Source: Spirosoma spitsbergense DSM 19989
GTDB taxonomy: Bacteria; Bacteroidota; Bacteroidia; Cytophagales; Spirosomataceae
DNA: 64,000 nt
Reading direction: 5' to 3'
NCBI RefSeq assembly: GCF_000374085.1
Contig: NZ_KB893614.1
Coordinates: 184 to 64,183, forward strand
Shown: piece after piece, positions 1 through 64,000 of the stretch
Layout of the letters: each line of letters opens with the position of its first letter
Numbering within the stretch: position 1 is the stretch's first letter
Program-made: the position numbers and the translations under genes
Notes under the pieces: model-generated
Told to the model about the DNA's origin: nothing
Databases searched by the model: none
The model's input: the letters and a program-made list of their open reading frames with translations, nothing else

Positions 1-312
1 GATAAGGGCTATGTTGGATTGCACAAACGGCTGGAAAATGATGCAGATTATCAGTTAGTTATACAACGGCGAGATAATCAGCTACCGAATACGGCAGAGG
101 AAAAGCTTTTTTTAGCCCGCTTTCGCAAAATTATTGAGACGACCAATAGCCAGTTAAGTGAGCAGTTTCAGATGCAGTACTGTCGGGCCAAATCAGCTTG
201 GGGCTTAATGAACCGGGTCGTCAATAAACTTACGGCCCATACGTTAGCTATCTTTCTGAATGCACTAGCCCAAAGGCCCTTGTTAAACACTAAAAGCCTT
301 ATTTTTAACTAG
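1..312 (+). mobile_element. IS982-like transposase, 3' end only (cut by window edge)
   Basis: The frame is open from base 1, so only the C-terminal ~103 residues of a transposase are present. The first residues read DKGYVG, a motif found shortly before the final catalytic acidic residue in DDE transposases, followed by IETTNSQLSEQF and a final helical segment LTAHTLAIFLN, as in IS982-family C termini. The in-frame TTG at 19 is internal and not a real start. No terminal inverted repeat or target-site duplication can be recognised after the stop, so the element's right end cannot be placed. Whether the full gene is intact is not visible. Family assignment is by motif memory and is moderately sure. 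Confidence 0.7.
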
Positions 313-350
313 CACTACTGGTAATAAGAAGAAAAAACAACACAACGTTT

Positions 351-1202
351 ATGGAGCAGGTCATTGACTACTTTGCGCATATTCCATCATCGCACCGGAG
401 TTTGATTCTGGTAGGGGGCATCACTATTTTCTGGCTAATTGAAAGTGCAGTTCCTCTATTTCGATTCAAATACCATAAATTTCGACACGCAGGTATCAAT
501 ATTTTCTTCACGCTGACGACGATCATTATCAATTTCGCGCTGGCTTTTATCCTGCTCAAAACCAGCGATTGGGCCATTCAGCATCGGGTGGGGTTGCTAC
601 AGTGGGTTTCCCTGCCGCTGTGGGCGGAGATGCTGACTGGCTTGCTGGTACTGGATTTAGTAGGCGCGTGGCTGGCCCACTGGACGCAGTACAAGGTGAA
701 ATTTTTGTGGCGCTTCCACCTGATTCACCACTCCGATGTGCATATGGATACGACAACCGCCAACCGGCATCACCCCGGCGAAAGCGTTGTCCGGTTTATT
801 TTCACGGCGCTGGCCATTTTGCTCACGGGTGCTCCCATGTGGCTGGTTTTTATGTATCAGGCCCTATCGGTATCGCTGTCGCAGTTCAACCACGCCAACA
901 TCGAACTTCCCCGTTGGGCCAACCGGTTGCTTGGCGTGTTTATCGTAACGCCGAACATGCACCACGTTCATCACCATTACGTACTGCCGGTTACGAATAC
1001 CAATTACGGCAACATTTTCCCGTACTGGGACTGGCTTTTTGGTACGTACCACGAGATGGCCGCCAGCGACCTGCACTACGGTATTGATACCCACCCTGAA
1101 CCACATGAGCACGACCACATCGGCGGTTTGCTCAAAATGCCGTTCCAGCCCTACCGACCACCCGTTGGGGAGCCGGTTCCTGAAAAAGAGCTACTGCAAT
1201 GA
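351..1202 (+). CDS. Sterol desaturase / fatty acid hydroxylase family membrane protein
   Basis: This 283-residue integral membrane protein carries the di-iron histidine clusters of the fatty acid hydroxylase superfamily: H110, HLIHH at 123-127 with H131, H140-H141, H181 and the block MHHVHHHY at about 203-210. Hydrophobic segments at roughly 17-35, 50-70, 85-108 and 150-175 fit the family's transmembrane hairpins, with the iron site on the cytoplasmic face. The family performs oxygen-dependent hydroxylation or desaturation of lipids; the substrate cannot be told from sequence. Its last 12 bases overlap the end of the convergent lipoprotein gene. Confidence 0.92.
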   Translation: MEQVIDYFAHIPSSHRSLILVGGITIFWLIESAVPLFRFKYHKFRHAGINIFFTLTTIIINFALAFILLKTSDWAIQHRVGLLQWVSLPLWAEMLTGLLVLDLVGAWLAHWTQYKVKFLWRFHLIHHSDVHMDTTTANRHHPGESVVRFIFTALAILLTGAPMWLVFMYQALSVSLSQFNHANIELPRWANRLLGVFIVTPNMHHVHHHYVLPVTNTNYGNIFPYWDWLFGTYHEMAASDLHYGIDTHPEPHEHDHIGGLLKMPFQPYRPPVGEPVPEKELLQ

Positions 1203-1646
1203 GGTAGCCGGACAATCAATTTTACTGAGCGTGTACCGGTAGCCCGTATCAGGATTTTTTAGTTGCCATTTTCCCTGTTGCTCAACGCGTTCGCCTTCGT
1301 ACCAGGAAATACTATCGCCATTCATGGTAAGGTCAAGTGTATAAGGTTGTGTGATCCCCTCGCCCGAACGCTGCCAGTCGGCCTGGATTGCTGACCCACG
1401 AATGGTGCCCCGAAATGGTCCCTGCGCCCGGTCTTTTTCGTACGGCTTATCGTCCAGATAACCGGTTACCTGGTCTCCATCAATAGCCAACCGGAGCGTG
1501 GTCGTATCACGACTCAGGATTTGCCGGTAACATACCGTATCCAGTGTGGTCACTCCAGCGGAGGTTTGGTTTTCTGTCTGCTCCGATGGACGGCTCTGAC
1601 AGGCAGATAGCAGTGCCAGAATGGGAAAGAGTAAGAAGGTACGCAT
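1191..1646 (-). CDS. Hypothetical lipoprotein
   Basis: A 151-residue protein with a short hydrophobic leader and lipobox LLSAC (Cys16), so it is probably an acylated periplasmic or outer-membrane lipoprotein. After a polar linker (about 17-32) it has a compact beta-rich segment with phrases such as GDQVTGYLDDKPYEKD and FRGTIRGSAIQADW, and two cysteines (C39 and C145) that might pair. The style resembles small lipocalin-like lipoproteins of Bacteroidota, but I do not recognise a named family. It converges on the sterol desaturase gene with a 12-base overlap, and no terminator lies between them. Confidence 0.75.
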   Translation of the reverse strand: MRTFLLFPILALLSACQSRPSEQTENQTSAGVTTLDTVCYRQILSRDTTTLRLAIDGDQVTGYLDDKPYEKDRAQGPFRGTIRGSAIQADWQRSGEGITQPYTLDLTMNGDSISWYEGERVEQQGKWQLKNPDTGYRYTLSKIDCPATSLQ

Positions 1647-1843
1647 AGTAAAAAAGGTGTTTCAGGAAAAACAGGGTATAGGGTAACCTTTACCTATCCA
1701 ACAGCCATTTTAACTGAGTATCTGTCCCGGACATTCTGGTTTTCAGCATTGCTAACGAAAGTAGAAAACAATACAATCGATGAAGCGTTCTCCAATCAGT
1801 CTGTTTCATCTTCCATAGTGCTCAAAACAACCTTTAATCAATC

Positions 1844-2842
1844 ATGCCTAGTAATCGGTACACCCAGCTGCTGCAGAAATGTGGCTTGTTCGTCCTCCTG
1901 CTGACCAGTTTAACCCTCACTTTTTCGGCCTGTAGCAAGCAGGATAGTACAACGCCCACACTCACTACAATTACTGACCTCATTAATAACGGAAGTAAGT
2001 TTACATTGCTTAAAGCGGCTCTGGTCCGGTCCGGACTGGATGGCACGCTGAGTCAGCCGGGAACGTATACGGTGTTTGCACCAACGGACGATGCGTTTAA
2101 AGCGTTTGGCTATGTTGATGTAGCAGCCGTTAATGCCGCCCCGGTCGATCTGCTAAAATCAGTTTTACAGTATCACGTACTCAGCACCCGAATTGGGTCC
2201 ACAGATGTACCACTGGCAGTGAACACCGTACAAAATACGCTGTTGCCTACGGGGGTGGTTTATATCTCAAAAGTAGCGTCGGGCACCTCTACAACCGCCA
2301 CCAAATTATCGGTCAACGGTGCACATGTGTTTCAGCCTGAAGGGTTAGCTAACAACGGCGTGGTTTACGCCATCGACCGGGTATTGATCCCCCCCGTTTT
2401 CGGCAACATTGCCGCTACCATTCAGAGCATTCCTATCCTGTTACCCACGGCTTCGTTTAAGTTACTGACAGCAGCCGTAGCCAAAGCGGGCATTGGCAGT
2501 TCACTAACAGGCACAACAACATTAACCGTTTTCGCCCCAACGGATGCGGCTTTCAAAGCGGTTGGATATGATTCAACAACCATTGCTAAAACATCCGCGA
2601 CTACACTGGCCAGTTTACTTACCTACCACGTATTGAATGGCCGAGTGTATACGCCGTTGATTACCGACGGCTCCAGTTTGAGCACGCTGCAGGGCGGAAC
2701 AATCACGGCGGGCATCAGCACCACAGCCCTAACGGTTACGGGGAAAGGAAATGGCACTACACCGTCCAACATCATTGGTCCGGACATTACCGCATCCAAT
2801 GGCGTGGTCCATATTATTGACAGACTATTGCTACCGCAGTAA
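1844..2842 (+). CDS. Fasciclin (FAS1) domain lipoprotein, two FAS1 domains
   Basis: A 332-residue lipoprotein: the leader ends in LTFSACSKQD, with Cys30 the probable acylated residue. Two FAS1 domains follow, about 43-180 and 187-330. Each shows the family's H1 box (YTVFAPTDDAFKAFGY; LTVFAPTDAAFKAVGY), the central YHVL motif, and the H2 box (NGVVYAIDRVLIPP; NGVVHIIDRLLLP). FAS1 domains mediate adhesion or matrix contacts at the cell surface. A second gene of identical architecture lies 382 bases downstream on the same strand, so the pair probably arose by tandem duplication. No convincing promoter is visible. Confidence 0.93.
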   Translation: MPSNRYTQLLQKCGLFVLLLTSLTLTFSACSKQDSTTPTLTTITDLINNGSKFTLLKAALVRSGLDGTLSQPGTYTVFAPTDDAFKAFGYVDVAAVNAAPVDLLKSVLQYHVLSTRIGSTDVPLAVNTVQNTLLPTGVVYISKVASGTSTTATKLSVNGAHVFQPEGLANNGVVYAIDRVLIPPVFGNIAATIQSIPILLPTASFKLLTAAVAKAGIGSSLTGTTTLTVFAPTDAAFKAVGYDSTTIAKTSATTLASLLTYHVLNGRVYTPLITDGSSLSTLQGGTITAGISTTALTVTGKGNGTTPSNIIGPDITASNGVVHIIDRLLLPQ

Positions 2843-3224
2843 GCACTTTTCAAGGTACATTGCTTTACTAAACGGGTTATCCAGCTATGGATGGCTCGTT
2901 TTTTTTACCGTGGTATCAACCGTGGTATTGGTTTCTCAAAACCAGTAGAGTACCCGTGAAGAATATCGGTTTTGAGAAACCTGCACCACAGATACTCTAC
3001 GGCAGGGAAGGAAGCAAAAGCCCCCGCTACTGCTCTATTTGGACAGGAGTTGTCCTATTCAACTCCTGCGGATCTTCCCTGTTACCTGTTGACAATGTGA
3101 TACTTAAGGTCATTAAAAAATTTTTTGGGTAGAAGACCATTATTTGTTGTAACAAAAAAAATGAACTGTCGCTTCTGGTACAAAGAACATAATTTCTCCC
3201 AATCAATTTAAAACCAGAATAATC
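2843..3224. other. 382-base intergenic region between two fasciclin genes, with structured repeats
   Basis: No credible gene is seen; the ORFs here have no family resemblance or start context. The first part holds a 12-base-period direct repeat (accgtggtat at 2907-2916 and 2919-2928), followed by nested and interleaved inverted repeats up to 3081, annotated separately. The last ~140 bases are AT-rich and must contain the promoter of the second fasciclin gene. A TTGACA at about 3088 is present, but no TAnnTTTG box stands at the right distance. Confidence 0.6.
2907..3081. repeat. Structured intergenic element: long hairpin with pseudoknot option plus second stem-loop
   Basis: Read as one strand, GTGGT (2922-2926) pairs with ACCAC (2985-2989); after a 3x3 internal loop, ggtttctcaaaacc (2930-2943) pairs perfectly with ggttttgagaaacc (2968-2981). 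The 24-base loop contains GTAGAGTA (2945-2952), complementary to TACTCTAC (2993-3000) just past the stem, giving an H-type pseudoknot topology. Next, cagggaag (3003-3010) pairs with cttccctg (3074-3081) and encloses the hairpin caggagttg/caactcctg (3044-3052/3060-3068). Pairings are exact and seen directly. Whether it is an RNA, a repeat family or a cruciform site is not known, and either strand could be the functional one. Confidence 0.6.
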
Positions 3225-4196
3225 ATGAAAGTGAATCGCGTTAAAATGACTTTCCGCTCGCTGCTTCCACTGGCGGGCATGGTGTTAATGTCATCCCTCC
3301 TGTTCGTTGGCTGTAAAGAAGACAACCCAACCACGGTGCCAACGCCCAAAACTATCACGGACTTAGCGACCTCAAACAGTCAGCTTACCCTGCTGACAGC
3401 GGCTGTAAACCGGGCTGGGCTGGCTACTACGCTGTCGGGTACGGGACCGTTTACCGTTTTTGCTCCCTCAGACGATGCCTTCCGGGCAGCCGGCTTTGCC
3501 AATGCAGCCGCCATCAATGCGGCTCCGGTGACCACACTGAGCAATATTCTGCTTTATCACGTAGTGAGCGGCACAGCGTTGCAGTCATCAGCCATACCGG
3601 CAGGGCAAACAGCCATACCTACCTCGGTTTCGGGTAATTCACCGTTATTTGTTAACAAAAGCGGTTCGGCAGTGTCCGTCAACAATGCCACTGTGGTGCA
3701 GGCTGATGTATTGGCTTCAAACGGAGTTGTTCACGTGGTCGATCAGGTGATACTGCCACCGGCGGGTAACGTTCTACAGATTGTGCAGGCCGATACATCG
3801 CTCTCGCTGCTGACTGCCGCTGCCGTACGCGGTGGTGCAACTGTTACATCAGCCCTTGGCGGCACTACGCCTATAACGGTATTTGCGCCCACCAATGCGG
3901 CTTTCCGGGCGGCTGGCTTTGCCAATGCAGCCGCCATCAACGCAGCCCCGGTAGCCACGCTGACGGCGGTACTGACAAACCACGTAGTAGCGCCTGCCCG
4001 CGCCTACTCGCCTACGCTGGTGAACGGCCCCGTGGCTACCTTTGGTGGTGGGTCATTAACGGTAGCGGTTGGCAGTAACAAGGCAGTAACGTTGCTCAGT
4101 AAAGGCAACGGCACAACCGCTGCTAATGTAACAACGGCCAATATCAACGCTACCAATGGGGTGATTCATAAAGTGGACCGGGTGTTACTACCGTAA
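3225..4196 (+). CDS. Fasciclin (FAS1) domain lipoprotein, two FAS1 domains
   Basis: A 323-residue paralogue of the upstream gene: signal peptide with lipobox LLFVGC (Cys30), then FAS1 domains at about 43-180 and 187-322. Motifs are FTVFAPSDDAFRAAGF and ITVFAPTNAAFRAAGF (H1), YHVV and NHVV, and NGVVHVVDQVILPP and NGVIHKVDRVLLP (H2). The segment AFRAAGFANAAAINAAPV occurs in both of its domains, encoded by a 26-base stretch identical at 3492-3517 and 3915-3940, so the two domains are recently duplicated or have been homogenised. Cell-surface adhesion or a structural role is inferred from the family. A strong terminator follows. Confidence 0.93.
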   Translation: MKVNRVKMTFRSLLPLAGMVLMSSLLFVGCKEDNPTTVPTPKTITDLATSNSQLTLLTAAVNRAGLATTLSGTGPFTVFAPSDDAFRAAGFANAAAINAAPVTTLSNILLYHVVSGTALQSSAIPAGQTAIPTSVSGNSPLFVNKSGSAVSVNNATVVQADVLASNGVVHVVDQVILPPAGNVLQIVQADTSLSLLTAAAVRGGATVTSALGGTTPITVFAPTNAAFRAAGFANAAAINAAPVATLTAVLTNHVVAPARAYSPTLVNGPVATFGGGSLTVAVGSNKAVTLLSKGNGTTAANVTTANINATNGVIHKVDRVLLP

Positions 4197-4228
4197 GAAT
4201 TGACGGGTAAAGCCGAATCAAAATCCAG

Positions 4229-4270
4229 TAGGAGCTGTTGTTTTCTTATAAACAACAGCTCCTATTTTTA
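4229..4270 (+). terminator. Rho-independent terminator after fasciclin gene
   Basis: A perfect 14-bp stem, taggagctgttgtt (4229-4242) with aacaacagctccta (4251-4264), has an 8-base loop and is followed by tttttatt. It sits 33 bases past the fasciclin stop codon. Confidence 0.9.
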
Positions 4271-4415
4271 TTGACCAAGAAGCTGTTCACGTTACGTTCC
4301 TGGGCCGAAAGCTACTACTTTCAGTCTTAAAAACAGCTTCTGAAAAGAAGGAGTCGGATAGGTTTTTTCCCGGCCTCACCCGACCTTTGGTGCATACACT
4401 GCGACTTCCATTCGA

Positions 4416-7400
4416 ATGGCTAAACCACAAAAAAAACTGTTTTTATTAGATGCGCTGGCACTCATCTACCGCGCTCATTTTGCTTTCAGCAAATCACCCC
4501 GTATCTCCTCGCGTGGCATTAATACCTCGGCCATCTTTGGCTTCATGAATGCCATGATGGAGGTGTTAACCAAAGAAAAGCCTACGCACATTGGCGTAGC
4601 ATTCGACTCGTCGAAAAAGACGTTCCGGCACGAGCAGTTCCCGATGTACAAGGCCAACCGGCAGTCGCAGCCAGAAGATATCAGTGTGGCCATGCCCTAT
4701 ATCAAGAAGATTGTAGAAGCCATGCATATCCCCATGTTGATTCTGGATGGCTACGAAGCAGACGATATCATCGGCACGATTGCCAAGAAGGCAGCACTGG
4801 CTGATTTTGAGGTATATATGATGACACCGGATAAAGACTACGGCCAACTCGTAGAAGAACATATCCATATTTACAAGCCTGCCTTTATGGGTAAACCCGC
4901 CGAAAAATTAGGCGTGGCCGACATCCTGGAACGCTGGCAGATTGAACGTATCGACCAGGTAACGGATATGCTAGGACTCATGGGCGACTCGGTCGATAAT
5001 ATTCCGGGCATTCCGGGTGTGGGCGAAAAAACGGCTCAAAAGCTGGTTGCTGACTTTGGCTCGGTCGAAAACCTGATCGCCCGCGCCGACGAGTTGAAGG
5101 GAAAACTTAAGGAAAACGTGGTCAATTTCGGGCAGCAGGGCTTACTGTCGAAACAACTGGCGACAATCCACCTGGATGTACCTGTTCCGTTCGATGAGAA
5201 TCATCTGCGGCATACTGAATACGACAAACCCAAGCTGGCGGCTTTGCTGGATGAACTGGAGTTCCGGCAAATGAAAACCCGGCTGCTGGGGGCGGGTTAC
5301 GACGAAAAACCGTTGCCCGATGCGTTCAAAACGGCACCGGCATCGGCCCAGATGAATCTGTTCGATTCTCCTGCCAGTGATACACCGGCATTTCTTCCCT
5401 TCCCGAATATGAGTGCAAAAAACCCATCGGGGGCGGATGATTTGCCATTCGATTTTGGGTCAGGTAGTGCGCCAGCAAAACCAGCCACGGCATCAAAGAA
5501 AACGGCGGTTCGGGTACCGGTAACGTCAGCATCGGAGGCAACACCCGCTCAGGTAACCGATACCGTAACAACAGACGACGGAGTCGGGCAGGAACGGTCC
5601 GTCGTTACGGTAGCGGAAGCCCCTGCATACCTTGATGTCTATCCTGATTATGAAATAGACGAGGTACAGCCGGAGCGACGCAAAACGATTTTATCCGTTA
5701 AACACGACTACCGGCTGGTCGATACGCCCGAACTGCGGGCCAGTCTGGTGCATTACCTGAGCCTTCAGACCAGCATTTGTTTCGACTCCGAAACAACGGA
5801 CATTGACCCTGTTGAAGCTGATCTGGTGGGCCTGTCATTCGCTTACCGAGCCGGAGAAGCATTTTACGTGCCCGTACCCGATAATCGGGACGAAGCCCGG
5901 GCCATTGTCGAGGAATTCAAGCCCGTGTTTGAAAACCCGGCCATTGGCAAAATCGGGCAGAATCTGAAATATGATTTGCTCATGCTGAAGAAATACGGCG
6001 TAGAGGTAGCGGGAAAGCTATTCGACACCATGATTGCCCACTATCTGATTGAGCCGGAGATGCGGCACAACATGGATATGATGGCCATGACGTACCTGAA
6101 CTATAGCCCGGTTGAGATTGAAGCGCTGATTGGTAAAAAAGGCAAAGGTCAGTTGACCATGCGCGATGTAGACGTGCAAAAAGTGGTCGAGTACGCCGGC
6201 GAAGATGCCGATATTACGCTTCAACTTAAAGAAACGTTTGCCCCAAGACTCGAAAAAGATAACCTGCATAAATTGTTCGACCAGGTGGAGATGCCACTAG
6301 TACAGGTCTTAGCCGACCTTGAGCTGGAAGGCATCACGATTGACACCAATGCCTTGGCCGAACTGTCGGCTACGCTCGATGTGGATATGAAGCAGGTGCA
6401 GCAGGAAATTTTCGACATTGCCGGGGATACGTTTAACATCGGTTCCCCGAAGCAACTGGGCGAAATCCTGTTCGATAAACTTAAGCTGGACAACAACGCC
6501 AAAAAGACGAAAACCGGACAGTATGCTACAGGCGAAGAAATTCTCTCGAAACTGGAAGCGGAGCATGAGATAGCCCGCAAGATTCTGGACTACCGCGAAC
6601 TGATAAAACTCAAAAACACCTACGTCGATGCCCTGCCTTTGCTTATCAGCAGGCATGACGGCCGGATTCATACGTCTTTCAATCAGGCGGTAGCCTCCAC
6701 CGGGCGGTTGTCTTCCACCAATCCTAATTTGCAGAACATTCCGATTCGGACCCCGCGCGGGCAGGAAATCAGAAAAGCCTTTGTGCCCCGCAGCCCCGAA
6801 TTCCTGATTATGTCGGCCGACTATTCGCAAATCGAACTACGGATTATGGCGGCTTTCAGTGGGGATGAAACCATGCTGGAAGCCTTTAACAATGGCGTTG
6901 ACATTCACACCCAAACCGCTAGTAAAGTATTTCACGTTGGGCTGGATGAGGTAACGGGCGAGATGCGCCGACAGGCCAAAACCATCAATTTTGGTATTAT
7001 CTACGGCATCTCGTCCTTCGGGCTATCCCAGCGGCTAAAGATTCCGCGTAAGGAAGCCGGACAGATTATTGAGGAGTATTTCGCCGGTTTCCCGGCGGTA
7101 AGAGCCTACATCGAGCAGTGTATTGAAAAGGCGCGGGGCTTTGGCTACGCCGAAACCATTCTGGGCCGTCGGCGGTATCTGCGCGATATCAACTCCCGCA
7201 ACCAGACCGACCGAATGTTCGCCGAACGCAACGCCGTGAACGCACCTATTCAGGGCAGTGCTGCGGATATGCTTAAGATTGCCATGATCCGTATTCACGA
7301 CTTCATGCGGCAGGAAGGGCTGAAATCCAAAATGATCCTGACAGTACACGATGAGCTGGTCTTCGACGCGCACCGCGACGAAATCGAGTTATTACGCACC

Positions 7401-7493
7401 CGTGTCGATGATATCATGAAAAACGCCATTCCGATGGGCGTTAAGATGGAAACCGGTATCGGCATCGCCGAAAACTGGCTGCTGGCGCACTAG
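4416..7493 (+). CDS. polA: DNA polymerase I
   Basis: A 1025-residue polymerase with all three activities. The 5' nuclease domain (about 1-300) has DGYEADDIIG and MTPDKDYGQLV. A low-complexity Pro/Ala/Ser linker (about 300-425) is longer than in E. coli and accounts for the extra length. The 3'-5' exonuclease is probably active, with FDSET (D457, E459), NLKYD (D520) and YAGEDAD (Y593, D597). The polymerase domain has motif A SADYSQIELR (D802), motif B RRQAKTINFGIIYG with Phe859 in the sugar-discriminating position, and motif C TVHDE (D979). It fills repair gaps and removes RNA primers. The gene is alone between a terminator and a convergent two-component operon. Confidence 0.98.
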   Translation: MAKPQKKLFLLDALALIYRAHFAFSKSPRISSRGINTSAIFGFMNAMMEVLTKEKPTHIGVAFDSSKKTFRHEQFPMYKANRQSQPEDISVAMPYIKKIVEAMHIPMLILDGYEADDIIGTIAKKAALADFEVYMMTPDKDYGQLVEEHIHIYKPAFMGKPAEKLGVADILERWQIERIDQVTDMLGLMGDSVDNIPGIPGVGEKTAQKLVADFGSVENLIARADELKGKLKENVVNFGQQGLLSKQLATIHLDVPVPFDENHLRHTEYDKPKLAALLDELEFRQMKTRLLGAGYDEKPLPDAFKTAPASAQMNLFDSPASDTPAFLPFPNMSAKNPSGADDLPFDFGSGSAPAKPATASKKTAVRVPVTSASEATPAQVTDTVTTDDGVGQERSVVTVAEAPAYLDVYPDYEIDEVQPERRKTILSVKHDYRLVDTPELRASLVHYLSLQTSICFDSETTDIDPVEADLVGLSFAYRAGEAFYVPVPDNRDEARAIVEEFKPVFENPAIGKIGQNLKYDLLMLKKYGVEVAGKLFDTMIAHYLIEPEMRHNMDMMAMTYLNYSPVEIEALIGKKGKGQLTMRDVDVQKVVEYAGEDADITLQLKETFAPRLEKDNLHKLFDQVEMPLVQVLADLELEGITIDTNALAELSATLDVDMKQVQQEIFDIAGDTFNIGSPKQLGEILFDKLKLDNNAKKTKTGQYATGEEILSKLEAEHEIARKILDYRELIKLKNTYVDALPLLISRHDGRIHTSFNQAVASTGRLSSTNPNLQNIPIRTPRGQEIRKAFVPRSPEFLIMSADYSQIELRIMAAFSGDETMLEAFNNGVDIHTQTASKVFHVGLDEVTGEMRRQAKTINFGIIYGISSFGLSQRLKIPRKEAGQIIEEYFAGFPAVRAYIEQCIEKARGFGYAETILGRRRYLRDINSRNQTDRMFAERNAVNAPIQGSAADMLKIAMIRIHDFMRQEGLKSKMILTVHDELVFDAHRDEIELLRTRVDDIMKNAIPMGVKMETGIGIAENWLLAH

Positions 7494-7557
7494 CAGGACA
7501 AAAGATAGTTTGCACCCGACTGCCCGCGGGGTGCTGCTCAATGATGGCAGGATTATT

Positions 7558-7590
7558 CTGCCTGACCCGTGTACAATTCGGGTCAGGCAG
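7558..7590. terminator. Bidirectional terminator between polA and response regulator gene
   Basis: Perfect 12-bp arms ctgcctgacccg (7558-7569) and cgggtcaggcag (7579-7590) with a 9-base loop stand between two convergent genes. There is no long T run on either side, so efficiency is uncertain. Confidence 0.7.
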
Positions 7591-7594
7591 ATAG

Positions 7595-8266
7595 TCAGAT
7601 CAGTTTATCCTCCACCGCCATCCGAACCAGTTCGGCCGCATTACGTACCTGTAGCCGACGCATCATATTGGCCCGGTGATTATCGACCGTCCGAACGCTG
7701 AGTTGCAGTTTCTCGGCAATTTCGCGGCTGCTCATGCCATCCACCAGAAATTGAAGAATTTCCTTTTCCTTATTGGAAAGTTTCGACTGTCGCTCGGTGC
7801 GGCCATGCCGATTCCCTTTCTTCAATTGTTGCATATATCCACTTAAAATGATGGATGCAACGGGCGAACTGTAGTATTTTTCTCCGCTGGCAATGGTACG
7901 GATCGCTTTAATCATTTCATCGGACGATGAGTCCTTCAGTATATATCCACACGCACCAGCCTCAACCGACCGGAGAATATAGTCTTCATTGTTATGCATG
8001 GACAGCATCAATACCCGCACATTTTTGTACAACCGGCTGATAACCTGCGTCGTCTGGATCCCCGACATACCGGGCAGCGAAATATCCATCAGAATCAGCA
8101 CGGGTAGCGTTGCATTAGTCTGATGCATCTTCAATTTATCCAGTGTCTCTTCCCCATCGTTAGCCTCGTCGATAATTTCCAGCCCTTCGGCCTGCTCCAA
8201 CAAGAGACGAATTCCATCACGAACGATTGAATGGTCGTCTACGAGCATTAATTTAGTAGGTGTCAT
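7595..8266 (-). CDS. NarL/FixJ-type response regulator
   Basis: A 223-residue response regulator. The receiver domain (about 4-120) has the acidic pocket VDDH (D10, D11), phospho-acceptor D61 in LILMDISLPGMSG, and a conserved Lys in ILKDSSSDE. A LuxR-type helix-turn-helix lies at about 155-220 (LSNKEKEILQFLVDG, SSREIAEKLQLSVRTVDNH). I chose the ATG at 8266, giving MTPTKLMLVDDH, the normal start of the receiver fold; the longer upstream reading lies wholly inside the kinase gene. The first 14 bases overlap the end of the kinase gene, so the two are translationally coupled and form one two-component system. Confidence 0.95.
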   Translation of the reverse strand: MTPTKLMLVDDHSIVRDGIRLLLEQAEGLEIIDEANDGEETLDKLKMHQTNATLPVLILMDISLPGMSGIQTTQVISRLYKNVRVLMLSMHNNEDYILRSVEAGACGYILKDSSSDEMIKAIRTIASGEKYYSSPVASIILSGYMQQLKKGNRHGRTERQSKLSNKEKEILQFLVDGMSSREIAEKLQLSVRTVDNHRANMMRRLQVRNAAELVRMAVEDKLI

Positions 8267-9827
8267 ACTGAGCAAAACGCGTTTGATAGGGTATACTAAT
8301 TTGTAATTTTGTCCCTTTTCCCGGCCTGGAATTGATCTTAAACTTACCATTGACCAGTTTGGTTCGTTCCTGAATATTCTGCAAACCCTGAGACGGGGGG
8401 CGCGATGTATCGACTCGGTTAAATAGATTGTTCAGTTCCTGAACAGACTGCAATTGTTCACTGAGCTGTTTTTTTTCGGGCATCTGAAAACCCATCCCGT
8501 CGTCACTTATCACTAATTGCAAAGAGTTTCTCCGCTCCTTTAGTTCAATCGTTATGTGGGTCGGATTGGCGTGCCTGACCGCGTTGCTAACCGCTTCCTG
8601 CGTTACACGGTACAACATAATTTCAATGTTTTTATCTAAACGAGGACCGTTGGTTGCCAGATTCGTTTTGAACGTAACATCCATCGTTTCGCTTCGGTCA
8701 TGATCGGCCAGCATTTTAATGGCGGGGACTACCCCAAAATCACTCAACACACTGGGCATCAGATTATTGGATATTGTTCGGGTTTCCTGAATGGTTTGTG
8801 TCACTAAACTCTTCAGCGTTCTCAGATTGGCCGAGTACGTTATTCCGGTATTCTGTTCGCTGGCAGCACGGGTAAGCCCGGCTTCAAGGCCTTCTATCTG
8901 TAATTTGATGGCCGTTAGCATTTGACCAAGACCATCGTGCAGTTCACGCGATAGCCGTTTGCGTTCCTCTTCCTGACCCGCAATCAGGTAGGATGTTCGT
9001 ATTTTCTGTTCGTCTATTTGTTGCTCATACTGTTGTTTTGTCGCGTCAAATAGTTTCTGCCGGGTTTCTTTCAACGACTTGTTCGCACTTAGCAACTTCT
9101 TATTGGCTGCCGTTGTCTGGCTTTCCGCTTCTATTAACTGCTCAAATGCCTGTTTAAGTTTTTGAGCAGCAGGCCGAAAAATCAACCAGCCAATACCGAT
9201 AAGTACTAATCCCGTAAACAGGTAAAGGTAAAACTCAACGGATTGCATTACGTTAAGTTTATTTCTCAATTCGGTATTATACTCGACAACGATACCATCC
9301 ATTTTTTCCAGAAATGGCTTTTCATTCGCCAGCAGTAGCCTTAAGCTAGCCTGTACATCGGGTTGTTTAATCTCATCGGGACGCTGCAACCGCATTAGCC
9401 GACGGTTACTTTGCTGGAATGCTTCAAATTGTGGTCGGATTCCTGCATAAAGTCGCTGCACTGTATCCGAATTAGTAATCCTGACTTTAGGGTTGCTGAT
9501 GTTACCTACCCGGCTTTGCAGGTGGTACTTTTCAAAAATGGGAAACAAGCGTCGTAGTTCAGCCACGTTTTCAGCGAATCTATCCTGCTCACTGGGATCG
9601 GCCAAAAGCAGCGCCTGTTTCACAATCTGCTGGCTCTGGTGCCTTTGCAGGGCCGCATGCCGAATAACCAGTAGTGCCTCCTGGATAGACCGAATGCGCG
9701 ATTGGGTCAATACCTGCCCCAGGGTTAACAGAATAGCCAGAATAATAAGCCACGTCATGTACAGATGCGTGAACCGGACGGGAATTCCCAGGCCATTTTT
9801 TTCGTTATCGTCGGGTAAATCAGTCAA
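8253..9827 (-). CDS. Sensor histidine kinase, NarX-like (HisKA_3)
   Basis: A 524-residue membrane kinase. Transmembrane helices lie at about 22-42 and 198-217, flanking a ~155-residue helical periplasmic sensor of the PilJ/NarX-like type (QDRFAENVAELRRLFPIFEK). A coiled coil follows (about 225-285), then the HisKA_3 dimerisation helix EERKRLSRELHDGLGQML with phosphorylated His297, and an HATPase domain (EAVSNAVRHANP, ISDDGMGFQMP, GLQNIQERTKLVNG). It should phosphorylate the overlapping response regulator. The signal cannot be told from sequence. No promoter of the TTG/TAnnTTTG type was found upstream. Confidence 0.95.
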   Translation of the reverse strand: MTDLPDDNEKNGLGIPVRFTHLYMTWLIILAILLTLGQVLTQSRIRSIQEALLVIRHAALQRHQSQQIVKQALLLADPSEQDRFAENVAELRRLFPIFEKYHLQSRVGNISNPKVRITNSDTVQRLYAGIRPQFEAFQQSNRRLMRLQRPDEIKQPDVQASLRLLLANEKPFLEKMDGIVVEYNTELRNKLNVMQSVEFYLYLFTGLVLIGIGWLIFRPAAQKLKQAFEQLIEAESQTTAANKKLLSANKSLKETRQKLFDATKQQYEQQIDEQKIRTSYLIAGQEEERKRLSRELHDGLGQMLTAIKLQIEGLEAGLTRAASEQNTGITYSANLRTLKSLVTQTIQETRTISNNLMPSVLSDFGVVPAIKMLADHDRSETMDVTFKTNLATNGPRLDKNIEIMLYRVTQEAVSNAVRHANPTHITIELKERRNSLQLVISDDGMGFQMPEKKQLSEQLQSVQELNNLFNRVDTSRPPSQGLQNIQERTKLVNGKFKINSRPGKGTKLQISIPYQTRFAQYDTY

Positions 9828-9911
9828 TGTAATTGACGTAAAGTGAGTTAGTAAAAGTAATCTTTTTCGTAGTTTTACCTCTGTCTTGTCCTGTTAATGC
9901 ATTTGAACGCT

Positions 9912-10406
9912 ATGAACCGTATCGTGATTCCTTTCCTTTTCGTGTTGTTTGTTGCTTCGGCTTTCCGGCCAGCCACGTTGCCCGTAGAACAAATAAGCAC
10001 AAACGCAGCAATTCTTCATGCGGCTGAGCCTGTAAAGTTATCATGGGAGATTCTACGCGATGTGACATTCAAGAAAAAATGGTACGCCGAAGAGTCTGTT
10101 TACATGCTTTACCCCACCTTTGGGCAAAGTGTACAGAAACTGAGTGGCAAAACAGTCGATCTAACGGGTTATATACTACCGGTTGATCTGGAATCGAACA
10201 CGTACGTACTTTCCGCTTTTCCCTATAGTGCCTGTTTCTTCTGTGGAGGAGCCGGACCAGAGTCGGTGGTATCGCTCAAGTTCAAAAAGACCGACAAGAA
10301 ATTCAAAACCGACGAGCGGCACACATTTCGGGGTACGTTCAAACTCAATGCCGATAATATTTACGAGTTAAACTACATTCTGGCCGACGCCGAAATATTG
10401 CCGTAA
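9912..10406 (+). CDS. Secreted DUF3299-like protein
   Basis: About 164 residues with a cleavable signal peptide (MNRIVIPFLFVLFVASAFRP). The mature part has the order typical of DUF3299-type proteins: a W/F-rich segment (LSWEILRDVTF), then GKTVDLTGYILPVD, then a cysteine pair in SACFFCGGAGPES, then a beta-rich end. That family lies near metal-handling or transporter genes in other bacteria, but its biochemical role is unknown. I placed the start at the second in-frame ATG, which begins the signal peptide cleanly; an ATG 15 bases upstream is the alternative. It is divergent from the histidine kinase with an 84-base gap. Confidence 0.8.
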   Translation: MNRIVIPFLFVLFVASAFRPATLPVEQISTNAAILHAAEPVKLSWEILRDVTFKKKWYAEESVYMLYPTFGQSVQKLSGKTVDLTGYILPVDLESNTYVLSAFPYSACFFCGGAGPESVVSLKFKKTDKKFKTDERHTFRGTFKLNADNIYELNYILADAEILP

Positions 10407-10419
10407 TCGCTCAGAAACA

Positions 10420-10483
10420 TACTTTGCCAAAAAATAAGAGCCGCCATCCAGGTAGATAGCGGCTCTTATTTTTTGGCAAAGTA
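10420..10483. terminator. Very long perfect hairpin terminator
   Basis: The arms 10420-10444 and 10459-10483 are perfect 25-bp inverted repeats (core aaaaaataagagccgc / gcggctcttatttttt) around a 14-base loop. The A/T-rich outer arms supply a T run on either strand. It ends the DUF3299-like gene on the plus strand and the tRNA-Ala transcript on the minus strand. Confidence 0.92.
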
Positions 10484-10528
10484 GCAAAAGAAACAGACCA
10501 GCCCCAAAATGGAACTGGTCTGTTAGGG

Positions 10529-10603
<75 letters not shown>

Positions 10604-10632
10604 TCAAACCGCTTGTGTGCGTTTTGTGGATG

Positions 10633-10663
10633 CAAATATGGGCAAAAAATTGACGTACCCCAA
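10633..10663 (-). promoter_or_regulatory. Promoter of tRNA-Ala
   Basis: On the minus strand, TTG (10661-10663), 20 bases, then CATATTTG (10633-10640), one base away from the Bacteroidota -7 consensus TAnnTTTG. The 14 bases ATTTGCATCCACAA (10624-10637) covering the -7 box and start region are identical to those of tRNA-Gly at 51173-51186. Confidence 0.75.
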
Positions 10664-10720
10664 ACCTGAATCTATTTTTTTGCTTCAATCAACATACTTT
10701 CCCGCTCAACAGGTTATCCT

Positions 10721-10750
10721 TTGTTTTGTATTCCCTATTGTGTAGTTTTG
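10721..10750 (+). promoter_or_regulatory. Promoter of the GIY-YIG gene
   Basis: TTG (10721-10723), exactly 19 bases, then TAGTTTTG (10743-10750): a full match to the Bacteroidota primary sigma consensus. The predicted start is near 10757, about 13 bases before the ATG. Confidence 0.75.
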
Positions 10751-10769
10751 ACAATAGTCCCTTACCAGT

Positions 10770-11024
10770 ATGCATACCGTTTATATTATTTACAGCCCGT
10801 CTACTGATCAGTATTTCATTGGTCAGAGTAAAGACCTGAAAATCACCCTTTGGCAACACAATGCCAAAACAAATCCGGCTACGGCTGGTGGAAAACCGTG
10901 GGAAGTTAAATTCACCCAGCCGTTTGCTACCCGCAATGAAGCCCTGAGTCTGGAAATGAAACTAAAGAAAAAGGATCGTGCGCACTGGGAGGAACTCATT
11001 GCTAGTGCACAACCGGCTAATTGA
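10770..11024 (+). CDS. GIY-YIG superfamily protein, catalytic Arg apparently replaced
   Basis: An 84-residue single-domain protein of the UPF0213/YhbQ-like size class. It opens with VYIIYSPSTDQYFIGQS, matching the GIY...YIG strands (here IIY and FIG), and ends with RNEALSLEMKLKKKDR, which holds the conserved Glu. The usual arginine of the next helix (DLERRLxxHN in relatives) is replaced in DLKITLWQHN, so nuclease activity is doubtful. The role of these small proteins is unknown; DNA repair or processing has been suggested. It has its own consensus promoter and a strong terminator, so it is a monocistronic unit. Confidence 0.87.
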   Translation: MHTVYIIYSPSTDQYFIGQSKDLKITLWQHNAKTNPATAGGKPWEVKFTQPFATRNEALSLEMKLKKKDRAHWEELIASAQPAN

Positions 11025-11043
11025 CCGCTCTCTCTTATAAAGC

Positions 11044-11069
11044 AAAAAACCGCCTTATGGGCGGTTTTT
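11044..11069 (+). terminator. Rho-independent terminator
   Basis: The stem ccgcc/ggcgg (11050-11054/11060-11064) extends by A-T pairs to about 11 bp, followed by a T run. It is 20 bases past the GIY-YIG stop codon. Confidence 0.85.
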
Positions 11070-11099
11070 CTAGTTTAAAGCCTGTTGTTTTAGCAGGCA

Positions 11100-11723
11100 T
11101 TAAAAGGGCCGTAATGCTTTAACGAAACGGCCTTTGAAGTAGTCCCCGTACAGGTTATCTTCCCGAACCCCCCGCGATGATGACGCATGAATAAAACGGA
11201 TATTCTGTGCGCCATTCACTTCCGTCACAATACCCGTATGCGACACGTACCCCGCCTGCCCTTTGTCGGGCACGAAAAAAATCAGATCCCCCGGCAAAAT
11301 CTCGTTTACTTCCACCTCGTGGCCAACTTCAGACTGCTGCCAGGAAATCCGGGGCATTTTTAGCCCTACTTCATTGAAAACGACATAGACCAGACCCGAG
11401 CAGTCGATACCGTTTGTGGTGTTGCCCCCCATCCGATACGGTGTTCCGGTATAGGTTCGGGCTATTTTCACCACTTCAGGTACGTACCGATTCTCATAGG
11501 TACGGCTATCAACCACTCTACTGGATTCCTTAATGTTAGTTTTGGATGAGCGAGTCGATGATTTCCCCGTTGTTGTTCGCCGGGCAACCGGACGAGATGA
11601 GGAAGGGCGACGACTGACCGATGGGCCGGAGGAACGGAGAGCCTCACAGGCCGTCAATAAAGAAAGCAGGCAGGCGCTCAGCAATACGGGACGTGCCAGT
11701 TCCCGGAACCAGCGTAGTTGCAT
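11100..11723 (-). CDS. NlpC/P60 family cell-wall peptidase lipoprotein
   Basis: A 207-residue lipoprotein: signal peptide with lipobox LLTAC (Cys26), a Ser/Arg/Thr-rich linker (about 30-70), then an NlpC/P60 domain (about 80-205). The catalytic Cys is in NGIDCSGLVY, the His in SHTGIVTEV and the third polar residue in RFIHASSSRGV; GDLIFF is also typical. It should cleave D-Glu to meso-diaminopimelate bonds in peptidoglycan. The domain is complete and of normal length. It follows tex on the same strand after a 69-base gap. Confidence 0.95.
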   Translation of the reverse strand: MQLRWFRELARPVLLSACLLSLLTACEALRSSGPSVSRRPSSSRPVARRTTTGKSSTRSSKTNIKESSRVVDSRTYENRYVPEVVKIARTYTGTPYRMGGNTTNGIDCSGLVYVVFNEVGLKMPRISWQQSEVGHEVEVNEILPGDLIFFVPDKGQAGYVSHTGIVTEVNGAQNIRFIHASSSRGVREDNLYGDYFKGRFVKALRPF

Positions 11724-11792
11724 ACGGGATTGGGGTTAGGGTAATAAGTGCTTTTGTAGTAACGTAAAAGCACTTAAGAACAGTGCAACCTA

Positions 11793-13952
11793 TTAAATTT
11801 TCATGGATAATGCAATGCGTTTCCGGGCCTTGTCAACCTCCAGGACCTTAACTTTTACTTTCTGGTACACTTTCACCACCGTTTTGGGATCGGAAACGTA
11901 GTGATTGGCCAGTTGAGAGACGTGAACCAATCCGTCCTGCTTGACACCGATATCCACAAAGGCCCCAAAAGCCGTGATGTTAGTTACGACACCATTCAGT
12001 ATCATTCCTTCCTGCAAATCATCAATGGTTCGAACGCGGGCGTCATAGTCAAATACGGATAACTGTTCGCGGGGGTCACGGCCCGGTTTGGCGAGTTCAG
12101 CCAGAATATCGCGTAAGGTCGGTAAGCCTGCCGTATCACTAATGTAGCGGTTCGGGTTGATGGACTGGCGCAGGTCGGGATTCTGGATAAGGTCCTGAAT
12201 CGTACTGCCGGTGTCAGCCGCCATCTGTTCAACAATGGCGTAGCGTTCGGGGTGAACGGCACTGTTATCCAGCGGATTTTTAGCCCCTTCGATTCGTAAA
12301 AATCCAGCGCACTGCTCAAACGCTTTCGGCCCAAGCCGGGGCACTTTTTTAAGTTGATCGCGGGAGGTGAACGCACCATGTTCTGCCCGGTAGTCTACAA
12401 TATTCCCCGCTAACTGTGGCCCCAGGCCCGATATGTACCGTAATAGATGGGCACTGGCCGTATTGAGCGACACGCCTACCTGATTGACACAGCGTTCCAC
12501 TACGGTATCCAGACTCGTTTTCAGGCTCGCCTGATCAACATCGTGCTGATACTGACCGACCCCAATCGATTTGGGATCTATCTTGACCAGTTCGGCCAGC
12601 GGGTCCATGAGCCGGCGGCCGATACTGACGGCTCCCCGCACCGTAACATCACGATCGGGGAACTCCGTGCGGGCTACCTCCGACGCCGAATAAATAGAGG
12701 CTCCCTGCTCACTAATCACGTAAGTAGGCATCGACTCTCCCGATGGTTTAGTCAGGCCTAAACTCCGGACAAACTCTTCTGTTTCGCGTCCGGCCGTGCC
12801 GTTTCCGATGGCGATAGCATCAATTTTGTATTTCGATACCAGGTTGTTTACGGCGAGGGCTGCCTGTTGCCGCTGCGCTTCAGATTGCGCCAGATAGAGC
12901 ACCGTATCCATCAACAAATTGCCCTGTGCATCCAGACAAACCGTTTTGCAGCCCGTCCGGTAGCCAGGGTCAATGGCCAGAACCCGCTGCTGACCGAGTG
13001 GGGGGCTAAGTAGCAACTGTTGCAGGTTGTCGGCGAAAATCCGGATCGCTTCCGTATCTGCCTTTGCCTTCGAATGCTGAGCAAATTCTGTTTCGAGCGA
13101 GGGTTTGAGCAGGCGTTTGTATCCATCCCGGATGGACAGAGTCATCTGCTCTTTACACACCGGCGTGCCGGATCGCTCGGCGATAAACTGCCGTTCGAGC
13201 CGCTCAATAGCGGCTTCTTCGCCGGGACTGATGCTGACGCTCAAAAATCCTTCGGCCTCTCCCCGGCGCAGCGCCAGCAGGCGGTGAGAGGGTACGCGCT
13301 TCAGGGGTTCTTCGAAATCAAAGTAGTCTTTGAATTTTGCGCCTTCGGCTTCTTTACCTTTTTTGACAGTGGAGCGAACGGTAGCTTCCCGCTCGAACAG
13401 GTTACGGATACGCTGGCGAGCATCGGCATCCTCACTGATTCGTTCAGCCAGAATATCGCGGGCACCCTGCAGGGCATCGGACACCGTCAGAACAGTATCC
13501 GACAGGTAAAGCTGTGCCATTCGTTCGAGGCTGGTTTCACGCTGGGCAATAATCACATTGGCGAGCGGTTCCAGTCCCCGCTCCATGGCCATTGTAGCGC
13601 GGGTTTTCCGCTTCTGCTTATAAGGCAGATACAAGTCCTCAAGGTCAGTCAGGGAATTTGTGTCGTCTATCTTCCGGCGCAGTTCAGGCGTTAGTTTATC
13701 CTGTTCGGCAATGGACTTAAGGATGGCCTCCCGGCGTTTATCGAAGTCCAGCAGTTTCTGGTACGTATCTTTAATCTGGCCGATTTGTACTTCATCAAGC
13801 GGGGCACCGTTGGCTGATGCAGTAGCTTCTTTGCGGTAACGGGCAATAAAAGGGACGGTTGCTCCGCCGTTGAGTAATTCGATCGTGGCGGCTACTGACT
13901 TTGCATTGAGGCCAAGCTGGGCAGCCACCCTTTGTTCGGGCAATTGGGTCAT
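11793..13952 (-). CDS. tex: Tex family RNA-binding transcription accessory protein
   Basis: A 719-residue protein of usual Tex length. It shows the N-terminal Tex region (AATIELLNGGATVPFIARYRK, residues about 22-42), the YqgF/RNase H-like domain (RVLAIDPGYRTGCKTVCLD), helix-hairpin-helix repeats (ISGLGPQLAGNIVDYR; LKKVPRLGPKAFEQCAGFLR) and a C-terminal S1 domain (about 645-715; FGAFVDIGVKQDGLVHVSQL). Tex is a cytoplasmic nucleic-acid-binding factor related to eukaryotic Spt6. The start ATG at 13952 gives MTQLPEQRVAAQLGL, a good N terminus. Confidence 0.97.
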   Translation of the reverse strand: MTQLPEQRVAAQLGLNAKSVAATIELLNGGATVPFIARYRKEATASANGAPLDEVQIGQIKDTYQKLLDFDKRREAILKSIAEQDKLTPELRRKIDDTNSLTDLEDLYLPYKQKRKTRATMAMERGLEPLANVIIAQRETSLERMAQLYLSDTVLTVSDALQGARDILAERISEDADARQRIRNLFEREATVRSTVKKGKEAEGAKFKDYFDFEEPLKRVPSHRLLALRRGEAEGFLSVSISPGEEAAIERLERQFIAERSGTPVCKEQMTLSIRDGYKRLLKPSLETEFAQHSKAKADTEAIRIFADNLQQLLLSPPLGQQRVLAIDPGYRTGCKTVCLDAQGNLLMDTVLYLAQSEAQRQQAALAVNNLVSKYKIDAIAIGNGTAGRETEEFVRSLGLTKPSGESMPTYVISEQGASIYSASEVARTEFPDRDVTVRGAVSIGRRLMDPLAELVKIDPKSIGVGQYQHDVDQASLKTSLDTVVERCVNQVGVSLNTASAHLLRYISGLGPQLAGNIVDYRAEHGAFTSRDQLKKVPRLGPKAFEQCAGFLRIEGAKNPLDNSAVHPERYAIVEQMAADTGSTIQDLIQNPDLRQSINPNRYISDTAGLPTLRDILAELAKPGRDPREQLSVFDYDARVRTIDDLQEGMILNGVVTNITAFGAFVDIGVKQDGLVHVSQLANHYVSDPKTVVKVYQKVKVKVLEVDKARKRIALSMKI

Positions 13953-14002
13953 AAACGATTTTTTCTACCCGCAAAAATGGCTCAACGAACTGACAGGGCA
14001 AA

Positions 14003-14030
14003 AAAAAACATGCCTCACGGCATGTTTTTT
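14003..14030 (-). terminator. Terminator of the cold-shock gene
   Basis: Perfect 12-bp arms (aaaaaacatgcc / ggcatgtttttt) with loop tcac. On the minus strand the stem runs into T residues, 27 bases past the csp stop codon. Confidence 0.9.
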
Positions 14031-14056
14031 ACAACGGTTGTCTTTATATCTTACAA

Positions 14057-14248
14057 TTAAGCTATTTCGACGTTCACGGCATTTAAGCCTTTCTTACCGC
14101 GCTCGACATTGAATTTAACTTTGTCGTTCTCACGGATTTGGTCGATGAGACCGGAAGCGTGTACAAAAATATCTTCGCCACCTTCATCAGGTTTAATGAA
14201 GCCAAACCCTTTGGTTTCATTAAAAAATTTTACAGTTCCTGTTTGCAT
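14057..14248 (-). CDS. cspA: Cold-shock domain protein
   Basis: A 63-residue single cold-shock domain: TGTVKFFNETKGFGFI contains RNP1 (KGFGFI) and DIFVHASGL contains RNP2 (DIFVH). It is a cytoplasmic single-stranded nucleic-acid binder that melts RNA structure. The 262 bases upstream are free of genes on this strand, leaving room for the long 5' leader typical of csp genes. They include an 8-base AT-rich box resembling a -7 element at about 14281-14290, one base short of the consensus spacing. The gene has its own terminator, so it is monocistronic. Confidence 0.96.
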   Translation of the reverse strand: MQTGTVKFFNETKGFGFIKPDEGGEDIFVHASGLIDQIRENDKVKFNVERGKKGLNAVNVEIA

Positions 14249-14419
14249 TGTTTGTTTTAAATTTGGGCGAATAACGACACCAAAATATTATTTTCCAAAT
14301 CTATACGTGAAATAAAGGCGATAATTACTGAATATTTTTCAAAATCCCATTTACTGGTCTAAATCAAGCCTATTTTTCGCTGAACAACGGGCATGTGCTC
14401 ACCACCAACCACCTTCTTT

Positions 14420-14436
14420 TTCTTTGATACAAAGAA
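14420..14436. repeat. Short perfect dyad upstream of M23 peptidase gene
   Basis: ttctttg ata caaagaa is a 7-bp perfect inverted repeat with a 3-base spacer in the csp/M23 divergent gap. It could be an operator or a small RNA hairpin; function is not evident. Confidence 0.35.
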
Positions 14437-14510
14437 CCAGCAACTATGGCCCCATACAATTTCACTCACTTGTTTGCGTAATTTTGGCCACTTAATCGAA
14501 ATTTGGCGTA

Positions 14511-15329
14511 GTGAAGATTGATCTGACCTGGTTCATGCGAGTAGCGGGCATTATAGGAGCGTTATTTATTGGTGGGTTAACTGTAGCTTCATCACAAGTT
14601 GTTAGTAGTAACGATGCAAGTCCTACGTTATACGCTTACTGCCAGCAGTTTCAAATTTTATATATCCGGATTAGAGAGCAGACGATTACACCCGACTCCG
14701 CCCGGCTGCAGTTCAGCCACATCATGCATGGTTTGCAGGACCGGTTTCACAGCCAGGAAAGTTACCGTCAGGATTCGTTGCAGCAGGATAGCCTCCGCCG
14801 AACGGGTTTGTATTTTTCATTCCCCATTCGGGGATACACAACCAGCGCCATTGGCGGCACACATGGTGAAGGGTATAGAGGCAGGGGCTTCGATCTATTT
14901 GATTATAACGTTAGGGGGAGCCATCCGGCGCAGGATATTTTCATTGCCGACCGTAACCAGAATATTATTGACGATGCGACGGGGAAGCCGGCTGACATCC
15001 TGTCGATGAGCAATGGCCTGGTACTGGCCATTGAAACCGACTGGAAACCTGGTTCTGAATACCGGGGGGGCAACTGGATTTGGGTGTATGACCCAATCCT
15101 CAACGGGCTTTTTTACTACGCCCACAATAACGAGGTAACTGTAAGGCCCGGTCAGTGGGTAGCCTCCGGACAGAAACTGGCCGAAATGGGACGAACAGGT
15201 TTCAATGCCTATAAGACACGCTCTCCTACGCATTTACACCTGATGTATCTGCAAATCCAGCCAAACGGGCTTCCGGCACCACTCAATACCTACCAGTGGT
15301 TGTTGGCCGCTAAACTGACAAAAAAATAA
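14511..15329 (+). CDS. M23 family metallopeptidase (secreted)
   Basis: A 272-residue exported protein with an N-terminal hydrophobic segment (VAGIIGALFIGGLTVASSQ). The C-terminal half is an LytM/M23 fold with zinc ligands in SHPAQDIF (HxxxD), YYAHN and HLHLM. It should act on peptidoglycan cross-bridges in the periplasm. The start is a GTG; an ATG eight codons later (14535) is the alternative and still gives a signal peptide. A TAATTTTG -7 box stands at 14479-14486. The gene converges with mutS, with only 12 bases between stops and no terminator. Confidence 0.9.
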   Translation: MKIDLTWFMRVAGIIGALFIGGLTVASSQVVSSNDASPTLYAYCQQFQILYIRIREQTITPDSARLQFSHIMHGLQDRFHSQESYRQDSLQQDSLRRTGLYFSFPIRGYTTSAIGGTHGEGYRGRGFDLFDYNVRGSHPAQDIFIADRNQNIIDDATGKPADILSMSNGLVLAIETDWKPGSEYRGGNWIWVYDPILNGLFYYAHNNEVTVRPGQWVASGQKLAEMGRTGFNAYKTRSPTHLHLMYLQIQPNGLPAPLNTYQWLLAAKLTKK

Positions 15330-15341
15330 CCAGGAAACGCG

Positions 15342-17987
15342 CTATTCCGCCATTTTGAGCAGCTCGTTCAGTTTCAGCAGGGCTTCAATTGGCGTCAGCC
15401 GGTTAACGTCGATTGTACGCAGTTTTTCTTTGATGGCTTCCGATTTCGGGTCGCCGGATTCGATGATGCGTAGCGCCAGTTCTCTCTCCGGGGGGACGGC
15501 ATCCCTAATTCGCTCTTTATTATTTTCCCGATTGTGCGACGATTCCAGTTGTTTCAGAATCTCGTTGGCCCGGTTCACAATCTGAGCGGGCATACCAGCC
15601 ATCTGGGCTACGTGAATCCCAAAGCTGTGTTCTGAGCCGCCCTCCTTCAGTTTACGCAGAAAGATTACTTTGTTGCCCAGTTCTTTGACCGACACGTTGT
15701 AGTTTTTAATGCGCGGGTTGTCGGCAGCCAGGTCATTCAATTCGTGGTAGTGCGTGGCAAACAGCGTTTTGGGCCGGCAGTCGGTTTTGTTATGCAGGTA
15801 CTCCGTTATGGACCAGGCAATCGAGACACCGTCGTAGGTGCTGGTACCGCGCCCTATTTCATCCATTATAATCAGGCTCCGTTCGCTCAGGTTATTCAGG
15901 ATGCTGGCCGTTTCGGTCATCTCGACCATAAATGTACTTTCACCCCGCGAGAGGTTATCCGAAGCACCGACACGGGTAAAAATCTTATCGACGATACCGA
16001 TTTCAGCCAGCGATGCCGGTACAAAACTCCCGGCCTGCGCCATCAGCACAATCAGCGCCGTTTGCCGTAGCAACGCCGATTTACCAGCCATGTTGGGCCC
16101 GGTAATAATAATAATCTGCTGCGTTTCGTCGTCCAGAAAAATATCGTTCGGAATGTACGGTTCGCCGGGGGGCAGTTGCTGTTCAATGACCGCGTGCCGA
16201 CCATCTTTGATGTTCAGCACTTTGGTTTCGTTGATTTGCGGACGCACGTACTTGTTCTTCACAGCTACCCGCGCAAAGGAAGCCAGCACATCCAGAACCG
16301 ACAGTACCCGGGCATTTTGTTGAATAGCACCAACGTATTCGCCGGCCGCCAGTACCATCTCGTTAAACATCCGGGCTTCGATCTGAAAAATCTGCTCCTC
16401 GGCGTTCAATATTTTCTCTTCGTACTCTTTCAACTCGGGCGTGATATACCGCTCGGCATTTACGAGTGTCTGTTTCCGAATCCAGTCCTCCGGCACCCGG
16501 TTTTTGTGGGCGTGCGTCACTTCCAGATAATAGCCAAATACCTTATTATAAGCCACTTTTAGCGAACTAATGCCTGTTCGCTGCACTTCGCGCTCCTGTA
16601 ACTGGACGAGGTAATCTTTGCCCGAATAAGCAATAGCGGTCAGCTCATCCAGTTCCGCGTTAATACCTGATTTTATCATGCCGCCCTGGTTTGAGAGCGT
16701 TGGCGGGTCTTCGCGCAGTTCGGTCTCAATCCGGTCAACCAGAAACGAAACCGGATTCAGCTGGTCGGCGTACTTTTTCAGCGAAGCCGACTCATGCTGG
16801 CTTAATGCCGTAATGAGGAGTTCCTTTATGGGTAAAACGTGTTGCAGCGACCGTTTCAATTGCAACAGTTCACGGGGGCTTATCCGCCGAACAGCTACTT
16901 TAGACACCAGTCGTTCGAGGTCACCGATCTGCCGCAGGTGATTCGCCGTCGCATCGGCAAAGTCGATATCCACCACAAACTGCCCAACCATATTGAGACG
17001 CTCATCAATCAGGGCTTTCTCTTTCAGGGGCAGGTTGAGCCATTTGCGCAACAAGCGGGCACCCATCGGGGTGACGGTCTGGTCCAGAATCTGAATCAGC
17101 GGAACGCCCCCCTCCTGCTGAGCGGCCGTCAGTTCCAGGTTGCGGATAGTAAAGCGGTCAAGCCACACATACCGGTCTTCTTCCAGCCGGGTAACGCGGG
17201 TAATGTGCTGAAGGTCTTTGTGCTCCGTTTCGTTGAGGTAATGCAGGATGACACCGGCTGCGATGATACCATCGGGCATTCCTTCAATACCGAACCCTTT
17301 GAGCGAGGTAGTCTGAAAATGCTGCTTCAGAAAATTATAACCAAAGTCGTAGGTGAAGGCCCAGTCTTCGAGCGTATAGGTATGAAACTTATCGCCGAAG
17401 AACGCGCCAAACTCCTGCCGGTTCCGCTTGCAGTACAGTACTTCTGACGGGTTGAAACTCTGAAGCAGTTTGTCAATATAGGCCCCATTACCCTGCGAAG
17501 CCAGAAACTCCCCCGTGGAAATATCCAGAAACGATATCCCGAACGTGTCATCTATCTTACCAAAATGTACGGCTGCCAGGTAATTATTGCGCCGGGTATC
17601 GAGTACGTTATCATTGAAGGAAACGCCGGGCGTGACCAGTTCGGTAACGCCCCTTCGCACGATTCCTTTGGCCAGAGCAGGATCTTCCAGTTGGTCACAG
17701 ATAGCGACACGCTCACCCGCGCGAACTAGTTTGGGCAGGTGCGTATCAAGCGAGTGATGCGGAAAACCAGCCAGTTCTTCGTTCGAGCCACCGTTGTTTC
17801 GTTTGGTCAGGGTAATTCCCAGAATTTTGCTGGCCCGAACGGCATCCTCACCGAAGGTTTCGTAAAAATCCCCCACGCGAAAGAGCAATAGCGCACCGGG
17901 ATATTTGGCCTTTATCTGGTTGTATTGGCGGTTGAGGGGCGTTTCATTTTTCTTGGCGGATGACTTGGCAGGAGCGGCTGTTTTCAC
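15342..17987 (-). CDS. mutS: DNA mismatch repair protein MutS
   Basis: An 881-residue MutS1. The mismatch-reading Phe-x-Glu motif is at F41-Y42-E43 in RVGDFYETFGEDA. The ATPase shows Walker A GPNMAGKSALL, the ABC signature region SRGESTFMVEM and Walker B IIMDEIGRGTSTYDG, and the C-terminal helices end in LLKLNELLKMAE. It recognises mispairs and small loops and recruits MutL. A -7 box TAAATTTG lies at 18013-18020 on the same strand, giving a leader of roughly 20 bases. Confidence 0.98.
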   Translation of the reverse strand: MKTAAPAKSSAKKNETPLNRQYNQIKAKYPGALLLFRVGDFYETFGEDAVRASKILGITLTKRNNGGSNEELAGFPHHSLDTHLPKLVRAGERVAICDQLEDPALAKGIVRRGVTELVTPGVSFNDNVLDTRRNNYLAAVHFGKIDDTFGISFLDISTGEFLASQGNGAYIDKLLQSFNPSEVLYCKRNRQEFGAFFGDKFHTYTLEDWAFTYDFGYNFLKQHFQTTSLKGFGIEGMPDGIIAAGVILHYLNETEHKDLQHITRVTRLEEDRYVWLDRFTIRNLELTAAQQEGGVPLIQILDQTVTPMGARLLRKWLNLPLKEKALIDERLNMVGQFVVDIDFADATANHLRQIGDLERLVSKVAVRRISPRELLQLKRSLQHVLPIKELLITALSQHESASLKKYADQLNPVSFLVDRIETELREDPPTLSNQGGMIKSGINAELDELTAIAYSGKDYLVQLQEREVQRTGISSLKVAYNKVFGYYLEVTHAHKNRVPEDWIRKQTLVNAERYITPELKEYEEKILNAEEQIFQIEARMFNEMVLAAGEYVGAIQQNARVLSVLDVLASFARVAVKNKYVRPQINETKVLNIKDGRHAVIEQQLPPGEPYIPNDIFLDDETQQIIIITGPNMAGKSALLRQTALIVLMAQAGSFVPASLAEIGIVDKIFTRVGASDNLSRGESTFMVEMTETASILNNLSERSLIIMDEIGRGTSTYDGVSIAWSITEYLHNKTDCRPKTLFATHYHELNDLAADNPRIKNYNVSVKELGNKVIFLRKLKEGGSEHSFGIHVAQMAGMPAQIVNRANEILKQLESSHNRENNKERIRDAVPPERELALRIIESGDPKSEAIKEKLRTIDVNRLTPIEALLKLNELLKMAE

Positions 17988-18012
17988 TAAATTTTTCGTA
18001 ATCTGATCGACA

Positions 18013-18020
18013 CAAATTTA
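18013..18020 (-). promoter_or_regulatory. -7 box of mutS promoter
   Basis: TAAATTTG on the minus strand, a full match to TAnnTTTG, 26 bases upstream of the mutS ATG. No TTG is seen at the expected -33 distance, so this is a partial promoter match. Confidence 0.45.
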
Positions 18021-18059
18021 CAAAAAATCGCCGAAAGATCCGCCCTTCCAACGTTACTG

Positions 18060-19523
18060 CTACCCGGCATCCGGCAGCCACATCCCGTGAAAACCGAGGG
18101 GAATGTTATGCGGTAACCGCAGCCGGGCCACGGTAGCCAGACTGGCGGCATCGGCCACAACGAGGTCGGTGGCTTGGGTGCGGTCATCGAATAGCAGGTA
18201 CAGTAGCCACGCGTCATCTTCAACCGTACTACCGGGCCTGGGCACCACAATCGGTTCGCTCGGCAGCGAGTGTTCGTTGCCGGTGTGCGTACCCTGTCCC
18301 GTCTGCACGTCGATTTTTACGATCTGATCGGCCAGGGGACGGTTGTGCGTAATCGGGCGGCCAATACCCCAGGCGTAGCGGTATACTTTACCCAGGAGAT
18401 CGGGGTGAATTTCGGGGAGTTCACCTTCATAATCAGCCAGGGGCGCATGCGTGACCTGCTTTGCCTCCGGGTCGATGGTATAGCGCGTAAACCGCGCCCC
18501 GGCCCCATCATCGGCTACATCCCCCTGCAAATACGCCTTCATCAACGCTGACTCCGGAAAGTAATCAAGCATCAACCCGTCAACGATCAGTTTCCCATCG
18601 GTATCCTGATAGGCGTTGACGAAGTGAAACACAAAACAAAAGTCGGTCGATAATCGGTGGATGGTCCCATCCGGGTCGATAACCAGCACCAGCGTCGGCT
18701 TTGCCCTATCAACCTTAATGGATGCTGCGGGCGAGGTCAGACCGAGTAGCGCACGGGGCATATCGAAAGCCACGGGCGTCAAGAACAGAATCCGGTGGCC
18801 GCTCTGCGTCAGCACGAAATCGTGCGAGAACGTCATATCGTCCATCTCGATTACCTGACCGATGCGGGCTTTACCATCGGGATTTACCTCATACATAATC
18901 AGCCGCTGCTTTGTACCGGCCAGCGTACCGAAGTTGTGCAGCACGCCCGTATCGGGATGAATTTTGGGATGGGCCGAAAATGGCAGTTCGGGCATAATGC
19001 GGCTATCGAGCCACGAAAACTGGTTCCTGAGTACCCCGTTATAGTCGTAGCGGTCGATGGTTTCGAGCGTAACCGGATCGATTCGGTGCGGCAACCCGCC
19101 CTCCCACAGGGCCATCATGTGCCCGCCGTGCCAGACCACGCTCGTATTGGCTGCGTTCTTAAACCGCATCCGAAATGCATTTCTGATGATACCACCCGGC
19201 AGGTTGGTACCGAAACTACGGTATAGCATCCGACCCGCTTTTTCTTCTTCCAGGAATTCCGACGTCCGCACGTACCGGTTTCGGTATCGTACCTGCTTCC
19301 CATCGAAGGCAAAACGGGAAATCATACCATCGCCATCGAACAGGTGATCGTACCAAACACCCTGGTGGGCAAACCGACCATTACCATTGCGGTATAGAAC
19401 ACCCGCCAAATCGGTTGGCAGTTCTCCCTCAATCAGGTCCAGCACCACATCGCTGTACTCGTCCAATACGCATTCGTTTGCCCGAACATAATCGTGCAGT
19501 ACTTTATATCGTTGGATAGCCAT
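18060..19523 (-). CDS. Carotenoid oxygenase family protein
   Basis: A 487-residue protein of the RPE65/carotenoid cleavage oxygenase family, a seven-bladed beta-propeller with a non-haem iron held by four histidines. Candidate ligands are in FSAHPKIHPDTG, MTFSHDFVLT, FHFVNAYQD and GFHGMW, in the usual order. The N terminus has DLAGVLYRNGNG and DGDGMISRF, also typical. It should cleave a conjugated double bond of a carotenoid or stilbenoid; the substrate is unknown. I used ATG 19523 (MAIQRYKVLHDYV), because the longer reading would run through the divergent methyltransferase gene. No carotenoid synthesis genes are nearby. Confidence 0.93.
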   Translation of the reverse strand: MAIQRYKVLHDYVRANECVLDEYSDVVLDLIEGELPTDLAGVLYRNGNGRFAHQGVWYDHLFDGDGMISRFAFDGKQVRYRNRYVRTSEFLEEEKAGRMLYRSFGTNLPGGIIRNAFRMRFKNAANTSVVWHGGHMMALWEGGLPHRIDPVTLETIDRYDYNGVLRNQFSWLDSRIMPELPFSAHPKIHPDTGVLHNFGTLAGTKQRLIMYEVNPDGKARIGQVIEMDDMTFSHDFVLTQSGHRILFLTPVAFDMPRALLGLTSPAASIKVDRAKPTLVLVIDPDGTIHRLSTDFCFVFHFVNAYQDTDGKLIVDGLMLDYFPESALMKAYLQGDVADDGAGARFTRYTIDPEAKQVTHAPLADYEGELPEIHPDLLGKVYRYAWGIGRPITHNRPLADQIVKIDVQTGQGTHTGNEHSLPSEPIVVPRPGSTVEDDAWLLYLLFDDRTQATDLVVADAASLATVARLRLPHNIPLGFHGMWLPDAG

Positions 19524-19638
19524 AGCGGACGGGATGAGTAGTTTGATGTTTCCGTATAACATACTGTACCGGCGAAAGTTGATGATTACGCCATGAATTA
19601 TACCCGAAATCCTGTTTCTTTGGCCTTTCTTACAACCT

Positions 19639-20169
19639 ATGCCCCCCCGCAAACTAACCCTCCACGAACTCAATCGTCTATCGGTCGATGAATTTAAAAC
19701 GGCCGAAAAATTTCCTTACTGTTTAATCCTGGACGATATCCGCAGCCTGAACAATGTGGGTTCAGTGTTTCGTACGGCCGATGCTTTTCGGGCCGAGAAA
19801 CTATATTTATGCGGCATTACGGGGCAACCTCCCCACCGCGACATCACCAAGACGGCCCTGGGTGCTACGGAATCGGTACACTGGGAATACGTACCGGATG
19901 CGTTGACGCTGGTCAAACAACTACAGCTGGACGGGTGGCTCGTAGCCACCGTTGAGCAGGCAGAAGGTAGTACCTCCCTGACCGATTTTTTACCGATTGC
20001 CAATAGACCCTATGCTTTCGTACTGGGCAATGAGGTTACAGGGGTGCGGGATGAATTGGTTCAACTGGCAGATGTAGTGATTGAGATTCCGCAGTTCGGC
20101 ACCAAACATTCTCTGAATATTTCTGTTACAGCAGGCATTATCTGCTGGGATTTCCTGCAAAAAAGGTAA
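19639..20169 (+). CDS. TrmH/SpoU family RNA 2'-O-methyltransferase
   Basis: A 176-residue SPOUT methyltransferase with the three SpoU motifs: motif 1 LDDIRSLNNVGSVFRTADAF, motif 2 FVLGNEVTGV and motif 3 IPQFGTKHSLNISVTAGI, which form the SAM-binding knot. No N-terminal substrate-binding domain is present, so it is a minimal enzyme. The target RNA (a tRNA or rRNA ribose) cannot be deduced. It is divergent from the carotenoid oxygenase with a gap of about 115 bases. Confidence 0.95.
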   Translation: MPPRKLTLHELNRLSVDEFKTAEKFPYCLILDDIRSLNNVGSVFRTADAFRAEKLYLCGITGQPPHRDITKTALGATESVHWEYVPDALTLVKQLQLDGWLVATVEQAEGSTSLTDFLPIANRPYAFVLGNEVTGVRDELVQLADVVIEIPQFGTKHSLNISVTAGIICWDFLQKR

Positions 20170-20245
20170 CGAAAACTTAACATTGAACTTTTTATTATCA
20201 CAAAAATTTCGTATTTATTTGTAGATTTTTTTCTTCACAAAGCAT

Positions 20246-20728
20246 ATGGCAAACAAAGCCCTGAAAACCAAACAAAAATCGCTGGCGTCGGAAATCGCCA
20301 GTTCGCTCGAATCGAAATTAAGCGAGATCGGTGTTGCTTCTAAAAAAATAAAGAAGTCCATCGAAAAATCCGCGGACAAACTGGCCAAGAAATTAGCTAA
20401 AATGGTGCACAAGGATGAAAAGAAAGTAGCAAAACCAGCAAAAGCCTCTGAAAAGAAGGTTAAAAAAGAAGCCTCGAAGACGAAGAAAAACGCGGAGAAA
20501 ACGGCTAAGAATGCGGCTCGTACAGCCAGGAAAGCGGCCAAAGCAGTAAAGCAAGCGCCAGCGGCACCAACTCCGAAACCAGCCACTCCGGCTAAAAAAC
20601 CGGCTCTTGCTCCTAAACCTGCCGCGTCAAAACCAGCGGCCCCAAAGGCTACCCCACCTGCCCGTGCGAAAGCGACACCGGAAGCCACGCCAAAACCAGC
20701 AACCGAAACACCCGCCGAAAAACAGTAG
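20246..20728 (+). CDS. Histone H1-like Lys/Ala/Pro-rich protein
   Basis: A 160-residue, very basic low-complexity protein. Residues 1-55 are a helical segment with regular hydrophobic spacing (SLASEIASSLESKLSEIGV, ADKLAKKLAKM), and residues 60-110 are Lys/Ala repeats like histone H1 tails. Residues 110-160 are a Pro/Ala/Lys tail. Such proteins bind DNA non-specifically in several bacteria, but I do not recognise an established family. Codon use looks like its neighbours. The opposite strand also carries a long open frame, a consequence of the repetitive composition. A terminator follows. Confidence 0.8.
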   Translation: MANKALKTKQKSLASEIASSLESKLSEIGVASKKIKKSIEKSADKLAKKLAKMVHKDEKKVAKPAKASEKKVKKEASKTKKNAEKTAKNAARTARKAAKAVKQAPAAPTPKPATPAKKPALAPKPAASKPAAPKATPPARAKATPEATPKPATETPAEKQ

Positions 20729-20755
20729 CCCGTTTTTATGGCTCTCATTCAAGAG

Positions 20756-20782
20756 AAAGCCCGTTGACAGCGGGCTTTTTTG
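20756..20782 (+). terminator. Rho-independent terminator
   Basis: Stem aaagcccg/cgggcttt (20756-20763/20771-20778) with a 7-base loop and a T run, just past the H1-like gene. Confidence 0.9.
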
Positions 20783-20901
20783 TTGTCAATTCTTAGTTTT
20801 TAGGATAATTTCGTGTGACATTTACAACGTAAATACACCCAACGGAGGATGCTTTTCATTCGCTCGTTCAGGCTTCTAGCACACCCATAACGGATAGCCT
20901 T

Positions 20902-21807
20902 ATGCCACCTCGTTCTGTTGCCTATTCATTGTTTGGGCTTACATTACTGCTCTTTCTGATAGCAGCAGGGTTTGTTTTCGGCAATTGGTCCTCCATATCC
21001 ATTGCAGCCCCCTCCCTACACTGGCTCGCTTTATTCGGCCTTCTTTTAACGTCGCAAATATTGATGGGTTACCTGATCTGGTGGTTACTGCGACGGGAAA
21101 AACCAATTGAGCAAACCGACGTGCTGCATTCCATTGTTCATGAATTCCAGTCGCCTATCACAGCCATCCGCATGGCAGCCGACATTCTGGATTCTCCTAT
21201 TGCCCGAAACCAACCCCAGCGAACCGAGAAATACGTACGCATCATTCGGGAAGAAGCAGAGCGGTTACAGCAACAGGTGGAAACGATGCTAACCCTGGCT
21301 CGTGCGGACAAAAACACGCTGATACTAAACACCGAACCAATTCATTTGAACCAGTTACTACATTCGGTAGCTGAACGACATGGTTCATACCTTACATTGA
21401 ATCTGGCCGGGAGTGACCCGCACGTACTGGCCGACCGGTTGCACCTGACCAACGTTTTCTACAACCTGCTCGATAATGCGATCAAGTATAGTGCCGGCGA
21501 ACCGGAAATAACCATTTATACCAGGAACACTGCCGATGGTTTAACGATTGCCGTTCAGGACCGCGGTATTGGCATTGCTCCCAAGATAGTGGGGCACATT
21601 TTTCAGCCATTCTTCCGGGTGCATGACCGAAATCAGCCCAGCGTGAAAGGCTTTGGGCTAGGACTAAGTTATGTACAGCGCATTATCCAGTCGCACAAAT
21701 GGACAATCTGGGTGAAAAGCGAATTGGGTAAAGGCAGCGAGTTTCTGATTCAGGTGCCACCGTCTGCCCTCCTTCCTTCAACAGCGGTGGTAAACGAGGA
21801 GGAGTAA
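20902..21807 (+). CDS. Orphan membrane sensor histidine kinase
   Basis: A 301-residue kinase with two N-terminal transmembrane helices (about 8-28 and 40-62) and only a short segment between them, so it has almost no periplasmic sensor. The HisKA helix has VHEFQSPITAIRMAADIL with the phosphorylated His in VHEFQSP, and the ATPase domain has FYNLLDNAIKYS (N box), DRGIGIAP (G1) and GFGLGLSYVQRII (G2). No response regulator gene adjoins it, so its partner is elsewhere or encoded distantly. It is the last gene before a convergent terminator. Confidence 0.93.
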   Translation: MPPRSVAYSLFGLTLLLFLIAAGFVFGNWSSISIAAPSLHWLALFGLLLTSQILMGYLIWWLLRREKPIEQTDVLHSIVHEFQSPITAIRMAADILDSPIARNQPQRTEKYVRIIREEAERLQQQVETMLTLARADKNTLILNTEPIHLNQLLHSVAERHGSYLTLNLAGSDPHVLADRLHLTNVFYNLLDNAIKYSAGEPEITIYTRNTADGLTIAVQDRGIGIAPKIVGHIFQPFFRVHDRNQPSVKGFGLGLSYVQRIIQSHKWTIWVKSELGKGSEFLIQVPPSALLPSTAVVNEEE

Positions 21808-21822
21808 TTCAGAACGAAACAG

Positions 21823-21875
21823 CAACAGAAAAGCCGGACGATTAGCTTATCGCTAGTCATCCGGCTTTTCTGTTG
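21823..21875. terminator. Bidirectional terminator
   Basis: Perfect 16-bp arms caacagaaaagccgga (21823-21838) and tccggcttttctgttg (21860-21875), with the inner pair tagc/gcta shortening the loop. It lies between the convergent kinase and ThuA-fusion genes. Confidence 0.9.
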
Positions 21876-21901
21876 TTACCATTTGCGTGTTAACCCGAAG
21901 G

Positions 21902-24900
21902 CTACTTCGTATTCATGGCCTGCCCCGCCTTTACCACTTTCATCACGCCGTTCATAATCCGCCAGTGACCGGGGAAGGTACAAACGAACGGGTAGTCGCC
22001 GGGAGTGTTGGGAGCTGTAAATTTAAGCCGGTACGTCTGGTCAGGATTCACCAAAGGCGTAGCCGCTATAATCTGGGGAATAGAGGGCACGTAGTTCCTG
22101 TCCGCACCGTCTTTGGCCGTAATTAGTTTGTCGGCAGCTGCTCCGATGATTTCCATCGATTTAGGTTTACCAACCACCAGGTTATGCTGCATGGCATCGG
22201 GGTTTTCAAGCACAATTTCAATGGTCTTACCCGCCGTAACGGTAAATTCCTTTTTGTCGTAGCGCATTTCTTCCCGCACGGTTTTCAATCGGATAACCTC
22301 TACGTTTGGATCAACAGGTTCTTCCTTTGTCAGCCCCCAAACTTCGTACAGGCGGTTTAACCGTTCGCGGTTATCGGCAGACACGCTACCGTTCAGGCTG
22401 GCCAGGAACGACCTGTCGGCCTGTGGCACCGTTGCCTTCTGCTTCATGTTCCACCCTTCCGACACGCCTTTCACTACCGCTTCACTCTCCGCCGGACTTA
22501 GTTTCTGCGTTTGCCGAAGCAGGGCAACCACCGAGTCGATGGGAGCCACTGATGCGTAACTGCGCGTAGCGCGTTCCAGCGTGTAGGCACTCAGGCTCTG
22601 CGGGGCGCGGTAAATTAAGGTTTGCGTAGCATTGTTGTTCTGCTCGTTGCTTTCCGCAATTTTATTCTCCCGGTCGAGCATGACCGATATGATGTAATCG
22701 CCGGACTGCTCGAACAGTACGCCCATATCGCCCACCCACGGGCCGTTGTTCGATTTTGTAATCGTAACGGTTTCTCCGGGCTTGATACCCGTGTCATGCG
22801 TGACGCTGATAAAGTCGATTTTAGAGGCATCGGCCATTCCCTTCGGTCCTTCAACCCGCACCGACATCGGAATGGGTGTTCCTGCCGGAATCGCAGCACC
22901 GCCCACGTTAGTCACGTCGACGAAAATCTGCGCCCGTTCCCGAACCGCCGGAGAATTAGGTGTTGTACGAACAGCCCCCACAATCAGGTCAGGCAAGTTA
23001 CCCATAGAAGGGGTAGAGGCCGTAGAAGCTGTCATGACAGGTGCTGATGTCTTAGCCATATCCGCATGATTGTGCGCTGACATATCCTGACTCGCCTTCG
23101 CCGGTGCATTCACGGCCAGTTGGTTTACGTATGTTTTCAACAATCGTCCGTTCTGGCTCGTCAGCATACTGGCAAAGGCATCGGGTAACCACCGGTCATT
23201 TACTTCCTTCGCTCCGGCTGTTGTAGTAAGACGGGCCAGCACTGCGGCATCGGCTGCGGGATTCGATGGTAATTTTGATAAGGCCAGTATGGTATTCAGC
23301 ACCACCAGCGGTTCTTTATCGTTCAGCATGTCCGCTTTCAGCAACGTACCGGATACTTCGCTATTAGTCGGCATCACCTGTATCGCCGTTTTACGAACGG
23401 CCGATGCCGGATGTTTCAATGCCTGATTTACGGCCATTGACGCATTCTGGTCGGAGCCATCCAATACGTTTAACCCATTCAATATCCACAGCGCGTGGAT
23501 AGCGGCCGGGTTGTTACCAATCTCATCCAGCGACTGGTCATTGACCAGGGCAATCAGTTGCGGCACTACGTCTTTGTTATTTCGTTCGATAAGCAACCGC
23601 TGGGCAGTCATACGCCAGAACATATTCGTGTTTTTCAGCGCGGCCACTAACTCTTCCGGACGATCTTTACTCAGGGCCATAGGCGTATAGCTGGGTGCTC
23701 CTTTGTAGCCCACGCGGTAAATACGGCCATGTGTGAAATCGCGCAGGGGCGTTTCGTAAGCATTTCCCGAACCATTTGTAGCTCCTTTCGGTGTTGGGTT
23801 GTGCTGAATAATGTAGCTATACCAGTCAACTACCCAAACGGCTCCATCCGGGCCTACTTCGGCAAACACGGGCGCGAACCACTCATCGGCACCAGCCATC
23901 AGGTTAAACCCAACGGCATCCGAAAAATCGGTTCCGCTCTTCTGCATCACGTTCTGGTGTACAATGTGGCCCGTTGGCTCCGACACGAACGCAATCTGGT
24001 TCCAGTATTTTTTCGGGAAAGCGCGGGCGGTGTAGAAGTTATGCCCGGCTGCCGCCGTAAACCCCCCAAATACGTCCACCTGCCGCACTTTTTCGGTGAT
24101 GGGTTTCATGTCTTTGTGGGTATCCGTACTGCGGCTGCCATTTTCCCGGATGTGGGGTGCCCCGTTAAAGTACCGGTTTGGAATGGCCATGTACCAGCCG
24201 TGCGAGTTGTTGGCCGTCGAACCAAAAATATCTCCCTTTTCGGTAAAGCCTAAACCCCATGTGTTGTTGGACGTTCCCGTTACGTATTCGAGTTGGGAGC
24301 CATCCGGTTTGAACCGGAAAAAGCCCTGGCTGAATTTTACGCTGTCCTGACCAATTTTCCCCTTGAAACCAGAATAGCCAACACTGCCCCAAATCCAGTT
24401 GTCGAAACCATAATGCAGGTTGCTCGGGCCGGCGTGGGTATCGAACGTACCGAAACCGGTGAAAACAACTTTCTTCACATCGGCCTTATCGTCACCGTTG
24501 GTATCCTGCAAAAACAGCATGTGGGGCGCCTGCGATACGTACAACCCCCCATTACCAAAGGCCATGCCGGTAGGAATGCTCAGTCCTTCGGCGAAGTTGG
24601 TAAACTTGTCGGCCTTCCCATCTTTATCCGTGTCTTCGCAAATAACGATATAATCAGACCCACCTTCGGGTTTGCGCTCGTTGGGGTAATCTTTCGTCAC
24701 TAAGGCGTAGAGTCGTCCGCGCTCATCCCAGGCCATGGCAATGGGGTGCATCACGTTTGGCTCATGCGCAAACAAATCGAGCGTGAAATCAACCGGCACC
24801 TGAATGTGCTTCATAGACTCCTCCGGCGATAATGGTTTCTGCTCCATCTGGGGACCAGGCCGCTTTTCGTAGTTAGGAAGCAGAGGAGCTTCCTGATACG

Positions 24901-25711
24901 CGAATGGCTGCGGGTTCAGGTCGTCATGCAGTTTTTTTACATTATCGCCCACAGCCCACATAATACCACGCTCCAGCAGTTGCTGAAAACCAGGCTGCAA
25001 CCACGTGCGCTCATCGTGCCCGTAGGCCGTATAAAACACGCGGCCTTTGCCGTACTGCCGGGTCCAGGTGTACGGTTCCTCTTTGATGCCGGGTCGGTTG
25101 GCCGCTGCCATGTCTTTTTCCTGGTCGGCTTTAATTTCGCGAACGGCCAGCACATTATTATCTGCCTGTAAATGGCTGTGCAAGTACGTTTCATCGTAGG
25201 CTTTGAACGAGGGCAGACCTGCTACGATTGGATTAGCAGGCTGCGTAAAGCGGGTTTGGATGGTGTCCATCCGATGCCGCCAAAACTGACCACCCACTAC
25301 CTTATCGACGTACTCCGGAGAGTTACGGAAGCAGAACGATGCGCAATGCACCGGAATGATGCCGTGCCCCGACGATACGTAATCGAGCAACGCCTTTTCC
25401 TGCGGCTTGCCAATGCTATCCCAGTTAGCATAGATCAGCAAACCATCATACTTGTTCAGGTTTTCGGTATTGAGGTCTTCCAGCTTATCGGTATAGGTAA
25501 AGTTGATACCCTTAACCCCCAGAGCCGCCATGATTTCCGGCACCCGCTCAATGGGCTTGTGGTGGCCGTTGTCGCCCAGAAACAGAATCTCCGTCCGGCG
25601 GGGTCGGCTGGTATTGGATACATCCTGACGGATGGCCGTTTGGGTTGTCGACTGGCGGGCGCACTGAGTGAGCACCACAACCAATCCAAACGCGGTAAGT
25701 AGTTTTTTCAT
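21902..25711 (-). CDS. ThuA - beta-propeller dehydrogenase - HEAT - CARDB - cupredoxin fusion lipoprotein
   Basis: A 1269-residue exported protein. A leader ends in LTQCAR (possible acylated Cys17). Domains in order: ThuA-like (about 40-256; HCASFCFRN, GKGRVFYTAYGHD); a membrane-bound-dehydrogenase beta-propeller as in the PVC-type haem protein family (about 305-670; MAWDERGRLYAL, GLSIPTGMAFGNGGLYV); HEAT-like helices (about 685-865); a CARDB-like beta domain (about 905-1035); and a C-terminal type 1 copper domain (about 1135-1262) with apparent ligands H1176, C1244, H1249 and M1253. No CxxCH haem motif is present, so the cupredoxin seems to take the place of the usual cytochrome c. It probably oxidises a sugar or polyol and passes electrons to copper; the substrate is inferred only from the neighbouring sugar genes. 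Confidence 0.9.
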   Translation of the reverse strand: MKKLLTAFGLVVVLTQCARQSTTQTAIRQDVSNTSRPRRTEILFLGDNGHHKPIERVPEIMAALGVKGINFTYTDKLEDLNTENLNKYDGLLIYANWDSIGKPQEKALLDYVSSGHGIIPVHCASFCFRNSPEYVDKVVGGQFWRHRMDTIQTRFTQPANPIVAGLPSFKAYDETYLHSHLQADNNVLAVREIKADQEKDMAAANRPGIKEEPYTWTRQYGKGRVFYTAYGHDERTWLQPGFQQLLERGIMWAVGDNVKKLHDDLNPQPFAYQEAPLLPNYEKRPGPQMEQKPLSPEESMKHIQVPVDFTLDLFAHEPNVMHPIAMAWDERGRLYALVTKDYPNERKPEGGSDYIVICEDTDKDGKADKFTNFAEGLSIPTGMAFGNGGLYVSQAPHMLFLQDTNGDDKADVKKVVFTGFGTFDTHAGPSNLHYGFDNWIWGSVGYSGFKGKIGQDSVKFSQGFFRFKPDGSQLEYVTGTSNNTWGLGFTEKGDIFGSTANNSHGWYMAIPNRYFNGAPHIRENGSRSTDTHKDMKPITEKVRQVDVFGGFTAAAGHNFYTARAFPKKYWNQIAFVSEPTGHIVHQNVMQKSGTDFSDAVGFNLMAGADEWFAPVFAEVGPDGAVWVVDWYSYIIQHNPTPKGATNGSGNAYETPLRDFTHGRIYRVGYKGAPSYTPMALSKDRPEELVAALKNTNMFWRMTAQRLLIERNNKDVVPQLIALVNDQSLDEIGNNPAAIHALWILNGLNVLDGSDQNASMAVNQALKHPASAVRKTAIQVMPTNSEVSGTLLKADMLNDKEPLVVLNTILALSKLPSNPAADAAVLARLTTTAGAKEVNDRWLPDAFASMLTSQNGRLLKTYVNQLAVNAPAKASQDMSAHNHADMAKTSAPVMTASTASTPSMGNLPDLIVGAVRTTPNSPAVRERAQIFVDVTNVGGAAIPAGTPIPMSVRVEGPKGMADASKIDFISVTHDTGIKPGETVTITKSNNGPWVGDMGVLFEQSGDYIISVMLDRENKIAESNEQNNNATQTLIYRAPQSLSAYTLERATRSYASVAPIDSVVALLRQTQKLSPAESEAVVKGVSEGWNMKQKATVPQADRSFLASLNGSVSADNRERLNRLYEVWGLTKEEPVDPNVEVIRLKTVREEMRYDKKEFTVTAGKTIEIVLENPDAMQHNLVVGKPKSMEIIGAAADKLITAKDGADRNYVPSIPQIIAATPLVNPDQTYRLKFTAPNTPGDYPFVCTFPGHWRIMNGVMKVVKAGQAMNTK

Positions 25712-25724
25712 AATACCATGTTGT

Positions 25725-26837
25725 CTACACGTTAAAATCAGGCAATTGAATCAATTTTCCACCCTGCATAGCCGACTCGTGCGCCAGAATTCCGACGCTG
25801 GTCCAGTTAGCCGATTGGGCTGCATTGGGGAACGGGTCGCGGTCTTCAACCAGGGCCGACACGAACTCATGCACCATGTGCGGGTGCGAACCACCGTGGC
25901 CGCCCCCCTGCGTAAACGATAAATGCTGCGTTTCGTCGGCATCGTACACCCCTTTGGTGGTAAACCGCTGAATTTCTTCCGGCAGATAGTGGGCGTAATC
26001 CGGAACGGTTACTTTCGCAGGAATTTCGGGTTCGGGCTTTTTAGCCGTATGAATCACCGGCTCCTCGTCTTCGATGAGTTGCCACTCGAATGATTTCTTA
26101 TCGCCATACACCTCGAAACTCTCGCGGTACTGCCGCGCTACGTCAAATAGCGACCGGTACACGTAGGCTGACAAATCGCTGTCTTTAAACTTGATGTGCG
26201 CCGACTCGACCGCGAAGGGCGAGTTGTGTATTTTTGCCAGTTCCTCCCGAATCGTTCCCGAACCAAAGCAGGACACATAATCGGCTTCCAGTTTGAGCAA
26301 ACCCGCTACCGGTCCCACGCAGTGCGTCGCGTAGTGCATAGGAGGCAGACCGGGCCAATAGTCGGGCCAGCCGTCCATGTCCTGCTGGTGGCTGGCTTTC
26401 AGGAACTGCACCTTCCCAAGCTCTCCTTTTTCGTACAATTCCTTGACGAACAGAAACTCCCGGCTGTACACCACCGTTTCCATCATCATGTATTTTTTGC
26501 CGCTTTCCTTCGTGGCACGTACAATTTCCAGGCACTCCTCTACCGATGTTGCCATGGGCACGGTACAGGCTACGTGCTTACCCGCCCGCAGCGCTTTCAG
26601 GCTTTGCTCGGCATGGTTCGGGATGGGTGAGTTGATATGCACAGCATCCACAGCCGGGTCAGCCAGCAGTTCATCGTAGCTACTGTACCGCTTTTCGATA
26701 CCATAAGCGTCACCAATTTCATTTAACTTCTGGACATTACGCTGGCAAATGGCGTACATATTGGCCTGCGGATGCCGCTGGTAAATTGGGATAAATTCAG
26801 CCCCGAAACCCAGGCCAACGATAGCGATGTTAATCAT
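25725..26837 (-). CDS. Gfo/Idh/MocA family oxidoreductase
   Basis: A 370-residue NAD(P)-dependent oxidoreductase. The N-terminal Rossmann domain (about 1-125) has GLGFGAEFIPIY as the dinucleotide loop and AVHINSPIPNHAEQSLKALR. The C-terminal domain (about 130-350) has WPDYWPGLPPMHYATHCVGP, which holds the His commonly used in catalysis. The usual EKP triad after GKHV is replaced by TVP (GKHVACTVPMATS), removing the conserved lysine; some sub-families share this, so it may be a clade variant rather than an inactive enzyme. It is 13 bases upstream of the ThuA-fusion gene and almost certainly in one operon with it. Confidence 0.93.
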   Translation of the reverse strand: MINIAIVGLGFGAEFIPIYQRHPQANMYAICQRNVQKLNEIGDAYGIEKRYSSYDELLADPAVDAVHINSPIPNHAEQSLKALRAGKHVACTVPMATSVEECLEIVRATKESGKKYMMMETVVYSREFLFVKELYEKGELGKVQFLKASHQQDMDGWPDYWPGLPPMHYATHCVGPVAGLLKLEADYVSCFGSGTIREELAKIHNSPFAVESAHIKFKDSDLSAYVYRSLFDVARQYRESFEVYGDKKSFEWQLIEDEEPVIHTAKKPEPEIPAKVTVPDYAHYLPEEIQRFTTKGVYDADETQHLSFTQGGGHGGSHPHMVHEFVSALVEDRDPFPNAAQSANWTSVGILAHESAMQGGKLIQLPDFNV

Positions 26838-26844
26838 TTTAAAA

Positions 26845-26922
26845 GAGCGAAAGAGTGAATGAGCGAAAGAGTGAATGCATTTTTAAACTAGAGCGCTCTT
26901 CCGCTCATTCACTCTTTCGCTC
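26845..26922. repeat. 21-bp perfect palindrome built from gagcgaaagagtgaat units
   Basis: gagcgaaagagtgaatgagcg (one base over the unit pair) at 26845-26865 has its exact reverse complement at 26902-26922, a 36-base loop between. The left arm also contains two direct copies of gagcgaaagagtgaat (26845-26860 and 26861-26876). The right arm lies inside the final codons of the isomerase gene. Similar low-complexity palindromes occur at 35.2, 49.2 and 53.0 kb. Confidence 0.75.
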
Positions 26923-27761
26923 ATTATTTTTATAAAACTTAGCCCGTCCACGGCCAGTTGCTCCGGCGACTGAAACATAGGCCGGAAAATATGCGTAGCG
27001 GCTGCCAGTTCAGGCGGGTTAGGGCCAAATGCTTCGATGGCGATGGGTCCCTCGTAACCAACCTCATCCAGCGTATTGAATACTTCGTCGAAATTGATAT
27101 GTCCCTGGCCGGGTGTGGAACGGTCGTTTTCTGAAATCTGAACGTGAACCAGATAGGGGGCTACTTTACGTAAGGCATCGGCCACGCTTTTCTCCTCCAT
27201 GTTAGCATGAAACGTATCGAAAGCCGCCCGGCAATTGGGATGATTAACCGCTTCCACGTAACGCACCAGTTCGTCGGCACAGGTAAGTAAATAAATCTCG
27301 AACCGATTCAGGTATTCGATGGCCAGTGTTACATCCTTCGTTTGGGCGTGTTCGGCCACTTCGCGCATCCCCGTTACTGACCAGTTCCACTCGTCGGCCG
27401 TTGCAGGCTTTCCGGTAAAGGTTTTGAAACCCGCGTACAGGGGTCCCATCAATAGTTTAGCCCCTGCTGCGGCCGCGCAGTCAACCACCTGTTTCAGGTA
27501 ATCGATTCCCGCCCGACGTACCGTTTCATCCGGGCTAATCAGGCTGTATTCAGGTCCGCAAATGGTGCAGGTTTGCACACCCAGACCCAGTTCTTTTGCC
27601 TGATGACCCAGGCGGTGCCATTTAGCCAGATTAGTGTCGTTAATGGGCATTTCGACAAAGTCAAAGCCACTCGTTTGCAGGAATGACAACGTATCAGACA
27701 GATCTTCGTCCATCGTCATCGTCCAGACAAACATATTCATTCCTACCTTATTCATATTCAT
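26883..27761 (-). CDS. Sugar phosphate isomerase/epimerase, tagatose/psicose 3-epimerase-like
   Basis: A 292-residue TIM-barrel protein of the xylose-isomerase-like superfamily. The metal-binding acids and histidine of ketose 3-epimerases are recognisable: Glu in AIEYLNRFE, Asp in AFDTFHANMEE, His in VHVQISENDRSTPG and Glu in IAIEAFGPN. It should epimerise a ketose at C3. The last ~13 residues (MSERVNERKSALV) are encoded by an intergenic-type repeat and are not expected for the family. ATG 27761 is used; 27755 is also possible. It is the first gene of the operon with Gfo/Idh and the ThuA fusion, divergent from an AraC regulator. Confidence 0.92.
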   Translation of the reverse strand: MNMNKVGMNMFVWTMTMDEDLSDTLSFLQTSGFDFVEMPINDTNLAKWHRLGHQAKELGLGVQTCTICGPEYSLISPDETVRRAGIDYLKQVVDCAAAAGAKLLMGPLYAGFKTFTGKPATADEWNWSVTGMREVAEHAQTKDVTLAIEYLNRFEIYLLTCADELVRYVEAVNHPNCRAAFDTFHANMEEKSVADALRKVAPYLVHVQISENDRSTPGQGHINFDEVFNTLDEVGYEGPIAIEAFGPNPPELAAATHIFRPMFQSPEQLAVDGLSFIKIMSERVNERKSALV

Positions 27762-27777
27762 TCCATAAAAAATTAAA

Positions 27778-27785
27778 CAAATATA
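27778..27785 (-). promoter_or_regulatory. Probable -7 box of the epimerase operon
   Basis: TATATTTG on the minus strand, a full TAnnTTTG match 17 bases upstream of the ATG at 27761. No TTG at the -33 distance, as may occur for an activator-dependent promoter; the divergent AraC gene is a candidate activator. Confidence 0.45.
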
Positions 27786-27890
27786 AACAGTCTATATCTT
27801 TGTATATTAGCTTTTATTAGCGAATACTAACTTTATTTTTGCTTGCATTAGAAATATAATTCAATATTTGCGTTAAAAATCAGCAATCGG

Positions 27891-28763
27891 ATGAAACAAC
27901 CGCTACGAAAAGACCTTGAGCCCGTTTCAGCCTCGTTCGTTGTAAAGGAATTGGTTGAACCACATTTTGACCCAAACTGGCACTTCCATCCCCACTTCCA
28001 GTTGTTTTTGGTAGAAGAGGGTACGGGTACCCGTTTCATTGGTGATTCGATCAAACCATTCAGCCCCGGCGATCTGGTTTTTCTCGGGCCAAATCTGCCT
28101 CACCTCTGGCGTAGTGATCAGGCCTATTTCAACAGGCAATCGACGCTGACAACGAAGGGAATTGTGGCCTATTTTACGGAAGATTTTCTGGGGGCCGCTT
28201 TTTTTGAAAAACAGGAGATGGCTCCATTACGCCAGTTGCTGAACCACGCCCGACAGGGATTGGAGTGGACGGGTCCTACCCGGGAACGAGTAGCTACCGT
28301 ACTCCGAAGTCTGGCAACACAACCAGTCGGTTTCGGGCGGGTGCTGAATTTTCTGACGTTACTAAATGAGCTTTGTTATGCTACCGATTACCAGTATCTG
28401 ACCAGTGTAAGCTACACGAATACAGTTAAGCCAAATGAAACCGACCGGATGCAGTTAGTACATGATTATGTACTGGAACATTTCCCGGACGAACTGAGTC
28501 TGGACCGGGTTGCTGATTTGGCGGGTATGACTTCGCCGGCTTTCTGCCGTTATTTCAAGACCCGCGCCAATAAAACATTTTCGGAATTTGTTTCAGAAGT
28601 GCGCATCGGGCACGCCTGCAAGTTATTGATGCGTGGCAAACTCAATATAACCCAGATTAGCTTTGAAAGCGGTTTCCGTACGCTCTCAAACTTCAATCGC
28701 CAATTCAAGGATATAACGGGCCAAACGCCCTCGGCTTACGTGAAGACCTATCGTCAGTTATAA
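27891..28763 (+). CDS. AraC family transcriptional regulator with cupin domain
   Basis: A 290-residue regulator: N-terminal cupin-type ligand domain (about 25-100; HFHPHFQLFLVEEGTG, FSPGDLVFLGPNLPHLW) and a C-terminal double helix-turn-helix (about 190-287; LSLDRVADLAGMTSPAFCRY, ITQISFESGFRTLSNFNRQF, then TGQTPSAYVKTYR). It is divergent from the epimerase/Gfo-Idh/ThuA operon with a 129-base AT-rich gap, so it probably senses a sugar and controls that operon. Its final codons form part of a 26-bp hairpin that overlaps the stop codon. Confidence 0.95.
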   Translation: MKQPLRKDLEPVSASFVVKELVEPHFDPNWHFHPHFQLFLVEEGTGTRFIGDSIKPFSPGDLVFLGPNLPHLWRSDQAYFNRQSTLTTKGIVAYFTEDFLGAAFFEKQEMAPLRQLLNHARQGLEWTGPTRERVATVLRSLATQPVGFGRVLNFLTLLNELCYATDYQYLTSVSYTNTVKPNETDRMQLVHDYVLEHFPDELSLDRVADLAGMTSPAFCRYFKTRANKTFSEFVSEVRIGHACKLLMRGKLNITQISFESGFRTLSNFNRQFKDITGQTPSAYVKTYRQL

Positions 28764-28809
28764 AAGAAGGGCCGCTCTTACTGGAGCGGCCCTTCTTTTA
28801 TAACTGACG
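28752..28809. terminator. 26-bp perfect hairpin terminator overlapping the araC-type gene's end
   Basis: The arms 28752-28777 and 28784-28809 are exact inverted repeats (core aagaagggccgctc / gagcggcccttctt) with loop ttactg. The left arm contains the last three codons and stop of the AraC-family gene (RQL then TAA), and the right arm is their inverted copy. It lies between convergent genes and can serve both. Confidence 0.93.
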
Positions 28810-28822
28810 CCTACGCTACAGT

Positions 28823-29710
28823 CTAGTAGATAATAGTTGTACCGACTGATTCCCGAACGGGAACACCATCCTGCACGAATGAAATAATATCCTGTGTCAG
28901 GCGATCTTTCTCGAGCATAAATAAGCCGTGTGCCGCTCCTTCATAAACAATGTACTGGGCCGTTGGCAGCGCATTGGCGGTTCGCTCGCCCGATGCTTCG
29001 ATGGGTACAGTCTGATCATCATCGCCATGAATAACCAGTGCCGGCACATGAATTTGTGCCAGATCGTCCCGGAAATCAGTCTGGGCAAATGCTTTGGCTG
29101 TTTCAACGGTTGCTTTATGCGAGGCAACGTAAGCCCGGTTAAAATCACCGTCCATATGCGCCTGGCTAACAGGCTTATCCAATAGCCCTACACCGTAAAA
29201 TTTCTTGGTAAAACTCTGTAGGAAATCGGCGCGGTCTTTCTGAAGATTTTCCATAATCTCATCGAAAACGGATTGGTCTACGCCATCGGGATTATCATCT
29301 GTTTTGAGCAGATAGGGAGTCACTGAACTAATAAAGGCCACTTTCGATACCCGTGCACCACCATGGCGGCCCATATAACGGGCTACCTCACCACCGCCCA
29401 TGGAGAAACCGACCAGCGTTACATTCTGAAGGTCCAGCGTATCCATAACTGCTTTCAGGTCGTCGGCAAGTGTATCATAATCATATCCGTCCCAGGTTTG
29501 CGATGATTTGCCGAATCCCCGGCGGTCGTAGGCTACCACCCGGAAACCATGAGCGGGTAATTCGGCTAGTTGATAGTCCCACATTTCGTGGCTCAATGGC
29601 CACCCGTGAATCAATACAATCGTCTGGCTAGCGTTTGAACCGCCCAAATCCTGATAGAAAAGTTTGATATCGTTACCGGATGAATCCGTGCCTGTTTTTA
29701 TGTAGCTCAT
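28823..29710 (-). CDS. Alpha/beta hydrolase (non-haem chloroperoxidase / esterase-like)
   Basis: A 295-residue alpha/beta-hydrolase with the oxyanion-hole segment LIHGWPLSHEMW, nucleophile elbow GFSMGGGEVARY (Ser), Asp in HGDDDQTVPI and His in GAAHGLF. This set and the phrase VVAYDRRGFGKS match the arylesterase/cofactor-free haloperoxidase group. The native substrate is unknown. No signal peptide is seen, so it is cytoplasmic. It is a single gene ending at the shared terminator. Confidence 0.95.
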   Translation of the reverse strand: MSYIKTGTDSSGNDIKLFYQDLGGSNASQTIVLIHGWPLSHEMWDYQLAELPAHGFRVVAYDRRGFGKSSQTWDGYDYDTLADDLKAVMDTLDLQNVTLVGFSMGGGEVARYMGRHGGARVSKVAFISSVTPYLLKTDDNPDGVDQSVFDEIMENLQKDRADFLQSFTKKFYGVGLLDKPVSQAHMDGDFNRAYVASHKATVETAKAFAQTDFRDDLAQIHVPALVIHGDDDQTVPIEASGERTANALPTAQYIVYEGAAHGLFMLEKDRLTQDIISFVQDGVPVRESVGTTIIY

Positions 29711-29839
29711 AACAAAGTTTTAAAAGTTGAGTAAGTCTATTTACTATCTATAAAACTGCGGGAGCCGTAAATGGTTTGTTAATAAATTATGATTGACGGT
29801 CAGCTAACTCAGAAAGAACTCAATGAGTAAACGCTCATT

Positions 29840-30271
29840 TCAATAGTTCCAGTGCCGATGACGACCCGACACATCAAAGTGAAACATGCGGGAAAATGAT
29901 TGCTGGTAAAGCCCCACGCCCCCCTTCTGCCCGGGATTGTTTCTGTCCATCCCATCGACCGTTTTAACCAGAATAGCCAAATCCTGAGTCTCGAATTTCC
30001 CGTTTCCATCGATGTCGATAACGAACAGATCAATGGCCTTTCCCCCCTGATGATCGCTGTTTTTGGCGGCTAACGGCATAAGCTGGTTTAACCAGTGGGG
30101 TCGGTAGCCAGACAACAGGAAATAGTGTGGTTTGTAGCCTTGTTTTCGTAATGCTTTATTGAGTGCTTTCTCTTTCCGCTGAACATCGGGTGAGAGTTTT
30201 GAGTAACTGATCCAATAATAGCCGCCTGCAAGCAGGCCAGCAAGAAGAATAGCGAAGGCGAAAGCTTTCAT
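29840..30271 (-). CDS. Peptidase M15-like protein with EF-hand-like loop
   Basis: A 143-residue protein with an N-terminal membrane anchor or signal (about 3-24). LLSGYRPHW and NSDHQGGKAIDL match the M15 zinc-binding pattern SxHxxGxAxD, and FHFDVSGRHRHW near the C terminus resembles the final zinc-ligand strand (VHVDVG in relatives). Together these suggest a D,D- or L,D-carboxypeptidase or murein endopeptidase acting in the periplasm. Directly after the zinc motif is DIDGNGKFETQDL, a calcium-loop pattern as in EF-hands or dockerins, unusual at this place. The protein is shorter than most M15 enzymes. It follows radA on the minus strand in the direction of reading, 43 bases after it. Confidence 0.72.
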   Translation of the reverse strand: MKAFAFAILLAGLLAGGYYWISYSKLSPDVQRKEKALNKALRKQGYKPHYFLLSGYRPHWLNQLMPLAAKNSDHQGGKAIDLFVIDIDGNGKFETQDLAILVKTVDGMDRNNPGQKGGVGLYQQSFSRMFHFDVSGRHRHWNY

Positions 30272-30313
30272 CCGGGAAGAGAAGGTATGGTAGGATTTAA
30301 TGCAGTAAATATA

Positions 30314-31699
30314 CTAAATCAGTACTCCCTGAAATACTTCATCCAGTCGGGATACGGGCTTAATCTGAATTTTGTAGTTCCGGGTATCCAGACCCTTCAA
30401 ATTGTATTTAGAAATGAATATCTTTTTGAAACCAAGTTTCTCCGCTTCGGCAATCCGTGACTCAATCCGGCTTACTGCCCGTACCTCACCACCCAGGCCA
30501 ACTTCTGCCGCAAAGGCCACTGATGGTGGAATCGCGATATCTTCGTAGCTCGACACAATGGCCGCACAAACGGCCAGGTCAATGGCCGGATCCTCTACCC
30601 GTAATCCACCCGCTATGTTCAGGAATACGTCCTGCTGACCCAGGCGAAAACCGCCCCGTTTCTCCAGTACGGCCAGCAGCATATTCAACCGTTTGGCATC
30701 GAAACCGGTGCTGCTGCGCTGCGGAGTGCCATAGTTGGCCACACTTACCAACGCCTGCGTTTCGATCAGGAGCGGACGATTACCTTCCATCATAGATCCA
30801 ATGGTTACACCACTCAGTGCTTCGTCGCGTTGCGAAATCAGAATTTCGGAGGGGTTCGTTACCTGCCGCAGGCCCGTGCCCAGCATTTCGTAGATGCCCA
30901 GTTCGTCGGTACTCCCGAAACGATTTTTGGTCGTTCGCAGAATCCGGTAGGTAGTATGCCGGTCGCCCTCAAAAGTCAGTACCGTATCCACCATATGTTC
31001 CAGCACCTTGGGGCCCGCCAGCGACCCCTCTTTGGTGATGTGGCCAATCATAAACACTGGCACACCACTTTCTTTGGCATACTTCATAAATTCGGCCGTA
31101 CACTCCCGCACCTGCGATACGCTCCCCGCTCCCGACTCTACCAATGATGACTGCATGGTCTGAATAGAGTCGATAATCAGGATTTCAGGCTCGAAGTGTT
31201 CCACCACCCGAAAGATGTTCTGCGTGGAGGTTTCGGTCATTACATGGCAGTCACTCGTGGGGGCATCGAGTCGTTCGGCACGCATTTTTATCTGTTGTTC
31301 ACTCTCCTCGCCAGACACGTAAAGCACCCGCATACCCGACAGCGTAAGTGCAATCTGTAATAGAAGGGTTGATTTGCCAATGCCGGGTTCACCCCCGATA
31401 AGGACCAGTGAACCGGGAACAATTCCCCCGCCCAGCACCCGGTTCAGTTCGCCATCTGTCGTAGTGATACGGGGTTGTTCTTCAAAATTAATGGCATGTA
31501 ATGCTTTTGGTTTGGCCGCTATTTTTACATTTCCCGGTCCGGACGATGGGCTTCGCCACCCCCCCTTTTCCGGTTCATCCTTCTGGACAACCTCCTCTAC
31601 CATTGTGTTCCACTCGCCACAGGCTGCACACCGGCCCAACCATTTGGCCGACTGATAGCCGCAACTCTGACAAAAATAGGAGGTTCTTAATTTGGCCAT
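30314..31699 (-). CDS. radA: DNA repair protein RadA
   Basis: A 461-residue RadA/Sms. It has an N-terminal zinc finger (C10, C13, C24, C27 in FCQSCGYQSAKWLGRCAACG), a RecA-like ATPase with Walker A GGEPGIGKSTLLLQ, the KNRFGSTDELGIYEM motif specific to RadA, and a C-terminal Lon-protease-like domain (about 285-455; RVEDPAIDLAVCAA). It is a helicase-type branch-migration factor for recombinational repair and is of normal length. Confidence 0.98.
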   Translation of the reverse strand: MAKLRTSYFCQSCGYQSAKWLGRCAACGEWNTMVEEVVQKDEPEKGGWRSPSSGPGNVKIAAKPKALHAINFEEQPRITTTDGELNRVLGGGIVPGSLVLIGGEPGIGKSTLLLQIALTLSGMRVLYVSGEESEQQIKMRAERLDAPTSDCHVMTETSTQNIFRVVEHFEPEILIIDSIQTMQSSLVESGAGSVSQVRECTAEFMKYAKESGVPVFMIGHITKEGSLAGPKVLEHMVDTVLTFEGDRHTTYRILRTTKNRFGSTDELGIYEMLGTGLRQVTNPSEILISQRDEALSGVTIGSMMEGNRPLLIETQALVSVANYGTPQRSSTGFDAKRLNMLLAVLEKRGGFRLGQQDVFLNIAGGLRVEDPAIDLAVCAAIVSSYEDIAIPPSVAFAAEVGLGGEVRAVSRIESRIAEAEKLGFKKIFISKYNLKGLDTRNYKIQIKPVSRLDEVFQGVLI

Positions 31700-31928
31700 T
31701 TTTTCGGTTAGTAATACATGAACCGCTAAAGCATCAGGCGGTAACTGGTTAAACCTTTTTACCGGTTACGCATCAAACCCGCATCAGCAAAAATACGCGT
31801 TTTCAATGACCCTGGATGCGGTAAATGGCTCACTATTTTAACGCCATTTACTCGAAATAAGTTGGTTTTTGTACCGTGTTGCCCTGATTTTCGTTTAGCA
31901 ATCAGTACTATTCTTTTAGACTACAACC

Positions 31929-32600
31929 ATGAAAAAAATCCTGCTTTTCGCGTCACTCACCCTTCTGCCGGCTCTTTCTTTTGCTCAGGGCTTCCAGATT
32001 GGGATTAAAGGCGGTGTCAACCTGTCGAAGTTAAGTTTTGGCGACTTTATCAAAACAGGTACGAACCCCAATGGCTCGCCAACGGCAAGCGTTGATGGGC
32101 AAACATTCCGTAACAATCTGAGCGATAGCTTCGATAGTAAGATGGGTACTTCGTTCGGCATTTATATGCGTTTCGGCAAGAATCTGTTCATACAGCCCGA
32201 ATTATTGTACTCAACCCGGTCGGCTCAGTTTGGCGTTATCCGGAATGGTCAGACAGAAACGGCAACGATAACCACGACCAGTTTCGATGTTCCCCTTTTG
32301 CTGGGTATCAAAGGAGGCCCTATCCGGATCGTAGCGGGCCCCGTGGCTTCGTTTCGCATCAACGATAATCAAACGTTAGGCAACGCGCTCCAGCAATATA
32401 CCCAGGGTAGCCTAAATGATGCCTGGTCGCAGGCGTACTACGGCTATCAGGTAGGCGGTGGCCTGGATATTGGCTCGCTTGGCCTCGATGTTCGTTATCA
32501 GGGCAATATTTCCGACATTGCTCAGATAGAGAACAGTGCGGGTAAGTTTAGTCAGGGAATGAAATCCTGGCAGATTACGCTGGCTTACAAGATATTTTAG
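31929..32600 (+). CDS. PorT-like outer-membrane beta-barrel protein
   Basis: A 223-residue protein with a signal peptide (ILLFASLTLLPALSFAQ) and a beta-barrel of the outer-membrane beta-barrel/PorT family common in Bacteroidota. Alternating strands include GFQIGIKGGVNLSKLSF, FGIYMRFGKNLFIQPELLY and the last strand SWQITLAYKIF ending in Phe, as needed for outer-membrane assembly. The function of these barrels is mostly unknown. It is divergent from radA across 229 bases with no clear promoter, and ends at a strong terminator. Confidence 0.9.
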   Translation: MKKILLFASLTLLPALSFAQGFQIGIKGGVNLSKLSFGDFIKTGTNPNGSPTASVDGQTFRNNLSDSFDSKMGTSFGIYMRFGKNLFIQPELLYSTRSAQFGVIRNGQTETATITTTSFDVPLLLGIKGGPIRIVAGPVASFRINDNQTLGNALQQYTQGSLNDAWSQAYYGYQVGGGLDIGSLGLDVRYQGNISDIAQIENSAGKFSQGMKSWQITLAYKIF

Positions 32601-32638
32601 CGCCTGGTCCAGGAAATGGCTCGGGCCAGAGAGCTTAT

Positions 32639-32688
32639 AAAAAAACGGGTGCCGTAAACCTTGGAAGGTTTACGGCACCCGTTTTTTT
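32639..32688. terminator. 24-bp perfect hairpin terminator
   Basis: The arms 32639-32662 and 32665-32688 are exact inverted repeats with only a 2-base gg loop centre (core cgggtgccgtaaacctt), flanked by A and T runs. It lies between the convergent barrel gene and LytTR gene, and functions on either strand. Confidence 0.93.
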
Positions 32689-32708
32689 GGAATGTGGGAT
32701 TAACCGGT

Positions 32709-33128
32709 CTAGTTATATAGCCGCTGCCAGTACTGGGCCAACCGCTGCGAAATATCTTTCATCCGTCGGCGCGATATAGATACTTCGCGTCCGTCGGCCA
32801 GGCGGACCTGACGTTCCCGGTTGAAAATATTCCGCTGCACATAAGCCAGATTGATAATATACGATTTATGAATCCGCAGAAACATAGCCACATCAAGGGT
32901 CTTTTCAAATTCCTTGAGCGTTTTTGATACCAGAAACTTTTTACGGTCGCGGGTGTGCAGAAACGTATAGTTTCCCTCTCCCTGAAGACACAGAATATCG
33001 TCGACAGAAATGAAAATCGTACGATTCAGATAGGGTAGCGCAATACGCTGTGTATTACGCTGGTACGAAGACGGAAAGTGAGGAACAACCGTTATTGACT
33101 GAATTGATGATAAACTGGTAGCGTCCAT
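32709..33128 (-). CDS. Stand-alone LytTR DNA-binding regulator
   Basis: A 139-residue protein consisting of a single LytTR domain (about 25-135): ILCLQGEGNYTFLHT, KTLKEFEKTL, FLRIHKSYIINLAYV and EVSISRRRMKDI are the family's conserved blocks. No receiver or membrane domain is attached, so it is not a classical response regulator. It is a paralogue of the next gene upstream on this strand. LytTR proteins bind direct repeats and often control surface or extracellular functions; the targets are unknown. Confidence 0.92.
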   Translation of the reverse strand: MDATSLSSIQSITVVPHFPSSYQRNTQRIALPYLNRTIFISVDDILCLQGEGNYTFLHTRDRKKFLVSKTLKEFEKTLDVAMFLRIHKSYIINLAYVQRNIFNRERQVRLADGREVSISRRRMKDISQRLAQYWQRLYN

Positions 33129-33379
33129 AGTAGAAGGGGTAGTTTTAGTTCAGCTCTTTAGCACTTGAATGATGAAACAAAACTACCTCATGAACGCTTG
33201 CTCAAGAAAATACCTTGATTAGCAGGGGGTGGAACAAAACATCCAACCAACTACTAATCAAGGCATTACGAATTCTATTCGTCTATTCTTTGAGTGAATG
33301 TACTCAGCTTATTGCGTAAAACTACGTAGTGTGGAAGTAAGCAGTTTTTCTTCACACAGCCAAAAACATACTTGTATGA
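33129..33379. other. 251-base gap between LytTR genes
   Basis: Non-coding. It contains ccttgattag (33213-33222) with its exact complement ctaatcaagg (33254-33263), a 10-bp hairpin with a 31-base loop, and an imperfect gtgtggaag/cttcacac pair near 33330-33358. These could be a terminator for the upstream LytTR gene or binding sites for the LytTR proteins. No gene is seen. Confidence 0.4.
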
Positions 33380-33811
33380 TTAGCTTAGTGCTATTGGCTG
33401 AAAATCCCGAAAGCGGTCTACAAAGGTTTGAGCGCGCCGACGTGATATTTTCACCTGTTGACCATCCGTAAGCTCGAGCTCGCCTTCTTTTTTAATGAAG
33501 AATTTGCGTACAAAACCCAGATTTACAATGCACGACTTATGTACCCGAACAAATGCCTGACCATCCAGCAGTGTTTCATACTCTTTCAGTGTACGGGATA
33601 CCAGCATTTTGGTACCATCTTTCAGAAAGAAGTTTGTGTAATTCCCGCATCCTTCCAACCGAACTATCTCATCGACAGAAACAGTACGTTTACGGTCATA
33701 AAAAGGAATAAGTAATTTCTGCAAACAGGCTGCATCGGCAACTTCCTCCACATTTTTGGGGAAATTCATGGACACTGAGTCGAAAATAGAATCGCTGATG
33801 AATGCATTCAT
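33380..33811 (-). CDS. Stand-alone LytTR DNA-binding regulator
   Basis: A 143-residue LytTR-only protein (domain about 30-140) with VRLEGCGNYTNFFLKDG, SRTLKEYETLL, FVRVHKSCIVNLGFV and VKISRRRAQTF. It is clearly paralogous to the neighbour at 32709 but diverged over most of its length, so the duplication is not recent. The N-terminal ~28 residues are unlike the neighbour's. Upstream lies a 355-base gap that includes a large palindromic structure. Confidence 0.92.
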   Translation of the reverse strand: MNAFISDSIFDSVSMNFPKNVEEVADAACLQKLLIPFYDRKRTVSVDEIVRLEGCGNYTNFFLKDGTKMLVSRTLKEYETLLDGQAFVRVHKSCIVNLGFVRKFFIKKEGELELTDGQQVKISRRRAQTFVDRFRDFQPIALS

Positions 33812-34028
33812 AGTCTTTGAATTAAGTAAATATACACAACAGATTCAGGCTGATAATCAGAAGCTTAGTGCCACTTTTTTACCCACATAGGTTACCTTTC
33901 ATCCAGCCATACCTGCTCAATCAGTCTACAACAATCAGTCCTATTGTTGAAATGTGCATATATTACCAATACCACTATGTAACTAACTAAAAACCAAGGC
34001 AAGATTACCGTTTAATCAATAAATAAGA

Positions 34029-34112
34029 ATAAGCCATGTGGGGTTATCTTCTGTTCTGAATTATATAAACAAGAACGATACCCCACAAGGTGACAGCACC
34101 TTGGTGGCTTAT
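34029..34112. ncRNA. Candidate structured RNA or palindromic site: 84-nt three-way junction
   Basis: The outer stem ataagcca/tggcttat (34029-34036/34105-34112) is 8 bp and exact. Arm A is gtgggg/ccccac (34038-34043/34081-34086), continued by tatc/gata (34045-34048/34077-34080) and gttct/agaac (34053-34057/34072-34076), with small bulges and a 14-base loop. Arm B is aaggtg/cacctt (34087-34092/34097-34102) with loop acag, stacked directly on arm A. This gives 29 base pairs with no mismatched pair. It does not fit a tRNA. It lies upstream of the pheS -7 box, so it may be an independent RNA (either strand) or a DNA site rather than a pheS leader. Confidence 0.45.
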
Positions 34113-34130
34113 GCTATTCCCAGTTTTACC

Positions 34131-34138
34131 TACCTTTG
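34131..34138 (+). promoter_or_regulatory. -7 box of pheS promoter
   Basis: TACCTTTG, a full TAnnTTTG match, 28 bases before the pheS ATG. No TTG lies 19-20 bases upstream, so the -33 element is weak. Confidence 0.5.
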
Positions 34139-34166
34139 TTTGAGCAAATTGCCAAAAGAATAGTCT

Positions 34167-35204
34167 ATGCTGGATAAAGTAAGAGACCTGCAACAACAGA
34201 TTGAGCAATATACGATCACATCGCCGGAGCAGCTGGAGCAGTTCCGTATGCGATTCATCAGCCGTAAGGGCGTTATAACTGAGCTATTCGAGCAGTTGAA
34301 ACTTGTTCCACCAACCGACCGGCGGGCGGTTGGTCAGGAACTGAATGCGTTGAAAAATGCAGCGCAAACGCGGTTCGAACAGTTCAGTCAGCTTGTGGAT
34401 GAGCAACAAACCGTGGCTGGTAATGCTCCCCCCCTTGACCTTACCCTGCCTACGTTACCTAATCTGACCGGTACCCAGCATCCCCTCAGCCTGGTTCGGC
34501 AGCGTATTATCCAGATTTTTGAACGAATTGGCTTCAACGTGGCCGACGGTCCCGAAATAGAGTCTGACTGGTATAACTTCGGTGCCCTCAACTTTCCCGA
34601 CAATCACCCGGCCCGCGACATGCAGGACACGTTTTTTATCGAGAAAGCAGCGGATGGCGGAACGGATATGTTATTGCGTACACACACATCCAACGTCCAG
34701 ATTCGGTTAATGGAGCGTCAGTCTCCTCCTATCCGCTCCATCATGCCGGGGCGGGTATATCGGAATGAAACCATTTCGGCCAGAGCACACTGCCTGTTTC
34801 ATCAGGTAGAGGGCATCTATATTGACCGTAATGTGGGCTTCAAAGACCTGAAGGATACGCTCTATCACTTCGTAAAAGAGTTATTCGAGCCGGGAACCCA
34901 GATTCGCTTCCGGCCCTCCTATTTCCCCTTTACGGAGCCTAGTGCCGAGATTGATATTTCGTGTCAAATATGCGGAGGTAAAGGCTGTAACATCTGTAAA
35001 TATTCGGGCTGGGTCGAAATTGCCGGTTCGGGTATGGTAGACCCCCAGGTAATCGCCAACTGTGGCATCGACCCCGAAGAATATACGGGCTTTGCGTTTG
35101 GCATGGGCATCGAGCGTATCACGCAGTTGAAATACGTGGTGAACGACCTCCGGCTGTATACCGAAAATGATGTCCGTTTCCTCCGCCAGTTTGAAGGACT
35201 CTAA
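34167..35204 (+). CDS. pheS: Phenylalanine-tRNA ligase alpha subunit
   Basis: A 345-residue PheRS alpha chain. The N-terminal helical tRNA-binding region (about 1-85) is followed by the class II catalytic core: motif 1 region HPLSLVRQRIIQIFERIGF, motif 2 in CLFHQVEGIYIDRN, and motif 3 GFAFGMGIERI. A CxxC-xxxx-CxxC set (CQICGGKGCNICKYSGW) lies near the C terminus; a similar cluster is seen in many bacterial PheS proteins. It pairs with PheT, encoded elsewhere, to charge tRNA-Phe. ATG 34167 gives a normal N terminus. Confidence 0.97.
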   Translation: MLDKVRDLQQQIEQYTITSPEQLEQFRMRFISRKGVITELFEQLKLVPPTDRRAVGQELNALKNAAQTRFEQFSQLVDEQQTVAGNAPPLDLTLPTLPNLTGTQHPLSLVRQRIIQIFERIGFNVADGPEIESDWYNFGALNFPDNHPARDMQDTFFIEKAADGGTDMLLRTHTSNVQIRLMERQSPPIRSIMPGRVYRNETISARAHCLFHQVEGIYIDRNVGFKDLKDTLYHFVKELFEPGTQIRFRPSYFPFTEPSAEIDISCQICGGKGCNICKYSGWVEIAGSGMVDPQVIANCGIDPEEYTGFAFGMGIERITQLKYVVNDLRLYTENDVRFLRQFEGL

Positions 35205-35216
35205 TTCAATTTTGAA

Positions 35217-35290
35217 TGATAGAATGATAGAATGACTGAATATCCACCGCGACATTTATTATATCATTCACTCATTCTATCATTCTATCA
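35217..35290. repeat. 25-bp palindrome of aatgatag units between pheS and xseA
   Basis: tgatagaatgatagaatgac... (35217-35241) pairs with attcactcattctatcattc... (35266-35290) with one mismatch in 25. The left arm is a short tandem array of gaatgata. The element fills the entire gap between the two genes and might act as a terminator. Its base-composition style matches the palindromes at 26.8, 49.2 and 53.0 kb. Confidence 0.75.
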
Positions 35291-35297
35291 CTAGTAT

Positions 35298-36527
35298 ATG
35301 TCTCCTATTCGCCTATCCGATCTAGCGTTTACCCTCGAGGCCGTCCTAGACGAAGCTTTTGGAAAAAAAGCGGTGTGGGTAGTGGCCGAAACCAGCGACA
35401 TCAAAAACTATCCCGACCGGGGTTACTGCTTTCTGACCCTCGTGGAGCGGGAATCGGCCACGCGCGAAACACTGGCCAAGCTCGATGCTGTCATCTGGCG
35501 ACGAAATTATCATTCCATAGGTGATTTTGAGCAGGAGACGGGCGTGGCTTTCGCCCGTAATATTCAAGTGCTGTTGCTGTTGTCGGTGGGATTTAGCCCC
35601 GTTTACGGACTGCGGCTGGAAATCCTGAAAATTGACCCGTCTTTCACACTGGGTAACCTGGAACGGGAACGGCAGGCCGTGCTCGACTCTCTGGTGCAGA
35701 ATCACCCGGAGTTGGTCTGGCTGGAAGCGGGACACTATATTACGGCTAATCAGTTACTGCCCCGCCCCGCTGTTATACAGCACCTGGCCCTCATTACCGC
35801 CCCTAACTCCGACGGCTGGCGTGACTTCCGGCACGAGTTGAAGCAGAATCCATTCGGCTACGATTTTGTGGTGGATGAGTTTCTGACGCAGGTACAGGGG
35901 CAGGGTGCTGAAAAAGCCATCTGTGGTCAGTTAGAGCGGATTCGAACCAGTGGAGTGGCCTATGACGCGGTCGTGATAGTACGCGGTGGTGGATCGCAAC
36001 TGGATTTTGGCTCGTTCGACTCATACCTGATGGGCCACACCGTAGCGGGTTTTGACATTCCGATTCTGGCAGGTATTGGTCACGAACGCAATGTAAGCAT
36101 TACCGATTTACTGTGTCATCAGAGCGTGAAAACCCCCACCAAAGCCGCTGCCTTTTTGATTGAACACAACCAGCAGTTTGAATTAGCATGTCTGCAACTT
36201 CAGGAACGCCTGAGCAGTATAGCCCGCGAAGCACTGCAAACAGCCCGGGAGAACCTGGACCGGGAAACTGAACGATTACGGTTTGTAGGGCAAACTTATT
36301 TTCGGGAGCGCCACACCGATCTCACCGAAAAAACCGTGACGATTCGCCACCTCGACCCGTCCAATGTACTCCGCCGTGGCTATGCCCTCTTGCTTCGAAA
36401 TGGACGGATACTAACGAATACAACGGGCATCCACCCCGGCGAAACCCTACAGGTACAATTGCACAATGGGACCATTGACGTGGTCAGTGAATTAGTGGGC
36501 GAGTCTATTAGTCGGTCAGTTCGTTAG
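35298..36527 (+). CDS. xseA: Exodeoxyribonuclease VII large subunit
   Basis: A 409-residue XseA: an N-terminal OB fold (about 1-105; VWVVAETSDIKNY, GYCFLTLVERE) and the conserved catalytic region (about 130-320; LITAPNSDGWRDF, VIVRGGGSQLDF, DIPILAGIGHERNVSITDLL, KTPTKAAAFLI), then a coiled coil and a short C-terminal segment. It degrades single-stranded DNA together with XseB. The protein is somewhat shorter than the E. coli form (456) because the coiled coil is shorter. The last codons (SISRSVR) lie in a sequence that partly mirrors the tandem repeat downstream. Confidence 0.96.
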   Translation: MSPIRLSDLAFTLEAVLDEAFGKKAVWVVAETSDIKNYPDRGYCFLTLVERESATRETLAKLDAVIWRRNYHSIGDFEQETGVAFARNIQVLLLLSVGFSPVYGLRLEILKIDPSFTLGNLERERQAVLDSLVQNHPELVWLEAGHYITANQLLPRPAVIQHLALITAPNSDGWRDFRHELKQNPFGYDFVVDEFLTQVQGQGAEKAICGQLERIRTSGVAYDAVVIVRGGGSQLDFGSFDSYLMGHTVAGFDIPILAGIGHERNVSITDLLCHQSVKTPTKAAAFLIEHNQQFELACLQLQERLSSIAREALQTARENLDRETERLRFVGQTYFRERHTDLTEKTVTIRHLDPSNVLRRGYALLLRNGRILTNTTGIHPGETLQVQLHNGTIDVVSELVGESISRSVR

Positions 36528-36561
36528 CCGATGACGCCAAAACAGTTCTTATACACAAGCT

Positions 36562-36585
36562 ACTAACTGACTAACTGACTAACTG
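36562..36585 (+). repeat. Tandem repeat, three copies of actaactg
   Basis: Three exact 8-base copies (36562-36569, 36570-36577, 36578-36585) lie in the 82-base gap between xseA and xseB. The reverse complement resembles the 3' end of xseA (36508-36527, 16 of 20 bases), so a hairpin with one arm inside coding sequence can form. Confidence 0.7.
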
Positions 36586-36609
36586 ACCACTCAACTACGA
36601 CTTATAGTT

Positions 36610-36798
36610 ATGACTTACCAAGAAGCTTACGACCAGTTAACCACGTTAGTTTACGAAATTGAGACGGATCAGGTATCCCTCGACGAGTTACCCGATAAAA
36701 TAAGGCTGGCCACCGGATTGATTACATTTTGTCAGGAAAGGCTTAGAGCCGTTGAGACGGAATATCAGGAGGTTATTGAAAAATTACCGAAGCGATAA
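36610..36798 (+). CDS. xseB: Exodeoxyribonuclease VII small subunit
   Basis: A 62-residue helical protein with the XseB pattern TYQEAYDQLTTLVYEIE ... VSLDELPDKIRLATGLITFC. It binds XseA to form exonuclease VII. It follows xseA by 82 bases, a gap that contains a short tandem repeat, and is probably co-transcribed with it. Confidence 0.95.
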   Translation: MTYQEAYDQLTTLVYEIETDQVSLDELPDKIRLATGLITFCQERLRAVETEYQEVIEKLPKR

Positions 36799-36956
36799 AT
36801 CAGGATTTTATTGACGGAGGTGTGTACCGTTTGCTAAACCTTCCCTAATTTTATCCCCAATGTAACGACCAGTAGTACGGATGCGGCCGGGTTTAGGTTG
36901 TGCTGTAAGCGGAGAGGCCCGCATCTGTTAAATCCCTGTTTGATTCTATTGACTCT

Positions 36957-38282
36957 ATGAATTTATTTGCCAATATAACCCATATACTGAGTTCTGATAT
37001 ACTAGCACGCATTGCGGTCTATATAGATGAACCAGCCGAAAAATCCGAGAAAGCCGTTCAGGCACTCGTCTATACCGTAATGGGCGGTTTGATGAGACGG
37101 ACAACCAGCGAAATTGGCGTTAATCAGCTGTATAACCATATTCAGAAAGGCCGCTATGATGGCACTCTGATCGAAAATCTGGCCACCGTCCTGCAAGACC
37201 CCGCCCAGACCAACACCCTCATCACGCAGGGAAATAATGTAGTCAGTCATTTATTACCGGCCATGAAAAGCTCCATTGGGAGTATGATTTCGACCTATGC
37301 CGGTATTCGTAACTCGTCGGCTATATCACTGCTGGGTCTTATTACAACCCTGGTACTACACGTACTGGGGAAGCAGGCCAAAGATCAGAAACTGGATGCT
37401 GACGCGCTGGCTGCTTCGCTGTTCGGCGAACGTGATACGCTGGTCAATGATGTGCCGGAGGATTTCATGCCCCAACTGGTAGAAAAAGTTGGTTTGCAGC
37501 AAATTGTAACCGGATTGGCAGTACCCGCCCGGCGCACCGTGGTCGAATCGCCGGGTCGCTCCACTACCGCAACGATTCGCCCTCCGGTTACGTACGAACC
37601 CACCGACGAAGCCGACGGAGGAAACGAAACCCTGACCAAGTGGGGCGTAGGTGCGTTAATCGCTGTGGCAATCAGCATTGGCGGTTACTTTCTTTATCAG
37701 AATACCCAGAAATACTCGGACAAGCAGGAAGGTGCAACGGAGGTGACAACGGTTGAAAATGATACGATTCAGGCGGATACCGTTACGCGGTCACTGGCCG
37801 TACCAAAAGAGCCGGTCGTTCAGCCAAAGTCAGTATCGGTTACGGCACCAGCCAGTACGATCCCCGCAGCTACAGTTGCCTCTGCGGGTAATCTATCGCA
37901 GCAAATGACTCCCTATCTGGGCAATGCAGCCCTGCCTAAAGGACGGGTATTTCCGCTGGCAGGGGTCACATTCCAGCCAGGTTCACTTTCCCTGACAGCC
38001 ACTTCCCAGCCTGCTATTAATGAACTGGCCACCCTGCTGAAAACCTACCCTCAGCTACAGATACAGCTTATTGGCTATGCCAATGATGCACAGGCTGGCT
38101 TTACCAACAAGAGTCTGTCATTTAAGCGGGTCAATCAGATCAAGCAGCAACTGGTCAATACGGGTATCAATTACCTGCGGATTGATGCTATTGGACGGGG
38201 AACGGGAGTTAGTCGACTGGATACGTCGGGTGCGCCTAAACCAACGCTTCGCAAAATTGATCTGAAAGTGGTAACCAAATAA
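36957..38282 (+). CDS. DUF937 - OmpA fusion membrane protein
   Basis: A 441-residue protein. The N-terminal ~185 residues match DUF937 (QALVYTVMGGLMRRTTSE, SHLLPAMKSSIGSMISTYAG, SSAISLLGLITTLVLHVLG). One transmembrane helix follows (about 228-245; VGALIAVAISIGGYFLY), a Thr/Pro/Val-rich linker (about 250-315) and an OmpA-like peptidoglycan-binding domain (about 325-440; LQIQLIGYANDAQAGFTNKS, SFKRVNQIKQQLV, IGRGTGVS). The DUF937 part is cytoplasmic and the OmpA part periplasmic, so the protein may link a cytoplasmic event to the wall. Function is unknown. Confidence 0.9.
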   Translation: MNLFANITHILSSDILARIAVYIDEPAEKSEKAVQALVYTVMGGLMRRTTSEIGVNQLYNHIQKGRYDGTLIENLATVLQDPAQTNTLITQGNNVVSHLLPAMKSSIGSMISTYAGIRNSSAISLLGLITTLVLHVLGKQAKDQKLDADALAASLFGERDTLVNDVPEDFMPQLVEKVGLQQIVTGLAVPARRTVVESPGRSTTATIRPPVTYEPTDEADGGNETLTKWGVGALIAVAISIGGYFLYQNTQKYSDKQEGATEVTTVENDTIQADTVTRSLAVPKEPVVQPKSVSVTAPASTIPAATVASAGNLSQQMTPYLGNAALPKGRVFPLAGVTFQPGSLSLTATSQPAINELATLLKTYPQLQIQLIGYANDAQAGFTNKSLSFKRVNQIKQQLVNTGINYLRIDAIGRGTGVSRLDTSGAPKPTLRKIDLKVVTK

Positions 38283-38319
38283 TCATCGTTTTTTGAACGT
38301 CCGAAGCGATATGACAGGT

Positions 38320-38360
38320 CATAAAAAAAGAGACGCATCAAGTGCGTCTCTTTTTTTATG
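38320..38360. terminator. 18-bp hairpin terminator
   Basis: Exact arms cataaaaaaagagacgca (38320-38337) and tgcgtctctttttttatg (38343-38360), loop tcaag, flanked by A/T runs, between convergent genes. Confidence 0.92.
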
Positions 38361-38375
38361 GTCACCTGATTCTGC

Positions 38376-39095
38376 CTATTTAGGCATGGTGAAAATAGCG
38401 GAATCGACTGTTGGGTTGAAAACAATGTTCGACAGCGTCATCGTCATGGGACCGGGCATAGCCGGATTTTCCAGGTCCATCGACGTAGGAATCGTTAATC
38501 CGTCAATCGTCTTGTAATTACCATACTTGATTTTAACATCGCCCGACTGGCCCTGTACCGAAACGGTGGACTTCATACCCACCAACTGATTCGTATTGGC
38601 ATCGACAAAGTAATTAGCCACGCCTTCCGGCCGGGTCACTTTCAGGTTATACACCTCTTTGTCGTCCATTTTTTCCTTGCCGACCAGCTCTACCGGGTAT
38701 TTTTCCGCTTTGGCAACGGCCAGGTCGGCCCCAATGATGTGTGCATTCCCTTTCTGCATTTTCACCTGGTCTTCCGGCAATGCCTGCGGGGCTGTTCCGC
38801 CCTGCATCGGATTAATAGTCCATCCTTTATCGCCGTCCACTACCGTTGTAATCTGCTGTCCCATAACGGAAATATCCGTACGCAGCGATTTTCCTACTAC
38901 CACCGTTGATTTGCCGGTAAGGTCCATGCCCATAACGTTCATCCCCTGATCATAACTAACCGACTTCACAGCGGCCAACTTGTCGGCTCCACCCACCGCG
39001 CTAATGTTTTTATCAATTATTTCCTGCGCTGTCTGGGCAAAGGAAAAAGCTGGAATAGCGACCAGCGCTACCAGCGTAATCAGTTGTTTTTTCAT
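38376..39095 (-). CDS. Outer membrane lipoprotein-sorting-like periplasmic protein
   Basis: A 239-residue protein with a cleaved signal peptide (LVALVAIPAFSFAQ). The mature part begins TAQEIIDKNISAVGGADKL and has a LolA/LppX-like half-barrel pattern: SVSYDQGMNVMGMDLTGK, YNLKVTRPEGVANYFVDANTN, and IKYGNYKTIDGLTIPTSM. Such proteins bind hydrophobic ligands in the periplasm; this group is common in Bacteroidota, with unknown cargo. It is not the essential LolA itself, judging by its loose similarity. Confidence 0.82.
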   Translation of the reverse strand: MKKQLITLVALVAIPAFSFAQTAQEIIDKNISAVGGADKLAAVKSVSYDQGMNVMGMDLTGKSTVVVGKSLRTDISVMGQQITTVVDGDKGWTINPMQGGTAPQALPEDQVKMQKGNAHIIGADLAVAKAEKYPVELVGKEKMDDKEVYNLKVTRPEGVANYFVDANTNQLVGMKSTVSVQGQSGDVKIKYGNYKTIDGLTIPTSMDLENPAMPGPMTMTLSNIVFNPTVDSAIFTMPK

Positions 39096-39283
39096 GAATT
39101 AGTTTAGTCAAAAAATGTGTCGAATATACTTCGGCTATCCATAAAAGTGATACGAACTTCGTTATAACGTTCGGGAAACGCGTGCAGTACTGCATGACCG
39201 GTAAGTTTTACGGCCAATCGGCTTGCAGGGCTGACGACTGTTTTCTACCTTCATTCGATAAATGTTAAACGCTTACCTCTCCA

Positions 39284-40507
39284 ATGCTATCGACAACCCG
39301 CGTTAAGCTTTCCATCATGATGTTCCTCCAGTTTTTTGTGTGGGGAGCCTGGTATGGGCAGATGAGTAAATACCTGTTAACGCAACTCAACGCTACTGGC
39401 GATCAGGTCGGTAACGCCTACGCTGCTTTTTCGCTGGCGATGCTGATTGCTCCTTTCTTCGTCGGCATGATTGCCGACCGGTACTTTGCCGCTCAGAAAG
39501 TGCTGGGGATACTGAATCTGCTGGGGGCGGTGGTGCTTTATTTTATCACCCAAAACACCAACCCCGATAATTTTTTCTACCTCATTCTGGCTTACTGTAT
39601 CACATTTGCACCCACCCTCGCCCTGACAGCTTCCATTGCCATGCAGCAAATGACCACGCCCGAGAAAGAGTTTCCCGGCATTCGGGTGCTGGGTACGGTG
39701 GCCTGGATTGTGGTTACGAACATTGTGGGTTACTACGGTTTTGGGGATAAGGTGACCATTTTTCAACTCTCCATGTATTCGGCAGCCATATTGGGCGTGT
39801 TTTCATTCTTCCTGCCCGATACACCCCCAAAAGCCACCACGTCTACGTCCGTCTCTCAGATTCTGGGACTGGATGCGTTCAAACTGTTCAAAGACCGTTC
39901 GTTTGCTATCTTCTTCCTGTCGTCGGTGCTGATTTGTATTCCGCTCTCTTTTTATTATGCCATGGCCAACCCATCACTCACCGATGGTGGGATGCAGAAT
40001 GTAGAGAATAAAATGTCGCTGGGGCAGGCTTCCGAAGTAATATTCATGTTGCTGATTCCACTGGCCTACACCCGACTTGGCGTTAAGAAAATGCTGATCG
40101 TGGGCCTGATCGCTTGGATTGTACGCTTCATCTGTTTTGGCTATGGCGATGGTGGTTCCGGCGAATGGATGCTCTACCTGGCTATCGTACTACACGGTGT
40201 ATGTTACGATTTCTTCTTCGTAACGGGCCAGATTTACACCGACAACAAAGCGGGCGAAAAAATCAAATCATCGGCGCAGGGGTTAATATCACTGGCAACC
40301 TATGGCATTGGTATGGGCATTGGCTCCAAGCTCTCGGGCATTGTGCTCGATATGTACACCCGCCCCGATGGCACCAAAGACTGGCTGAGCGTGTGGCTGG
40401 TGCCCGCGGGTATTGCAGCGGTGGTATTAATCCTGTTTGCCCTGCTGTTTACGGATAGAAAAGTGGTGCTGGCGCAGGAGGATGAAGTGGTAACGGGAAA
40501 CGTGTAA
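39284..40507 (+). CDS. Nucleoside:proton symporter (NupG-type MFS permease)
   Basis: A 407-residue MFS transporter with 11-12 transmembrane segments. The N terminus KLSIMMFLQFFVWGAWYGQM and the segment FVGMIADRYFAAQKVLGIL are typical of the nucleoside:H+ symporter family, as is CYDFFFVTGQIYTDNKAGEKI. It is a cytoplasmic membrane importer of nucleosides. It is followed by a small gene only 8 bases downstream. Confidence 0.93.
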   Translation: MLSTTRVKLSIMMFLQFFVWGAWYGQMSKYLLTQLNATGDQVGNAYAAFSLAMLIAPFFVGMIADRYFAAQKVLGILNLLGAVVLYFITQNTNPDNFFYLILAYCITFAPTLALTASIAMQQMTTPEKEFPGIRVLGTVAWIVVTNIVGYYGFGDKVTIFQLSMYSAAILGVFSFFLPDTPPKATTSTSVSQILGLDAFKLFKDRSFAIFFLSSVLICIPLSFYYAMANPSLTDGGMQNVENKMSLGQASEVIFMLLIPLAYTRLGVKKMLIVGLIAWIVRFICFGYGDGGSGEWMLYLAIVLHGVCYDFFFVTGQIYTDNKAGEKIKSSAQGLISLATYGIGMGIGSKLSGIVLDMYTRPDGTKDWLSVWLVPAGIAAVVLILFALLFTDRKVVLAQEDEVVTGNV

Positions 40508-40515
40508 AGTTTTCA

Positions 40516-40719
40516 ATGGAAAAGAAGGCAAAACCCCGCATTACGTTTTATAGTGATATGAACGGGCCACATGAAGACCAAGTTCGGGAAAACGCCCGAA
40601 AAACGCCCGAAGAGTGCTGGCAGATATATTTGAGAATGCGCAGACTTTACGTTGACCTGACAGGAAAATCTCAAAAATTAGAAAAGGGAATCACACTCTC
40701 CCGGCCTTCATGGATGTAG
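40516..40719 (+). CDS. Small hypothetical protein, partner of downstream nucleotidyltransferase
   Basis: A 67-residue, charged, soluble protein: RENARKTPEECWQIYLRMRR, then a helix and a basic end GITLSRPSWM. I do not recognise a named domain. Its stop codon overlaps the first 10 bases of the nucleotidyltransferase gene, so the two are translated together. Pairing of a short basic protein with a minimal nucleotidyltransferase is the layout of some toxin-antitoxin modules; that is inference only. Confidence 0.75.
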   Translation: MEKKAKPRITFYSDMNGPHEDQVRENARKTPEECWQIYLRMRRLYVDLTGKSQKLEKGITLSRPSWM

Positions 40720-41210
40720 ATAACGTCAGTTTTCTTGATTTTGTGGCTGTCGCTGATGCGCAAAAGCTGGATTATATCCTCATTGGTGGCATGGCGTTGA
40801 TTCTTAATGGAGCTGTCCGCTTCACCCAGGATGCAGACATCTGGCTTGAACCCACAAACGAAAATTGGGATAAGTTTATCCGGGCATTGCTGGCCTTTGG
40901 CTACGATGAGAATGATGTTGCGGAAATGAGTTCGGCTGATTTTACCCAACCTCAGATTACTAGGATACACGATATTCCAATGGATGTCCTCACCCGTGTT
41001 CATTACCAGTTTAACTACGCTGACTGTCGTCAACGGGCTAAATCGGTTGTTTTGAAAGGCAACTACACGGTTTATTTCCTTCATATTAACGACCTGCGCG
41101 AAACCAAAGTGCTAGCCCGGCGCACAAAAGATTTGAACGATATTTTGATGATCGATGAGCTTATTGCTGCCCGAAAGGAACAGGACGAATCATCAACTGA
41201 CGATTTATAA
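40710..41210 (+). CDS. DUF6036-type minimal nucleotidyltransferase
   Basis: A 166-residue nucleotidyltransferase fold: LIGGMALILNGAVRFTQDADIWLE carries the GG motif and the DxD acidic pair, with a third acidic residue probably in IPMDVLTRV. The C-terminal DLRETKVLARRTKDLNDI is typical of DUF6036/AbiEii-like proteins. The gene overlaps the small upstream ORF by 10 bases and ends directly at the exonuclease III start codon, so it is in a tight run. It might modify an RNA or protein by nucleotide transfer; the substrate is unknown. Confidence 0.82.
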   Translation: MDVDNVSFLDFVAVADAQKLDYILIGGMALILNGAVRFTQDADIWLEPTNENWDKFIRALLAFGYDENDVAEMSSADFTQPQITRIHDIPMDVLTRVHYQFNYADCRQRAKSVVLKGNYTVYFLHINDLRETKVLARRTKDLNDILMIDELIAARKEQDESSTDDL

Positions 41211-41972
41211 GTGCAACTCATCTCCTACAACATCAACGGTATTCGGGCTGGTATCAAGAACGGTCTGATTGACTGGCTCTCGCAGCACAACTTCGATATT
41301 CTTTGCTTTCAGGAAGTGAAGGCCACAACCGATGTGGTAGACCTTTCGCCGTTTGAGCAATTAGGCTATCAGTACCACTGGCACGCTGCCGAGAAGAAAG
41401 GCTACTCCGGCGTAGCGACGTTCTCCAAAATCCCACCCACTAAAGTAGTCCAGGGCTGTGGCTTAGCCGTGTATGACTGCGAAGGACGTATTCTGCGCAC
41501 CGACTTTGACGAGTTGACCCTGTTGAACTGCTATTTTCCATCCGGCACTTCGGGCGAAACCCGGCAGGGCGTCAAGATGGAGTTCCTCCATGATTTCTAC
41601 AACTACGTTCAGGAGCTTCGGAAAACCCGGCCTAACCTGATCGTGGTAGGCGACTATAACATTGCCCACAACGCCATTGATATTCACGACCCCGTTCGTA
41701 ACAAAAACACGACCGGCTTCCTACCCGACGAACGGGCCTGGATGGACCAGTGGTTTGGCTCCGGCATGACCGATGGCTACCGGTACAAACACCCCGATGA
41801 CGTGGCTTATAGCTGGTGGAGCTACCGCGCCGGAGCACGAATCAACAATAAAGGCTGGCGTATCGACTACGCATCGGTCAGCGAACCCATGCGTCACCAG
41901 ATTCTCGACTGTCAGATGCTGCCCGACGCCGTCCACGCCGACCACTGCCCCGTGTGGCTATCAATGGCCTGA
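41211..41972 (+). CDS. xth: Exodeoxyribonuclease III (AP endonuclease)
   Basis: A 253-residue member of the exonuclease/endonuclease/phosphatase family. Motifs include YNINGIRAG, CFQEVKAT (metal-binding Glu), NCYFPSG, VGDYNIAHNAIDI (active-site Asp and Asn) and HADHCPVWL (catalytic Asp-His). It repairs abasic sites in DNA. It starts with GTG immediately after the preceding stop; no better start is seen, and QLISYNINGIRA is the family's normal N terminus. Confidence 0.97.
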   Translation: MQLISYNINGIRAGIKNGLIDWLSQHNFDILCFQEVKATTDVVDLSPFEQLGYQYHWHAAEKKGYSGVATFSKIPPTKVVQGCGLAVYDCEGRILRTDFDELTLLNCYFPSGTSGETRQGVKMEFLHDFYNYVQELRKTRPNLIVVGDYNIAHNAIDIHDPVRNKNTTGFLPDERAWMDQWFGSGMTDGYRYKHPDDVAYSWWSYRAGARINNKGWRIDYASVSEPMRHQILDCQMLPDAVHADHCPVWLSMA

Positions 41973-42012
41973 TTATTTTTAGTATATTAGCTACTTAAAA
42001 CAGGTCATCGCT

Positions 42013-42453
42013 ATGAAACGGGATTGGGAAGAACTGACTGCTACGTCCTACGTCGATACGGTCGAAGAACTGCAAACGACGCTGGCTGAACACGATTATG
42101 AACAAGTCTCGGAAGGGTTGCAAATATTGCTCATCAGTATGTCGCAGGAGTTAAAGCGGGCGTTGCGCAGCCAATTGTCGCGCCTGATGATGCACGTGGT
42201 GAAGTGGAAAATTCAGCCTGACAAACGGTCGGGTAGCTGGGCCGTTTCTATTCTGGATGCCCGTGAGAATATAGAGGAGATCATGGCGGAAAAACCCAGT
42301 CTAAACCGCCGATTCTTAGAGGAAATCTGGGTCCGAACCGTGCAGCAGGCTATTCGGAAAGCCGAAGAAGAAACGCAATATCGAACCGACCTCACTACCC
42401 TGACCTGGCAGGAGGTTTTCGAGGACGAGTATTCGGTGTTAACCAACGATTAA
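42013..42453 (+). CDS. DUF29 family protein
   Basis: A 146-residue alpha-helical protein with the DUF29 pattern: WEELTATSYVDTVEELQTTL, then a central LSRLMMHVVKWKIQPDKRSGSW, and a C-terminal YRTDLTTLTWQEVFEDEYSV. Its function is unknown; the family is frequent in Cyanobacteria and Proteobacteria and scattered in Bacteroidota. It ends 4 bases before the pseudouridine synthase gene. Confidence 0.88.
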   Translation: MKRDWEELTATSYVDTVEELQTTLAEHDYEQVSEGLQILLISMSQELKRALRSQLSRLMMHVVKWKIQPDKRSGSWAVSILDARENIEEIMAEKPSLNRRFLEEIWVRTVQQAIRKAEEETQYRTDLTTLTWQEVFEDEYSVLTND

Positions 42454-42457
42454 TCGC

Positions 42458-43048
42458 TTGACAATCACACGCTACTTCCTGATTTATAAGCCCTACCTGA
42501 TGCTTTCGCAGTTCAGCCGCGAGGGCGATAAGGCCACGCTGGCTGATCTGGCTTTTGATTTTCCATCTGACGTGTACCCCGTTGGGCGGCTTGACGCCGA
42601 TAGTGAAGGACTACTACTGTTAACCAACGATAAACAGCTAAACCATCAACTATTAAATCCCAAATTCGGGCATAACCGCACCTACTACGTGCAGGTAGAT
42701 GGCCAACTGACCCTTGAGGCTACAGAACAGCTGGCAATGGGTGTTACGATTTCGGTGGATAGTAGGCCTTATCATACACTCCCGGCCCATGCTCAGGTCA
42801 TTGCCGAACCAGCGTTGCCTGAACGCATTCCCCCTATCCGGTACCGCGCCAGTATTCCAACCTCCTGGCTATGCATCGCCCTGCACGAGGGCAAAAACCG
42901 ACAAGTCCGCAAGATGACGGCTTCCATTGGCTCCCCTACCCTCCGGCTCGTGCGCTGGGCCATTGAAAACCTTACGGCTGAGAATATGGTGTCTGGGCAA
43001 GTGCGGGAATTGAGCCGCGAAGAGGTCATGCGCGGGCTGAAGCTTTAA
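42458..43048 (+). CDS. rluE: rRNA pseudouridine synthase, RluE type
   Basis: A 196-residue RsuA/RluE-family enzyme without an S4 domain. The catalytic motif is VGRLDADSEGLLLLTND (Asp in GRLD), with IALHEGKNRQVRKMTASIG and LRLVRWAIENL. It should make a pseudouridine in 23S rRNA; position assignment follows family similarity to RluE. It starts with TTG four bases after the DUF29 stop, so it is likely coupled. An upstream ATG in frame is not available. Confidence 0.92.
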   Translation: MTITRYFLIYKPYLMLSQFSREGDKATLADLAFDFPSDVYPVGRLDADSEGLLLLTNDKQLNHQLLNPKFGHNRTYYVQVDGQLTLEATEQLAMGVTISVDSRPYHTLPAHAQVIAEPALPERIPPIRYRASIPTSWLCIALHEGKNRQVRKMTASIGSPTLRLVRWAIENLTAENMVSGQVRELSREEVMRGLKL

Positions 43049-43166
43049 GAGCCACAGTTATTACGTGCCGCTCTTCCCGTTTTACGCCCAACTACGTATT
43101 AGTCAGCGATTTTAATTAGGCAGAAGCCGTATTTGCCAGCAGTTGGTAAAGACGGCTTCCACTATT

Positions 43167-43784
43167 ATGCTTATGCGACAGCTTCACTACTACGCTGGTC
43201 TGCTTATTGCCAGTTTTGTTACGGTTCATCTGGTCAACCACCTCAGCAGTATCTACGGCCCAGAAACGCATATTTTCCTGATGAACACGCTACGGACCGT
43301 TTATAGGCATCCGGTAGCCGAAACACTGTTGCTGGGTGCCGTGCTGGTGCAGATCGGGTCGGGGCTACGACTGTTTTGGCAAACGCGCCAGACAGCCAAA
43401 ACGACGTATCAAAAACTCCATCGCTGGACGGGGCTTTACCTGGCTATCTTTTTCCTGATTCATCTAAGCGCAGTTTTCAGCGGGCGGTTGTTGCTGCACC
43501 TCGACACTAATTTTTATTTCGGCGTGGCCGGGCTGAACACCTTTCCGCTAAATCTCTTTTTTGTGCCGTACTACGGCCTGGCTATTCTGGCCTTCTTCGG
43601 TCATATAGCCGCCGTGCATACGCTAAAAATGAAACAATCGATTATGCGGTTATCACCGGTTGGGCAGGCGAACCTGATTTTAGTGCTGGGTGCCGGCCTT
43701 ACTATTACCATTTTTTATGGGCTGACGAACGGGTTTCGAGGTATGGTTATCCCGGCAGCGTATGGGATATTGATTGGTCGGTAA
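43167..43784 (+). CDS. Hypothetical membrane protein with conserved histidines
   Basis: About 205 residues with five hydrophobic segments. Histidines inside or at the edge of helices (HYYAGLLIASFVTVHLVNH, KLHRWTGLYLAIFFLIHLS, FFGHIAAVHTLK) sit where haem-binding histidines would be in four-helix cytochrome b-like proteins; a cytochrome b-like role is therefore possible but unproven. ATG 43167 or 43173 is the likely start; a TTG at 43143 would add eight residues. It is followed closely by two more membrane-protein genes, perhaps one transcription unit. Confidence 0.75.
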   Translation: MLMRQLHYYAGLLIASFVTVHLVNHLSSIYGPETHIFLMNTLRTVYRHPVAETLLLGAVLVQIGSGLRLFWQTRQTAKTTYQKLHRWTGLYLAIFFLIHLSAVFSGRLLLHLDTNFYFGVAGLNTFPLNLFFVPYYGLAILAFFGHIAAVHTLKMKQSIMRLSPVGQANLILVLGAGLTITIFYGLTNGFRGMVIPAAYGILIGR

Positions 43785-43815
43785 GTCTTGATTGACAACG
43801 TCGGAAAAGTAAAAA

Positions 43816-44256
43816 ATGAATATGGATAGACAAAAACCAGGTAGTCTGAAAGATGTTGAGGTGAATAGTAACATCAAACTGGCTTTCCTCTGGACAGCCG
43901 TGACATTTCTTTATATCTACGGTGATTACTTTGAACTCTATATTCCAAAAAAAGTAGCGGGCCTTATCAGTGGTGAAAACCTGCTGGACAGCCCAATGAA
44001 ATTATTCGCAGCATCTGTATTACTGGCGATACCAGCGTCGATGATTGCCCTGTCTGTCCTGCTAAAACCGTCTGTCAACAAATGGCTGAATGTTGTTGCG
44101 GGTGTATTTTTCACCGCAATTATGCTCCTGATAGCCGTTACGTCGATCACACCCTGGCGTGCGTTTTACGTGTTCTATGCCATATTGGAAAGCATCATTA
44201 CCGGGCTAATTGTATGGTATGCCATAAAATGGCCCAAACGAGAACTAGTGAACTGA
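43816..44256 (+). CDS. DUF6326 family membrane protein
   Basis: A 146-residue protein with four hydrophobic helices (about 25-43, 65-85, 93-113 and 120-140). The N-terminal phrase LAFLWTAVTFLYIYGDYFELYIP and the sequence around LLDSPMKLF match DUF6326. Function is unknown. It precedes the DUF4386 gene by 22 bases, an arrangement that suggests co-transcription. Confidence 0.85.
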   Translation: MNMDRQKPGSLKDVEVNSNIKLAFLWTAVTFLYIYGDYFELYIPKKVAGLISGENLLDSPMKLFAASVLLAIPASMIALSVLLKPSVNKWLNVVAGVFFTAIMLLIAVTSITPWRAFYVFYAILESIITGLIVWYAIKWPKRELVN

Positions 44257-44278
44257 AACTTCCTAAATCTGCAACACA

Positions 44279-44974
44279 ATGTCGAATAAGAAAAAAGCAC
44301 GAATCGCCGGTTTACTCTATCTGGGGGTGGTGCTGACAGGATTATTCAGCCTGATGTACGTTCCATCAAAACTGATTGTGTGGGATAATGCCGCTACGAC
44401 CTATGCGAATATTGAAGCTGCTCAACCTTTGTTCCGTCTGGGCATTGTGAGTGGTTTAGCCTGCTATCTATTTTTTTTGTTTCTACCTTTTTCACTCTAT
44501 GAACTACTCAAACCGGTAGACAAACGCTACGCATTAGTTATGGTTGTTCTGGCCGGTATCAGTGTGCCCGTTTTCTTTGTAAATATGCAAAATGAATTTA
44601 CGGTGCTTTCGCTGATGAGTGGTGAAAGCTATCTGAGTATATTCACGAAGGAGCAGCTACAAACACAAGTCATGTTGCACCTTAACCAGTATGCCAATGG
44701 CCTTATGATTACCCACATATTCTCGGGACTCTGGCTGTTTCCATTCGGGTACTTAGTTTTCAAATCCGGGTTTTTGCCCAGGATTCTCGGTATTCTTCTG
44801 ATGCTTGGCTGCTTTGGTTATCTGACGAATTTCCTGGGCCACGCCCTGTGGTCTGACTATTCACAAATTGGCATTTCCTCCTACATCTCGCTACCGGCGA
44901 GTATTGGAGAAATTGGCATCTGCCTGTGGCTATTAATTATGGGAGCGAAAGAATTCCCCACGATACCCAACTAA
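44279..44974 (+). CDS. DUF4386 domain membrane protein
   Basis: A 231-residue protein with about six transmembrane segments. KKARIAGLLYLGVVLTGLF at the N terminus and QYANGLMITHIFSGLWLFPF with GFLPRILGILLMLGCFGY later are the hallmarks of DUF4386. Function is unknown; the domain is widespread in Bacteroidota and Actinobacteria. It is convergent with radC, with 43 bases between. Confidence 0.9.
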   Translation: MSNKKKARIAGLLYLGVVLTGLFSLMYVPSKLIVWDNAATTYANIEAAQPLFRLGIVSGLACYLFFLFLPFSLYELLKPVDKRYALVMVVLAGISVPVFFVNMQNEFTVLSLMSGESYLSIFTKEQLQTQVMLHLNQYANGLMITHIFSGLWLFPFGYLVFKSGFLPRILGILLMLGCFGYLTNFLGHALWSDYSQIGISSYISLPASIGEIGICLWLLIMGAKEFPTIPN

Positions 44975-45017
44975 CGGGTTGAAAATAGAAACAGTTGGCG
45001 GATGAAAGCAGGTGTTT

Positions 45018-45713
45018 TTACAGAATTCCCTCATCGGCAAAACTGTAATAGGCTTTGTCCGTAAAAATCAGGTGATCGAGCACAGGAATATCCAGCAACC
45101 GACCGGAATCTTTGAGTTTTTTTGTGAGGTCTTTATCCGCCTGCGAAGGCGTGAGATTGCCCGACGGATGGTTATGAAACAGGATCATCGACGAAGCCAG
45201 ATGCTCGATGGCCTGTTTGAAAATCAATTTAGGGTCCGCTACGGTGCCCGACACGCCCCCCGTACTGATATGAACGGGTCGCAGAATTTCGTTGGCGCGG
45301 TTCATGAGCAGAATCCAGAACTCCTCGTGCGGCTTGTCGCTGAGGTGAGGGATCATCTCGTTGTAGGCATCACGGGAGCAGGTCACTTTAGCCCGTATCG
45401 GGCGGTCCTGCTCTTTCCGCCGTCGGCCCAGTTCCAGAGCGGCAATGACACTAATAGCCTTTGCTTCGCCGATACCCCTAAATTTAGACAGGTCTTTAAT
45501 ACTTAACCGGGCCAGATCATTCAGGTTATTATTGACGCTTTTCAGGATAATTTTGGCTACGTCCACCGCCGTCAGGTCAACGGTACCGGAATTGATCAGA
45601 ATGGCGATCAGCTCTGCTTCCGACAGGGCTGCTTTTCCCTTAAGCATTAGTTTTTCGCGCGGGCGATCTTCTTCAGCCCAGCTTTGGATGGTGCCTGAAC
45701 TTTGGTAAGCCAT
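45018..45713 (-). CDS. radC: RadC family JAB-domain protein
   Basis: A 231-residue RadC/DUF2466 protein. An N-terminal helix-hairpin-helix region (about 25-90; LSIKDLSKFRGIGEAKAISV) precedes a JAB/MPN metalloprotease fold (about 105-230) with the motif HNHPSGNLTPSQAD, a complete JAMM set (His, His, Ser, Asp). RadC's link to DNA repair is historical and disputed. It has the full normal length. Confidence 0.95.
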   Translation of the reverse strand: MAYQSSGTIQSWAEEDRPREKLMLKGKAALSEAELIAILINSGTVDLTAVDVAKIILKSVNNNLNDLARLSIKDLSKFRGIGEAKAISVIAALELGRRRKEQDRPIRAKVTCSRDAYNEMIPHLSDKPHEEFWILLMNRANEILRPVHISTGGVSGTVADPKLIFKQAIEHLASSMILFHNHPSGNLTPSQADKDLTKKLKDSGRLLDIPVLDHLIFTDKAYYSFADEGIL

Positions 45714-45761
45714 GAGTATAAGTCGGTTACGGATTGATTTTGGTTACCAAGGTGCACAAAA

Positions 45762-45789
45762 AAACCTTACCCGCAAAAAGGTAAGGTTT
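45762..45789 (-). terminator. Terminator of rpsT
   Basis: Exact arms aaaccttacc/ggtaaggttt (45762-45771/45780-45789). On the minus strand the stem runs into a stretch of T residues, as expected downstream of rpsT. Confidence 0.88.
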
Positions 45790-45835
45790 CAGGATAGGGT
45801 ACTCCCACAGGAATAACCGGGCCAGCCAGCTATAT

Positions 45836-46102
45836 TTAAGCCGTTGCTACATTCAGACTGTTAACTAAACGAGCCAATTTCGATTTGTTGTTGGCTGCTT
45901 TGTTCCGATGAATGATATTACGCTTGGCGAGTTTGTCCAGTGCCGACGAAACCGTTTTGTACAGTTCAACAGCCATAGCGTGATCGGTTGTGGTACGAAG
46001 TTTTTTCACCATGTTCCGGGTCGTAACATGCTGGTAACGGTTCTGAAGACGCTTCTTAGCACTCGACCGGATTGCTTTTTTTGATGATGTATGGTTTGCC
46101 AT
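45836..46102 (-). CDS. rpsT: 30S ribosomal protein S20
   Basis: An 88-residue S20: basic, helical, with KKAIRSSAKKRLQNRYQHVT and HRNKAANNKSKLARLVNSL. It binds 16S rRNA in the 30S body. It has its own consensus promoter upstream and a terminator downstream, so it is monocistronic. Confidence 0.97.
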   Translation of the reverse strand: MANHTSSKKAIRSSAKKRLQNRYQHVTTRNMVKKLRTTTDHAMAVELYKTVSSALDKLAKRNIIHRNKAANNKSKLARLVNSLNVATA

Positions 46103-46140
46103 TACTATATAAATGAGATCGTTGTCGCATTATGAGGGCG

Positions 46141-46171
46141 CAAAAATAAGAATTTCGGTTGAAACAACCAA
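46141..46171 (-). promoter_or_regulatory. Promoter of rpsT
   Basis: On the minus strand TTG (46169-46171), 20 bases, TATTTTTG (46141-46148). The -33 to -7 region lies inside the terminator hairpin of the gene before it, so the two signals share the same DNA. Confidence 0.7.
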
Positions 46172-46191
46172 CAGTTTCAACCGAAATTCTT
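46148..46191. terminator. Terminator downstream of the Dabb gene
   Basis: Exact 18-bp arms aagaatttcggttgaaac (46148-46165) and gtttcaaccgaaattctt (46174-46191), loop of 8 bases, 14 bases past the Dabb stop in the minus direction. Confidence 0.88.
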
Positions 46192-46204
46192 TTGAATTCG
46201 TATC

Positions 46205-46603
46205 CTAGTGACGAATATCGGCGTTGACAATTAATGTCTTTTCCCAGATACCTTTATTGGTAGCTACAAACTCTTTGTAGGCAGCACTATTCTCAAACGC
46301 TTTTATATCTTCTTCGGATTGAAACGTCAGGTAATGCACTACATCATAGTCAGAAACAGCCTGACCAGGGGAAATTGTCTTGCCAGACGTGTAATTGATG
46401 ATCTGTGGAATTTCATGCTTTAATGTGGCAAAACCATACATATGCTGTTCAACAGCTTTACTTTCGACCCCATTTTTGAATTTAATGCACACAATCTGCT
46501 GTTTGTTGGCTTTGCGAGCAGGTGAGTAAGCACCATATATTGTTAAGGCAAACGCACATAACAACACCATAATGAGGGTATAACCTTTTGTTTTAGCATT
46601 CAT
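46205..46603 (-). CDS. Dabb (stress-responsive A/B barrel) family protein
   Basis: A 132-residue protein with an N-terminal hydrophobic leader (YTLIMVLLCAFALTIYGAY) and one Dabb domain (about 35-130): QQIVCIKFKNGVESKAVEQ, YDVVHYLTFQSEEDIKAFEN and YKEFVATNKGIWEKTLIVNADI. Dabb proteins form dimeric alpha/beta barrels; their role is mostly unknown. The leader suggests export or membrane anchoring, less usual for this family. Confidence 0.9.
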   Translation of the reverse strand: MNAKTKGYTLIMVLLCAFALTIYGAYSPARKANKQQIVCIKFKNGVESKAVEQHMYGFATLKHEIPQIINYTSGKTISPGQAVSDYDVVHYLTFQSEEDIKAFENSAAYKEFVATNKGIWEKTLIVNADIRH

Positions 46604-46694
46604 GATTATTTGTGTTTTTCTAATTATTCCAAATTTTATTTTGAATTCAGTGGTAGCTTAATCAAATAGTTAATTATTTTCTCCTTAAAGTACC

Positions 46695-47795
46695 ATGATT
46701 CATCAAATGTATAACGGTTTTATTTGGTTTTTAGTTTTGTATCTTTTTTTTTCAAAAAGTTTAGTGAACGGGGCCACTCACCGGCCCGAAAAGGCGGACT
46801 ATTTTCACCAGGCCGGACTGGAGCCGGGTATTGATCATAGTCAAAATCATCGGCACAAGGTATCGGCCCTTTATGGTGTAAGTCCCAACTGGGGTTTTTA
46901 CGCCCATCAGCAAATCAACCGCCTGGCCGTTTTCACGTTGCCAGCCGAAATGATGCCATTCTTTAAAAAGCATATCGACTTCCTCACCGATAATGCCGTC
47001 AATCCCGATAAACGTCGTTATGCTGTCGTAGGCGAAGCTCCCCGCCACTTTATTGACCTTGATGCTTACCCCGATACGCTCACCTCTACTCTACCCCGTT
47101 ACTATAAGGATGCCACGGATAAATACGGGGCCGACACACTGGCATTGCACGGATTGGTACCCTGGCAAATTCAACTCACCAAGTATCAGCTTACCGAAGC
47201 GTTCAAGCAACGGGATATCCGTCGTATTCTGCGGGTTTCGGCTGATTTAGGCCATTATATTGCCGATGCCAATGTTCCGCTGCACACAACCCGCAACTAC
47301 AATGGTCAGTTTACAGGTCAGCAGGGAATTCATGGTTTTTGGGAATCCCGCCTGCCGGAGTTGTTTAGCACCGGGTATGATTTTCTGACCGGCCAGGCCG
47401 AGTACATCGAGTCGCCCCAGAAAGCGGCCTGGCGGGCGGTGTTCAACGCCAATTCCGCCCTGGATTCAGTGCTCACCTTTGAACAGCAGATAACCAGTGA
47501 GATGGGCGAAACCCGGAAGTTTGGTTTTGAGGAGCGTAACGGAATAACGACCAAAGTTTATTCGGCCGATTTTTCCCGCCAGTATCATGACCAGCTTAAG
47601 GGACAGGTAGAACGTCAGATGCGGGCATCGATCAAGATGGTGGGCGATTTCTGGTATACCGCCTGGGTAGATGCCGGTCAGCCCGATTTGAAAGTGCTTG
47701 CCAGATACCAGCTTACCGAAGCGGAAAAGCAGGAGGAAGCAGTAGAGCAGAAAAGTTGGCTGAAACGGTTGTTTTCGGCCCGGGAAGAGGGTTGA
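46695..47795 (+). CDS. Secreted zinc-dependent phospholipase C / S1-P1 nuclease-like protein
   Basis: A 366-residue exported protein (signal about 1-26). WGFYAHQQINRLAVFTLP and SADLGHYIADANVPLHTTRNYNGQ carry the Trp/His/Asp metal ligands of the phospholipase C/P1 nuclease superfamily, a three-zinc helical fold; APRHFIDLDAYP and GIHGFWESRLPEL provide further ligands. The substrate, lipid or nucleic acid, cannot be told. No adjacent genes suggest a pathway. Confidence 0.9.
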   Translation: MIHQMYNGFIWFLVLYLFFSKSLVNGATHRPEKADYFHQAGLEPGIDHSQNHRHKVSALYGVSPNWGFYAHQQINRLAVFTLPAEMMPFFKKHIDFLTDNAVNPDKRRYAVVGEAPRHFIDLDAYPDTLTSTLPRYYKDATDKYGADTLALHGLVPWQIQLTKYQLTEAFKQRDIRRILRVSADLGHYIADANVPLHTTRNYNGQFTGQQGIHGFWESRLPELFSTGYDFLTGQAEYIESPQKAAWRAVFNANSALDSVLTFEQQITSEMGETRKFGFEERNGITTKVYSADFSRQYHDQLKGQVERQMRASIKMVGDFWYTAWVDAGQPDLKVLARYQLTEAEKQEEAVEQKSWLKRLFSAREEG

Positions 47796-47881
47796 TTAAG
47801 ATACTATCAGTCAGAGGGAGGGAATCATCAGTAGGCGTAGCACAAAAGCAGACCCATTTTTTTCCGATAAGCTTCAACAAA

Positions 47882-49234
47882 TCAAACTTCGGCCAGCAAC
47901 AACTGGGCAATCATGAAGTAAACGCCGATGCCAATCAGGTCATTGGCAGTAGTTATGAACGGCCCCGACGCTACTGCCGGATTGATACCGGTTTTGTTGA
48001 GTAACAACGGAGTAACCGTTCCCATAAACGAGGCCAGCATGACAACGGCCAGCAGGGAGGTAGCCACGACGAAAAACAAACGCGGCTCGCCAATGATAAA
48101 CGTGTAGGCACCAGCAATTAGACCTACCACCAGGCCGTTTATGATGGCGACCATCAGCGTTCGCAAGAGTCGTTTGGCCATCGTCATGCTCAGGCCCGAC
48201 GTATCGGTAAGGCTTTGCAAAATAAGCGATGAGGTCTGAATGCCGACATTCCCCCCCGTTGATCCAATGATAGGAATAAAGGCCGCCAGCGTCGCCACTT
48301 TCCCCAACTCACTCTGAAACCCATTAATGACCGTTGCGGCCATTAAACTTCCGACAGCCCCCGCTACCAGCCACGGCAGTTGTACCTTCGAGCGTTTCCA
48401 GATACTGTCATCCTCCTCTGCCTCCCCCGACAAACCCGAAATAACCTGAATATCCTCTTCGGCCTGCTCGGTGATAACGTCCACTACGTCGTCGATGGTG
48501 ATACGACCCAATAGTCGTTGCTGAACGTTCACGACCGGGATAGCGTCGAGGTCATATTTCTGCATCACTTCGGCCACTTCATCAACAGGCCGGTATGTTT
48601 CCACAAAAACAATATCATCGTCGTAGATATCAGCAATCTTAGCGTTCTTCCGGGCCAGCACAATCTTCTTCAGGGATACCAGTCCCAGCAGTTTACCCGC
48701 GTCGTCTACAACGTAAATGGCGTATACATTCTCAACGTCTTCGGCTTGCTGACGGATTTCTTCGATGCAGGCATTCACTGTCAGGTTGACGTTGATTTTT
48801 ATCAACTCTTTCTGCATCAGGCTCCCTGCTACCCCATCCTCATAATGCAACAGATCCAGAATAAAACGGGCCTGTTCGCGGTCTTCGAGGAGGCCAATCA
48901 CTTCCTCCCGCATTTGAATAGGTTGCTCATTCAGCAAATCCACGGCATCATCCGAGTCCATCTGGTTGATGAGCGGGGCAATTTCAACGGAGGTAAACAG
49001 TTTGAGCAGATTCGTGCGCTCCGTAGGGTCGATGTTAGCCAGAATTTCGGCCCCGACGGAGTCATCCAGCAAACTCAGCAAGTAATGCGCCGACTCAGCT
49101 TTCAATTCGTCCAGAATACCCGAAATATCGGCCGGGTACAGCTCCTCCATCTCCGCCCGTAGCAGCGTTTCGTCGCCTGCCTCAATGGCTTCCTGAATGC
49201 GATCAAGGTATTCTTTGGTGAGTTCGAAAGTCAC
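47882..49234 (-). CDS. mgtE: Magnesium transporter MgtE
   Basis: A 450-residue MgtE: N domain (about 15-130; LRAEMEELYPADISGILDEL), paired CBS domains (about 135-255; LGLVSLKKIVLARKNAKIAD, LLGRITIDDVVDVI), a connecting helix and a five-helix transmembrane pore (about 280-450; FIPIIGSTGGNVGIQTSSLI). Mg2+ binding to the N and CBS domains gates the channel. The start is GTG at 49234, directly beneath the palindromic repeat; no ATG is nearby. It lies downstream of rsmA on the same strand, 57 bases away. Confidence 0.96.
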   Translation of the reverse strand: MTFELTKEYLDRIQEAIEAGDETLLRAEMEELYPADISGILDELKAESAHYLLSLLDDSVGAEILANIDPTERTNLLKLFTSVEIAPLINQMDSDDAVDLLNEQPIQMREEVIGLLEDREQARFILDLLHYEDGVAGSLMQKELIKINVNLTVNACIEEIRQQAEDVENVYAIYVVDDAGKLLGLVSLKKIVLARKNAKIADIYDDDIVFVETYRPVDEVAEVMQKYDLDAIPVVNVQQRLLGRITIDDVVDVITEQAEEDIQVISGLSGEAEEDDSIWKRSKVQLPWLVAGAVGSLMAATVINGFQSELGKVATLAAFIPIIGSTGGNVGIQTSSLILQSLTDTSGLSMTMAKRLLRTLMVAIINGLVVGLIAGAYTFIIGEPRLFFVVATSLLAVVMLASFMGTVTPLLLNKTGINPAVASGPFITTANDLIGIGVYFMIAQLLLAEV

Positions 49235-49237
49235 GTT

Positions 49238-49318
49238 TTAATGAGTGAAATAGTGAAATAGTGCAAGAGCGAAAGAATGGATAGCACTCTTTCACTCTTG
49301 CACTATTTCACTCATTAA
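49238..49318. repeat. Palindrome of gtgaaatag/gtgcaagag units at the rsmA-mgtE junction
   Basis: ttaatgagtgaaatag (49238-49253) has its exact complement ctatttcactcattaa at 49303-49318. Between them tgcaagagcgaaagaatg matches the complement of the right arm with two mismatches, after one extra 8-base copy of tgaaatag. The right arm encodes the last residues of RsmA. Confidence 0.75.
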
Positions 49319-50107
49319 CAAAGTCAGTTCTACAAATTCGGCCACGCTTAGCTGCTCGGCGCGTTTTTCCATAAAACGGCTGGCAAGAGCCGATTCGGGG
49401 GGATTCAATGGTTTGAGGGAGTTCCTTAATGTTTTCCGTCGCTGACCGAAGCCGTGCTTCACAACCTGCGTAAACTTCCGCTCATCACAACCAAGGTCCA
49501 TAACGTCATTTCGCCGGAGGGTAAGCACGCCCGAATGCACTTTTGGCGGGGGATTGAACACGTCCGGCTCTACGGTAAATTCATACTTTATATCGTACCA
49601 GGCCTGCAACAGTACACTCAGAATCCCATAGTCTTTATTACCCGGCCCCGATGCGATACGCTGTGCCACTTCCCGCTGAAACATCCCCACCACCTCAGGA
49701 ACACGGTTACGCATGTCCAGTACCTTAAAGAGAATTTGCGTCGAGATATTGTACGGGAAGTTGCCAATTACGGCGAACGATTCCGTACTGTCGGGTTGTT
49801 TGGATGGCAGATAGTCCGGGCGGATATTCAGAATGTCGGCCGACAGGATGTGTCCTTCCAGCGCCGGAAAATGCTCCTTCAGGTACTCTACCGATTCACG
49901 GTCAATTTCAATAACGTACGTCTCGAAGGATGGTTGTGCCGCATCAGGAGCAGTCAATAAAAACTGCGTCAGTACGCCCATACCCGGCCCAATTTCGAGG
50001 ACTTTCCGGTAGCCTCCGTGGCCCGTCAGGAGTCCGGCAATGCGTTGGGCAATGGTAAGGTCAATCAGGAAGTGCTGACCAAGTTCTTTTTTGGGCTTTA
50101 CGAGCAT
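49292..50107 (-). CDS. rsmA: 16S rRNA dimethyladenosine transferase RsmA (KsgA)
   Basis: A 271-residue KsgA-type methyltransferase: KKELGQHFLID start motif, SAM loop KVLEIGPGMGVLTQFLL, and NFPYNISTQILF containing the catalytic NxPY. It dimethylates two adjacent adenines near the 3' end of 16S rRNA. The C-terminal tail MSEIVQE, after ELTLL, is encoded by the palindromic repeat and is not part of the expected fold. It is upstream of mgtE on the same strand. Confidence 0.97.
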   Translation of the reverse strand: MLVKPKKELGQHFLIDLTIAQRIAGLLTGHGGYRKVLEIGPGMGVLTQFLLTAPDAAQPSFETYVIEIDRESVEYLKEHFPALEGHILSADILNIRPDYLPSKQPDSTESFAVIGNFPYNISTQILFKVLDMRNRVPEVVGMFQREVAQRIASGPGNKDYGILSVLLQAWYDIKYEFTVEPDVFNPPPKVHSGVLTLRRNDVMDLGCDERKFTQVVKHGFGQRRKTLRNSLKPLNPPESALASRFMEKRAEQLSVAEFVELTLLMSEIVQE

Positions 50108-50234
50108 GATAGCGGTGGGTTATGGTCGCATCGGCGAGCCAGTACAAAGGTACGGGGCTACGCGTGAATAATCAGCTATCTTCCGGAACGGGTAGACTTC
50201 TACAATGAGGGAGAAGATTATCACGCTTACAAGC

Positions 50235-50284
50235 CTGTTGGCTAATACGAATCTGTATGAAAATACGGCCGGATTAGCCAACAG
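50235..50284. repeat. 12-bp inverted repeat
   Basis: ctgttggctaat (50235-50246) and attagccaacag (50273-50284) with a 26-base loop, upstream of rsmA. Possibly a hairpin terminator or a binding site; there is no T run. Confidence 0.45.
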
Positions 50285-50630
50285 AATTGAGTCGGGCGGT
50301 AGAATTTATGTTTGTTGCACTCCACCGGGCTTATACTCTATAACAAACGAAAACTTATGATGGAAAGTGAAGAGAAAACAGACAAAGTCAACAAAAAATA
50401 CAAAAGTGGCTGATTTCTTTTCAGCTAAATACCCTTATTTACTACAGCGTTTGGGGGGCTGATTCAGCTGGTGGTACTAATGACAAATTATGAGTCGATG
50501 ATCACCAGCATATTATCCTGTTCGAAGACCCACCCCAGTTGGTAAACGTACAAGTAAGGCTTAGAAACGAGTAACAAAAAACAGCAAAACAAGGGTAAAA
50601 CAACAGAAAACAGAAAAGCCCTAAAACACA

Positions 50631-50655
50631 AAAGCCACTGAATATCAGTGACTTT
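50631..50655 (-). terminator. Terminator downstream of tRNA-Leu
   Basis: cactga/tcagtg stem flanked by aaag and cttt (50631-50655), 36 bases past the tRNA-Leu 3' end in the minus direction. A moderate match with one unpaired base on each side. Confidence 0.55.
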
Positions 50656-50690
50656 GTTGCTTCTTTACTTTCCCTTCTTAGAGGAATTTG

Positions 50691-51009
50691 TACCAGGAGC
50701 GGGAGTCGAACCCGCACGGGCTTGTGGCCCACAGGATTTTCTTACCAACTACAACTTTCGCTGCTTACTGCCGAATGCAGTAATTTGTGGTCTGGACTTT
50801 CTCTTCACCATTCACCCCAAACATGTGATTAGGTGCCGCCTGTTAAGTCTCTACACCTTCCGAGAGTTTCCCCAGGGCTTGGCTCGGGATTGCCAGTCAG
50901 CTGTTAACTGATAAGGTTTCCCCGAATTTAAGCGGTTCTACATCGACCGTTTCCAGTCGCGCACTCAACTTTTTAAGTCCGGCGTGTCTACCAATTCCAC
51001 CATCCCGGC
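50691..51009 (-). tRNA. tRNA-Leu (UAA), interrupted by a group I intron
   Basis: On the minus strand, exon 1 (51009 to 50975, 35 nt) gives the acceptor GCCGGGA, D arm and anticodon 5' side ending in CTT; exon 2 (50740 to 50691, 50 nt) begins AAAATCC and carries the long variable arm GGGC/GCCC, the T arm GCGGGTTCGACTCCCGC and acceptor TCCTGGT with discriminator A. Joined they make an 85-nt tRNA with anticodon UAA. CCA is not encoded. The anticodon stem has one C-U mismatch at 28-42, and the acceptor has two G-U pairs. It follows tRNA-Gly. Confidence 0.95.
50741..50974 (-). ncRNA. Group I intron in tRNA-Leu, cyanobacterial-type (IC3-like)
   Basis: A 234-nt intron between U34 and A35 of the anticodon. 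The upstream exon ends in U and the intron's last base is G, as required for group I splicing. Core blocks match the well-known cyanobacterial tRNA-Leu intron: TTCGGGGAAACC, then GGCAATCCCGAGCCAAGCC (P4 pairing TCGGGG/TCCCGA), GGAAGGTGTAGAGACT (guanosine-binding P7 side), AAGTCCAGACC, and GCAGCGAAAGTTGT near the end. No homing endonuclease frame fits in it. It should self-splice with an exogenous guanosine. Confidence 0.93.
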
Positions 51010-51038
51010 ATTCATGACCGTCGAAGCAGTCGTTTACG

Positions 51039-51066
51039 AAAAAAGCACCTGACTCGGTGCCTTTTT
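51039..51066 (-). terminator. Intrinsic terminator between tRNA-Gly and tRNA-Leu
   Basis: On the minus strand, GGCACC/GGTGC stem with a 6-base loop followed by TTTTTT, just after the tRNA-Gly CCA. Either tRNA-Leu has a separate promoter, which I did not find, or read-through supplies it. Confidence 0.75.
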
Positions 51067-51068
51067 CG

Positions 51069-51144
51069 TGGAGCGAAAGACGGGGTTCGAACCCGCGACC
51101 TCGACCTTGGCAAGGTCGCGCTCTACCAGCTGAGCTACTTTCGC
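51069..51144 (-). tRNA. tRNA-Gly (GCC)
   Basis: On the minus strand a 76-nt cloverleaf: acceptor GCGAAAG/CTTTCGC, D arm GCTC/GAGC, anticodon stem CGACC/GGTCG with loop TTGCCAA (anticodon GCC), T arm with GGTTCGAACCC, discriminator T, and an encoded CCA end. It is preceded by a full consensus promoter. Confidence 0.97.
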
Positions 51145-51181
51145 GTTACAAGTTCGCCATCCTTTCGGCGAATTGTGGATG

Positions 51182-51211
51182 CAAATTTAGGTCATTTTCG
51201 TGGCTTGTCAA
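51182..51211 (-). promoter_or_regulatory. Promoter of tRNA-Gly
   Basis: On the minus strand TTG (51209-51211), 19 bases, TAAATTTG (51182-51189). The next bases make ATTTGCATCCACAA (51173-51186), identical to the tRNA-Ala promoter at 10624-10637. Confidence 0.85.
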
Positions 51212-51288
51212 GTCCTGACCTAAAAAAAAGTGAGGAAGTTTTCTCCATCGACCTCCCGAAAACTGATTCTGAACCAGTTAGACACGAA

Positions 51289-53037
51289 TCAAAATAAGGG
51301 TTCCTTCACCTCAGTATCGAATACACCAGTCAGCACCTGCCCTTTTCGTTGCACCTGTACCCAAATGCGGTAATGCCCGGCACGGGGAAACGCATACGGA
51401 AACTCAACCATATTGTTGATTTTCATGACGTGGTTCATGCCCGTCATGCTGGCGGCCAGCAGCGCATTCTTTTCGGCTTCGGGCAGGGCTCTCAATTTGG
51501 CAACGTACGTATCGATACTATCGCTGAAACGGGCCGCATTAGGATATCGGAATGTACGGGACGTATCGGCAATGCGCCCCGAAAGGGACGTTTCTGCCGC
51601 CATCGAGTACGTACCAATGGGATGCAGGTGAATATACACCGAGCCGTCAGATCGCAGAACAGCCGCGTGCCCGGGCATGCCCAGGTATGGTTCCAGCGCG
51701 GCTGCCTTCCCCTGCGCATCCGCTACGGCAAATTTCAGATTGTATAGCTTGCCCACTTCCAGCGTCTGTCCCGGCGAGTCCACGCCGGGTTTATCCATCC
51801 AGAGCATCGTCGAACCATCCGGCAACGTCATACTCGCTCCTGGTTTTCCGCAAACGACCATGTCATTATCTAAATGCGGCACACTGGCGGTACCGGCTGT
51901 CCCGCCCGGCGTGGATACGCCCATAGGTACAGTAACCAGCCAGCTATCATCACGATCCGTCGGTCTTGACCGGGCGACTGCTTCGGCACTAACTTTTAGT
52001 GAAGGCAGTTCGAGCGTATCCGTCAGGGTTTCGGTAAAGCCACTTCGATAGACGATATCGGAAAAAAGCAGGTACCTACCGCCGGGCAATGGCGGCAACA
52101 TTGCCTCGAAATGCAGGGTATCACGCCGGACGGGGTGTAGGTGAGCGAAGGCATCCAGACCCGGCATGCTAACCAGAAAAGCGTGCATTAGTTTACCGTG
52201 GTCGGGAAGGATGAAACTATATAACCGGCGTAATTGCTCCTTTTTGCCAAAGCCCGTCGTATCGAATTGAATAGTGAGTTGCCGCTGACCATCAACGACC
52301 TTCACCGACGTAGTAATAGGCGCTGGTCGATACAACTGGACTTCACGATAGTCCGTTGCCGTACTATTCCACCATGACCGCCAGCCGGTCAATATCAGCG
52401 TAACAACGGCTAACCCTACGCCCATCCCTACCAATCGCCGACGACGCAATGTTTTGGGTACTCCCTGACCGGGAGCTACAACACCATCGGCATTACTGGC
52501 ACCAATAATGGTAACCAGCATCACCACCAGTAACAGACCCATTGCCGCCAACCCCCAACCGGTTCCGGGCGGCATATCGCGCAGGGCTGTCGCTATCGCA
52601 ACTACCGGCACAACCACTTGTTGCTTTCCATCGGGACCATCAATCGTCAGTTCAACACTCGATGAACCGGATTCCATCAACCATAAATCTCCCTCATACC
52701 GATTTTGGTCAACGGGTGTCAGCACATCATAGGTGGGTGCCCCTTCATCGCCCGACTGGAAATAAATGGGACGTCCACCAATACTACTGGCCCTGCCCTG
52801 CTGTACAAACACCGTAACTTTTGCCGTTCCGGGTACTACATCGGGGGGTTGTACGCTGATCAATAACTGGTATTTACCCGCCTGTTTCTGCACCACCACG
52901 CCCGAACTGCCAACGTGCGCGGTGGCACATGGTGAAAGGGTGAAAGACAGAAAGAGTAACAGTGCCCATGCCAGCCACTTCTGGTAACTGGATTTTTTAT
53001 AGTCAACAGTATTTTTCATTACACGATTAATTTTCAC
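51289..53037 (-). CDS. Secreted/membrane protein of unknown function, FixH-like segments
   Basis: A 582-residue protein: signal peptide (about 20-42; ALLLFLSFTLSPCATAH), a first beta domain (about 43-150; GKYQLLISVQPPDVVPGTAKV), two transmembrane helices (about 160-182 and 205-222), and a long extracytoplasmic part. Two stretches, HGKLMHAFLVSMPGLDAFAH and LGMPGHAAVLRSDGSVYIHL, are His/Met-rich and recur in FixH- and copper-handling-type proteins, so metal binding is possible. I do not recognise a named family. It is 25 bases downstream of the next gene on this strand, forming an operon. Part of the signal-peptide coding sequence repeats inverted in the intergenic DNA upstream. Confidence 0.72.
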   Translation of the reverse strand: MKINRVMKNTVDYKKSSYQKWLAWALLLFLSFTLSPCATAHVGSSGVVVQKQAGKYQLLISVQPPDVVPGTAKVTVFVQQGRASSIGGRPIYFQSGDEGAPTYDVLTPVDQNRYEGDLWLMESGSSSVELTIDGPDGKQQVVVPVVAIATALRDMPPGTGWGLAAMGLLLVVMLVTIIGASNADGVVAPGQGVPKTLRRRRLVGMGVGLAVVTLILTGWRSWWNSTATDYREVQLYRPAPITTSVKVVDGQRQLTIQFDTTGFGKKEQLRRLYSFILPDHGKLMHAFLVSMPGLDAFAHLHPVRRDTLHFEAMLPPLPGGRYLLFSDIVYRSGFTETLTDTLELPSLKVSAEAVARSRPTDRDDSWLVTVPMGVSTPGGTAGTASVPHLDNDMVVCGKPGASMTLPDGSTMLWMDKPGVDSPGQTLEVGKLYNLKFAVADAQGKAAALEPYLGMPGHAAVLRSDGSVYIHLHPIGTYSMAAETSLSGRIADTSRTFRYPNAARFSDSIDTYVAKLRALPEAEKNALLAASMTGMNHVMKINNMVEFPYAFPRAGHYRIWVQVQRKGQVLTGVFDTEVKEPLF

Positions 53038-53059
53038 CCATTCACTCTTTCTGTCTTTC
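52942..53059. repeat. 16-bp inverted repeat with one arm in a signal-peptide coding region
   Basis: gaaagacagaaagagt (52942-52957) and actctttctgtctttc (53044-53059) are exact inverses. The left arm encodes part of LLFLSFTLSP in the downstream gene's signal peptide, and the right arm lies in the 25-base gap between the two operon genes. The style is that of the other gaaagagtgaat palindromes. Confidence 0.7.
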
Positions 53060-53062
53060 GCT

Positions 53063-54316
53063 CTACCGGGCTATCCGCTTCATCCAGTTACCCCAAAACA
53101 AACCGATACGAACAGAGATGAAGGCGTATAGGATTGCCCGGCCAAAGCCAGCCGCGAATTGTTCGACCGTTTGTATGCTCCGGGGAGAAAAAGCATAACG
53201 GTATTTAAAATCGGGCGGATTGTCGAAGGTCCACGAGTTAGAGAAGAAGAACCAGTTCCGGGCTAACGGCGATGTATGCAGAAATCCGCCAAACGGCCAC
53301 TGAACGGCCAGCAGGACGACCATAAACGCCACCGCCAGCAAAGCAGCCAGTAGCCAGTCGTTCATTTTTTTTCCATGCCCATCCGTTTTGTCAAACCGGT
53401 GGGTTAGCCAGTCGACCGCGAACGCGGGAACAATGAGTAACAGAGGAAAAACAAAGCCCTGGTAGTGAGTAATAGGGTTCAGCACCGGGCCAAGCCGGGG
53501 TGTAGCCGGGAACTGCTGTAATAGCCAGCTTGGTGCTGCCAGAAACAGCATGTACAACCCGGCAATTGTGGTAACGGGCCAGCGCAATAACGATGCTCTG
53601 CCCACGGCCACCAGATAAAACGGCAGTACAATAGCCGCAGCGATGTAATAAGAATCCCGATGCGAGCGGTACTTCATCATCGATTCTGACGCGAGCGTAA
53701 ACAGCGTAGTCAGCAGCAGACCCGCCGAAATCGCAAACAGCCACTTTAACCGGTTTAGCCGTCGGGTGTCAGCATCAGCGAACTCTGTTGCCGGTTGATT
53801 TCGGTACTGATTCTGGAGGGCTAATACGCCCACTATCGCCCCAAACTGCACGGTCATGATCCCAATGGCCAGAATGGTGTGCGGTGGGGTCAAAATTTCC
53901 ACATCGAGTCCATACGTGTTATGCCACCAGTCATCGAAAGGGGCCGATGTCAGCATGGTCAGGGCACCCCACACGCAGAACATAGCCCCGAGTGGTCCGT
54001 AGAATACGCCCCAGAACGGCACAGCTTCCAGCCGACCGGGATGGTTTTTAGTCAGCGTCAGATTCAGAATCTGGTAGGCCGAGAACAGCCCCGCTACCAC
54101 AGCACCCACATAGATGACAACATGCGGGGGCGCAAACAAACCGTCGCGGCCAATGCTCATGTGCCACATAATATCCCAGAGCAGGCCCATCACGACACAA
54201 AACGACGATAAAACAACGGCGTAAATGTAGGTAGGTATACCTAGCCGCCAGCTACCAGCCTGATTCACAGACCGCTCACGACTTGAACGAGCCGGAGACG
54301 AAAGGATTGATTCCAT
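53063..54316 (-). CDS. Polytopic membrane protein of unknown function
   Basis: A 417-residue protein with about ten hydrophobic segments starting near residue 30 (YIYAVVLSSFCVVMGLLW). Conserved-looking polar elements in the helices are DIMWHMSIGRDGLFAPPHV and WWHNTYGLDVEILTPPHTIL, with histidines before proline pairs, a pattern of possible metal or haem sites. I do not recognise the family. It is the first gene of a two-gene operon with the FixH-like protein at 51289; together they may form an envelope complex, but this is inference. Confidence 0.75.
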   Translation of the reverse strand: MESILSSPARSSRERSVNQAGSWRLGIPTYIYAVVLSSFCVVMGLLWDIMWHMSIGRDGLFAPPHVVIYVGAVVAGLFSAYQILNLTLTKNHPGRLEAVPFWGVFYGPLGAMFCVWGALTMLTSAPFDDWWHNTYGLDVEILTPPHTILAIGIMTVQFGAIVGVLALQNQYRNQPATEFADADTRRLNRLKWLFAISAGLLLTTLFTLASESMMKYRSHRDSYYIAAAIVLPFYLVAVGRASLLRWPVTTIAGLYMLFLAAPSWLLQQFPATPRLGPVLNPITHYQGFVFPLLLIVPAFAVDWLTHRFDKTDGHGKKMNDWLLAALLAVAFMVVLLAVQWPFGGFLHTSPLARNWFFFSNSWTFDNPPDFKYRYAFSPRSIQTVEQFAAGFGRAILYAFISVRIGLFWGNWMKRIAR

Positions 54317-54507
54317 ACAATTGAACGAGGTAAGCCAGTAGTTAAAGGATGCATAAAGTTACAGAAACTTGTCACGCTGATGAAAAATAGCGAACTCTTT
54401 TTAGGCAGAGGTAACCGGCAGGAAACTTGCGGCTTCTGCTCTTCGAGCCAACGGGACACCACCGAAGCCGTTTATAGCGTTATTTGCATAATCAATCGTT
54501 TGATGAT

Positions 54508-55131
54508 ATGCGCCTTACCAATTCTCTGATAGTCGGACTGTTACCCGTGAAGCCCCTTGTTTTTCTGGGACTTCTACTGTCTTTCAGTGCCTGCGTTCCT
54601 GATTTTTTGCTATCCAACCCCGATTGGGTGGTCATTGAAGCGGGCGAACACGAACCGAACCCCAAGCGCAAGGTAGGCTTTCTCATCAGCCCGGCCGAAG
54701 TATCGGCTACGGTTACCTTCGATAGCTCCTGCATCTACACAGTTGACCCGACCGATGCCGACGACTGGAACAAAGTGATTGGTCTGGGATTCGTTGGCTC
54801 CAAAGACCAGGACATCACCACCGGCATTCCTCCGCATCAGATTGATGGTGTACGGGTAGGCTGGCGCTGGAATGCCCAGCGCGGCCGCATCGACTTAGGG
54901 GCGTACATCTACGTAGAGGGCAAGCGCATCGACTTCAAAGTAGCCGAAGCCGCCATCAACACCCCCACCCGGCTGACCATCAAAATCGATTACGAGCGAA
55001 AACTGTATCAGGTGTTGGGCGGCAAAACCGTACCCTTCACGCACAATAAATCATTTGCCTATAACACCGGCCTCTACTTCGGCGGTAATCAGGTAGCCCC
55101 CCACCAGATTCGGGTGAAGATTGTGGATTAA
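54508..55131 (+). CDS. Lipoprotein with beta-sandwich (LamG/DUF1349-like) pattern
   Basis: A 207-residue lipoprotein: leader with lipobox LLSFSAC (Cys about 30), then an all-beta domain with ATVTFDSSCIYTVDPTDADD, DGVRVGWRWNAQRGRIDLGA and TRLTIKIDYERKLYQVLGG. The order of strands suggests a concanavalin-like sandwich, but no family is recognised with confidence. I used ATG 54508 so that the signal peptide begins MRLTNSLIVGL; a TTG at 54484 is also open. A 191-base gap separates it from the divergent membrane operon. Confidence 0.72.
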   Translation: MRLTNSLIVGLLPVKPLVFLGLLLSFSACVPDFLLSNPDWVVIEAGEHEPNPKRKVGFLISPAEVSATVTFDSSCIYTVDPTDADDWNKVIGLGFVGSKDQDITTGIPPHQIDGVRVGWRWNAQRGRIDLGAYIYVEGKRIDFKVAEAAINTPTRLTIKIDYERKLYQVLGGKTVPFTHNKSFAYNTGLYFGGNQVAPHQIRVKIVD

Positions 55132-55146
55132 TCAACGTCTCCGTCC

Positions 55147-56304
55147 ATGACCATTTCTCCCTTCGACTTACTGATATTGCTTGGCTCGTTGCAGGGATTT
55201 ATTCTGGCTACGCTGCTGTGGACAAACGCTAAAGGTCGTCGCTTATCGAACCGATTATTAGCCGTGTTGATTGGCCTGTTGGCCCTGATGAGCCTGGCAG
55301 TAGGCGTACCCATAGCGAATGGCTGGGTAAGTCTGGCGTTGGATGTATTGCCATTCTTTATGGTGATGCCGGTTGGCCCGCTTATCTATTTCTACGTACA
55401 GTCGGTCAGTAATCCCAATTTTCAATTACGTAAAAAAGAACGATTGCAATTGCTGCCCGTGGTGCTGGATTGGGGCGCACCGCTTATAGTCTGGACATTT
55501 TACATTGGCTTCTTTTTGGGATTTTGGCCGCGAGAGGACGGGCCGTCGTGGGGAGAGGTCATGAATGAGTACAATACCTACGCCGATATTCCACGCTGGC
55601 TTTCGGTTACGACCTATCTGTTTCTAACGGCCCGATTTCTTGATCGTCAACAGCGTACCGACACCAATTCCATCACCGACGAGCAGCGTGGCACCATGCG
55701 CTGGCTCCGGCAGTTTATCCGGGCATTTCTGGTTTTTCAGTGTGTCTGGCTACTTCATTTGGTGCTATCCCTTATTCCTGCATTCCGGAATACGTTACTG
55801 GACCGGGTTGGCTGGTACCCCATCTACATCCCTCTGGCCGGACTGATTTACTGGCTGGGCTTTAAAGGGTATCTGCATTCCCGACCATTGGCTTCGGTTT
55901 CACCGACGTCAAAACCGACTGGCCCCGAGCTACCCGACGAAACAGTGGCTCAGGTTACCAGTTCGCTGCTCAATGCGATGACGAACGACCGTCTTTTTTT
56001 GGACCCCGAACTGACCGTCGAAAAGGTAGGGCAGAACACCGGGCTGACTCCAAAAATCATCTCCGCCGTGCTGAATCAACATCTGCGCAAAAACTTCAAT
56101 AGCTTCATTAACGAATACCGCGTGGAGGAAATCAAACAAAGGCTTACCACTCCGGCTTACGAACACCTTACCCTCACCGGCATTGCGTTCGAATGCGGGT
56201 TCAATTCACAAGCTACCTTCCAGCGTGCGTTTAAGCAGCAGACGGGAATGTCGCCGGGTGAGTTTGCTTCCCGACAAAAAAAGACCGCTCAAATCAGGAT
56301 TTGA
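55147..56304 (+). CDS. 7TM-AraC transcriptional regulator
   Basis: A 385-residue regulator with about seven N-terminal transmembrane helices (about 5-245; LLILLGSLQGFILATLLW, VLPFFMVMPVGPLIYFYV) and a C-terminal AraC-type DNA-binding domain (about 280-380; LTVEKVGQNTGLTPKIISAVL, LTLTGIAFECGFNSQATFQRAF, TGMSPGEFASRQ). Such proteins sense a small molecule at the membrane and bind DNA directly. It precedes the S41 peptidase gene by 50 bases, on the same strand, so it may regulate it. Confidence 0.94.
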   Translation: MTISPFDLLILLGSLQGFILATLLWTNAKGRRLSNRLLAVLIGLLALMSLAVGVPIANGWVSLALDVLPFFMVMPVGPLIYFYVQSVSNPNFQLRKKERLQLLPVVLDWGAPLIVWTFYIGFFLGFWPREDGPSWGEVMNEYNTYADIPRWLSVTTYLFLTARFLDRQQRTDTNSITDEQRGTMRWLRQFIRAFLVFQCVWLLHLVLSLIPAFRNTLLDRVGWYPIYIPLAGLIYWLGFKGYLHSRPLASVSPTSKPTGPELPDETVAQVTSSLLNAMTNDRLFLDPELTVEKVGQNTGLTPKIISAVLNQHLRKNFNSFINEYRVEEIKQRLTTPAYEHLTLTGIAFECGFNSQATFQRAFKQQTGMSPGEFASRQKKTAQIRI

Positions 56305-56354
56305 GTAGCGACCAGCGTTCGTTTAGGCTTCTTTTGAGCCAAAAACGACGCACG

Positions 56355-57878
56355 ATGAAATTACTTACCTGTCTCCTTCTCCTGTGTTCTTTGGGTAGCT
56401 ATGCCCATGCCCAGACCGACTCGCTGCTGACCAGCGTGCTGCAGCCAGCCGATATGCAGGCCGACTTCCGGTATCTACGTCGAATGCTGGAAGAAACCCA
56501 CCCCGGCTTGTATCGGTATACACCCAAGGCACGAATGCAGGCTAAATTAGACAGCATCGACCAAAGTCTGAATCAGCCCCTGCCGTTCTACGCATTCTTC
56601 AAAACAGTATCCGCACTCCTGGCCGACATACGCTGTGCCCACACGCATACATTTCCCTGCAAAGACTGGCGCAGCCAATTCGATAGAACACTTAAAACGA
56701 TACCATTTTTCGTGTTTCCAACGCAGGAACGTGCCTACGTCCTCTTCAACGGCACCACCGACCAGACCATTAAACCGGGCTACGAACTACTGGGCATCAA
56801 TGGGCAGTCGATGGCCTCCATCCGGCAACAGCTTTACCGCTACCACTGGGACGATGGCTACAATGAATCATCGAAAATTCAGGCGATGCGGGGGCAGTTG
56901 TTCGCCCTGTTTTACTACTGGTATATCGGACAACCCGATACCTACCACATCACGTTCAGGACGATATCCGGCGACACAGTGCAGATTAATGCCCCCGCGA
57001 AACCATTCGACACATCGGCGAAGGTGATGAAAAAGAGTCCCGTGAACAAACAGATGGTGACATGGTACTACAACAGCAAAAAACAGAAACATCCCTGGCG
57101 GCTATACTTTCCCGACACCGTTGCCCACACTGCTTACCTCCGGCTTGATGAGTTTGGTGGCGAAGGAGCTAAAAACGGTGCACAGGCCATTCAGCGATTC
57201 CAGAAATTCATGAACAAAACCATGACGCAACTGAAAAAGAAACAAATCCAGAGCTTAGTTGTCGATGTTCGGGGAAATACCGGGGGCTGGGATAGTCAGG
57301 GCATCGAACTGTTTACGTACCTGATGAAAACGGACTCAGCCGTCCCCTACTACACCCGGCAGCACAGCGTGGCGGACAGCAGCGAGTTCCTGCAATTCTC
57401 TGACCTTTCAGAAGCCGACCGGGCCAATGTAAAGAACGAACTGATTCCCGAACCCGACGGTACCTTCACGCTCAAACAAGGCAGTGATAGCCGAGAACCC
57501 AAACGCTACACCCCGAAACCCAATCGCTTCCGAGGGCAGGTCTATATCCTGATGAATGGCGAAAGTGCATCGACGGCTTCGGAGTTTCTGGCAGTAGCCC
57601 ACGCGAACAAGATAGGGACATGTGTTGGGGCCGAATCGGGCGGGGCCTATGAAGGGGGTAACGGCGGCAGCTTTATCAATCTCACACTACCCAAAACGGG
57701 CATAGAGGTCACCACGCCCTTGGTTTATTATGACAACGCTGTTCCTGAACCGAAGCAGAAAGGACACGGCACATTGCCTGACTACTACGTACCCATCACG
57801 ATTTACGATATTTTACACCGTACCGACAGTCAGTGGAAATTTGTGCAGAAACTGATTTGGGAGCGAAAAAGTGAATAA
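56355..57878 (+). CDS. S41 family peptidase (C-terminal processing peptidase-like)
   Basis: A 507-residue secreted protein (signal LLTCLLLLCSLGSYAHAQ). It has an N-terminal helical segment, a PDZ-like region and the S41 core with VDVRGNTGGWDSQGIELF and NGESASTASEFLAVA, in which the serine of ESAST is the expected nucleophile; GAESGGAYEGGNGGSF completes the core. I placed the start at 56355, where the signal peptide begins; a reading from 56301 would overlap the upstream stop by 4 bases. The target is unknown. Confidence 0.92.
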   Translation: MKLLTCLLLLCSLGSYAHAQTDSLLTSVLQPADMQADFRYLRRMLEETHPGLYRYTPKARMQAKLDSIDQSLNQPLPFYAFFKTVSALLADIRCAHTHTFPCKDWRSQFDRTLKTIPFFVFPTQERAYVLFNGTTDQTIKPGYELLGINGQSMASIRQQLYRYHWDDGYNESSKIQAMRGQLFALFYYWYIGQPDTYHITFRTISGDTVQINAPAKPFDTSAKVMKKSPVNKQMVTWYYNSKKQKHPWRLYFPDTVAHTAYLRLDEFGGEGAKNGAQAIQRFQKFMNKTMTQLKKKQIQSLVVDVRGNTGGWDSQGIELFTYLMKTDSAVPYYTRQHSVADSSEFLQFSDLSEADRANVKNELIPEPDGTFTLKQGSDSREPKRYTPKPNRFRGQVYILMNGESASTASEFLAVAHANKIGTCVGAESGGAYEGGNGGSFINLTLPKTGIEVTTPLVYYDNAVPEPKQKGHGTLPDYYVPITIYDILHRTDSQWKFVQKLIWERKSE

Positions 57879-57928
57879 CCTTCCGACTCCCTGCGTGGTT
57901 GTGTTACTCCAATAGACCTCATAACCAA

Positions 57929-58636
57929 ATGGCCCGTTACACTTCCCTCCACGACTGGAACGTATCACCTGCCGAAGCCGTCGCCCTGCAACAGCAGTTG
58001 CGTTCGCAGATTCAGATACAGCCAATGGCTACATCACCCAAAACCATTGCCGGCTGCGATATCTCCTTCAACAAATTTGAAGAAACGGTGTACGCTGGTA
58101 TTGTGGTCCTGGATCTGGAAACGCTGGAAACCATTGAAGAAGCAGGCGTTATCAGTACGGCCACGTTCCCGTACGTGCCGGGATTACTCTCCTTCCGCGA
58201 AATTCCGTCACTCCTCGAAGCATGGGCAAAGCTTAAGACTGAGCCGGACGTAGTGATGTTTGACGGACACGGCATTGCCCACCCACGCCGAATTGGTATT
58301 GCCTCCCACGCTGGGCTGTTTCTCGGTGTGCCGACCTTTGGCTGTGGTAAATCGGTGCTGGTCGGTAAGTACGAGGAACCGGCCCCCGAACGCGGAGCGT
58401 GGTCGCCCATGAAGCATTACGGCGAGGTGATTGGCGCGGCTCTGCGAACAAAGAATAAAGTAAACCCAGTCTACATATCGCCCGGCCATTTAATTGATTT
58501 AGACACAGCGATTGCCCTCACGCTACAATGTGACGGTGGCCGCCGTGGATACGGCTATCGACTTCCTGAACCCACGCGCCGGGCGCATAACCTGGTGAAC
58601 GCCCTCAGGCGGGGTGAGCAGTCAAATACGGACTAA
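57929..58636 (+). CDS. nfi: Endonuclease V
   Basis: A 235-residue deoxyinosine 3' endonuclease: IAGCDISFNKFEETVYAGIV (first catalytic Asp), YVPGLLSFREIPSLLEA (the PYIPGxLxFRE motif), MFDGHGIAHPRRIGIASHAG (second Asp and His), and SPGHLIDLDTAIAL. It removes deaminated adenine from DNA. ATG 57929 (MARYTSLHDWNV) is chosen; the upstream ATG at 57899 would add ten unlikely residues. Confidence 0.96.
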   Translation: MARYTSLHDWNVSPAEAVALQQQLRSQIQIQPMATSPKTIAGCDISFNKFEETVYAGIVVLDLETLETIEEAGVISTATFPYVPGLLSFREIPSLLEAWAKLKTEPDVVMFDGHGIAHPRRIGIASHAGLFLGVPTFGCGKSVLVGKYEEPAPERGAWSPMKHYGEVIGAALRTKNKVNPVYISPGHLIDLDTAIALTLQCDGGRRGYGYRLPEPTRRAHNLVNALRRGEQSNTD

Positions 58637-58727
58637 ATTCCAGCCTATTCTATCCCCCATTAAACTGATTTTTCCGGGATTATTCTGTACCTTCATCGGG
58701 ACCTGATCCATCGACAGGCGGTACCTC

Positions 58728-60383
58728 ATGAACTACGATTTTATTATTGTTGGCGCAGGCTCGGCGGGCTGTGTGCTGGCCAATCGGCTATCTACCGACC
58801 CGACCGTTTCGGTACTCCTGCTCGAAGCAGGCGGCCCTGACACCAAACTGGAGATTCACATTCCGGCGGCCTATTCCAAACTGAACGGAACGGCTGTCGA
58901 CTGGGGTTTCTGGACCGAACCGCAGGAAGCACTGAACGGTCGCCGTATGTATCTGCCGCGTGGAAAAACCCTCGGCGGCAGCAGTAGCACCAACGCGATG
59001 GCTTACGTACGCGGCAACCGGGAAGACTACGATGACTGGGCGCGGCTGGGAAACACGGGCTGGCGCTTCGAGGATGTTTTGCCCTACTTCATCCGCTCCG
59101 AGCACAACGAGCAGGCCGACCAGCTCGACGCAGGCTATCACGGCACCGGCGGACCACTCAACGTAACCTACGCCCAACAGTTTCTGACGCCCCTGGCACC
59201 CGCTTTTCTGGCCGCCTGTGGCGAAGTGGGCATCCCCCGTTCCCGCGATTATAATGGAGCCAGTCAGGAAGGAGCAGGCCTGTTTCAGTTTACCATCAAA
59301 GACGGGAAACGACACAGTGCGGCTACTGCTTTTCTAAAACCCGCCCTGACCCGACCGAACCTGACCGTTATTACCCACGCCCTGACCAAACGAGTGCTGT
59401 TAAAAAACGGCCGGGCCTTTGGCGTAGAATTTGTAACCGGCAAAAACACGACCCAAACGGCCACCGCTACGCGCGAAGTGATCCTCTCGGCGGGGTCGTT
59501 TCAGTCACCCCAATTGCTGATGTTGTCGGGGATTGGGCCGAAAGACGAACTGACCCGACAGGGTATCGAGGTGAAGCACGAACTGGCGGGCGTGGGCCAA
59601 AACCTACAGGATCATCTGTTTACGGGCGTTAGTGCCCTTTGTTCACAGCGTGGTACAACGACCAACTACCACCTCGCCCCTCTGCAACAGGTAATGGGAC
59701 TGGCGAAGTATTTCACGAGTAAGAAAGGACCGTTTACAAGTAGTCCGCTCGAAGCCAACGCCTTCCTGAACCTGCTCGACCCTACGGGGCGGGTTGATCT
59801 GCAATTCCATTTTGCTCCCGTTCACATGGGAGACGATTACCAGACCGACCTGTACGATCTGGCAACCTACCCACACACGGACGGGTACACGCTCCTGCCT
59901 ACACTGCTACGTCCCGAAAGCCGGGGCTACGTAGGTCTCAGGTCGGGCAGTGTGGCGGATGCACCCGTGATTCAGCCTAATTTTCTAACAACGGATAAAG
60001 ACCGCCAAACCCTTATTCAGGGTCTGCGCCGGGCCATTGATGTGATGGAAGCGGATGCCTTTGGACCATACCGTAAGCGCATACAAACACCCGCCGACCG
60101 GTTATCAGACGATGGATTATGGTCGCATATTCTGAAACAACTCGAAACGGTCTACCACCCGGCAGGGACCTGCAAAATGGGTACGGACGAACTGGCCGTC
60201 GTTGATTCAGACTTGCGGGTACAGGGTGTGGAGGGACTGCGCGTGGTCGATGCGTCGATTATGCCAACGGTTGTTTCGGGCAATACGAATGCAGCCTGCA
60301 TCATGATTGGCGAAAAAGGGGCAGATTTAATACTGGGTAAAAAAATAAGCCGGGTCGAAAACAGCGTTCGCTCCGGCGTTTGA
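58728..60383 (+). CDS. GMC family oxidoreductase (choline dehydrogenase-like)
   Basis: A 551-residue FAD enzyme: N-terminal dinucleotide motif FIIVGAGSAGCVLANRLS, GMC signature 1 in PRGKTLGGSSSTNAMAYVRG, signature 2 in GSFQSPQLLMLSGIGP, and the C-terminal HPAGTCKMG with the catalytic His, followed by VDASIMPTVVSGNTNAACIM. It oxidises an alcohol or choline-type substrate; the particular alcohol is not known. No betaine genes are adjacent. No signal peptide is seen. Confidence 0.95.
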   Translation: MNYDFIIVGAGSAGCVLANRLSTDPTVSVLLLEAGGPDTKLEIHIPAAYSKLNGTAVDWGFWTEPQEALNGRRMYLPRGKTLGGSSSTNAMAYVRGNREDYDDWARLGNTGWRFEDVLPYFIRSEHNEQADQLDAGYHGTGGPLNVTYAQQFLTPLAPAFLAACGEVGIPRSRDYNGASQEGAGLFQFTIKDGKRHSAATAFLKPALTRPNLTVITHALTKRVLLKNGRAFGVEFVTGKNTTQTATATREVILSAGSFQSPQLLMLSGIGPKDELTRQGIEVKHELAGVGQNLQDHLFTGVSALCSQRGTTTNYHLAPLQQVMGLAKYFTSKKGPFTSSPLEANAFLNLLDPTGRVDLQFHFAPVHMGDDYQTDLYDLATYPHTDGYTLLPTLLRPESRGYVGLRSGSVADAPVIQPNFLTTDKDRQTLIQGLRRAIDVMEADAFGPYRKRIQTPADRLSDDGLWSHILKQLETVYHPAGTCKMGTDELAVVDSDLRVQGVEGLRVVDASIMPTVVSGNTNAACIMIGEKGADLILGKKISRVENSVRSGV

Positions 60384-60405
60384 ACTCGTGACTTGTTGAT
60401 ATGCC

Positions 60406-61326
60406 CTACTTCTTCGCTTTCGGATGGGCCTGATCGTAAGTCTTTTTGAGTTGTTCCAGGCTGGTGTGTGTGTAAATCTGCGTGGCAGCCAGGCTGCTGT
60501 GTCCCAGCAAATCCTTGATGGCATTCAGGTCGGCACCCCGGTTGAGCAGATGCGTGGCGAAGGAGTGCCGGAGTACGTGCGGGCTTTTCTTTTCCAGCGT
60601 GGTCACCAGACTAAGATGTCGTTTGACGATGCGCTGAATTAGAACGGGATAGGCCGCTATGCCCTTGTCACTAACAATCAATACCGCCTGGTCAGCTTGC
60701 CCGTTAAATTCCTGTTCTTTCAGCGTCATGTACTGCTGAATCAGGTCAAAAAGGGGCTGTGTGAGCGGAATAATGCGGTGTTTATTACGCTTACCCAGCA
60801 CCGTAATGGCCTTGTTGTACAGGTTCACATCGACGGTTTTCAGCCCAATGAGTTCACTTAACCGGATGCCGGTGCCATAGAGAAGTTCAAGTACCAGTTT
60901 ATCCCGCAGTCCCTCAAACGTATCAGGAAATTCGGTATCGCTGAGCAGCATCTCCATGGGTTTTTCCTCTACGTACTGCGGCAGTTTTTTACTAGCCTTC
61001 AGCGCCTGAATTTTAACCGTCGGGTCGGAGTCAATAATCTTACGGCGTAGCAAAAAGCCATAAAACGCCCGTAAGGTGGCAATTTTCCGGTTCACCGACG
61101 ATTTATCCATGTCACCCTCCACCAGACTTACAATCCACGACCGCAGATGCCGGAAATCAGCCAGTTCGGGTTGACTGACGGCGCATTCGGCATTCAGAAA
61201 TGCAAAGAACTGCTCCAAATCACTGGCGTAGGCCGTGAGTGTATGCTGGCTCAGGCGTTTTTCGTACCGGATATACTGGAGGAAGTCGGCACCACCCGGC
61301 GGCCCGGCGGGATTCGTCTGATTCAT
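60406..61326 (-). CDS. xerC: Tyrosine recombinase XerC/XerD
   Basis: About 306 residues: N-terminal SAM-like DNA-binding domain (YIRYEKRLSQHTLTAYASDL) and catalytic domain with Arg in YGTGIRLSELIGL, Lys in VLGKRNKHRIIPL, His-x-x-Arg in HVLRHSFATHLLNRG, His in DLLGHSSL and Tyr in TQIYTHTS. It resolves chromosome dimers at dif. It is a single-copy style XerC/D; which of the two cannot be settled. ATG 61326 gives MNQTNPAGPPGG; a longer frame upstream is unlikely. It is 188 bases downstream of rpsU on the same strand, separated by a terminator. Confidence 0.93.
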   Translation of the reverse strand: MNQTNPAGPPGGADFLQYIRYEKRLSQHTLTAYASDLEQFFAFLNAECAVSQPELADFRHLRSWIVSLVEGDMDKSSVNRKIATLRAFYGFLLRRKIIDSDPTVKIQALKASKKLPQYVEEKPMEMLLSDTEFPDTFEGLRDKLVLELLYGTGIRLSELIGLKTVDVNLYNKAITVLGKRNKHRIIPLTQPLFDLIQQYMTLKEQEFNGQADQAVLIVSDKGIAAYPVLIQRIVKRHLSLVTTLEKKSPHVLRHSFATHLLNRGADLNAIKDLLGHSSLAATQIYTHTSLEQLKKTYDQAHPKAKK

Positions 61327-61404
61327 TTGACGGGGATGATTATGGCTATTACCAAAGCTACTCACGGTAATCGTACTTATCACTAAAAATTAAGGGTTAG
61401 ACCA

Positions 61405-61432
61405 ATAAAAAAGCAGCAAACATTTCTGTCTG
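61405..61432 (-). terminator. Terminator of rpsU
   Basis: On the minus strand, the stem agcagca/tgctgct with an 11-12-base loop is followed by TTTTTTATT, about 85 bases past the rpsU stop codon. Confidence 0.65.
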
Positions 61433-61514
61433 CTGCTCCTGTAACTCGATGAGCGATGTACAATCAATGACTGCGCATTCAGTGATTTATACCCGACTCA
61501 TACACCGGCAATTC

Positions 61515-61712
61515 CTATTGCTCGGTGTGGTTGCCGTACATTCTCTCCTTGTAGGCAGCCTTGATAACTTCCGTGCGACGCTTTACCGACGGTTTCTGGA
61601 AAGCCGTCCGCGACCGCAACTGCCGCAACACGCCCGTTTTCTCGAACTTCTTCTTGAAGCGTTTCAGGGCCTTGTCAATCGACTCGTTGTCTTTTACGTT
61701 AATGATAAGCAT
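61515..61712 (-). CDS. rpsU: 30S ribosomal protein S21
   Basis: A 65-residue S21, basic and helical: IINVKDNESIDKALKRFKKK, GVLRQLRSRTAFQKPSVKR. It binds the 16S rRNA platform near the anti-Shine-Dalgarno region; in Bacteroidota it has been tied to the low use of SD sequences. It has its own promoter, which lies over the start codon of the divergent ppx gene. Confidence 0.97.
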   Translation of the reverse strand: MLIINVKDNESIDKALKRFKKKFEKTGVLRQLRSRTAFQKPSVKRRTEVIKAAYKERMYGNHTEQ

Positions 61713-61748
61713 TGTGTAAATTTTGTGTTTTAGCTAAAAACCGGACGG

Positions 61749-61779
61749 CAAAGGTAATAGATTTGCGGGTATGAAACAA
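61749..61779 (-). promoter_or_regulatory. Promoter of rpsU
   Basis: On the minus strand TTG (61777-61779), 20 bases, TACCTTTG (61749-61756), a full consensus match. The -33 element sits inside the first codons of the divergent ppx gene (ATG at 61771). Confidence 0.75.
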
Positions 61780-62697
61780 GCAATCATTGACTTAGGTACG
61801 AATACATTTCACCTCCTTATTTCCGAAACCAACGGCCTCAGCCACACCGTCCTGGTTCGCGAAAGTCGGGCTGCCAAAATTGGGCAGGCGGGTATCAACA
61901 AAGGCGTTATCACGGAGGAGGGAATCGGCCGGGCGTTAACTGTTCTGACGTATTTCAGGCACATACTCGACCAGCACGGCGTCTTGCCGGAGCAGGTTAT
62001 TGCCATTGGCACCAGCGCCATTCGGGTAGCCCGAAATCAGGCCGAATTCATCGACCGGATTCGGGCCGAAACCGGCATCAATATTCGAGTCATTTCGGGC
62101 GACCAGGAAGCCGAGTACATCTACCAGGGAATTCGGGCGGCTGGTGCGCTGGATGAAAAAACGGCCCTGGTGATGGATATTGGCGGAGGCAGTGTCGAAT
62201 TTATACTGGGCAATAAATCCCGGATTTTCTGGAAACAGAGTTTTGAGATTGGTGGTCAGCGGCTTCTCGAACGATTCATGTCCACTGACCCCATCAGTGC
62301 TGGCAGCGTTCGTCGATTGCACGATTACTTTCAGGAGCAACTGCTGCCGCTGGCCAACGCTATTCACCAGTACCATCCCGATGTTCTGGTTGGCTCTTCC
62401 GGTTCGTTCGATACGCTGGTCGATATGTGGTGCATGCACGAACAGGGACACCTGCCCGACCCGAATCAGGCAACGTTCATGTTGCCCGTGGGCGAATTTT
62501 ACCGGGCTTATTCGCTGCTCATTGCCAGTAACCGGGCCGAACGGATGCAGATTCCCGGCATGATTGACCTGCGCGTCGACATGATTGTGGTGGCCGTCTG
62601 CCTGATTGATTACGTATTGAAAACGTACACCATCTCCAATATCCGAACCTCCACCTATTCGCTAAAAGAGGGTGTTCTGGCCTCTCTCAGCGAATGA
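61771..62697 (+). CDS. ppx: Exopolyphosphatase / pppGpp phosphatase (Ppx/GppA)
   Basis: A 308-residue ASKHA-fold phosphatase: IIDLGTNTFHLLISE (phosphate 1), TSAIRVARNQAEFIDRI, ISGDQEAEYIYQGI, VMDIGGGSVEFIL (phosphate 2) and VGSSGSFDTLVDMW. It cleaves polyphosphate or pppGpp, a domain I-II core without the extra C-terminal HD domain of the E. coli enzyme. A -7-like box TAGATTTG at 61758-61765 would place transcription near the start codon, but no -33 element fits. Confidence 0.95.
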   Translation: MKQAIIDLGTNTFHLLISETNGLSHTVLVRESRAAKIGQAGINKGVITEEGIGRALTVLTYFRHILDQHGVLPEQVIAIGTSAIRVARNQAEFIDRIRAETGINIRVISGDQEAEYIYQGIRAAGALDEKTALVMDIGGGSVEFILGNKSRIFWKQSFEIGGQRLLERFMSTDPISAGSVRRLHDYFQEQLLPLANAIHQYHPDVLVGSSGSFDTLVDMWCMHEQGHLPDPNQATFMLPVGEFYRAYSLLIASNRAERMQIPGMIDLRVDMIVVAVCLIDYVLKTYTISNIRTSTYSLKEGVLASLSE

Positions 62698-62750
62698 TGC
62701 CTGTGAACCGGCAAACGTAGTCTAACCCGATAGACAGCCATAATCATGAC

Positions 62751-63995
62751 CTATTTCACATACTCTAACTTCCGGGGAATAGTGTAAATTTCCGTCTGTC
62801 GACCGTCGATATAGCGGAAGGTCTGACCATCGAAGAAGCCGTCTTCCTCCAGCATGATGCGTACTATTTTTTTCCACTCAGGAATTTCGACGGCGGCATT
62901 GAGTTCGATGGAGTAAGCGGTGTTGGCCAGCAACGGGTAATCGCCGGAGCCGGGAACACCTTTCTGCTGGTCCCACATCCCGATTGTAGGCCCGGCGGCA
63001 TGCCCGTGCACACCAATTGGGTGCGTGTAGATGGTGCCGTTAATACCCTCCTTCTTCGACTGGTCCAGTGCCGCCAGTAGCATCTGATTGCCCGTTTTAC
63101 CCGCCTTGAACTGTTCGGTCAGAATCTCCTGCAATCGATTCCCCTGTTTGAACGCCATTTTAAGCGCTTCGGGCACGTCCGTTTCGCCGGGGCGCAGGAC
63201 ATACGCATGTTGCTGCTGGTCGGTGTTGAGCCGGAGGTACGTGATGCCGAAATCGACGTGTAGTAAGTCGCCGGGCATAATCACCTGTTTATCCGGGCGT
63301 TTGGCGAACGTACGCAGGTGATTAAAGTCCTCCTGGTCGGCACGCTGCACATCCACAGTGGGGTGAAACCAGGTGTCCAGACCCAGATTGGTGATGCGCT
63401 GCCGAAACCACCAGACCACATCATCCGTGGTGGTCACGCCTGGCTGGATAACTTGTTCCGAGAACCCTTCCTGAATGATCTGGTGCGAGAGCCGGCAGAT
63501 GAGCGGATAAATCGTCATCTCTTTTTGGGTACGGGTTTCGAGCCAGCCAACGGCTAGTTTCTCCGCCGAGACAATGCGTTTCTGGTACTCGGCGGGTAGC
63601 TTTTGCAGAAACTCTTCGTGCTCCGTAAAGGCCAGTCCGTCGGCGTGGGCGTAGTTGGTGGAAAAGTTAAGGCCTATTTTTTTCGGCTTGCGGTCTTCGA
63701 TAATCTTCGTCAGCGCTTCCCACTGATTGGGCCGCACATCGATGTCCCACGCGCCTTTTAGCAGGTTTCCCACATCGTAACGGGCAATGGCGAGTTTTTC
63801 CAGCGCATCGGCTCCTTCTTTTCCCGTATCATAAAACACCATAATCGTCCGTCGTCGGGCCGAGAGCCAGGTGCTGGGGAGCATGGTTTTCAGGACGGGG
63901 TCTTCATTGTACTCGCGGGATATAATCACCCACATATCAATTCCTTCCCGGCGCATCAACTGGGGTAGGAAATTAGCAAACCGGTCTTCCAGCAT
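62751..63995 (-). CDS. M24 family metallopeptidase (Xaa-Pro aminopeptidase-like), N terminus beyond window
   Basis: 414 residues are visible. The N-terminal creatinase-like domain (about 1-150; LMRREGIDMWVIISREYNED) leads to a pita-bread catalytic domain with metal ligands spread over LLHVDFGITYLR, IGVHGHAAGPTIG, YSIELNAAVEIPEW and MLEEDGFF. It should cleave Xaa-Pro bonds. The frame remains open to the window edge, and relatives usually have a signal peptide before this point, so the ATG at 63995 is probably internal and the true start lies to the right of the window. Confidence 0.9.
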   Translation of the reverse strand: MLEDRFANFLPQLMRREGIDMWVIISREYNEDPVLKTMLPSTWLSARRRTIMVFYDTGKEGADALEKLAIARYDVGNLLKGAWDIDVRPNQWEALTKIIEDRKPKKIGLNFSTNYAHADGLAFTEHEEFLQKLPAEYQKRIVSAEKLAVGWLETRTQKEMTIYPLICRLSHQIIQEGFSEQVIQPGVTTTDDVVWWFRQRITNLGLDTWFHPTVDVQRADQEDFNHLRTFAKRPDKQVIMPGDLLHVDFGITYLRLNTDQQQHAYVLRPGETDVPEALKMAFKQGNRLQEILTEQFKAGKTGNQMLLAALDQSKKEGINGTIYTHPIGVHGHAAGPTIGMWDQQKGVPGSGDYPLLANTAYSIELNAAVEIPEWKKIVRIMLEEDGFFDGQTFRYIDGRQTEIYTIPRKLEYVK

Positions 63996-64000
63996 CTCGT

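Follow-up and report, generated by a model that had tools for sequence, protein, structure and literature searches.

A group I intron in the tRNA-Leu(UAA) gene of Spirosoma spitsbergense, a probable endonuclease-less member of a homing lineage

The intron of tRNA-Leu(UAA) is the textbook ancient and immobile group I intron of cyanobacteria and plastids, and it has long been debated as either an inheritance from before the plastids or a traveller. To our knowledge, cyanobacterial tRNA-Leu introns carry no endonuclease ORFs. Cyanobacteria (Synechocystis, Gloeobacter) also have tRNA-fMet introns, which have a related core but another host tRNA and splice site, and whose endonuclease belongs to a nuclease family other than HNH. 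Outside this phylum, a tRNA-Leu intron was reportedly described in gammaproteobacteria around 2002. Among the proteobacterial tRNA introns, those of Beggiatoa and Thiomargarita reside in tRNA-Leu(UAA) and tRNA-Arg(UCU) (PMC4853749), two hosts shared with the introns presented here, whereas others are found in tRNA-Arg(CCU) or in tRNA-Ile2, the latter in Acidovorax and Burkholderia (PMC8450103); the available excerpts of these two papers make no mention of Bacteroidota. As for phages, group I introns holding an HNH endonuclease, as in some of the introns below, are known but lie in protein genes, where all phage introns observed by 2014 were located despite the many phage tRNA genes, according to a review of that year (PMC3984707). 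A group I intron database dates from 2025 (PMC11835236). The kind of intron analysed here is thus familiar from other phyla, while none of the titles and abstract openings found in the open-licence literature deals with group I introns in the tRNAs of Bacteroidota or of phages.

The analysed DNA (the window) is a stretch of 64,000 nucleotides of S. spitsbergense DSM 19989 (contig NZ_KB893614.1, positions 184 to 64,183), in which the minus-strand tRNA-Leu(UAA) gene (51009-50691) is interrupted by a group I intron (Table 1). It shares with the cyanobacterial intron the host gene, the insertion after U34 and the terminal G. A previous sequence-only reading had placed a 234-nt insert after U34, and its coordinates proved exact to the base: once introns were allowed, ARAGORN recovered the gene as tRNA-Leu (taa), interrupted behind position 35 by an intron of 234 nt. 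Joined, the exons of 35 and 50 nt give an 85-nt tRNA-Leu, the mature length announced by that reading, and both the U ending exon 1 and the final G of the intron that it named can be read in the sequence, this U being able to pair with a G of the guide (..ACUU/GAGU). A terminal G was present in all 21 family tRNA-Leu introns cut out without requiring it; the later set of 22 was extracted with a pattern that demands it.

Table 1. Features of the split tRNA-Leu(UAA) locus, in window coordinates; paired cells and pairs changed on both sides refer to the 22 family tRNA-Leu introns.
Feature	Position	Strand	Remarks
tRNA-Leu(UAA) exon 1	50975..51009	(-)	35 nt, ends ..GGACTT, stops after anticodon U34
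Group I intron	50741..50974	(-)	234 nt, terminal G at 50741; RF00028 48.7 bits
tRNA-Leu(UAA) exon 2	50691..50740	(-)	50 nt, starts A35 A36; CCA not encoded
tRNA-Gly(GCC)	51069..51144	(-)	directly upstream of tRNA-Leu; marks the locus in sister species
Internal guide GAGU (P1)	50963..50966	(-)	can pair with exon 1 end ACUU; U.G at splice site
P2 hairpin, GAAA loop	50943..50960	(-)	all 7 pairs with changes on both sides; pairing in 96.8% of cells
P3 5' strand	50930..50935 (3' strand 50836-50841)	(-)	changes on both sides in 4/6 pairs; pairing in 100% of cells
P4 enclosing P5 and its extension	50884..50925 (P4 strands 50920-50925, 50884-50889)	(-)	P4 and P5 100% paired
P6, P6a	50855..50883	(-)	100% of cells paired; P6 invariant; P6a 2/2 pairs change on both sides
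P7 5' strand GACU	50846..50849 (3' strand AGUC 50795-50798)	(-)	expected guanosine-binding helix, predicted
P8	50806..50835	(-)	4 pairs with pairing in 100% of cells, 2 of them with changes on both sides; 87.4% in the outer extension
P9 / P9a / P9b	50744..50791 / 50765-50783 / 50751-50764	(-)	95.3 / 90.9 / 100% of cells paired

The covariance check that the sequence-only reading had proposed gave a divided answer, RF00028 matching the intron over its full length (model positions 1-253, E 2e-11) but with 48.7 bits, below the curated cut-off of 50; for this reason a default Rfam run on the window lists two tRNAs and omits the intron. Without introns, ARAGORN did not report the split tRNA-Leu in the window either, so that such genes are easily missed. 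At E ≤ 0.001, the intron is the sole RF00028 match in the whole 7.5-Mb genome. The core pattern AATCCCGAGCCAAG-N{8,38}-AAGGTGYAGAGACT, derived from introns of the same family, has a single match in the window and none in 100 shuffles. Our own model (R1), built from 30 family cores, gives it 151 bits, the window intron being itself one of the 30.

Helices P2-P9 were written down from the window copy and then counted on the 22 tRNA-Leu introns of the family group: 13 helices with 56 pairs were paired in 95.9% of 1220 cells, 36 of these pairs having changed on both sides, and none of 500 shuffles was as good as the observed fold on any of five measures. Sliding the partners by 1-3 columns leaves 27-45% paired vs. 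95.9%, a comparison in which the structure has an advantage, as it was derived from one of the introns counted. The P3-P8 core is held by compensating changes. In a separate RNAalifold alignment of 30 cores, including eight fMet introns, five of the six P3 pairs changed on both sides. P7, the catalytic helix, is invariant in all 22 introns; since P6 and P7 never vary, their covariation speaks neither for nor against the fold. The P5 extension has 74.7% of cells paired, and the outermost P2 pair is G-A in the window. The loop of P9b is GAAA, and the layout of the P2 and P9b GAAA loops would agree with subgroup IC3. The Anabaena tRNA-Leu intron probably differs from the family introns in its P9 layout.

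A whole-genome tRNA search returned 39 matches, on which ARAGORN identified intact Leu anticodons CAA, UAG, CAG and GAG, with UAA in the split gene alone. Two weak tRNA matches without an ordinary ARAGORN call do not read UAA by eye, and the unbroken tRNA-Leu(UAA) pattern had no match in this genome. As no second UAA-reading tRNA was found, splicing should be essential, although the assembly, rated 100% complete, stands in 237 contigs, so that a further copy could lie in a gap. A dead split gene, with UUA read by other means, is very improbable. This draft state could be held in its favour, together with one mispair in the anticodon stem and the fact that splicing is here a prediction from sequence; yet the unbroken alleles share the mispair, another UAA tRNA-Leu was not found in the genome, TTA codons are in use (110 of the 1089 Leu codons in 23 hand-picked window ORFs) and compensating changes keep the fold across 22 genomes. 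The intron is real and very probably working, in an essential tRNA.

Filled and empty sites coexist within the genus. Among 36 genomes searched with R1, 12 had introns, with a total of 16 matches whose exons, read by eye, belong to tRNA-Leu (seven), tRNA-fMet (seven) and tRNA-Arg(UCU) (two). The tRNA-Leu intron is present in seven genomes, while 27 have an unbroken tRNA-Leu anticodon arm, once each and without mismatch to the pattern; no genome has both, and the two that lack both have a completeness of 82% and 71%. When compared over the 29-nt anticodon arm, 19 of the 27 unbroken genes are identical to the joined exons of the window, and the remaining eight differ at a single exon 1 position that does not adjoin the junction. 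As all 27 directly follow tRNA-Gly(GCC), as does the window gene, the predicted junction occurs as a plain gene at the same locus of sister species. Two near twins (MutS end branches of 0.004 and 0.002) differ in this respect, G079 having the intron with a broken HNH ORF and G152 no tRNA-Leu intron, and their loci align right to the insertion point (95.9% over 434 columns, 86.2% over 848). In a MutS tree of 29 rows (21 of the 22 genomes with the tRNA-Leu intron, G025 having no MutS, and eight hand-picked of the 27 intronless ones), its presence or absence requires at least six changes. Three trees (90/98, 100/99 and 99/85) unite the introns of G038 and of G114, a genome from another genus, whereas MutS pairs G038 with G054 (100/99), a conflict which would fit transfer.

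Between tRNA-Gly and tRNA-Leu, the minus strand of the window holds a hairpin (GCACC..GGTGC) and then a run of six T (51031-51060), which may make tRNA-Leu dependent on a separate promoter or on read-through.

Concerning the family group, RF00028 gave 54 matches in 43 of 200 genomes, 33 genomes having a match above the curated cut-off. Hosts were assigned by eye from the flanking exons because the anticodon given by ARAGORN is not dependable where the intron does not follow U34, fMet being mislabelled as Leu and the CAU-anticodon tRNA as Gln. Twenty-two of the 54 matches lie in tRNA-Leu(UAA) and 14 in fMet; another 12 are in a tRNA with a CAU anticodon, either elongator Met or Ile2, and five in tRNA-Arg(UCU), and one, L084 (26.5 bits), has no host. 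At higher ranks, R1 had matches in 25 genomes out of 291 for the order and in 29 out of 395 for the phylum, searches of more than 40 genomes being run with stricter filters that lose weak matches. The same model, built without cyanobacteria, also detected introns in 14 of the 59 genomes searched from that phylum, and ARAGORN assigned several of these to tRNA-Leu (taa).

A scan of genome contigs, with a pattern that favours introns sharing the P4 and P7 sequences of the window type, yielded at least 116 stretches. To judge by record titles, the 80 listed come from Bacteroidota, Alpha-, Beta- and Gammaproteobacteria, Acidobacteria, Planctomycetota and Actinomycetota, as well as from Omnitrophica, Patescibacteria-type groups, one Lachnospiraceae MAG and one cyanobacterium, and an ARAGORN tRNA spans the core in 72 of the 81 matches from the listed loci. 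Another locus scan gave at least 120 stretches, 80 of them listed. Group I introns of tRNA genes are more widespread than the cyanobacterial textbook case, as has in part been published already.

In L110 and L122, from other Bacteroidota families, the intron is apparently shifted by one base, lying between U33 and U34 of tRNA-Leu(UAA), as judged from the 3' side alone for L122. On many enterobacterial and other plasmids, a stretch is ca. 70% identical to the split tRNA-Leu of the window (1338 records, 1258 of them with at least 80% of the query covered), with no listed gene there in the rows listed. In two of the four records inspected (L586, which is pCTX-M3, and L587 to L589), aac(3)-IId is close by. 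ARAGORN calls a split tRNA on these stretches, Leu in L589 and another anticodon in L586-L588, and the L588 intron groups with alphaproteobacterial tRNA-Leu introns in both viral-inclusive trees.

An HNH ORF occupies the P1 loop in eight of the 22 family tRNA-Leu introns, where this loop measures 503-523 nt; it is 7-14 nt, without ORF, in 11 others and intermediate in L016 (21 nt) and L078 (49 nt), L031 being outside the count. Starting with MARY, five of these ORFs (L062, L067, L073, L074 and L079) stay open for 171-190 codons, two are broken or short (L065, L068) and L026 lacks that ATG. PHROGs HNH families match the L074 ORF (E 7e-30) as well as ORFs of a CAU-tRNA intron (8e-20) and of an Arg intron (2e-29); Pfam is weak on the first (HNH 21.6 bits for a cut-off of 21.4, HNH_3 below its own cut-off) and has no match on the two others. 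Within the tRNA-Leu introns, the HNH ORF reads on across the guide in the direction of P4. The window intron, whose P1 loop is 8 nt, has no intact endonuclease ORF, but it is open in the same frame over 25 codons, reading KKLSARLETVDVEPLKFGETLSVNS, similar to the ends of the relatives' ORFs. This shared frame would fit the loss of the ORF in the window copy; it may also be mere RNA homology, as the HNH ORFs run into the ribozyme core.

Three introns of tRNA-Arg(UCU) of ca. 595 nt (L071, L081 and L082) have an HNH-like ORF on the strand opposite to the tRNA, unlike the tRNA-Leu introns.

The 3'-junction pattern of the tRNA-Leu introns was also found in 93 IMG/VR stretches, near-copies being counted singly. 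In 71 of the 80 listed, ARAGORN calls a tRNA that spans the intron, and in 63 this is Leu(UAA) split at the same site; by hand count, 33 of these 63 introns reach at least 600 nt. Five of the 80 stretches satisfy the strict HNH motif. The viral contigs are up to 310 kb long, and many stretches have at least five other tRNAs. L508 bears, in P1 too, an HNH 46% identical to that of L074, and L404 scores 140.7 bits with R1, inside the family range of 128-153. When the window gene was compared by blastn with phage records, at least 80% of it was covered in two records alone, both a 735-kb uncultured phage, and on one of them ARAGORN called a split tRNA-Leu.

L372, whose ORF is 68% identical to that of L074, adjoins an integrase read as a tyrosine integrase and looks like a host tRNA at the edge of a provirus. 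Of the Aeromonas phage matches labelled tRNA-Leu, the one inspected, L376 (Aeromonas phage avDM4), is a free-standing HNH gene, a relative of the intron ORFs, that overlaps the start of an intact phage tRNA-Leu. A tRNA-like stretch seen by eye in the P6 region of the L502 intron was confirmed neither by ARAGORN nor by Rfam.

Intron cores were placed in a wide tree (101 rows less L163, L002 and L009), in a viral-inclusive tree (105 matches less 18 with a low score or second in their locus) and in a reduced tree, i.e. the latter minus seven long rows, L532 among them. With only 139-143 columns, most forks are unresolved. The 8-10 cyanobacterial tRNA-Leu introns sampled nevertheless form one separate clade (100/99 in the wide tree, 100/100 in the two others), and none of them nests inside the family, plastid introns being outside the tree sample. 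Their core span also differs, with 157-218 nt vs. 146-167 nt in the family. Across several phyla, 16 of the 19 fMet rows group together in the wide tree (100/93). The sequence-only reading had stressed the likeness to the cyanobacterial intron, which stands for the fold and the host site, while the cyanobacterial introns keep to their own clade and the topology shifts with the rows; likewise, the tree of cores that it had called for is stable for this clade but not for the deep relations. The idea of a recent transfer from a cyanobacterium or a plastid is disfavoured and scarcely credible: host site and core motifs are alike and, in the reduced tree, L028, L062 and the window intron stand beside the cyanobacterial clade (90/64, 91/94), but this clade is separate, on a long branch, with no sampled member inside the family.

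Those same placements are compatible with an ancient vertical inheritance, in which the intron would have been in the tRNA-Leu of an early bacterial ancestor, that of cyanobacteria too, with many losses in Bacteroidota. Site and fold are indeed those of the cyanobacterial intron. The wide tree gathers 21 of the 22 family tRNA-Leu introns, plus two odd rows, in a single group, and neither the 22 as one clade (p-AU 0.48) nor the family together with the cyanobacterial tRNA-Leu introns (p-AU 0.388) is rejected; moreover, a tree of the 22 tRNA-Leu cores largely follows genus. Against this count the patchiness within one genus with its 27 unbroken alleles, the HNH ORFs, the viral copies, the G038/G114 conflict with MutS, and the weak rejection of all 58 tRNA-Leu rows as one clade (p-AU 0.015, wide tree), and we regard such a descent as unlikely.

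A third origin, delivery by phages that carry the split tRNA-Leu and hand intron and endonuclease to their hosts, is possible, if on the doubtful side. Besides the 63 viral tRNA-Leu(UAA) genes and the resemblance of L404 and L508 to family members, it can draw on the viral-inclusive tree, where the family group takes in five viral rows and where L532, L561, L460 and L541 are placed together with two further introns and that of the window (97/90), and on the reduced tree, where the family intron L016 joins 15 viral introns (100/97). The L532 group, however, has long branches, inner forks of 91/0 and 84/60 and a program warning, and it dissolves in the reduced tree; L372, placed among the family introns in the viral-inclusive tree, looks like host DNA; IMG/VR contigs can contain host DNA, and the columns are few. 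Because the family group breaks up in the reduced tree, its members being scattered round the base, the family introns are no longer claimed as one clade, even if the family with L372 as a single clade is not rejected (p-AU 0.235). Judging from the trees, a recent cyanobacterial source appears unlikely, whereas it is likely that family introns have to some extent been exchanged with one another and with viruses.

Taken together, the patchy presence in the genus, the HNH ORFs and the viral copies suggest a mobile lineage. Between inheritance and transfer, which the sequence-only reading had left open, they tip towards mobility, while the source is not settled. We consider it highly likely that the window holds a self-splicing intron of a homing lineage whose copy has lost its endonuclease. 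After transcription, the intron of the pre-tRNA would fold into P1-P9; an outside guanosine is predicted to bind at P7 and the RNA to be cut after U34, whereupon the exons would join into the 85-nt tRNA reading UUA. The P1-loop HNH endonuclease of the relatives would be expected to cut unbroken tRNA-Leu genes, whose repair would copy the intron in. The HNH ORF of the window copy would most likely have been lost. Splicing activity, use of guanosine, homing and ORF loss are each inferred. At least two of the eight HNH ORFs are broken or short; a largely genus-following tree would also result from a long residence with losses, and the scatter beside the cyanobacterial clade in the reduced tree would also fit old common descent.

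More tentatively, and at somewhat less than an even chance, the tRNA-Leu(UAA) intron of Bacteroidota and phages could be a live homing element, in which the HNH nested in P1 reads into the ribozyme core and cuts the anticodon region of tRNA-Leu, phage-borne split genes carrying the intron between hosts and the window representing a stage after endonuclease loss. If true, a homing tRNA-Leu intron common to Bacteroidota and phages would be of wider interest. With seven filled and 27 empty loci, near twins, copies with and without the endonuclease ORF and viral relatives, gain, loss and homing are directly testable.

Elsewhere in the window, the minus strand (21902-25711) encodes a 1269-aa protein with a match to a PVC-type haem-binding CxxCH domain and an azurin-like end that scores below the model cut-off.
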